From IMG/VR virus record IMGVR_UViG_3300020165_000145, positions 1 to 24,626 of that record: a DNA stretch of 24,626 nt, one strand, 5' to 3'. The notes under the pieces are model-generated. The model did no database searches, was not told the DNA's origin, and saw nothing but the letters and a program-made list of their open reading frames with translations. The position numbers and the translations under genes were made by a program. Positions 1 through 24,626 of the stretch are shown here, piece by piece; the first letter of the stretch is position 1, and the number at the start of each line of letters is the position of its first letter. This DNA is from a virus.

Positions 1-2637
1 GGTTCGGAACGTACCTCCCAACAGGGGCGATAGGTAGTGCTTCCACATAGTATATTTCTGGACTTCACTCATCTTTTCATAGTTGCTCTCGAACCACCTT
101 ATGATTAAGATTATTTTCATAGCCTCGGGCGCCATGCCGGTCGCCGGGTCAAACAACTCTGCGTTGGCGGCATGCTGCGAGCGTATTTTGGAGAGGGCAT
201 CCGCGAACCTTTTGGGGTCCAAAAGCTTTTGCTTGTTCGCTTGGGCGACTTTGTTCAGTTCATCAATCCCGTCCTTGATTATCTTATTGGCGCCCTCGGC
301 GACGATCTGCGGATTGTTGTTAATAAACTCAAGGATATTTTTAACAACCTCAATTTCTCCGCTCGGAGATAAGTGGCTAACACCAATAACGTACTGCCAT
401 GCAAGCCCTAATTTATCATAATGATCGCCCTTGTTCTTGTCTATGTCTGGTACGATCGCAAACGTTGCATCTTTGGCTAACACTATACTTGGCGCTGCGG
501 CTTTGTATTGATCTCCAAGCCCAAGACTAAGCTGTTTAGGATCTGGCGCACTTTTTCTGGCGTACGCTGCCTGGATGTGCTTGGCCATCAAGTCATTAAG
601 AGAAAAGCTTTCAATCTTTTCTGTGCCCCAAGATCCCCCAAATGCTTTGGAATATAGTCCCTGCAGCGACCGGCGCAGTTGCCAGGGCCCATGGACACCG
701 AGTGTGTCACCCACATATTGTTTAACATTATTAGGGATTGTCATATTGCTTCCAACAAGCGTGTTAGAGATCGACGAGGCATTTCTAAACCAAAATTTAA
801 GTCCTACATCATCCTCATCAACTCGGAAGTGTTCTAACTTCATTGACTTCAGTTCTGTCACAGTTCTATCGTATACACTCTTTTCCATATAGTTACCATC
901 AACAAGCAGGCGTCGGAATTTCTCTTGATGGGCGGAGTGTTGTTTGTCAATATCGAGGCACTCATTCACGTAATTCTCATATGCATAAACGTCTCCATCT
1001 GAGGGATCTTCGCTGGCTGCAGTTTCGGTATTTCTTATAGCTATCAGAAGATGTGCGGTTGGGGGTATTTCGGGGCTACCCACTTCCATATCAGGATCAA
1101 ATCCGGTCAGCATGCGAACTTCGTAGCTGACCTCTGGGTCTTCACCGGGGGTTTCGTAACTGTAATCATCTAATCCTACTTCGGAGACGAAGTCTCGCGA
1201 GGCGCCGGTCCATCCGTCCACGGGAATCGTTTCGCGGAGGTCGTCTTGGGTGGTGTCATCTGGACCCAGGGTTGGTGTGTACTCGTTATTTCTGGCTTCG
1301 AAGCCTTTCCAGCCAAGGTTGATCTGAAAGCTTTGTTCACAACTCATGTAGAGGTAGACGTTGTTGGGATCTCCGCCCATATCGGCGCCAGATTCAACGG
1401 TGCAGGAGCAGTCTGTGTTCTCGGCCTCTTCGCGACTATCATAAAAGCGCTCAGTTTCCCGGTCAGCTTTATCCTCGACATGTTGCATTAACTCCTCGAT
1501 GCTCTCTCCTCCGATCTCTATTTCTGCACTAGTGTTCTCATTAAGCCACTGGTTCATCTCAATAAACCCTTCTGTGTCGTCTGAGTGTTCGCCGGTCTCT
1601 TCGACGCTTTCGGCGCCCCACTCATCTATAAACCACGCGATGTGTGGCCAAAATTCTTCGTCAGGTGCTCGGTTGTAACGACCTTTGATCTGGTAGACTA
1701 TCATATTATCACCATTCCATGTCATTGTTACATAGGAGGAGGACTCCTTGCGGTCACCTTTACGTTTACGAAGTGAGATGAGTGTTCCACGGCTGTCGTC
1801 TCCGCAGTGGCCCATTCGCTCGGCTTCTACGGGGCAGTTAGTAGTTTGAAGATTGATCCAGTAGTAGCCGTCGTCAAATTGATGGATTATTTGGTCAGGA
1901 TCTTCTTTGTTGTCTAAATAGCTTTTAGCCATAATAGCAAGTTCTTTGATATCGAAACCACTTCCATCAAATTTTTTAGCCTCCTTAGCCAACTCGTAGT
2001 TGGTCGGATCATCATTTAAAAACGCAGCAATTTCATCATAGCTGTACCACCAATTCCTGAAGCGAGACATCAGCATTTCGTTTAAATCTTCTTTTGTTGT
2101 CTCGACCTTTTCGGATGGTAGACCGGTTTTGCTTAAGGCTTTAACTGCCTTCATGATCATCTTACGCCATGTGCCGAAAGGTTTAGCCACACCATTCTTT
2201 ATATTCTGAATAACAAATTTGATTGTCTTTGCTGTTTCTTGTTCCTCTGGGCTCAACATCCTCCGCTCTTGTTCGGGATCGTTCATATCGAAGGGAGTGT
2301 AAGAATTTGCTTCCACATCTTGCGGCTTTCCCTCGTCTGAGACCTTGGAGGGATAGACATAATCGCTATATTGTTTTAGTAGGGTGTCCACAAGTTGGAA
2401 CTGCAACTGTGTCGCCGTCATTGCGACGGATGGATGGTGGTGACCCCTATATCGTGTTGCTTCTTTGCTCTCTTTCCATAGGTTGCCCATAAGCATCTTG
2501 GATTTTTCAGGCGCTGTAGACATCGCGTTTTCTATATAATCAATAACTGATTCAGGAAGACCGATATCTCGCAAGCCTTCGGTGAGTGCGCGGTCTTCGT
2601 TTAAATAACGGAACCACATATCTGTAGATTTTTGCAT
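1..2637 (-). CDS. Large phage protein with MGHC motif, PcfJ-like core (3' end outside window)
   Basis: An open frame runs without a stop from an ATG at 2637 to the left edge, so at least 879 residues are encoded and the C-terminus is missing. A GAGGT ribosome site lies just upstream. I do not recognise the whole protein. A central segment has W-I-N-L-Q-T-T-N-C, then MGHCG at residues 275-279, then TLISLR, and QIKGRYNRAP at 316-325. That spacing (HC, a basic beta-strand, Q-x-K-G-x-x-N) recalls the core of PcfJ-like phage and plasmid proteins, whose function is not established. The flanks are rich in Asp and Glu, and a CSC cluster lies C-terminal to the core. No signal peptide or membrane segment is visible. 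It follows the phosphomannomutase-like gene after a gap of about 37 nt. A virion role is possible but unproven. Confidence 0.75.
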   Translation of the reverse strand, partial: MQKSTDMWFRYLNEDRALTEGLRDIGLPESVIDYIENAMSTAPEKSKMLMGNLWKESKEATRYRGHHHPSVAMTATQLQFQLVDTLLKQYSDYVYPSKVSDEGKPQDVEANSYTPFDMNDPEQERRMLSPEEQETAKTIKFVIQNIKNGVAKPFGTWRKMIMKAVKALSKTGLPSEKVETTKEDLNEMLMSRFRNWWYSYDEIAAFLNDDPTNYELAKEAKKFDGSGFDIKELAIMAKSYLDNKEDPDQIIHQFDDGYYWINLQTTNCPVEAERMGHCGDDSRGTLISLRKRKGDRKESSSYVTMTWNGDNMIVYQIKGRYNRAPDEEFWPHIAWFIDEWGAESVEETGEHSDDTEGFIEMNQWLNENTSAEIEIGGESIEELMQHVEDKADRETERFYDSREEAENTDCSCTVESGADMGGDPNNVYLYMSCEQSFQINLGWKGFEARNNEYTPTLGPDDTTQDDLRETIPVDGWTGASRDFVSEVGLDDYSYETPGEDPEVSYEVRMLTGFDPDMEVGSPEIPPTAHLLIAIRNTETAASEDPSDGDVYAYENYVNECLDIDKQHSAHQEKFRRLLVDGNYMEKSVYDRTVTELKSMKLEHFRVDEDDVGLKFWFRNASSISNTLVGSNMTIPNNVKQYVGDTLGVHGPWQLRRSLQGLYSKAFGGSWGTEKIESFSLNDLMAKHIQAAYARKSAPDPKQLSLGLGDQYKAAAPSIVLAKDATFAIVPDIDKNKGDHYDKLGLAWQYVIGVSHLSPSGEIEVVKNILEFINNNPQIVAEGANKIIKDGIDELNKVAQANKQKLLDPKRFADALSKIRSQHAANAELFDPATGMAPEAMKIILIIRWFESNYEKMSEVQKYTMWKHYLSPLLGGTFRT

Positions 2638-2674
2638 ATTTTTACCTCAACAATATAAATAGTCGCATTTTCAA

Positions 2675-3442
2675 CTAACCGCTGGCAAAAAGGTCGGTCG
2701 TTAATAGCTTATCAGTATCTTTCCAACTTTCTACTTCTACCGTGTGTCCATTTTCGTGTGCCTGCAAGACGACTGCCAGCGAATGATCATTGCCTGGGAA
2801 TGGAATCCGATCTCCGACAAATACAATACGATGATTCTTCAATTTGTCCTTTAGAACTTTGTGGATTACTTGTGACTTGTCGTTGCCTTTGTTGAATATG
2901 TCTATACTCACGGCGCCGCCAATCACAAAGTCTATACTCTTATACTTTTTCGAGAGCTTTTCAACTATCTTCTCGCGTTCTTTAAACTTTGCGTCATATT
3001 CTTCGTACACTTTTCGCTGTTCCATCGTGGCATTTCTGCCGACAATCGAAAAGTTTACCATGCCCACGCGCTCTTCGTAGTGTCGGCCTGTTTTGATGTG
3101 AAACGGAGAGTCTTTAACAACCCAGTCGAGTTCTGCGTAAAAGTCTTTTTGTTTTTTGATTTCGAACTTATTCTTGTATACCTCGGACCACTCGCTATAG
3201 CGATCTTCTTCGTTATGGCGATTGCGGTAAAACGCATTGCCCATGCAGGCAAACACTCCCTTCATTTGATCCAGTATTGGTCTTTTAACTTGGTTTAGGA
3301 TTCTCTCGAAGGTTCCTCCGGAGACTATGTATACCTCGTGACCCCGAGACCATTCCAAAAATCGTTTGGCGAATGCTGGGTCAATCCCGCTTTTTGCGGG
3401 CGTCAGCGTCCCATCAACATCGAATAAATAGATAGTTTTCAT
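2675..3442 (-). CDS. pmm: Eukaryotic-type phosphomannomutase (HAD superfamily)
   Basis: The 255-residue product matches the length and motif order of the alpha-phosphomannomutase (PMM1/PMM2) family, which interconverts mannose-6-phosphate and mannose-1-phosphate in the cytosol. HAD motif I is DVDGTLT at residues 8-14, with D8 and D10 as expected nucleophile and acid/base. S41 begins SGGT (motif II). RVGMVNFSIVGR (125-136) corresponds to the cap-domain substrate loop. GGAVSIDIFNKGNDKSQ (175-191) supplies the motif III lysine, K189. FVGDR followed by GNDH (208-220) is motif IV with the metal-binding acidic residues. All key residues are present, so an active phosphotransferase is plausible. A GGAAG/GTGAG ribosome site precedes the ATG, 3 nt after the membrane-protein gene. 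The substrate is inferred; another phosphosugar cannot be excluded. Confidence 0.85.
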   Translation of the reverse strand: MKTIYLFDVDGTLTPAKSGIDPAFAKRFLEWSRGHEVYIVSGGTFERILNQVKRPILDQMKGVFACMGNAFYRNRHNEEDRYSEWSEVYKNKFEIKKQKDFYAELDWVVKDSPFHIKTGRHYEERVGMVNFSIVGRNATMEQRKVYEEYDAKFKEREKIVEKLSKKYKSIDFVIGGAVSIDIFNKGNDKSQVIHKVLKDKLKNHRIVFVGDRIPFPGNDHSLAVVLQAHENGHTVEVESWKDTDKLLTTDLFASG

Positions 3443-3445
3443 AGC

Positions 3446-3799
3446 TCACTTCCAGAACAATTGAATGCCAACAATGGCAAATGACAATGCGACACAGATC
3501 ATAGTCTTGAGAGTAAACATGCTCTCATTAAGAAAATAATAGGTAAGCAAAGGAAAGGTGAAATAAGACATACTAAAGATTAGAAACCTTGGACCCCACA
3601 CTACTTGCCCCATCTCTTCATAAGCTATCTTTACACCGTACCAGAAGCATATGCCAGTGGGAATCGAAAAGACGATTGCCGACAATAATGGCTTATCACT
3701 CCACCAATTCCAAACAAACTGAGAGTTCAACTGGAACCAGCCTAGGGTTTGTCCTATTGCAAACAGGGCGCATGCGAATAATAAATTAGAAGTTGGCAA
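3446..3799 (-). CDS. Small four-helix membrane protein, DMT/EamA-like
   Basis: The product has about 117 residues and four hydrophobic segments, and ends in a helix finishing IQLFWK. The pattern (helix; polar stretch with WNWW; helix; YGVKIAYEEMG; two more helices) resembles half of a drug/metabolite transporter (EamA) repeat. Similar short membrane proteins occur in aquatic phages, but I know of no assigned function. I chose a TTG start at 3799 because AGAGGAG lies 7 nt upstream (3807-3813) and the helix then begins at once. The alternative ATG at 3844 adds 15 polar residues, lacks a ribosome site and would overlap the upstream gene by 59 nt. With the TTG start the overlap is 14 nt. The protein is probably in the host inner membrane. 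Confidence 0.75.
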   Translation of the reverse strand: MPTSNLLFACALFAIGQTLGWFQLNSQFVWNWWSDKPLLSAIVFSIPTGICFWYGVKIAYEEMGQVVWGPRFLIFSMSYFTFPLLTYYFLNESMFTLKTMICVALSFAIVGIQLFWK

Positions 3800-4568
3800 C
3801 GATAATCTCCTCTGCTCGTTCTTTGTGTTCTGTTTTTCTGCCATATTTATCTACAAGCACTATTCGATTCTTCCTGAAGGCGGATAATATTTTTTCATTA
3901 TAATCATACGTAATCACAAGCTTGTTTTCCTTATTCTTACAGAGATTTATTAGTTGCCTGTGGTTAATTGAGGTTTCTTCGATTGCCACATTCTTGCCGG
4001 CCTCAAATAAGTTATAGTTGAAGTGACCAGCAGGTATCAAATTATAGCTTTGAGAATCTGCTTTGTTGATTTGCTCCTCAAGGCTCATTGGGGATAGGTT
4101 GAGGTGAAAGCTCTCTGGAACCTTGAAAATCTTTAACTTAGCCATGGCTGTAGCTGTCAGTCTCGTCTGGTCTAACTCTCCTGATGATATTAATCCGGTG
4201 GAGGAGCACCTGTTCATTATGTAGAATAGGCTAGCCCGGATGAATGGGCTGCTGTGCTGGTGCCACATATCCTGTAACGTGGAAAAAATTGCTTCACCCT
4301 CAAACCTAAGACAATCTGACGAAACCATTGAGTACAGTCGCTCGGGATCGTGCATTAGGCATGCCCAAAAAACGTATACAGGTGTACTTGATGTGTGTGC
4401 ATTAACAAAGCGCTTATCATCGGCTAATGAAAATTCTAGCTTTCCGTCATAGAATGCATAAGAATTTATTATAGAGCCGGGTGGGATTAGTTCTTTTAGA
4501 GCGTGCGCACATCCATTCTTCTTTGTATTATCTAATATCGGCGTCACTTGCGTCACCAGTATCAACAT
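3786..4568 (-). CDS. D12-class adenine methyltransferase-like protein, catalytic motifs degenerate
   Basis: This 260-residue protein has the layout of D12-class (Dam/T4 Dam-like) DNA N6-adenine methyltransferases. The N-terminus reads KNGCAHALKELIP, then a strand-loop INSYAFYDGK where the SAM-binding FxGxG normally sits. RASLFYIMNR (111-120), followed by SSGEL, matches the family's RaslFyfxNR block. Where active members have DPPY after a hydrophobic strand, this one reads YNLIPAGHF (175-183), so neither SAM-binding nor catalytic signature is intact. It ends in a basic segment with DKYGRK. It may have kept the fold for binding DNA or a partner. It starts inside the end of the upstream coiled-coil gene (41 nt overlap) without a clear ribosome site, so the exact start is uncertain. 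The family call is mine from pattern only. Confidence 0.7.
   Translation of the reverse strand: MLILVTQVTPILDNTKKNGCAHALKELIPPGSIINSYAFYDGKLEFSLADDKRFVNAHTSSTPVYVFWACLMHDPERLYSMVSSDCLRFEGEAIFSTLQDMWHQHSSPFIRASLFYIMNRCSSTGLISSGELDQTRLTATAMAKLKIFKVPESFHLNLSPMSLEEQINKADSQSYNLIPAGHFNYNLFEAGKNVAIEETSINHRQLINLCKNKENKLVITYDYNEKILSAFRKNRIVLVDKYGRKTEHKERAEEIIVANF
3807..3813 (-). promoter_or_regulatory. Ribosome binding site supporting the TTG start at 3799
   Basis: AGAGGAG on the minus strand is 7 nt before TTG at 3799, inside the end of the methyltransferase-like gene. No comparable site precedes the alternative ATG at 3844. This decides the start for the small membrane protein. Confidence 0.6.
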
Positions 4569-4953
4569 TTTCTAACTTAGACTTAAAGCTAGCTAGCTTC
4601 TCCTGCAACTCGGAGTACTCTGGTATCACGGCGGATGGCTCTGCCTCGCCATCGCCTGGGGCCATTGGGTTGGGTGGTCGCTGGACGCTTTGCATCATTT
4701 GTTGGGATTTGTATGTAAGGAAAGACCCAATGATCATATTGACGTCGGCAAGAATAGCATCGACTTCAGATAAAGCTATGCGCGTATCGTCTACTTGACA
4801 ATGGGAATCAACTGTCATCCCAATCTCCTTTAAGTGTTTACTGTTGCTGACAGACGCTTCGAGTACGGAATACGCCTTATTAGCTAATCGCTGAACTTCT
4901 TCCTCTAGATCATCGATCTTGACTGAATATTGTATATTAACTCTTTGTGACAT
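4528..4953 (-). CDS. Hypothetical protein, coiled-coil-like
   Basis: The 141-residue protein has no family I recognise. Residues 1-80 have heptad-like hydrophobic spacing (IDDLEEEVQRLANKAYSVLE, then IALSEVDAILADVNMIIGSF) suggesting helical or coiled-coil structure. A Pro/Gly-rich linker follows (QRPPNPMAPGDGEAEPSAV) and then a second helix (LQEKLASFKSKLENV). There is no membrane segment. AGAGGG sits before the ATG, 1 nt after the preceding gene's stop, so it is probably translated from the groEL transcript. A small structural or scaffold-like role is possible, but nothing proves it. Confidence 0.75.
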   Translation of the reverse strand: MSQRVNIQYSVKIDDLEEEVQRLANKAYSVLEASVSNSKHLKEIGMTVDSHCQVDDTRIALSEVDAILADVNMIIGSFLTYKSQQMMQSVQRPPNPMAPGDGEAEPSAVIPEYSELQEKLASFKSKLENVDTGDASDADIR

Positions 4954-4954
4954 T

Positions 4955-5245
4955 TTACCCTCTTAGTAATTGTTTGTTTTGATTAAGTGATTTTTCGACG
5001 ATATCGGGGGAGCCCACTACGACTATCTCTGTTCCAGTGTGACCTCGGTTTATCGTCAATTTTGTAAAGCGATGAGCGCTAGATAGATCCTGCGGTAAAA
5101 CACCCTGTTCGTTAAGGGTCTGCATACGCCCCTCTTCTCTGATCATCACCACGTGCTCCGGGTTTACAAAAACCTCTCTTAGACTATATTCGCTCTTAGT
5201 AGTTAGGGTGCTGTTGTGATGCACCTCTGTTAATTTAACTAACAT
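4955..5245 (-). CDS. Hypothetical small protein, FlbD-like beta pattern
   Basis: The 96-residue protein begins MLVKLTEVHHNS and has alternating beta strands: REVFVNPEHVVMIRE, then FTKLTINRG, then TEIVVVGSPDIVEKSL. The order 'residue list, NPxxV, I, then threshold strand, then V-V-x-x-x-xxIVEKL' is like the tiny FlbD/flagellar-type fold often seen in phage hypothetical proteins. I assign no function. The ATG overlaps the upstream gene's end by 11 nt, and a GGGAGAAG-type ribosome site lies within that gene. It belongs to the cluster of small proteins just downstream of groEL. Confidence 0.75.
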   Translation of the reverse strand: MLVKLTEVHHNSTLTTKSEYSLREVFVNPEHVVMIREEGRMQTLNEQGVLPQDLSSAHRFTKLTINRGHTGTEIVVVGSPDIVEKSLNQNKQLLRG

Positions 5246-5447
5246 GTTTTTCTTCTCCCATTGGATATACGTGTGATCTTTTTACATTCCAATTACCGTC
5301 CGCATAGACGCGGTATATGTATTGGCTAGCCGTGCTCAAATATACGCCAGTAATTGGTCTTTCAGCTATTCGCATTCTCATTCCTTTTTCCGTCTCAAGC
5401 CACATCTCAGCACCTTGAGGAATGTGCACTAAATCTCCTTCTTGCAT
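5235..5447 (-). CDS. Hypothetical 70-residue protein, beta-rich
   Basis: This small protein starts MQEGDLVHIPQGAEMW and continues with short strands (TGVYLSTAS, YIYRVYADGNW). This suggests a compact SH3-like barrel, as in many small phage proteins. No catalytic motif is seen. Its ATG shares one base with the groEL stop (TAATG), and GGAGG lies at the end of groEL, so its translation is tightly coupled to the chaperonin gene. Whether it acts with GroEL is unknown. Confidence 0.75.
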   Translation of the reverse strand: MQEGDLVHIPQGAEMWLETEKGMRMRIAERPITGVYLSTASQYIYRVYADGNWNVKRSHVYPMGEEKHVS

Positions 5448-7027
5448 TATTTATCCTCCGTTTGTATGATACCATAATTAGTTGTGATTAATGTTCCAGC
5501 ACAACTCGCCGCATTCTGGAGAGCGGTGATCGTCACCTTCGCTGGATCGATAACTCCCGCTTCCATCATGTTGGTCGCTTGGTTAGTTAAAAAATTCCAT
5601 CCACAGTTTGTTTCCGAATCGGACAGAACATTTTGCACAATAAGATCTGCGGACTCCCCAGAGTTTAACGCCATCTGCCTAATGGGCTCTTCGCACGCCG
5701 CTCTGATGATCGTAGCACCTAACGCCTGTTCTGTACTATTTGTCGTTACGACTAGCGAGCGTGATGCTCTAAGGAGCGCAATGCCGCCGCCGGGGACGAT
5801 TCCACCTTCTTGGGCGGAGCGGACAGCTTCAAGGGCATCTTCAATCCTATGCTTGCGCTCAGTCATTTCTACCTCGGTTGTGCCGCCAACATTGATAACC
5901 GCTACTCCGGATGACAATCTTACTACTCTTCCTTGGATGGCGTCACAAACTGATAGTGAGTCAGTTTGCTTAATCTCGCTCTTGAGTGATTCGATCTTTA
6001 CTTCCACCGCCTCGTAGTCACATGCACCACCAACGATTGTTGTGCTATACTTATTACTCTCAATACTCTTCGAAGAACCCAAGTGTGACATTCGTGTCTC
6101 GGAAAGTTTAACGCCACTCTCTCTAGTAATAAAGGTGGCGCCCGTAGATAGCGCCAAGTCTTCAAGGGTGTTGCGGCGCTCTTCTCCATAGTACGGTGCT
6201 TTGATCGCCGCAACCTTGAGAGAGCCTCTCATCGCATTCATAATTAAGGCTGCGAGGGCTTGTCCTTCTACCTCTTCTGCAACAATAATGAGTGGCCTAC
6301 TTTCTCTTGCTACCATCTCTAAGACTGGCAGCACATCTTCTACTGCTGAGATCTTATAATCTGTGACGAGGATAAGCGGATTCTCATGATACATGGTTGC
6401 GCGACGATCATCTGTAATGAACGCCCCGGCGCTGAAGCCTGAGTTGAACCGGAAGCCTTCGGTGATGTCTAGACTAGTCTCGGTTGAGCGTGACTCTTCA
6501 ATAGTAATCGAGCCATCTTGTCCAACCTTATCTAATGCTGTCGCAATAAGCTTTCCAATCGTCGAATCATTGTTAGCTGATATAGTTGCAATCTGTTCAA
6601 TATCATCGATACTGGTGATGGGAGTAGACAGGTTCTTTAGATTATTAACCACCTCTTTGGCCGCTAGGTCGATGCCACGCTGAAGCTCTGTTGGAGAGAC
6701 GCCAGACGTAACAAACCTTTGGGATTCTCTAAGGATTGCGCGCGCTAGAACCGTCGAGGTAGTCGTTCCATCGCCGGCTTCGTTGTTAGTCTCAATCGCT
6801 GCTTGGCGAATAATCTGTGCGCCGGCATTTTCAAATGGATCATCAAGGGCGACAAATTGCGCGACAGTGACACCATCTTTTGTAATGAAAGGCGTTTGTC
6901 CCTTCTCTTGTAGCAAGACATTTCGACCTCTCGGTCCAAGCGTGGAAGCTACGTTGTCTGCTAATACGTTGGCTCCTCTAATAATTTTCTGCTGTAATGT
7001 TTGGTTATCCGAATATTGTCTGGACAT
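5447..7027 (-). CDS. groEL: Chaperonin GroEL (Hsp60), phage-encoded
   Basis: The 526-residue product is a full group I chaperonin subunit, the ring-forming ATPase that folds proteins in a GroES-capped chamber. TLGPRGRNV (29-37), TKDGVTVA with D51 (E. coli D52), and the phosphate loop GDGTTT (85-90) are conserved. RIEDALEAVRSA (E. coli D398 region) and VPGGG are also present. ATP binding and hydrolysis residues therefore look intact. The C-terminus ends IIQTEDK and lacks the Gly-Gly-Met tail that lines E. coli GroEL's cavity. I prefer ATG 7027 because AAGAGG sits 5 nt upstream; a GTG at 7033 is the longer option. A perfect sigma-70 promoter precedes the gene, and groES lies about 15 kb upstream. 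Divergence from bacterial GroEL suggests a long-standing phage gene. Confidence 0.97.
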   Translation of the reverse strand: MSRQYSDNQTLQQKIIRGANVLADNVASTLGPRGRNVLLQEKGQTPFITKDGVTVAQFVALDDPFENAGAQIIRQAAIETNNEAGDGTTTSTVLARAILRESQRFVTSGVSPTELQRGIDLAAKEVVNNLKNLSTPITSIDDIEQIATISANNDSTIGKLIATALDKVGQDGSITIEESRSTETSLDITEGFRFNSGFSAGAFITDDRRATMYHENPLILVTDYKISAVEDVLPVLEMVARESRPLIIVAEEVEGQALAALIMNAMRGSLKVAAIKAPYYGEERRNTLEDLALSTGATFITRESGVKLSETRMSHLGSSKSIESNKYSTTIVGGACDYEAVEVKIESLKSEIKQTDSLSVCDAIQGRVVRLSSGVAVINVGGTTEVEMTERKHRIEDALEAVRSAQEGGIVPGGGIALLRASRSLVVTTNSTEQALGATIIRAACEEPIRQMALNSGESADLIVQNVLSDSETNCGWNFLTNQATNMMEAGVIDPAKVTITALQNAASCAGTLITTNYGIIQTEDK

Positions 7028-7051
7028 TGACACCTCTTATAGTTATTCTTT

Positions 7052-7080
7052 ATTATAGCCCCGAAACACTAAAATGTCAA
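7052..7080 (-). promoter_or_regulatory. Consensus sigma-70 promoter for groEL
   Basis: On the minus strand TTGACA (7080-7075) and TATAAT (7057-7052) are separated by exactly 17 nt, a perfect match to the host sigma-70 consensus. Transcription should start near 7045, about 18 nt before the groEL ATG. The -35 box begins 3 nt after the stop codon of the upstream 573-residue gene. It would drive groEL and the genes down to at least 2.7 kb. Confidence 0.85.
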
Positions 7081-7083
7081 GCA

Positions 7084-8805
7084 CTATTTCTTAGTTTGTA
7101 AGATTTCTTTGGAACTAATATTATTTGCGTTTTCAACAGAAGCGCTAGCCAAGGAATCGTTCTCAAGGCCGCCGGCGAAGAACGTATTTAAACTGTCTGA
7201 AAGGATCTTAAGGGACTGGAAAATCTCCATTACTTCTTCGTTCAGGATCTCTCTAATATTGCCGACTACCTTCGCAACCTCTTCGCGACCAACATTAATA
7301 GAGCCTATATTCAGTGTGCTCGTGGGTGGCCCTTGATTTATCGCCTGTTTTTGATTAAGAGAAAAGTGACCCCTTGTGAGATAGCCCCAACTATTTTCCA
7401 ACGCAACCCTTCTTTGGCGGTCACCCATATCAGTGTATGCTTTTGCTGACTCTTCTGGGCTTAAAAATTCACCTTCGGCAACCATACGTTTAATCTCCTG
7501 GCTGCGTTTGTCTGCTAGTTTTTGCTTCTTTTGATCATCGACTACGGCATTATTGGCTCCAACAACAATGGTGGCTAATGCATCGGATCGTAGTGTTCTA
7601 CCATCAGGCAATGTTAAGGGCGAATTCCAATCAAAATCTTTTGTAATATCTTTGACATATTCTTTATTAATTGAAGAGCGTCCTCTCACCACACCTTTAT
7701 TAACCTTTTCATCACCTAACTTGGGTGTCCAATCTTTAAATAAGTCGTCTTTTTTACCATAATCGAGCGCTTGGAGTAACTGTTGTGATTGCATTTGCGA
7801 AAGTGCTATTTCTTTTTGAGTTAAAATCGCATTAAGATATTTTATGAATAATTTTTCTAAATCCTCGGCGCTTGGTAAGTTGGCTTCACCGGGGAGTGTG
7901 TTGGACATACTGAGACCATCAACTCTGCCGGCTTTGAGAGCGCTGGCAATCTCTTTAGGGATCCTAATGCACTGCTGTGATTTTTCTTTCGAAGAAGCAA
8001 TGATATTCATAACATTTTTAAGGCTAATATCAAACTGATAGAAATCAATCCGCCCTTCTTGTTCTAGATCGTCGCCAGATAGAGTCTTCGTGCAAACGAC
8101 GTAGCGCATTGCTCCGTCAATGGCGCCTGGCCATTTGGGTTCGATCAGATCTCTCACAAGATCTGTATAGCTACCACCAACCTCTAGATTGCCTTCTTTA
8201 TATAGCTTAAGACTGACTGGGATTTCTTCGCCAGTAGATCTGTCTACGTAGTCGGCAATTGTGCCTGTATTGGCTGGAATCTGATAACCATTTACGAGTG
8301 CTGCCAAGAACGATTCAAAGCTGAAGCCCGCAGACGACGCGTTAAAGTTTGTGATAACTTTTGTTAAAGTTTTATAGAACACAAGGTAAGAGATAGCTTG
8401 GGAAATTCTTTTAGTTCTTTCGTCACCTGCTTGAGCCTCAACCATACTGATACCATTCGTGTAGAATTGTGACACGCTTTTAATCTTCTCGGCAAAGTCA
8501 GAACCTTGAATGTTGCTTAAGTAACCTTCAAGCAATTGCCTTTGTGGTCCTTTGATTTCTTTTGCCTCGTCATCGTCAGGGGTACGCACATCTGACCATC
8601 CGATTTCTGATACCTCAATGTTGGGGATCATTTTTAAGATCATTTCTATGGCTTCTTCGTCGGAAACAGAGCTTACATCGGGGGCGTCCAGTTCGTTGGT
8701 TTGCGAGGACATCACCTCCTCAACCATCTCCAGTAGCGTACCTATATTGAGTTTGCTAACCTCTTTCAAATATTCTTCTTTTATGATCTCAGATAATTCA
8801 GACAT
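7084..8805 (-). CDS. Hypothetical 573-residue protein, possible PD-(D/E)XK-like core
   Basis: I do not recognise this protein. The N-terminal 100 residues are acidic and helical. Around residues 160-215 there is a pattern seen in restriction-endonuclease-like folds: FSFESFLAALVNG (E164), then IADY (D185), then VSLKLYKEG (S198-x-K200), then GGSYTDL. This could be a PD-(D/E)XK nuclease core, but spacing alone is weak evidence. The C-terminal half is helical, Gln/Lys-rich and ends EILQTKK. AAGGAG lies 5 nt before the ATG, and the gene follows clpP after 10 nt, in the same unit. A structural or portal-associated role is an alternative. No promoter lies between it and clpP. Confidence 0.8.
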   Translation of the reverse strand: MSELSEIIKEEYLKEVSKLNIGTLLEMVEEVMSSQTNELDAPDVSSVSDEEAIEMILKMIPNIEVSEIGWSDVRTPDDDEAKEIKGPQRQLLEGYLSNIQGSDFAEKIKSVSQFYTNGISMVEAQAGDERTKRISQAISYLVFYKTLTKVITNFNASSAGFSFESFLAALVNGYQIPANTGTIADYVDRSTGEEIPVSLKLYKEGNLEVGGSYTDLVRDLIEPKWPGAIDGAMRYVVCTKTLSGDDLEQEGRIDFYQFDISLKNVMNIIASSKEKSQQCIRIPKEIASALKAGRVDGLSMSNTLPGEANLPSAEDLEKLFIKYLNAILTQKEIALSQMQSQQLLQALDYGKKDDLFKDWTPKLGDEKVNKGVVRGRSSINKEYVKDITKDFDWNSPLTLPDGRTLRSDALATIVVGANNAVVDDQKKQKLADKRSQEIKRMVAEGEFLSPEESAKAYTDMGDRQRRVALENSWGYLTRGHFSLNQKQAINQGPPTSTLNIGSINVGREEVAKVVGNIREILNEEVMEIFQSLKILSDSLNTFFAGGLENDSLASASVENANNISSKEILQTKK

Positions 8806-8815
8806 GTTCTTCTCC

Positions 8816-9493
8816 TTAAATAATTATGTCAGCGATGCCCAATTCGACAGCTTCTTCGGCAGTTAAATAAACATTTACTTTGCGTTCAAGCATTTTCTTG
8901 ATTTGAGACTTTGTCATTTTAGTGTTGGCTGCCAAGCAACTGATATACATGTCTTGGAGTTGTTCGATTGCTTCCATCTCATTTATCATGTTGTGTAGTG
9001 ATCCATGGTTGGCGCCCAAGACCGAGTGGATCATAACACGACAATTTGCGCCAATCTTGCGTTTACCTTGTGTTCCGGCGGCCAAGATGAGTACTCCGGC
9101 TGACATTACCTTGCCCATTCCGATAGTGTGTATCTCATTATTCTCTTTCACGTTACGCATAATATCATATAACGAAAACATATCGTCAGCCGAGCCGCCA
9201 TATGTTGACACGTAAAAATCAATTGGCTTTCTTTTCTCTGGGTTTGAATTCGCGTATAGGTGATCCAAATACAGCAACCCATGAATGACCTCTGCAACTT
9301 TTTCTTCGGTTACATCACAAAATAAGCCGATGGTGTTCATCGGATCGGGCTCTTCCGCGAGCATCTCCTCGCTCAAGGAAGACGGATCGAGAATAACGAT
9401 CTTTTGGCCAGCATCTGGTGGGGCTGTGTTTTTTGGCTCTTCTGCTTCTACTTCAAGCAATGTCTTGATTGCTTTTTTGATCTCTTTAATCAT
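8816..9493 (-). CDS. clpP: ClpP-like serine protease (copy 1), catalytic Asp apparently Asn
   Basis: The 225-residue protein has the ClpP/crotonase fold. STYGGSADDM (96-105) is the oxyanion-side loop. GKVMSAGVLILAAG contains nucleophile S131, and RVMIHS contains H156. Near the C-terminus VNVYLTAEEAVELGIAD aligns with E. coli DRFLSAPEAVEYGLVD, which puts N207 where ClpP's third triad residue, Asp, is expected. A further acidic N-terminal extension of about 50 residues precedes the core. Phage ClpP-like enzymes are often prohead or virion maturation proteases, so that is a reasonable role here. It is coupled to the membrane-protein gene upstream (stop 4 nt before its ATG). A second ClpP relative lies at 15.3-15.9 kb. 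Activity is uncertain given the Asn. Confidence 0.9.
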   Translation of the reverse strand: MIKEIKKAIKTLLEVEAEEPKNTAPPDAGQKIVILDPSSLSEEMLAEEPDPMNTIGLFCDVTEEKVAEVIHGLLYLDHLYANSNPEKRKPIDFYVSTYGGSADDMFSLYDIMRNVKENNEIHTIGMGKVMSAGVLILAAGTQGKRKIGANCRVMIHSVLGANHGSLHNMINEMEAIEQLQDMYISCLAANTKMTKSQIKKMLERKVNVYLTAEEAVELGIADIII

Positions 9494-9497
9494 CTTC

Positions 9498-9911
9498 TTA
9501 GGTTCCCTCTTTGTGGATAAAGTGTTTTATGTACTCGATGCCTTCTTCATTCAAGAAGCGCATTGCAGAATCCCAATCATCGTACTCAACAAGATCACGA
9601 TAAAACTTGGGGTGCATATTAATTATCTCCCTAACCGACTTATCTTTATAAAGTTTTATCTCAGCATCAAAATTTAATTGATATGCTTTAACATTTCGCT
9701 CGCTTTCTTCCCTGAGTCGCAGTTCATTAAGGCGCATAGCTTTGGTATATTCCAAGCTCTCTACCCCTCTAACAATTGTGTACAGCGAGAGACAATGTGA
9801 AATCTTGAGCATTACAAGCCCTAGACGTATTTCCTTGAGGAAATAAAATGTTTTGCAGGTAAGATACCCGAACGCAAAAACTAACAGATATAGCCACCAA
9901 ATATGTCCCAT
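9498..9911 (-). CDS. Membrane-anchored phage protein of unknown function
   Basis: The 137-residue product begins with a strongly hydrophobic segment (WWLYLLVFAFGYLTCKTFYF) that should be a single transmembrane helix or anchor. A charged helical body follows, rich in Glu, Arg and Lys, including RLREESERN and KSVREIINM. The last part holds DWDSAMRFLNEEG and ends HKEGT. This organisation (N-terminal anchor plus soluble helical tail) recurs in phages, and I know no assigned function. It is the first gene after the terminator/promoter at 9.92-9.98 kb, and its ribosome site TTGGAG directly follows the terminator's T-tract. It is thus in a good position to be strongly expressed with clpP. Confidence 0.8.
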   Translation of the reverse strand: MGHIWWLYLLVFAFGYLTCKTFYFLKEIRLGLVMLKISHCLSLYTIVRGVESLEYTKAMRLNELRLREESERNVKAYQLNFDAEIKLYKDKSVREIINMHPKFYRDLVEYDDWDSAMRFLNEEGIEYIKHFIHKEGT

Positions 9912-9920
9912 GTATACTCC

Positions 9921-9955
9921 AAAAAATTAACCACTAGTAAAGACTAGTGGTTAAT
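9921..9955 (-). terminator. Rho-independent terminator after the acidic-protein gene
   Basis: A perfect 12-bp inverted repeat (9926-9937 with 9944-9955, arms ATTAACCACTAG and CTAGTGGTTAAT) encloses a 6-nt loop. On the minus strand it is followed by a run of T at 9926-9921. This is the classic intrinsic terminator layout for transcripts ending after the acidic-protein gene, although the stem is only moderately GC-rich. Confidence 0.85.
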
Positions 9956-9984
9956 ATTATAACAGGCTCGATGTCTTTTGTCAA
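9956..9984 (-). promoter_or_regulatory. Perfect extended -10 sigma-70 promoter overlapping the terminator
   Basis: TTGACA (9984-9979), a 17-nt spacer and TATAAT (9961-9956) form a perfect consensus. The -10 is preceded by TGT, giving an extended -10 element. The -35 starts 1 nt after the stop codon of the acidic-protein gene. Transcription should begin near 9949, inside the 5' arm of the terminator hairpin, so transcripts from this promoter lack half of the stem and should escape it. It would drive the membrane protein, clpP and the 573-residue gene. Confidence 0.85.
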
Positions 9985-9985
9985 G

Positions 9986-10594
9986 TTATTTAGTGAGTCT
10001 CTTCATGATTCTCTCAGCAAGCTGATTGACAATCTCTTCCTTCTTGCTCTCAGCTTGAAGGCGCTCAGCGACACGGCGTGCCACCTCTGCGACGACATCA
10101 TCGTCATTTTTTCCGACAACTTCTTCTTTTTCTTCTTCGCCTTCCATCATTGGCTCTTCGTCGGGTAGCTCGGTATCACCTCCTTCGAGTTCCGCGTCCA
10201 TTGCCATTTCTGGTTCTTCTGGCTCCAAGTCCATCTCGCCTTCAGCCTCTCCTTCGCCACCCATTGCAGCGCGGAGTTTATCGGCCAAATCGATAATTGC
10301 TTGTGCTTCATCGTCAGAAAGCTCCATGTCACCTTCTGGTTCAGCATCTAAAGCTGGTTCGTCGTCCATTGCTGGCTCGTCGTCCATGGGTAATTCGTCA
10401 ACAGGGGCTTCTTCCGCACCCATATCAGGTGGACCCATGTCCATTTCTTCTTCGTCGTCCATTTCATCATCGCGAGCAGCGGGTGCTTTTCCGTACCCCA
10501 TCTCTTGAATCTTCTCCTCGCCAAGCGGACGCATGCTAGCGAGTTTCATAAAGCGGCGAAGTTCGCCCTCTGTTAGTAAAGTTTTACGAGCCAT
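9986..10594 (-). CDS. Highly acidic low-complexity phage protein
   Basis: The 202-residue product starts MARKTLLTEGELRRFMKLAS, a motif-like N-terminus that I have seen in phage proteins near structural genes. It then becomes extremely rich in Asp, Glu, Met, Pro and Ala (for example DDEMDDEEEMDMGPPDM), with short near-repeats of the type MDDEPAMDDEPALDAEP. The last 40 residues are a charged amphipathic helix ending AERIMKRLTK. Such anionic proteins in phages can be scaffold or prohead-core components, or DNA mimics; neither is shown here. AAGGAG precedes the ATG. An intrinsic terminator follows its stop, and the preceding 64-nt gap holds no clear consensus promoter. Confidence 0.75.
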   Translation of the reverse strand: MARKTLLTEGELRRFMKLASMRPLGEEKIQEMGYGKAPAARDDEMDDEEEMDMGPPDMGAEEAPVDELPMDDEPAMDDEPALDAEPEGDMELSDDEAQAIIDLADKLRAAMGGEGEAEGEMDLEPEEPEMAMDAELEGGDTELPDEEPMMEGEEEKEEVVGKNDDDVVAEVARRVAERLQAESKKEEIVNQLAERIMKRLTK

Positions 10595-10658
10595 TATAAA
10601 ATCTCCTTAAGGTTTTGCGAAACTCAATTGTAAATAGTGTTTAGTTGCTTATAGTTCC

Positions 10659-10919
10659 CTAAAATTCAAAACAACTTAAAATATTAGTGTTTTTAATCTT
10701 CCCAACTGCTTTCGTTTCTATCTGTTTTACTCTTGCAAATGATATGCCAGAGCGTTCAGCAATTTCACGTAAAGTCATTGGTCCGTTTTCATAAATAGAT
10801 ATCAAAGCACAATTATGCTCTTTTTTAAAATCTATCCACATTCGACATTCTTTATTAGGGCATGCCGTTTTTAGTTCTCTGCATTTTCGAGAACAAGATA
10901 GTAGACCGTCTTTAGTCAT
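10659..10919 (-). CDS. Sigma-70 region 4-like HTH protein with Cys-rich N-terminus
   Basis: The 86-residue protein has a helix-turn-helix that is very close to sigma-70 region 4.2, the part that reads -35 boxes: MTLREIAERSGISFARVKQI, continuing ETKAVGKIK (48-76). Residues 1-40 are unlike region 4.1 and carry five cysteines (C9, C13, C20, C25, C37), which could bind a metal or iron-sulfur cluster. It lacks regions 2 and 3, so it is not a full sigma factor. It could act as a regulator that binds core polymerase or competes with host sigma. Its ATG overlaps the upstream gene (ATGA). It lies in the middle operon, before the 64-nt gap and the acidic-protein gene. Confidence 0.8.
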   Translation of the reverse strand: MTKDGLLSCSRKCRELKTACPNKECRMWIDFKKEHNCALISIYENGPMTLREIAERSGISFARVKQIETKAVGKIKNTNILSCFEF

Positions 10920-11242
10920 AGTTCTGGATGTTCCTCTTCGATCAGATCGAATATATTGTCTATCTCCCCGTCAGTAAACCCAAAATCATTAATCTTCTGC
11001 TGTCCATCGGAACGGAGCTTCTTAGACTTTGTTTTACGCTCCTTGGACAGAGAGCTTATTTCGTCAACATAAGATTGTATTCTATCATCTCCTGCAAGAT
11101 ACGCAGTTATTAGCGAGCGAAAGAACTGTGATTGTTTCAGTCCATCATGCTTCAACTTTAAAACCAATTGTGCGTGCCTGTGATCATTCTCGGTGAACAC
11201 TATCCGCTTCGTTAGTTTTCCGTATTCTATTTCTGTTGACAT
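10916..11242 (-). CDS. Hypothetical small protein, possible ribbon-helix-helix regulator
   Basis: The 108-residue protein begins MSTEIEYGKLTKRIVF, a strand followed by helices (HAQLVLKLKHDGLKQSQFFR, then SLITAYLAG). This is similar to a ribbon-helix-helix DNA-binding layout, but I cannot confirm it. The C-terminal half is charged with a basic run (KERKTKSKKLR) and an acidic end. I chose the ATG at 11242, which shares one base with the IMPDH/GMPR stop (TGATG); GTG codons at 11248 and 11245 are less likely starts given the GAGGA at 11252-11249. It sits directly before the sigma-like gene, so a shared role in transcription is an inference only. Confidence 0.7.
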   Translation of the reverse strand: MSTEIEYGKLTKRIVFTENDHRHAQLVLKLKHDGLKQSQFFRSLITAYLAGDDRIQSYVDEISSLSKERKTKSKKLRSDGQQKINDFGFTDGEIDNIFDLIEEEHPEL

Positions 11243-12270
11243 CACCACTTCCTCGTAGTGATATGTGTGTGACTTTCGGACAGACCAGAGGTGGTTTGTA
11301 TAAGAAACTGAGCCTTTGCCTGTAGTTCATTTAGATTTTTGGCTCCGGAGTATGAGAACCCGGAGCGTACGCCTCTTTCAATGTCCTCTAAGATTTTTCT
11401 GACTGGGCCGCGAAAAGGTATTCTACTGGTGACACCTTCGAAGGAGGAATATTTTCCACGCCAACTCATTTGTGCTTCTTTGGATGCCATTCCTCGGTAC
11501 TCTTTCCAAGAATGACCTAGTGAATCTTTAATTACTGATCCGGGTGTCTCGGTCGTACCCGCTAGCAGTGAACCACACATAACAGCGTCAGCACCGGCAG
11601 ACAGGGCTTTTACTATATCGCCAGAATTGCGAAGACCTCCGTCAGCAATAATAGCCACATCGCGATCCGTCTTAGCACAATCCATAATAGTCTGCAAGCC
11701 GGGTACCCCGTGGCCAGTTTGGATTCTGGTCGAACAGATAGAGCCGCCGCCGATATTGCAACGCACAGAGTCTGCTCCCCAGTCCGACAGGTCATTAACA
11801 CCCTCAAGAGTGGCGACATTCCCTGCCATAATATGAATACTATCATCAAGATTTCTACGTAAATGATGGAGAGCTTCCTTCATTAACACATGGTGGCCAT
11901 GTGCAACGTCTACACATATAAATGTTGCCCCCACCTTAGCCGCACACAATGCGCGTTCCAAGAAGTCGCCCGATACTCCGACTGCTACCCCAACATTGGT
12001 GGCGCCAGAACGAAGTGCTTCCGACAAGTGGTTGGTCTGTTCAGCAATTGTATTGTAGCGATGGATAATTGCGGCGCCGCCTATGGCAGACAACTCAATA
12101 GCCATCTGGCTTTCAGAAACTGTATCCATCGGAGATGAGAATACCGGAAGATGCAATTTGAGTTCTCTTCCTAAATCGGTCTGAAGATCAATCTCGGCCC
12201 TGCTCTTTATATCTGAGTACTGGGGCTGTAGTAATACGTCATCATATGACAGGTTATACTTTTGATTCAC
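11242..12270 (-). CDS. IMP dehydrogenase / GMP reductase family enzyme, short form
   Basis: The 342-residue product is a TIM-barrel enzyme acting on IMP or GMP with NAD(P). YDDVLLQPQYSD (9-20) and FSSPMDTVSE (44-53) open the barrel. The catalytic loop IGGGSICSTRIQTG places C179 as nucleophile and T181 as the paired Thr. The phosphate site is IADGG then VMCGSLLAGTTETPG, and a flap segment WRGKYSSFEGVTSRIPFRG follows. There is no CBS pair, which most IMP dehydrogenases carry, and the length is that of GMP reductase; the SRIPFRG flap end looks more IMPDH-like. The reaction is therefore undecided: GTP synthesis from IMP, or IMP from GMP. It starts with GTG overlapping the thioredoxin stop (GTGA), after weak AGAGAG. 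Confidence 0.9.
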   Translation of the reverse strand: MNQKYNLSYDDVLLQPQYSDIKSRAEIDLQTDLGRELKLHLPVFSSPMDTVSESQMAIELSAIGGAAIIHRYNTIAEQTNHLSEALRSGATNVGVAVGVSGDFLERALCAAKVGATFICVDVAHGHHVLMKEALHHLRRNLDDSIHIMAGNVATLEGVNDLSDWGADSVRCNIGGGSICSTRIQTGHGVPGLQTIMDCAKTDRDVAIIADGGLRNSGDIVKALSAGADAVMCGSLLAGTTETPGSVIKDSLGHSWKEYRGMASKEAQMSWRGKYSSFEGVTSRIPFRGPVRKILEDIERGVRSGFSYSGAKNLNELQAKAQFLIQTTSGLSESHTHITTRKW

Positions 12271-12656
12271 TTTATTCTCTCTTGTTCGATGAAATTCTTT
12301 ATATCTCTAACTTTATACCAAGTCTTCTTATGGGGGTCTTCTGGTTCCGGCATGACTTTGTGCTCCGCGAGCATACGTGGAGGTAAATCTGGGTTTGGAT
12401 TTATTGCTAGGATAGTGGGTACCCCGGTGAAGCTTAGCCGTTTTTCAATAGATGGATCGTCATCAACATTGTATGCATAAAATACTATATTGGGATCTAG
12501 CTTATACTGTTCTGCGATGGTCACGAAGTACTCCTGTAGTGAATGGCACATGTGGCAACTATTTGAATAAAATTTAACTATACATGTCACCGGTGTGAGT
12601 ACTCGATTATTTAAAATCTGCTTGAGTCCGTCTTCCGAAATTCTTGTTACACTCAT
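12267..12656 (-). CDS. Thioredoxin-like protein
   Basis: The 129-residue product has the thioredoxin fold: a strand KFYSNSCHMC with the redox motif CHMC at 34-37, and a GVPT cis-proline region. It reduces disulfides with host thioredoxin reductase, and is an attractive reductant for the phage's own ribonucleotide reductase. The CHMC motif differs from E. coli CGPC, and the C-terminal helix is replaced by a Pro-rich stretch before IKNFIEQERIK, so the redox potential and partners may differ. The start ATG overlaps the preceding stop (ATGA), with GAGAGGAGAG upstream. Confidence 0.9.
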   Translation of the reverse strand: MSVTRISEDGLKQILNNRVLTPVTCIVKFYSNSCHMCHSLQEYFVTIAEQYKLDPNIVFYAYNVDDDPSIEKRLSFTGVPTILAINPNPDLPPRMLAEHKVMPEPEDPHKKTWYKVRDIKNFIEQERIK

Positions 12657-12907
12657 TTTTCTCTCTCCTCTCTAAATTCTTTAACTGCTGTTTGAGCCTT
12701 GTTCCAGCACTCTGGGCAATAAAGCCTTACTGTGTCCTTATCTTTAATAACGACATTCCACGTAAAAGCCATGGCTTTGTCCTTCTTATCAAAGGGTTTT
12801 AAACACGCCAGACATTCGTCTGGCAAATTTTGAAACATCGCTACCTGATCAGAGATGTCGTTCTCCTTGCCGACCTTCGCTGCCGCTCGTCGTTGCTTTC
12901 GGTTCAT
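12653..12907 (-). CDS. Small zinc-ribbon-like protein
   Basis: The 84-residue product begins with a basic segment (MNRKQRRAAAK) and carries two CxxC knuckles: CLAC (32-35) and CPEC (64-67), about 28 residues apart. That is a plausible four-cysteine zinc ribbon of the kind seen in small nucleic-acid-binding phage proteins. A charged helix ends the protein (VKEFREEREK). Nothing more specific is visible. It starts immediately after the stop of the Lys-tailed gene, with AAAGGAAAG as ribosome site, and overlaps the thioredoxin start by 4 nt. Confidence 0.75.
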   Translation of the reverse strand: MNRKQRRAAAKVGKENDISDQVAMFQNLPDECLACLKPFDKKDKAMAFTWNVVIKDKDTVRLYCPECWNKAQTAVKEFREEREK

Positions 12908-13285
12908 CTACTTCTTTCCTTTTTTTGGCTTTGGCTTAGACACCTTCGGCTTCAGTCCTTGGGACTTTCTAAAGGAAGAAGATCTTTCAACTAAGTCCTT
13001 GTCGGTGATGACGGCCTCTTCGGGGGACTCTTCCTCTGGCGTCGGCTGTTCGACAGCGGCTGCAGCTAATTTCTCGGCATCAGTGAGAGCCAGAATTGTC
13101 GGCGAGTACTGCTGCAGAGTAATCATCGCCCCCTCAAGCTGCGCTAAGTTGACTGCACAACTACTAATCGTTGTAACAGTTTCGGGCGTAGCCGGATTAT
13201 GGACTGTATCCTTAATCAGCGCATATTGTTCTAGCGCCATTGCTCGCAGCTTTTGGATTGCTGCATTTAAAATATCTTCGGTCAT
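12908..13285 (-). CDS. Hypothetical protein with Pro/Lys-rich tail
   Basis: This 125-residue protein has a helical N-terminal half (LNAAIQKLRAMALEQYALIK) and an acidic Pro-rich linker (PTPEEESPEEAV). It ends in a strongly basic tail (KPKVSKPKPKKGKK). The tail suggests binding to nucleic acid or an acidic partner, but no known domain is visible. AAGGAGA precedes the ATG, 11 nt after the methyltransferase gene. It is co-oriented with the dUTPase/methyltransferase/thioredoxin genes and probably belongs to their transcript. Confidence 0.75.
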   Translation of the reverse strand: MTEDILNAAIQKLRAMALEQYALIKDTVHNPATPETVTTISSCAVNLAQLEGAMITLQQYSPTILALTDAEKLAAAAVEQPTPEEESPEEAVITDKDLVERSSSFRKSQGLKPKVSKPKPKKGKK

Positions 13286-13296
13286 TGTTATTCTCC

Positions 13297-13770
13297 TTAC
13301 TTATTAATGCCTTCTACTCTCCACAACTCATCGCCACCGTCAAATACTACGACCGCTGATGGGAATGGTGCGGAATTCTTACTATCGCCAAACTTTAGGC
13401 GACCCTTTACAAAATGAATCTCTGATGCTTTCATCACATACTTGTGCCAATACTTTGTATCGGTGCGGGCTGGGATTAGCATCACAACCTTTGTATCATT
13501 CTTCATAGCTTCATTATAACCTTTTTCGATCCACTTGTCAATACCTCTTCCATATGGAGGGTTAACAAAGCACGTAAACCCTTCCCAGTCTTTCTCCAAT
13601 CCGTTCTCGGACTTGGTGAAGAAGTTAGCACACTTTGTGTTGTGGGTGCTTGCACAAGGATCCAAATCGAAAGGACCAAATCTCCAACTTAGCTTGTCGA
13701 AAAATTCTTGGGGTGTTGCCCAATTGCCAGTCTTTGAACTGAACATGACTTGTTTTGTATTCTTATCCAT
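13297..13770 (-). CDS. Phage DNA N6-adenine methyltransferase (Dam-like)
   Basis: The 157-residue protein matches the short phage Dam family (DNA_N6-adenine methyltransferase, as in phage and plasmid genes). Near the start are WATPQEFFDKL (17-27), then FGPFDLDPCAS (31-41), then the catalytic NPPY at 70-73 followed by GRGIDKW. A strand VVMLIPARTDTKYWH and WRVEG at the end complete the usual order. It would methylate adenine N6 in phage or host DNA, perhaps for protection from restriction or for marking; the target sequence is not visible. It overlaps the end of dut by 8 nt with AGGGAG upstream. Unlike the D12-like protein at 3.8-4.6 kb, its active motif is intact. Confidence 0.93.
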   Translation of the reverse strand: MDKNTKQVMFSSKTGNWATPQEFFDKLSWRFGPFDLDPCASTHNTKCANFFTKSENGLEKDWEGFTCFVNPPYGRGIDKWIEKGYNEAMKNDTKVVMLIPARTDTKYWHKYVMKASEIHFVKGRLKFGDSKNSAPFPSAVVVFDGGDELWRVEGINK

Positions 13771-14224
13771 CTGTACTCCCTAATGCGCCGTCACCACGAC
13801 CACTTATTGTAATTGCCTCTGAATAAAGCTCCTCTGACGTTGATTCTTGCGCATTGAAGTGTACCACTGGGGTCATTACAAGCTGTGCAATTTTATCGCC
13901 TGGGGTGACAAACTGGGGCTCTCTGCCAATGTTATGAAGATCAACAAACACCTCTCCACTATATCCGGAATCAACAACGCAAGCCCCGACAATCAGTCCA
14001 CGGCGAGCAGCTACACCAGAACGATTCTTTACCTCCAACATATAGCCGTGAGGTATACCAAATTTAAGCCCAGTGGGGAACAAGCTGGATGTTCCTGGCG
14101 ACAGCCACTTGCCAGCAGCATTTGCTTCTTCTGGGCAATAGAATACATCAAGGCCGGCATCAGAGGGGTTGGCGCGTTGGGGTGTTCGTGAGTTGTGGCG
14201 AGTCTTAGAATATTGAATAATCAA
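13763..14224 (-). CDS. dut: dUTP pyrophosphatase
   Basis: The 153-residue enzyme is a trimeric dUTPase, which hydrolyses dUTP to dUMP and keeps uracil out of DNA. The five family motifs appear in order: SDAGLD (21-26); NRSGVAARRGL (67-77, with R68-S69-G70); GACVVDSGYSGEV (80-92, catalytic D85 region); PGDKIAQLV (108-116); and the C-terminal GRGDGALGSTD (142-152) that covers the active site. The initiator is a TTG, whose last two bases start the upstream gene's TGA stop (TTGA overlap), with GGAGG 6 nt upstream at 14231-14235. The product dUMP can feed thymidylate synthesis. Confidence 0.97.
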   Translation of the reverse strand: MIIQYSKTRHNSRTPQRANPSDAGLDVFYCPEEANAAGKWLSPGTSSLFPTGLKFGIPHGYMLEVKNRSGVAARRGLIVGACVVDSGYSGEVFVDLHNIGREPQFVTPGDKIAQLVMTPVVHFNAQESTSEELYSEAITISGRGDGALGSTDG

Positions 14225-14478
14225 CTCTCACCTCCATCATTTCCAGAAATCATATTAAAGTTCTCAACAACTTCGTCGATGTTGACCTTGCCCTTAAAAA
14301 GGCGATACGCCTTTACGGCTGCTCGAATCTCATCAGTATCTAGCCAGCCATTTTCACGAAATTCAGTTCGCAAGTCACGCTTCTGATCCTTATAGGGCTC
14401 CATTGCCTCCTCAATTGCTACCAAGGAACGAATATATTCCCTAACGTAGCGCTTTCTCTCTTCATTTGTTGTGGCCAT
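14221..14478 (-). CDS. Small helical protein, DUF2312/GapR-like
   Basis: The 85-residue protein is helical: YVREYIRSLVAIEEAMEPYK, then DQKRDLRTEFRENGW, then DTDEIRAAVKAYRLFKG. The order 'glutamate-rich first helix, DLR/acidic turn with N-G, then LD-I-R-x-x-V' resembles the GapR/DUF2312 family, which binds AT-rich or overtwisted DNA in alphaproteobacteria. This is a pattern match only; helices of this kind are easily over-read. It is the first gene after the strong promoter at 14507-14535, with an excellent AAGGAGGG. If it binds DNA, it could control its own promoter. Confidence 0.65.
   Translation of the reverse strand: MATTNEERKRYVREYIRSLVAIEEAMEPYKDQKRDLRTEFRENGWLDTDEIRAAVKAYRLFKGKVNIDEVVENFNMISGNDGGES
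14231..14235 (-). promoter_or_regulatory. Ribosome binding site supporting the TTG start of dut
   Basis: GGAGG lies 6 nt upstream of the TTG at 14224, inside the end of the GapR-like gene. There is no nearby ATG for a complete dUTPase, so this site supports a TTG initiator translated in coupling with the upstream stop. Confidence 0.7.
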
Positions 14479-14506
14479 CTGACCCTCCTTTTGTGTTTAC
14501 TATATT

Positions 14507-14535
14507 AATATAACAGATGCTGGACGTAATGTCAA
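14507..14535 (-). promoter_or_regulatory. Extended -10 sigma-70 promoter before GapR-like/dut block
   Basis: TTGACA (14535-14530), a 17-nt spacer and TATATT (14512-14507) with TGT just upstream make a near-perfect extended -10 promoter. Its -35 begins 4 nt after the stop of the J-domain gene. A 12-bp palindrome TATATTAATATA (14501-14512) overlaps the -10 and the start region and could be an operator. Expected start is near 14500, about 22 nt before the ATG of the GapR-like gene. Confidence 0.8.
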
Positions 14536-14539
14536 CAAC

Positions 14540-15253
14540 TTATTCTGTATGAATCTGAAAAACTTGTCGGATAAAATTTCTTATCAAGTGATCTCTCTCT
14601 TCGTCACTCTCAAGTTCTGAGAAAATGAAGTTGTATGTAGACTTGGCGTGCATGACTCGTTGTTCAATTTCAATGTTCTCTTTCTTCATCCAGCGTGTTT
14701 GCTGGGAATAATTTTTGGGGGTTGATATTTTTAATTGTGTGGCAATATCAAGTAAAACATAATATTTTCTGTCCTCAAGTGACTTCTTGGCTTTTTGGAA
14801 CATATTTATGCTGGTCTGACGTTCTGCTGCTGATATATCACTCTGCAGTCTGTCAGGGTGAATCTTAAGGGCGATTCGCTTAAAGAGTCGGGAGAAGGCT
14901 TCGTGTACTGCTATTTCATCGGCAGTCATTTGGTACTCCTTTTCTTTATCCTTCTGGGAGGAACCTTTGTGCAGAGTTATGTCCGTATCATTCGCTGGTC
15001 CCACTTGGGATTCTGGCTCGTGTTCCTCGCTTGGTATTGTTTTTTCAATATTGTATAACGTATTTACTCTTTCACGGTTTTGGTTATTTAATTCTGAAAT
15101 ATTAACTCCGCGCTTGGCGCAATATTGCTCATAGTATGCCTGAAATTCTACCGCATACTCTTTGCTTATCTGTTCTATGAATCCAAGCTCTTCGTAATTA
15201 TATCGAAGCTGCCCCAGAGCGCGTTGCCATTTAATTCTTTTAGTAACCGACAT
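14540..15253 (-). CDS. J-domain (DnaJ-like) protein
   Basis: The 237-residue product carries a J-domain-like segment: EAFSRLFKRIALKIHPDRLQ with the invariant HPD at 132-134, followed by helix III (SINMFQKAKKSLEDRKYYVL). HPD is what lets J proteins stimulate DnaK-type ATPases, so this may recruit host Hsp70 to a phage task. An acidic/charged linker (about 70-110) separates it from an N-terminal helical region, and a C-terminal helical tail follows. There is no zinc-finger region or G/F stretch. No good ribosome site precedes the ATG; it starts 13 nt after the upstream clpP gene. Its stop lies just before the 14.5-kb promoter. Confidence 0.85.
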   Translation of the reverse strand: MSVTKRIKWQRALGQLRYNYEELGFIEQISKEYAVEFQAYYEQYCAKRGVNISELNNQNRERVNTLYNIEKTIPSEEHEPESQVGPANDTDITLHKGSSQKDKEKEYQMTADEIAVHEAFSRLFKRIALKIHPDRLQSDISAAERQTSINMFQKAKKSLEDRKYYVLLDIATQLKISTPKNYSQQTRWMKKENIEIEQRVMHAKSTYNFIFSELESDEERDHLIRNFIRQVFQIHTE

Positions 15254-15266
15254 ACCATAAGTAGAA

Positions 15267-15872
15267 TCACTTAAAGCTGAATTGAATCTTTGTTTCTATT
15301 TTTAATTCTGGGACACGTACCTCATTCGCGAGATTGTGCTTTTTGCATTCATTAGAATCTAAAAACCAATCAGCGTGACCCTTATCGTGCACAATATCAA
15401 GAAAGTATTCCTCGTGGTGGCCACAATTAACAGCCATCATGCGATAAATCTTCTGGTTAAGGCGGTCAGTTTCCTCCGCGCTCACTTTAACCTCTTCTAC
15501 TTTGCCCCATGCCATCGAACTAACGTCGTGAATCATTAGAGTCGCGTCGGGATCCATATATCGCATCCCTTCCTTGCCGAAACTAAAGAGTATGGCGCCA
15601 CATGACATAGCTTTGCCCTGCGCAATTGTTGCTACTGGAATTCGGCTGTGTCTGATGTCGGATATCATTGACATGAGGCTGTACACCTGCCCACCGTAGC
15701 TGTCAATAACGATGGGCACCACTGGCTGTCCGGTGTTCTGTGCTTTCGACATCAGCGAGGAGAAAGACTTCGCTGCGACTTGATCAAATTTGTTAACGCG
15801 GATTACAATCGGCAAATCATCAATGAGCTTAGGTTCTTTTAATAATGGACTAAACGTCTTAAGTATATTCAT
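15267..15872 (-). CDS. clpP: ClpP-like serine protease (copy 2), intact triad
   Basis: The 201-residue protein is a second ClpP-fold protease. IDSYGGQVYS (56-65) is the substrate-strand loop. GKAMSCGAILFSFG carries nucleophile S90 and LMIHD carries H115. A third position fits D168 in HADWFLDSNE, in register with E. coli D-R-F-L. It is thus a better candidate for a working protease than the copy at 8.8-9.5 kb. The low identity of the two copies, judged by eye, argues against a recent duplication. It starts 6 nt after the end of dnaE, with AGGATAAG as a weak ribosome site. ClpP acts with a Clp ATPase in bacteria; no such ATPase is visible in the window. Confidence 0.9.
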   Translation of the reverse strand: MNILKTFSPLLKEPKLIDDLPIVIRVNKFDQVAAKSFSSLMSKAQNTGQPVVPIVIDSYGGQVYSLMSMISDIRHSRIPVATIAQGKAMSCGAILFSFGKEGMRYMDPDATLMIHDVSSMAWGKVEEVKVSAEETDRLNQKIYRMMAVNCGHHEEYFLDIVHDKGHADWFLDSNECKKHNLANEVRVPELKIETKIQFSFK

Positions 15873-15878
15873 GTGTTC

Positions 15879-18800
15879 TTATCCTAATAATTTAAATGTC
15901 TTGCCGACAGCATAGGTTGAAAAGCCCCAGTTCTCATCATACTTCAGGCGCGCCATGTACGGGCGATTCAAGTGAACTCGGTCCTTCTCTGGTTTAATGC
16001 CCCAGCATCTAATTCTAGTTAGTTCGTTGTTGGAGTCAATGACTTCGACGATCCAGTAGTCTTTACCCTTCTTTGTTTTCTTCGGCACAATCTTACGGGG
16101 AATGAACCAACACACCTGCAGTTCTTGATCAAACTCAGAGATCGGAGGAACAAATTTATCGTGCAGCCTTTGAATAGTCTCAGGCTTGATAACCAGATTC
16201 ATTGGGAATACTCCAGTTAAGTCTGACTTAAACTGGATAATTTCTGACTCGGAGAAGTCTCCTTCTGGTCGATATAGATCGATATTCTCTCCGAGCTTTT
16301 TTAGATTCTTAGGTCGGTCGACAATACATGCTGACCAAAAGTGTTTGCGCCCTGTAAATCGGTCGTCCACAATCTTGTCCAAGGCTCCGCCGCGACATAA
16401 TGCATCTAAGCACTTCTTGTTCAACTTCGAGTAAGTTATACCCTCGTTGAATAATAGTTCTTCTGCATTGTTTAACGGTCGATTAGCGAGAATCTGTTCA
16501 ATAGCCGCCATTCCCAGACCCTTGATCGATGTCAGAGGCTGAATAAGTGTCTTGGCATCTTTTGAGATCTCCCACACTGTCCCAGACTTGTTGACGTCCA
16601 AAGGTGCGATGTCGAATCCATATTGCTTGGCAATATTAATAGCTTTCTCCTTCCGCGTCTCTGGCTCTTTATCTAGGAATGCTGCCATCCATTCTGCTGG
16701 ATAGTAGTTCCACAGCCAAGCGCACTGGTACGAAATAATTGAGTAGCTTACAGCATGTGACTTGTTGAAGCCGTAGCCAGAGAAGAATTCAAACTTGTCC
16801 CAGAGTGATTGCGCTTCATCGCGGGCGATGTTATTCTCAACGCAGCCCTTGATAAACTTGTCGTGCAACTTACCCTTTACTGAGCCCTTACCTGTTCCCT
16901 TCTTTGTGAGAACCTTTCGGAGCATATTGCCTTCATCGAGAGTCAACCCGCCAAGCTTGTGAGCCAGCAATGCAATCTGCTCTTGAAAGATTAGGAATCC
17001 ATAAGTTTCTTCAGTAATCTCGCGAGCTTCATCAGACAAGTAGCTGATTCGTTGTGGGTGACCCTTTGCTTCTACGTAATCTGAGTCGACGCCGGCCGAA
17101 AGTGGTCCGGGTCGGAAGATGGAAGTGATAGCTGACACATCGATGATGTTGTTCGGCTTCGCCTTCACGCAGAATTGTTGAGCACCCGGCTCCGTGAACT
17201 GAAAGACACCAGCCCACTTACCACTGTGAAAGATGTTCTCATAGATTGAAGTATCGTGCATATCCATCTTATCGGGGTGTAGCTTTTCTTCGTAGTAGTC
17301 TCGCACTTGTGTGAAAGTTGGGTTCTCCACACCGTGATGCCGGCGGAGGATATGTTCAATACAACCCTCCATCATCTTAAGAGTAGACAGTCCAAGTAAA
17401 TCGAACTTAATGAAGCCCATCGGCTCAAGGTGTCGCACGTTCTGACCTTCTGCCCACGGAGCCTGACGCACACCGCCTGAGTTAATCAGTGGCATGTTGG
17501 TGTCAAGATTCTCCGCAATAACAACGCCGCCTGCATGACGGGAGCATGAGCGCACCTGACCCACAAGACCTTCGACGTGTGTCTTAACTTGCGGATATTT
17601 GTTTAAGTACGACCTCAATGCTGGTGAGTACTCCATGACTTCTTCCCACGTTGGCGCATAGATGCCGGCTTTGATCCCGTGCTTTCGTTTGGCTTCTGGT
17701 GTGGCTTCACGGATCATGATGGAGGTAACTGTATTCACCTCAGTAAACGGAATGTTATACAGCTTAGAGATATCCTTAATCAGAGATTTAAGTTGCAAAG
17801 TGTTCCAGTTAGAGATTGGAGCAACGCAGTCCTCGCCCCACATCTCGACGAGCTTTTCCTTCAGGGCCATACTATCAGACACATCGTAGTCAATATCTGG
17901 ATAGTCCTCCGCATCGGAGCGGAGGAATCGCGAGAACAGAAGATCATACTTGATTGGATCAACCTGTGTGATGTTCAATGCATAGGCTACAAGCGAGCCC
18001 GCAGCGGAGCCGCGGCCTGGCCCAGTCAACATCATATCAGTGGCGACATCCACGATTGACTTCATCGTGAGGAAGTATTTTGAGAACCCTCGCTCATCAA
18101 TAACGTTAAGCTCTTGTCTCAGGCGATCAGTATATTCCTTATTTTTGTGTAGACCCTTGTCTTTTAGTCCCTCAAGTGCATAATTAACAAGCGCTTGAGT
18201 GGCAGTGAATCCCGCAGGCACAACAAACTCTGGAAGCCTGACTGTATTGTCTGGGAGGAATGCTTCGATTCTATCGTGAGCAATGTGATGGGTTTCTTCG
18301 ATACTCTTGAGAACCATGTCGTCGTCATATTCAAACCCCGTAGATTCTGAATACTGTTTGTAGCTTTCCCAGATTTGATCACCGTTCTTTGGGTACAACT
18401 CATAGCCGATCTCCTCGACTCCAGCGGGGAGTTGTGACTCTTCATCTGCCCACGATGGACGACCTTTACCAAGCCAACCCAGTTGTTTATATAGCTCACG
18501 ATCCTTCCAAGCGTCAGGAGTCGGGTAGTGACTGTCTGCGGTACTAATCAAGCGCACATCCATTTCTTGTGCTGTCTGAACAACATACTTGTTGAGTTCG
18601 TGCTGTTCTTTGATGTTATTCCATTGGATCTCGGCATACCAGCGATCACCGAAAATATCTACCATGTTTTGTGTTGTCTCGCGCATGGCTTCCAACACAG
18701 CTTCTTCGCCTTCATCACGGTTCTCCCAGTAGTTTCCAGCGTACACACCACCAAGACACGCGCTAGCGGCGATGATTCCCTCGTTGTACTTCTTTAAAAG

Positions 18801-19310
18801 TTTATAGTCTATACGAGGGTACCTATAAAAATTCTCGCTCTTGTAGGACTCTGAGACGAGCTTAAACAGGTTGTTCAACCCTGTCTGATTTTGTGCAAGG
18901 AGAACGAGGTGCCTACGGCGGCGAAGAACATCCTGAGTCTTCTTACTATTTCCCTCATCCTCAACCGTGGCGCCTGACTGGGCGTCCTTCTTGGCGGCAC
19001 GGGCCCGCTTCTTATCTTCCATCGCTCTCGTATATTCTTCTCGCCACTCGTCGATAGAGGGGATGAAATAAGCCTCACACCCAAAGATAGGCTTGAAGTC
19101 TTTACCTTCTTCCTTCATCTTCTTTGCGTGCAGCACTTGGTATGCTAACCCGTTCATATTACCATGGTCAGTCAATGCTAAAGCATCGCCGCCGTTCTGA
19201 TAACAGTAATTCATATGGGCACCTGGGTACCCGATTGCGTCAAAGATAGACCCCGCCACTGAGTGTGCGTGTAGTCCAACAAATTTAATTTTAGAATCAA
19301 TGCGATCCAT
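15879..19310 (-). CDS. dnaE: DNA polymerase III alpha subunit (DnaE type)
   Basis: This 1143-residue polymerase copies DNA at the replication fork. An N-terminal PHP domain keeps the expected metal ligands: H14, H16, D24, H49, E79, H134, C185, D259 and H261. An added charged segment (about 90-130) interrupts it. The palm has PGRGSAAGS (431-439), the catalytic PDIDYD (471-476, D472 and D474) and a third Asp in FDLLG (D637). The finger and helix-hairpin-helix region and an OB-fold-like C-terminus (near IRCWGIKPE) follow. E. coli DnaE is 1160 residues, so this copy is complete. Phages rarely carry a DnaE; most use PolA or PolB. AGGAGGG precedes the ATG, which overlaps the upstream gene by 14 nt. 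No beta clamp or loader is visible in the window. Confidence 0.97.
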   Translation of the reverse strand: MDRIDSKIKFVGLHAHSVAGSIFDAIGYPGAHMNYCYQNGGDALALTDHGNMNGLAYQVLHAKKMKEEGKDFKPIFGCEAYFIPSIDEWREEYTRAMEDKKRARAAKKDAQSGATVEDEGNSKKTQDVLRRRRHLVLLAQNQTGLNNLFKLVSESYKSENFYRYPRIDYKLLKKYNEGIIAASACLGGVYAGNYWENRDEGEEAVLEAMRETTQNMVDIFGDRWYAEIQWNNIKEQHELNKYVVQTAQEMDVRLISTADSHYPTPDAWKDRELYKQLGWLGKGRPSWADEESQLPAGVEEIGYELYPKNGDQIWESYKQYSESTGFEYDDDMVLKSIEETHHIAHDRIEAFLPDNTVRLPEFVVPAGFTATQALVNYALEGLKDKGLHKNKEYTDRLRQELNVIDERGFSKYFLTMKSIVDVATDMMLTGPGRGSAAGSLVAYALNITQVDPIKYDLLFSRFLRSDAEDYPDIDYDVSDSMALKEKLVEMWGEDCVAPISNWNTLQLKSLIKDISKLYNIPFTEVNTVTSIMIREATPEAKRKHGIKAGIYAPTWEEVMEYSPALRSYLNKYPQVKTHVEGLVGQVRSCSRHAGGVVIAENLDTNMPLINSGGVRQAPWAEGQNVRHLEPMGFIKFDLLGLSTLKMMEGCIEHILRRHHGVENPTFTQVRDYYEEKLHPDKMDMHDTSIYENIFHSGKWAGVFQFTEPGAQQFCVKAKPNNIIDVSAITSIFRPGPLSAGVDSDYVEAKGHPQRISYLSDEAREITEETYGFLIFQEQIALLAHKLGGLTLDEGNMLRKVLTKKGTGKGSVKGKLHDKFIKGCVENNIARDEAQSLWDKFEFFSGYGFNKSHAVSYSIISYQCAWLWNYYPAEWMAAFLDKEPETRKEKAINIAKQYGFDIAPLDVNKSGTVWEISKDAKTLIQPLTSIKGLGMAAIEQILANRPLNNAEELLFNEGITYSKLNKKCLDALCRGGALDKIVDDRFTGRKHFWSACIVDRPKNLKKLGENIDLYRPEGDFSESEIIQFKSDLTGVFPMNLVIKPETIQRLHDKFVPPISEFDQELQVCWFIPRKIVPKKTKKGKDYWIVEVIDSNNELTRIRCWGIKPEKDRVHLNRPYMARLKYDENWGFSTYAVGKTFKLLG

Positions 19311-19548
19311 TAGTGCCCTCCTGTATGTTCTTAGCTTCTATAATATAACACACTTCTTCCGAAGATGCAAGTAAAAAACTCTCTCTGCAGCCATTTCCTA
19401 CATTTACTACGAGTCGCTTACCTTTTCCGACAAGTGTGTTAACCATAATCCAAATTTTGTTGTTATAAGTAAAGAGTCCGCCTACTGGGACACGACCTAA
19501 CGTTGTTTTCTCAGTATCGAACTCAATCCACATAAGGTATATTAACAT
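19297..19548 (-). CDS. Hypothetical small beta-rich protein
   Basis: The 83-residue product reads as beta strands: TTLGRVPVGGLFTYNNKIWI, VGKGKRLVVNVGNG, and EEVCYIIEAKN. I know no function; small phage proteins with VPVGGLF are common. Two starts fit: ATG at 19548 or ATG at 19533. Neither has a clear ribosome site, so the N-terminus is uncertain. It overlaps the nucleotidyltransferase-like gene by 26 nt and dnaE by 14 nt. Confidence 0.6.
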   Translation of the reverse strand: MLIYLMWIEFDTEKTTLGRVPVGGLFTYNNKIWIMVNTLVGKGKRLVVNVGNGCRESFLLASSEEVCYIIEAKNIQEGTNGSH

Positions 19549-20401
19549 GTGTGTGTGGCAAAGTCAACTCTTTTCTTGGAGTTTCTATAATATTTTCTGA
19601 TCCCAGATATTCAACGTAGCCCTGCCACGTTGAGATATCGTAATGCCAATCTAATTCGGCATATATTCCAGAGTCTTCACTCAGCGGGCTTAGTATCTGC
19701 TCCAGCGAAAAGCTTCTTGCCGTCCATCTGTCGTCTAGTGGAAGCTTTTGATTTGGATACTTTTGGTTGGGTAAGGGGGGTAAATACTCCCTTGTTGTTG
19801 TTTTGTTTATTAGATTTCGGCATGCTTTAAAATCGTCTCCTTTCATTGTGAAAGATAGTAATTCTCCATCTTTCGCTGTTTTATTGTTGTGTTTTAGAAA
19901 AAAATTAGATTTCGAATTGGAGATACTCTTCCTATGGTTTCTTATGCCATGGGCGTCATATACAGACATTGGAAAGCTAATATAATAGTTCTGTGGGGTT
20001 ATCCATTTTGATATTTTATATGCTGCGTACCACGAAGAGTACACGCCGTATAAAATTGACCACCCGTATGAATCGCGACGAGCGCGATCTTTAGGGTGTA
20101 TCGGGACATAATAAATAGGTATCTCGCGCCGATGATCCGAATAAAATTTAGTAAAAGTTCTCTCGTAGTAAACGGGGTCATAAACCCAGTCACCGACCAC
20201 CTTTCTAATAATCGGGGCCAAATCATTATTCGCAACAATCCAGATTGTGTTACAGCCTGCCATCGCACATTCAAAAACAGACTTTTGAATCGCTGTAAAT
20301 CCATTATTGACTGGTAGTAGGACTTCTGGTACCGGAGTAGCTATATCTGTTTGTAGGTTAGCTACCGGTATTATTCCTGCTGTGTGTATGTGGTTGCTCA
20401 T
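19523..20401 (-). CDS. Nucleotidyltransferase-like protein, signature motif lost
   Basis: The 292-residue protein looks like a relative of sugar-nucleotide nucleotidyltransferases. The N-terminus reads AGIIPVANLQTDIATPVPEV then LLPVNNG, where active enzymes have AxGxGTRLxPxTxxxPKxLLPV. FECAMAGCNTIWIVAN matches the following strand-helix-strand. The GxGTR loop is absent and the substrate lysine of the PK step is Glu (PEVLLPV), so normal catalysis seems doubtful. A middle part (IPIYYVPIHPKDR, then GWSILYGVYSSWYAAYKIS) and a Trp-rich end follow. I have seen similar proteins in aquatic phages, without a known role. AAGAGG precedes the ATG. It overlaps the Rossmann-like gene by 44 nt, which suggests coupled translation. 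Confidence 0.75.
   Translation of the reverse strand: MSNHIHTAGIIPVANLQTDIATPVPEVLLPVNNGFTAIQKSVFECAMAGCNTIWIVANNDLAPIIRKVVGDWVYDPVYYERTFTKFYSDHRREIPIYYVPIHPKDRARRDSYGWSILYGVYSSWYAAYKISKWITPQNYYISFPMSVYDAHGIRNHRKSISNSKSNFFLKHNNKTAKDGELLSFTMKGDDFKACRNLINKTTTREYLPPLPNQKYPNQKLPLDDRWTARSFSLEQILSPLSEDSGIYAELDWHYDISTWQGYVEYLGSENIIETPRKELTLPHTHVNIPYVD
19539..19567 (-). promoter_or_regulatory. Possible promoter upstream of the small gene and dnaE
   Basis: TTGACT (19567-19562), a 17-nt spacer and TAATAT (19544-19539) with TGT just before it resemble the extended -10 promoters at 9.96 and 14.5 kb, but the -10 matches only 4 of 6. It lies within the end of the nucleotidyltransferase-like gene. A start near 19532 would transcribe dnaE with a leader of about 220 nt. 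Confidence 0.35.
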
Positions 20402-21287
20402 CTAAACCTCTTAAAAATCTATCGTAGCCCAGTTGAGTTGACTGTAAATTTTTGTAAGCCTGTTCTTCATTGAACTTTTTAGTCTTAAAGCCGCTGACCT
20501 TGAAAGGCGCATTATATTCTTGTGCATATTTCTCTCTTCTTGTGTGTGTTGTCTTAAATTTGTAATGTTTGGGGTTGCCGTTTGGGCTATAGCCATTAAA
20601 CTGGCCCTTCATACCCCTCGATTCCATCTCGGATAGCATCTTAAACTTTGCCATAGTCTCCGAATAGTTGAAGTCTCGGACCTGCTCGTGTGTCAATACT
20701 GACACGACACAAGCATCTTTAACAGCAGTATTTCCATCAATACGGTCTGACGAGTAAAACCATATTCGTTTAACAAAATCATCGTTTGTCTCAATAAAGT
20801 CAATCTCATGTTTACCTCCCTTATTAAATGCTATCCAATCATAGCACGTATATTCGCAATTATCAAGCACTTTTTGTTCAAAAAGCCCTTGGACGTTATC
20901 ATCTCCAAAATAATAACAGTTCTCAAACCTTATCTCTGCTATTTTTGAATATTCATTATAACATGTTATCTTGTTATCGGATGCCCGCATATTTCTACAT
21001 AAATTAGAAAGAGGCACAGACCCCCGCATTGATAATAGGAACATTAGGCGCTCCCAGACCAAACTCTTGGATAGTCCAACGTCGATTAGTCCTTGATGTG
21101 TCGTTAAACTTTTGGCCGCGAGGCCATTTGGTAGATTCAAAAAAGATAAATCAACTGTAGGCTCAAAGTAATCAAACCTGAATGGTTTTCGAAAATCTGA
21201 AAAAACTACGGGGAAAAAATTTTGGGCTGCGAACAGAATCGCGCTTAAGGAACTACCCAGAACTACGTTGTTATACTCAATAATCAA
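20358..21287 (-). CDS. Rossmann-like phage protein, unknown function
   Basis: The 309-residue protein starts IEYNNVVLGSSLSAILFA, a strand-loop-helix with GSSLSA at 11-16 where FAD- or NAD-binding proteins have GxGxxA/G. A conserved PFRFDYF follows at about 35-41. The rest is soluble, aromatic and without a recognised motif; the C-terminus is basic (KTTHTRREKY, KVSGFKTKKF) and ends HSRNNTGS. I can only call it possibly nucleotide-binding. It begins with TTG overlapping the amidase stop (TTGA) and has a weak upstream ribosome site. It is followed by the nucleotidyltransferase-like gene. Confidence 0.65.
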   Translation of the reverse strand: MIIEYNNVVLGSSLSAILFAAQNFFPVVFSDFRKPFRFDYFEPTVDLSFLNLPNGLAAKSLTTHQGLIDVGLSKSLVWERLMFLLSMRGSVPLSNLCRNMRASDNKITCYNEYSKIAEIRFENCYYFGDDNVQGLFEQKVLDNCEYTCYDWIAFNKGGKHEIDFIETNDDFVKRIWFYSSDRIDGNTAVKDACVVSVLTHEQVRDFNYSETMAKFKMLSEMESRGMKGQFNGYSPNGNPKHYKFKTTHTRREKYAQEYNAPFKVSGFKTKKFNEEQAYKNLQSTQLGYDRFLRGLDEQPHTHSRNNTGS

Positions 21288-22234
21288 TCATCACACACGT
21301 CACCGGCAGTTATATATCCTGTTCTATCTTCCTCGGTAACTTCTTCTAATAAGGTTTTAATATCTAAACCTGCGCAATCGATCTTTTTCTTGCTAACATG
21401 ATAGTGGCTCACAAACCCAGTGAACTTGCCGTACGTAACGTCCTGCTCATACTGAGTGGAGGTGTTGTTGAATTGGTTCAGTGGTGTTTCAAATGGTATA
21501 TCTGTAGCTGCGTGAATGGCTCTCCATAGCGCCTTAAGAGCCTCAAGCTGCTGTGGATAGAATCCCAAGAATGGCTCCAACTTATCGTGATGCACCCAGG
21601 TATCTTCCATAAGGGGTCGCTCACCAAATCCATTTTTAACATACCAATCTTGATATTTTGGGTAATAAGCATTTGAAATTTCAACACCAACAGACGCACG
21701 GTTGGCACGCTCGGAGCCGGCATGCCATGCTCCATGCTGCATGTCCAGAGTTTGATAGATTGTACCATCATTGTCAATTAAGAAGTGAACTGAGATGCCT
21801 CGCTTGTCCAAGACGGATTGACACGACCTGGAACTCAGGCAAACATCCCAATGATTTACAAAATAGCGAACACCTCTCTTTGGGCGGCCGGCATAACTGT
21901 AGTGTGTGCCGGGGCTTGCTTTAAACCCACCTTTCTCTGACCATAGAACAACCTTGTCCCACTTAATTGGGAAAAATTCATTGTTGTAGATAATATAATT
22001 TGAATATCTACACTCAGTTGGCTTGTGGATGTCGATCTCTGCCTGTCGCTCAGTCCATAAGCGACGGAAAGTGCTAGGGCCACAGAGACCATCGGCTGTT
22101 AGATAGTTTTTCTTTTGCCATTTCTTAATTGCTCTGGTTAACTTATCATCGAAGTACTTCTCCCCAAACCAGCTAGGATCCCAGCCGAGCTTAGCAGAAG
22201 AAGCCTCGTTATAAAAGTTTTTATCAATAGGCAT
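21284..22234 (-). CDS. Endolysin: N-acetylmuramoyl-L-alanine amidase with peptidoglycan-binding domain
   Basis: The 316-residue lysin cuts the amide bond between MurNAc and L-alanine at the end of infection. The N-terminal 65 residues are a peptidoglycan-binding domain (LTRAIKKWQKKNYLTADGLC, then GPSTFRRLW). The T7-like amidase domain follows. H128 (NHWD) is a likely zinc ligand, H156-region SVHFLIDNDGTIYQ and HGAWHAG are typical, and SHYHVSKKKIDC (276-287) supplies H277 or H279 and C287 with the catalytic lysine. There is no signal peptide, so delivery would need a holin not seen in this window. The start follows AGGGGAAG. Its TGA stop shares bases with the next gene's TTG. Confidence 0.93.
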   Translation of the reverse strand: MPIDKNFYNEASSAKLGWDPSWFGEKYFDDKLTRAIKKWQKKNYLTADGLCGPSTFRRLWTERQAEIDIHKPTECRYSNYIIYNNEFFPIKWDKVVLWSEKGGFKASPGTHYSYAGRPKRGVRYFVNHWDVCLSSRSCQSVLDKRGISVHFLIDNDGTIYQTLDMQHGAWHAGSERANRASVGVEISNAYYPKYQDWYVKNGFGERPLMEDTWVHHDKLEPFLGFYPQQLEALKALWRAIHAATDIPFETPLNQFNNTSTQYEQDVTYGKFTGFVSHYHVSKKKIDCAGLDIKTLLEEVTEEDRTGYITAGDVCDD

Positions 22235-22258
22235 TCCATCTTCCCCTGTTCTCTTTAG

Positions 22259-22537
22259 TTAAGAAATTATACCTAATATATAGTTCTCTAAAATAACATT
22301 GATGCTTTTGTTGCCAAAGTTAATCTCCTCTATCATCGTCCTATCAACAACTACCTGGGTTCCTTTCTGTAGCGATTCTGATAGCTTGACGTCTTGTGAT
22401 GTGGCTACTACGGTGGCCGTTGTGTATCTTTCTTCTGTTACCTTAAAGTCATCCGGCAGCAATATACCTGTAGTGGTCTCCTTTGTGTCGGGGGCTCCGA
22501 GTTCGATTTGAATGTGTCTATTTAGTGGTTTAAACAT
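22259..22537 (-). CDS. groES: Co-chaperonin GroES
   Basis: The 92-residue product caps GroEL rings and sets the folding chamber. FKPLNRHIQIEL (2-13), the mobile loop TTTGILLPDD, the strand YTTATVVA, and the end ENYILGIIS match the usual GroES order and length (about 95-97). The mobile-loop hydrophobic triplet is ILL, like host GroES IVL. GAGGA precedes the ATG, and the ribonucleotide reductase gene ends 12 nt upstream. A phage-encoded GroEL lies at 5.4-7.0 kb, so the two could form a matched pair rather than capping the host GroEL as T4 gp31 does. Confidence 0.92.
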   Translation of the reverse strand: MFKPLNRHIQIELGAPDTKETTTGILLPDDFKVTEERYTTATVVATSQDVKLSESLQKGTQVVVDRTMIEEINFGNKSINVILENYILGIIS

Positions 22538-22549
22538 TGTTTCCTCGTT

Positions 22550-24517
22550 TTAAATTGTGCATGTATCGTTAGTACAAAACTTGCTACCGGCGCCGCCTTC
22601 ATCGAAAGACATGCGTTGGATGGGCTTTATAGCTGCTGACATATTATTGTATTCTTCTTCCGTGATTGGCTCGTACGGTGCCTGTACATACCCAGTCTCC
22701 TGATACTTCAGGAAGGAAACCGCTTTTAGGCGCGTCTCATACATCTCTAAAGCACTCTTAATCTGAGTCGACTCGTTCTCGTTGAAAGTCACCGTGATTG
22801 AGACTGAATTATCTGCCCAATAGTGTTGGTACTGCGCTGCAATCTCAAGTTGCTCCCAGATAGAGACGTCTTTTTTGCCCTTCTGGAAGTATGGCTCATG
22901 TACAGGGAACTCTACCACCATTGTATTTGGAGAATATGAGTCTTTCTCTATTTTATAGCCTGCTTCCGCTAGCTGCTCAAGCATCTCTGAGCTTTCCGCG
23001 AATCGAATCCTTCTAATATAAAATTCGCTCTCCGGAAAATGAATGCCAGGAGTAGACCCATTGAGCAAGGACACTGTGCCAGATGGCTTAATGGATGTCA
23101 TTCTAACTGACTTGGGAATACATAACCAGTTGGAGTATTCTTCATCCAATAGTTTAACGTGCTCATATGCTTTATCACACATTTCGTAAACTTCTCGGCG
23201 ACCAAACTTATTAAAAGCCTGAACAACACCAGACTGCGATAAGCCGATACGTCGGTTCTTTAACATTTTAGCGTTTGTTTCTGGCCAGTGTGTGTTCGAG
23301 AGGGTAATCGTCTTTCCATAAAGATAAGCGATCTTAAGGGTACGAAGATAGTCCTCCATATCCTCATGTTTTGCTGGATATGTCTCCACCAAACAACAAA
23401 GCTCTGCATCCTCTAACTGCTGTTCAACACAAGGATTAAAGCCTGCTACATTGATATCATCATACCGGAGATCATCTTTAAATCTTCCTCTGGTGCGGGC
23501 GTTATCGAGCCATATATATCCTGGCTCACCATTCTTCTGGGATTGGGCAGCGTGCCAAGTATAGTCCATGCCCACCACTGCGTTGAAGGAATTGTTAGAA
23601 CCCCAACGGTGGTGCATCAGCTTCTCGGAATCGTTCTTCATCTCAAGGTATCTCTTGTCATCGTGCTTACCCATTGCGAGAGCGGCGGAGCGGCGTACAT
23701 TTCCAGAGACTACGCAGCGACCAATTAGATTTTCTGTGTCCACGATATCGACCGAAGTGATAGTTTCACCAATTTTTGGTGAAAACAAATCGATCAAACT
23801 TTGATGCAATTCGATCAGTGGTCCAGCCCCTGAAGAGGTTCCACCAAAGCCATGGATCAGTGCGCCCTCTGGGCGAATGCCGGAGTAATCAAACTTCGGT
23901 ACCTTGGATCCAAAAAAGAAGCCATCAAGTAAAGTATGTACGGAGTCTACCCAGCCTTCTCGCGAGTCGTCTATGGGTAGCACATCATTCGTATACTGTG
24001 GCTCACAAATGCTTAAGGTGCCGGCTCCCTCTGTATCAAAGCCCACGCCGATGCCAACCATCAGGGCGTCCATCATCCAAGCGAAAAGATAGCCGCCCTT
24101 AGTGGGCAGATCGCGCGTGGAGCGAAAGGCGCAATTAAATAAGCCAGCGGCCGTGCGTTCCTCAATAAACTTAGTGCCCATCATCCATAAGCCTCGACCG
24201 GGCGGTGTCCACTTTAGAGTGAACAAGCGCTCGTAAGCGTCTTTGGCAGTACGTTGAGCTTTGGCATCATTCCACTCTAAGCCAAGCATAAATACATGCT
24301 GTTTCTGCATGTTGAACATTCCTTCAACAACTCGACGACAGGTTTGCCACCATTCTTCAGTGCCGGTGGCTTCTGGATTAAACTCGCTTAGTCTTCTGGC
24401 GTATGTTCTCTTAAAAGTAACGTAGCCCAAAGGCCCCCATGGAACTTCTTTGACTTTATATGGCTCCACAAAAGTATCCGAAAGTCTGAATCGCCTGATG
24501 TTGTCAATTGTTCTCAT
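22550..24517 (-). CDS. nrdJ: Adenosylcobalamin-dependent (class II, monomeric) ribonucleotide reductase
   Basis: The 655-residue product is a monomeric B12-dependent ribonucleoside-triphosphate reductase of the Lactobacillus leichmannii type (739 residues there). It makes deoxynucleotides without oxygen or a second subunit. C129 (LFNCAF) and C374 (ELCCLVE) fit the redox pair. NPCVE (361-365) has the thiyl C363 and E365. KPSGTVSLLNGSTPGIH is the phosphate/substrate loop. The last residues carry the C-x4-C pair (C648, C653) that thioredoxin re-reduces. Catalysis looks intact. The host must supply cobalamin. AAGGA lies about 10 nt before the ATG, which shares a base with the upstream stop (TAATG). 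The thioredoxin gene at 12.3-12.7 kb is a natural partner. Confidence 0.96.
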   Translation of the reverse strand: MRTIDNIRRFRLSDTFVEPYKVKEVPWGPLGYVTFKRTYARRLSEFNPEATGTEEWWQTCRRVVEGMFNMQKQHVFMLGLEWNDAKAQRTAKDAYERLFTLKWTPPGRGLWMMGTKFIEERTAAGLFNCAFRSTRDLPTKGGYLFAWMMDALMVGIGVGFDTEGAGTLSICEPQYTNDVLPIDDSREGWVDSVHTLLDGFFFGSKVPKFDYSGIRPEGALIHGFGGTSSGAGPLIELHQSLIDLFSPKIGETITSVDIVDTENLIGRCVVSGNVRRSAALAMGKHDDKRYLEMKNDSEKLMHHRWGSNNSFNAVVGMDYTWHAAQSQKNGEPGYIWLDNARTRGRFKDDLRYDDINVAGFNPCVEQQLEDAELCCLVETYPAKHEDMEDYLRTLKIAYLYGKTITLSNTHWPETNAKMLKNRRIGLSQSGVVQAFNKFGRREVYEMCDKAYEHVKLLDEEYSNWLCIPKSVRMTSIKPSGTVSLLNGSTPGIHFPESEFYIRRIRFAESSEMLEQLAEAGYKIEKDSYSPNTMVVEFPVHEPYFQKGKKDVSIWEQLEIAAQYQHYWADNSVSITVTFNENESTQIKSALEMYETRLKAVSFLKYQETGYVQAPYEPITEEEYNNMSAAIKPIQRMSFDEGGAGSKFCTNDTCTI

Positions 24518-24626
24518 TATCTTTTATTCCTTTTTAGTTTAGAGTACTTGGCTTGTAGCAACTGCTTTTGCGCTGTCGGTCCCAAAGAGACTGGCGCGGT
24601 GACCACTGCCGGATTGCTGTTGGCGT
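24517..24626 (-). CDS. 3' end of an upstream gene (partial), unidentified
   Basis: Only about 35 codons lie inside the window. The reading frame PAVVTAPVSLGPTAQKQLL, then KYSKLKRNKR, ends in a TAA that overlaps the ribonucleotide reductase ATG (TAATG). The smooth composition and tight coupling support this frame over the two others, which also end nearby. The rest of the gene lies to the right, so no function can be given. Confidence 0.55.
   Translation of the reverse strand, partial: ANSNPAVVTAPVSLGPTAQKQLLQAKYSKLKRNKR

Follow-up and report, generated by a model that had tools for sequence, protein, structure and literature searches.

The filamentous phage M13 carries a terminator after gene VIII and a promoter for gene III. 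As read from the M13 record (NC_003287), the gene VIII/gene III junction consists of a promoter-like TCGAAA-17-TACAAT (9/12), one base, a hairpin with a perfect 9-bp stem and a 4-nt loop, a U-tract, GGAG and ATG. At the Escherichia coli frd-ampC junction, as outlined where PMC6045580 cites Grundstrom and Jaurin (1982), the promoter of the next gene is followed directly by the upstream operon's terminator. This promoter is located within the upstream gene; the RNA made from it includes the complete hairpin and is attenuated by it. In Burkholderia, the terminator TERM 264 between nlpD1 and penA eliminated reporter expression when the promoter was centred 134 bp upstream of it, but expression was high when that promoter was centred at only 24 bp (PMC6045580). 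In addition, E. coli polymerase that has terminated in vitro stays on the DNA and can start again from promoters close by, whether upstream or downstream (PMC6978380, PMC11347151).

A junction with the same order and spacing as that of M13 occurs in the viral contig analysed here (the window, 24,626 nucleotides; Table 1). All genes around it are located on the minus strand and read leftward, and the 74-nt gap between the 202-aa gene and the 137-aa gene is wholly filled by the stop codon-proximal base, promoter, hairpin, T-run, GGAG and the five bases that precede the ATG (9911). The promoter matches the hexamers at 12/12 positions and, with its 17-nt spacer and TGT, belongs to the extended sigma-70 type. 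The initial annotation had described these elements adjoining the hairpin at the correct coordinates, leaving the strand unstated. It had also given a perfect stem with a T-run, which holds; the proposed 12 bp with a 6-nt loop are better read as 13 bp with a 4-nt loop, as one extra closing pair can form.

Table 1. Features of the promoter-hairpin junction and its flanking genes (window coordinates).
Feature	Position	Strand	Remarks
-35 element TTGACA	9984-9979	-	one base past the upstream gene's stop codon (9986-9988)
17-nt spacer ending in TGT (extended -10) and -10 element TATAAT	9978-9956 (-10: 9961-9956)	-	
Hairpin ATTAACCACTAGT-CTTT-ACTAGTGGTTAAT	9955-9926	-	13 bp, 4-nt loop
Hairpin parts	5' arm 9955-9943; loop 9942-9939; 3' arm 9938-9926	-	
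U-tract TTTTTT	9926-9921	-	predicted RNA 3' ends
Shine-Dalgarno sequence GGAG	9920-9917	-	directly after the U-tract; kept in many relatives
Predicted transcription start	9949/9948	-	within the 5' arm; from promoter geometry
137-aa membrane protein	9498..9911	-	first gene of the downstream unit; always preceded by the promoter-terminator unit
ClpP-like head maturation protease	8816..9493	-	next gene of the downstream unit
Acidic 202-aa protein	9986..10594	-	last gene of the upstream unit; conserved in relatives

The isolated hairpin folds with -15.7 kcal/mol, compared to -3.7 +/- 1.9 kcal/mol for shuffled sequences (z -6.5). In first-order Markov versions of the window, a perfect stem of at least 10 bp with a U-tract is expected 0.005 times per strand, and the same value was obtained for a perfect, 17-spaced 12/12 promoter; at 9984-9921 both rare motifs stand back to back. 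The hairpin is the sole convincing intergenic terminator in the window. As its stem holds only four G-C pairs, termination may be incomplete. Rfam covariance models gave no match in the window.

The window has two further perfect promoters (7080-7052 and 13541-13513) and a near-perfect one (14535-14507), none of which is accompanied by a hairpin. The first of these, on the minus strand, is located right before groEL (ORF 5447-7033) and is overlapped by a promoter-like site (11/12) on the opposite strand at 7027-7056. The string at 13541-13513 (minus strand) lies within a gene for a Dam-like methylase, and similar strings occur in the relatives G001, G003 and G006; it may represent conserved codons rather than a promoter. 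Two related records, G012 (195 kb) and G001 (78 kb), contain other terminator-like hairpins, none of which adjoins a promoter better than 9/12 except that of the unit itself. In lambda, T7 and the first 50 kb of T4, the layout was not found with a promoter better than 8/12.

To follow the junction in related phages, as the initial annotation had suggested, IMG/VR viral contigs were searched with the 137-aa protein. All 31 loci of the first round possess a promoter and a hairpin with a T-run in front of the gene. In a wider search with an alignment of 24 sequences, 26-76% identical to the protein of the window, the unit precedes the gene in all distinct upstream regions. Together with loci identified by a DNA pattern, the loci from the protein searches yielded 90 distinct versions. 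TTGAC occurs in 90/90 versions; TTGAC and a -10 match were required for this list, so that the promoter is biased there, whereas the protein-found orthologues are free of that bias and have TTGAC too. The spacer is 17 nt long in every version, though 16-18 nt were allowed, and TGn precedes the -10 element in 51 of them. Stems comprise 9-16 bp and loops 3-14 nt, and the nine nucleotides after the stem contain 7.4 T on average in the relatives, the U-tract being poor in a few versions (e.g., L205 and L067). Control viral promoters of the form TTGACA...TATAAT...AACCAC in front of other genes displayed a mean fold of -4.9 kcal/mol (n=70) as opposed to -15.4 kcal/mol for the family (n=77). Nine controls fold well, among them L132, which has the family layout and was missed by the filter. 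Another of the nine lies on the apparently unrelated viral contig L084, where a perfect promoter near 1939-1860 (minus strand) is followed by a long hairpin, which starts with AACCAC, and by a T-rich tail; it may be an independent instance of the promoter-hairpin layout.

Most records (31-203 kb) contain the AACCAC-N-GTGGTT repeat in one copy, which rules out an element scattered through the genome; record G012 has a second, short copy. In L057 (3530-3615), the most divergent among the loci found through the neighbouring protease, a hairpin with a T-run (GAGGATG...CATCCTC with TTTTTATTT) occupies the same place next to a poor promoter match (CATAAT), and this unit is perhaps losing, or has changed, its promoter. 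Among cultured phages no relative was found by DNA, nor for the 137-aa protein or its 573-aa neighbour. From gene content and the contig set, we read the contigs as marine.

The usual geometry, with +1 seven to eight bases past the -10 element, predicts the start of transcription in the 5' arm of the window hairpin, in agreement with the start near 9949 that had been proposed before, and in the 5' arm or the loop in nearly all versions. The resulting truncation of the RNA would strongly weaken the fold. For the window, the values are -16.1 kcal/mol for the full hairpin, -7.7 kcal/mol for RNA from 9949 and -4.5 kcal/mol for RNA from 9948. Averaged over the versions, the full hairpin reaches -15.4 kcal/mol, compared to -5.5 (+7) and -4.3 kcal/mol (+8) for the shortened forms, and in many versions the entire stem is gone from the +7 RNA (0.0 kcal/mol). 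However, six of the 90 versions (L011, L045, L059, L174, L192 and L205) have a hairpin that is either displaced by 3-4 nt or more stable, and their truncated RNA is still predicted to fold with about -12 to -19 kcal/mol. This indicates that either another start site is used there or escape does not strictly depend on losing half the stem. By analogy to the penA reporter (PMC6045580), nearness of the terminator to the promoter may be enough for escape.

Judged from these sequence features, the unit is probably a terminator for upstream RNA combined with a promoter that is immune to it, and this is the best-supported reading of the junction. Polymerases arriving from the upstream replication and nucleotide genes would transcribe the whole inverted repeat, the read-through RNA would fold into the hairpin, and polymerase would be released at the U-tract. 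The adjoining promoter would start RNA at about 9948-9949, and this RNA, without the outer half of the stem and the base beside the U-tract, would escape termination and express the membrane protein, the ClpP-like protease and the following genes. The 74 nt between two genes would in this way accommodate termination, initiation and ribosome binding. The earlier proposal that read-through RNA stops and the promoter's own RNA escapes is supported by the conserved RNA stem (see below) with its U-tract, the fixed promoter and the weaker predicted fold of the truncated RNA, but not in its general form, as a stable truncated hairpin is predicted in six versions. That the junction acts as a compact insulator, ending one operon and beginning the next, we infer with good reason.

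Compared to the known systems, the unit shares its order and spacing with M13, which is, however, an unrelated small single-stranded DNA phage with a weak promoter match and no sequence similarity, whereas in the present family, which consists of large double-stranded DNA phages, the promoter is near consensus and the unit conserved. The likeness to nlpD1-penA lies in a promoter immediately upstream of a terminator that escapes it, as determined by reporters; there, however, the natural promoter arises by mutation in resistant isolates and does not form a conserved unit (PMC6045580). The part of the literature covered here contained no description of this promoter-terminator layout, or of a conserved unit of its kind, in tailed phages. 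The layout itself is already present in M13 gene VIII/III, and the idea behind the likely mechanism is common to ampC/frd and penA/nlpD1.

A different use of the same elements would be a relay in which polymerase releases the upstream RNA at 9921-9926, remains on the DNA, slides back by about 28-60 bp and restarts at the promoter. The stop and predicted start sites of the unit are only about 28 bp apart, which resembles the recycling described for E. coli polymerase; that recycling was, however, shown in vitro and on templates other than such overlapping units, and we consider the relay unlikely. If true, upstream transcription would be converted to downstream transcription with a fresh 5' end, rather than merely being insulated from it.

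The inverted repeat might also function as DNA, i.e., as an operator at which a repressor dimer bound to the dyad AACCACT/AGTGGTT over the start site switches the promoter off. The dyad centre near the predicted start is a classic operator position, one copy per genome would suit a dedicated regulator, and AACC/GGTT is almost invariant in 85 of the 90 versions, a core unusually constant for a terminator. The covariation of stems anchored on AACC/GGTT (85 units, 72 distinct) points, however, in another direction. At the seventh stem pair, T-A (40), C-G (25) and T-G (18) alternate with only two unpaired cases, and the following pair is A-T (31), G-C (23), G-T (10) or unpaired (9); these counts refer to sequences and not to independent events, and at least 21 and at least 19 changes, respectively, fall on the protein tree. 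Mispairs inside the stems are G.U in 42 cases and A.C in one. Because a G.T on one strand reads as A.C on its complement, protein binding to double-stranded DNA would not favour either kind, and the repeat lacks the strand-independent symmetry of a repressor operator; the excess of G.U indicates a hairpin in the coding-strand RNA. Arm and loop lengths also vary widely, the one-sided U-tract would be unneeded, and in several versions (L054, L059, L205, L256 and L048) the stem sequence has been replaced, e.g., by GAAGAGGCCGC... in L059, ...GGCCGCTG... in L205, ATAATGGTCAC... in L256 and AAAATGACC... in L048, while promoter, hairpin and position were retained. We regard an operator as improbable. 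Together these patterns point to conservation of the hairpin as a coding-strand RNA stem, and this apparent selection, with a stable G+C-containing hairpin and a U-tract directly 3' of it, characterizes an intrinsic terminator.

If the promoter's own RNA were terminated at the hairpin and some signal allowed passage, as in ampC-type leaders, the unit would be an attenuator. Promoter and terminator are adjacent and in the same orientation, and the truncated hairpins that persist in six versions would be compatible with this reading. However, RNA from the predicted start would lack the base of the stem in the window and in most versions, and the whole stem in many, so that a complete hairpin in the promoter's own RNA, as at ampC, would be possible in just those 6/90; moreover, the junction is too short to hold a leader that forms alternative structures. 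We regard an attenuator as quite improbable. We consider it very improbable that the hairpin, instead of being a terminator, serves RNA processing or stabilization, e.g., as an RNase III site or a protective 5' hairpin. Such a role would agree with the conserved RNA stem, but nearly all versions have a U-tract after the stem, little of the hairpin would remain in RNA made from the adjacent promoter, and Rfam offers no support; in addition, RNase III sites are usually longer than stems of 9-16 bp. That a good promoter and a hairpin are neighbours by chance, for which nothing speaks beyond the base rate of such motifs, is refuted by the conservation of 90 versions with covariation and by the tiny chance expectation.

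The genes upstream of the unit include those for DNA polymerase III alpha, ribonucleotide reductase, dUTPase, Dam methylase, IMP dehydrogenase, thioredoxin and a small sigma-70 region-4-like protein, and among the downstream genes are those for the ClpP-like head maturation protease and GroEL, the latter with its own perfect promoter. The unit is therefore located at the border between replication/metabolism genes and head-assembly genes, which may also be a border of timing, and its purpose would be independent control of the two gene groups. The 137-aa membrane protein at the start of the downstream group has no Pfam or PHROG match. The second gene upstream of the unit (10659-10919, minus strand) encodes an 86-aa Cys-rich protein that contains a sigma-70 region-4-like helix-turn-helix (Pfam E 2.5e-8); this protein is conserved (51-100%) in nearly all related loci and is a candidate regulator of the TTGACA promoters. 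The window further encodes two different ClpP-like proteases (15267-15872 and 8816-9493, minus strand), and its genes for GroES-like (22259-22537) and GroEL proteins are about 15 kb apart.

The unit would represent a minimal natural part in which, within less than 75 nt, one transcription unit ends and the next begins, and it has been retained at a single fixed position in diverse uncultured viral contigs without a close cultured relative. Its 90 natural variants may serve as a test set for the rules by which a promoter escapes an overlapping terminator, and for polymerase recycling at stop/start pairs.
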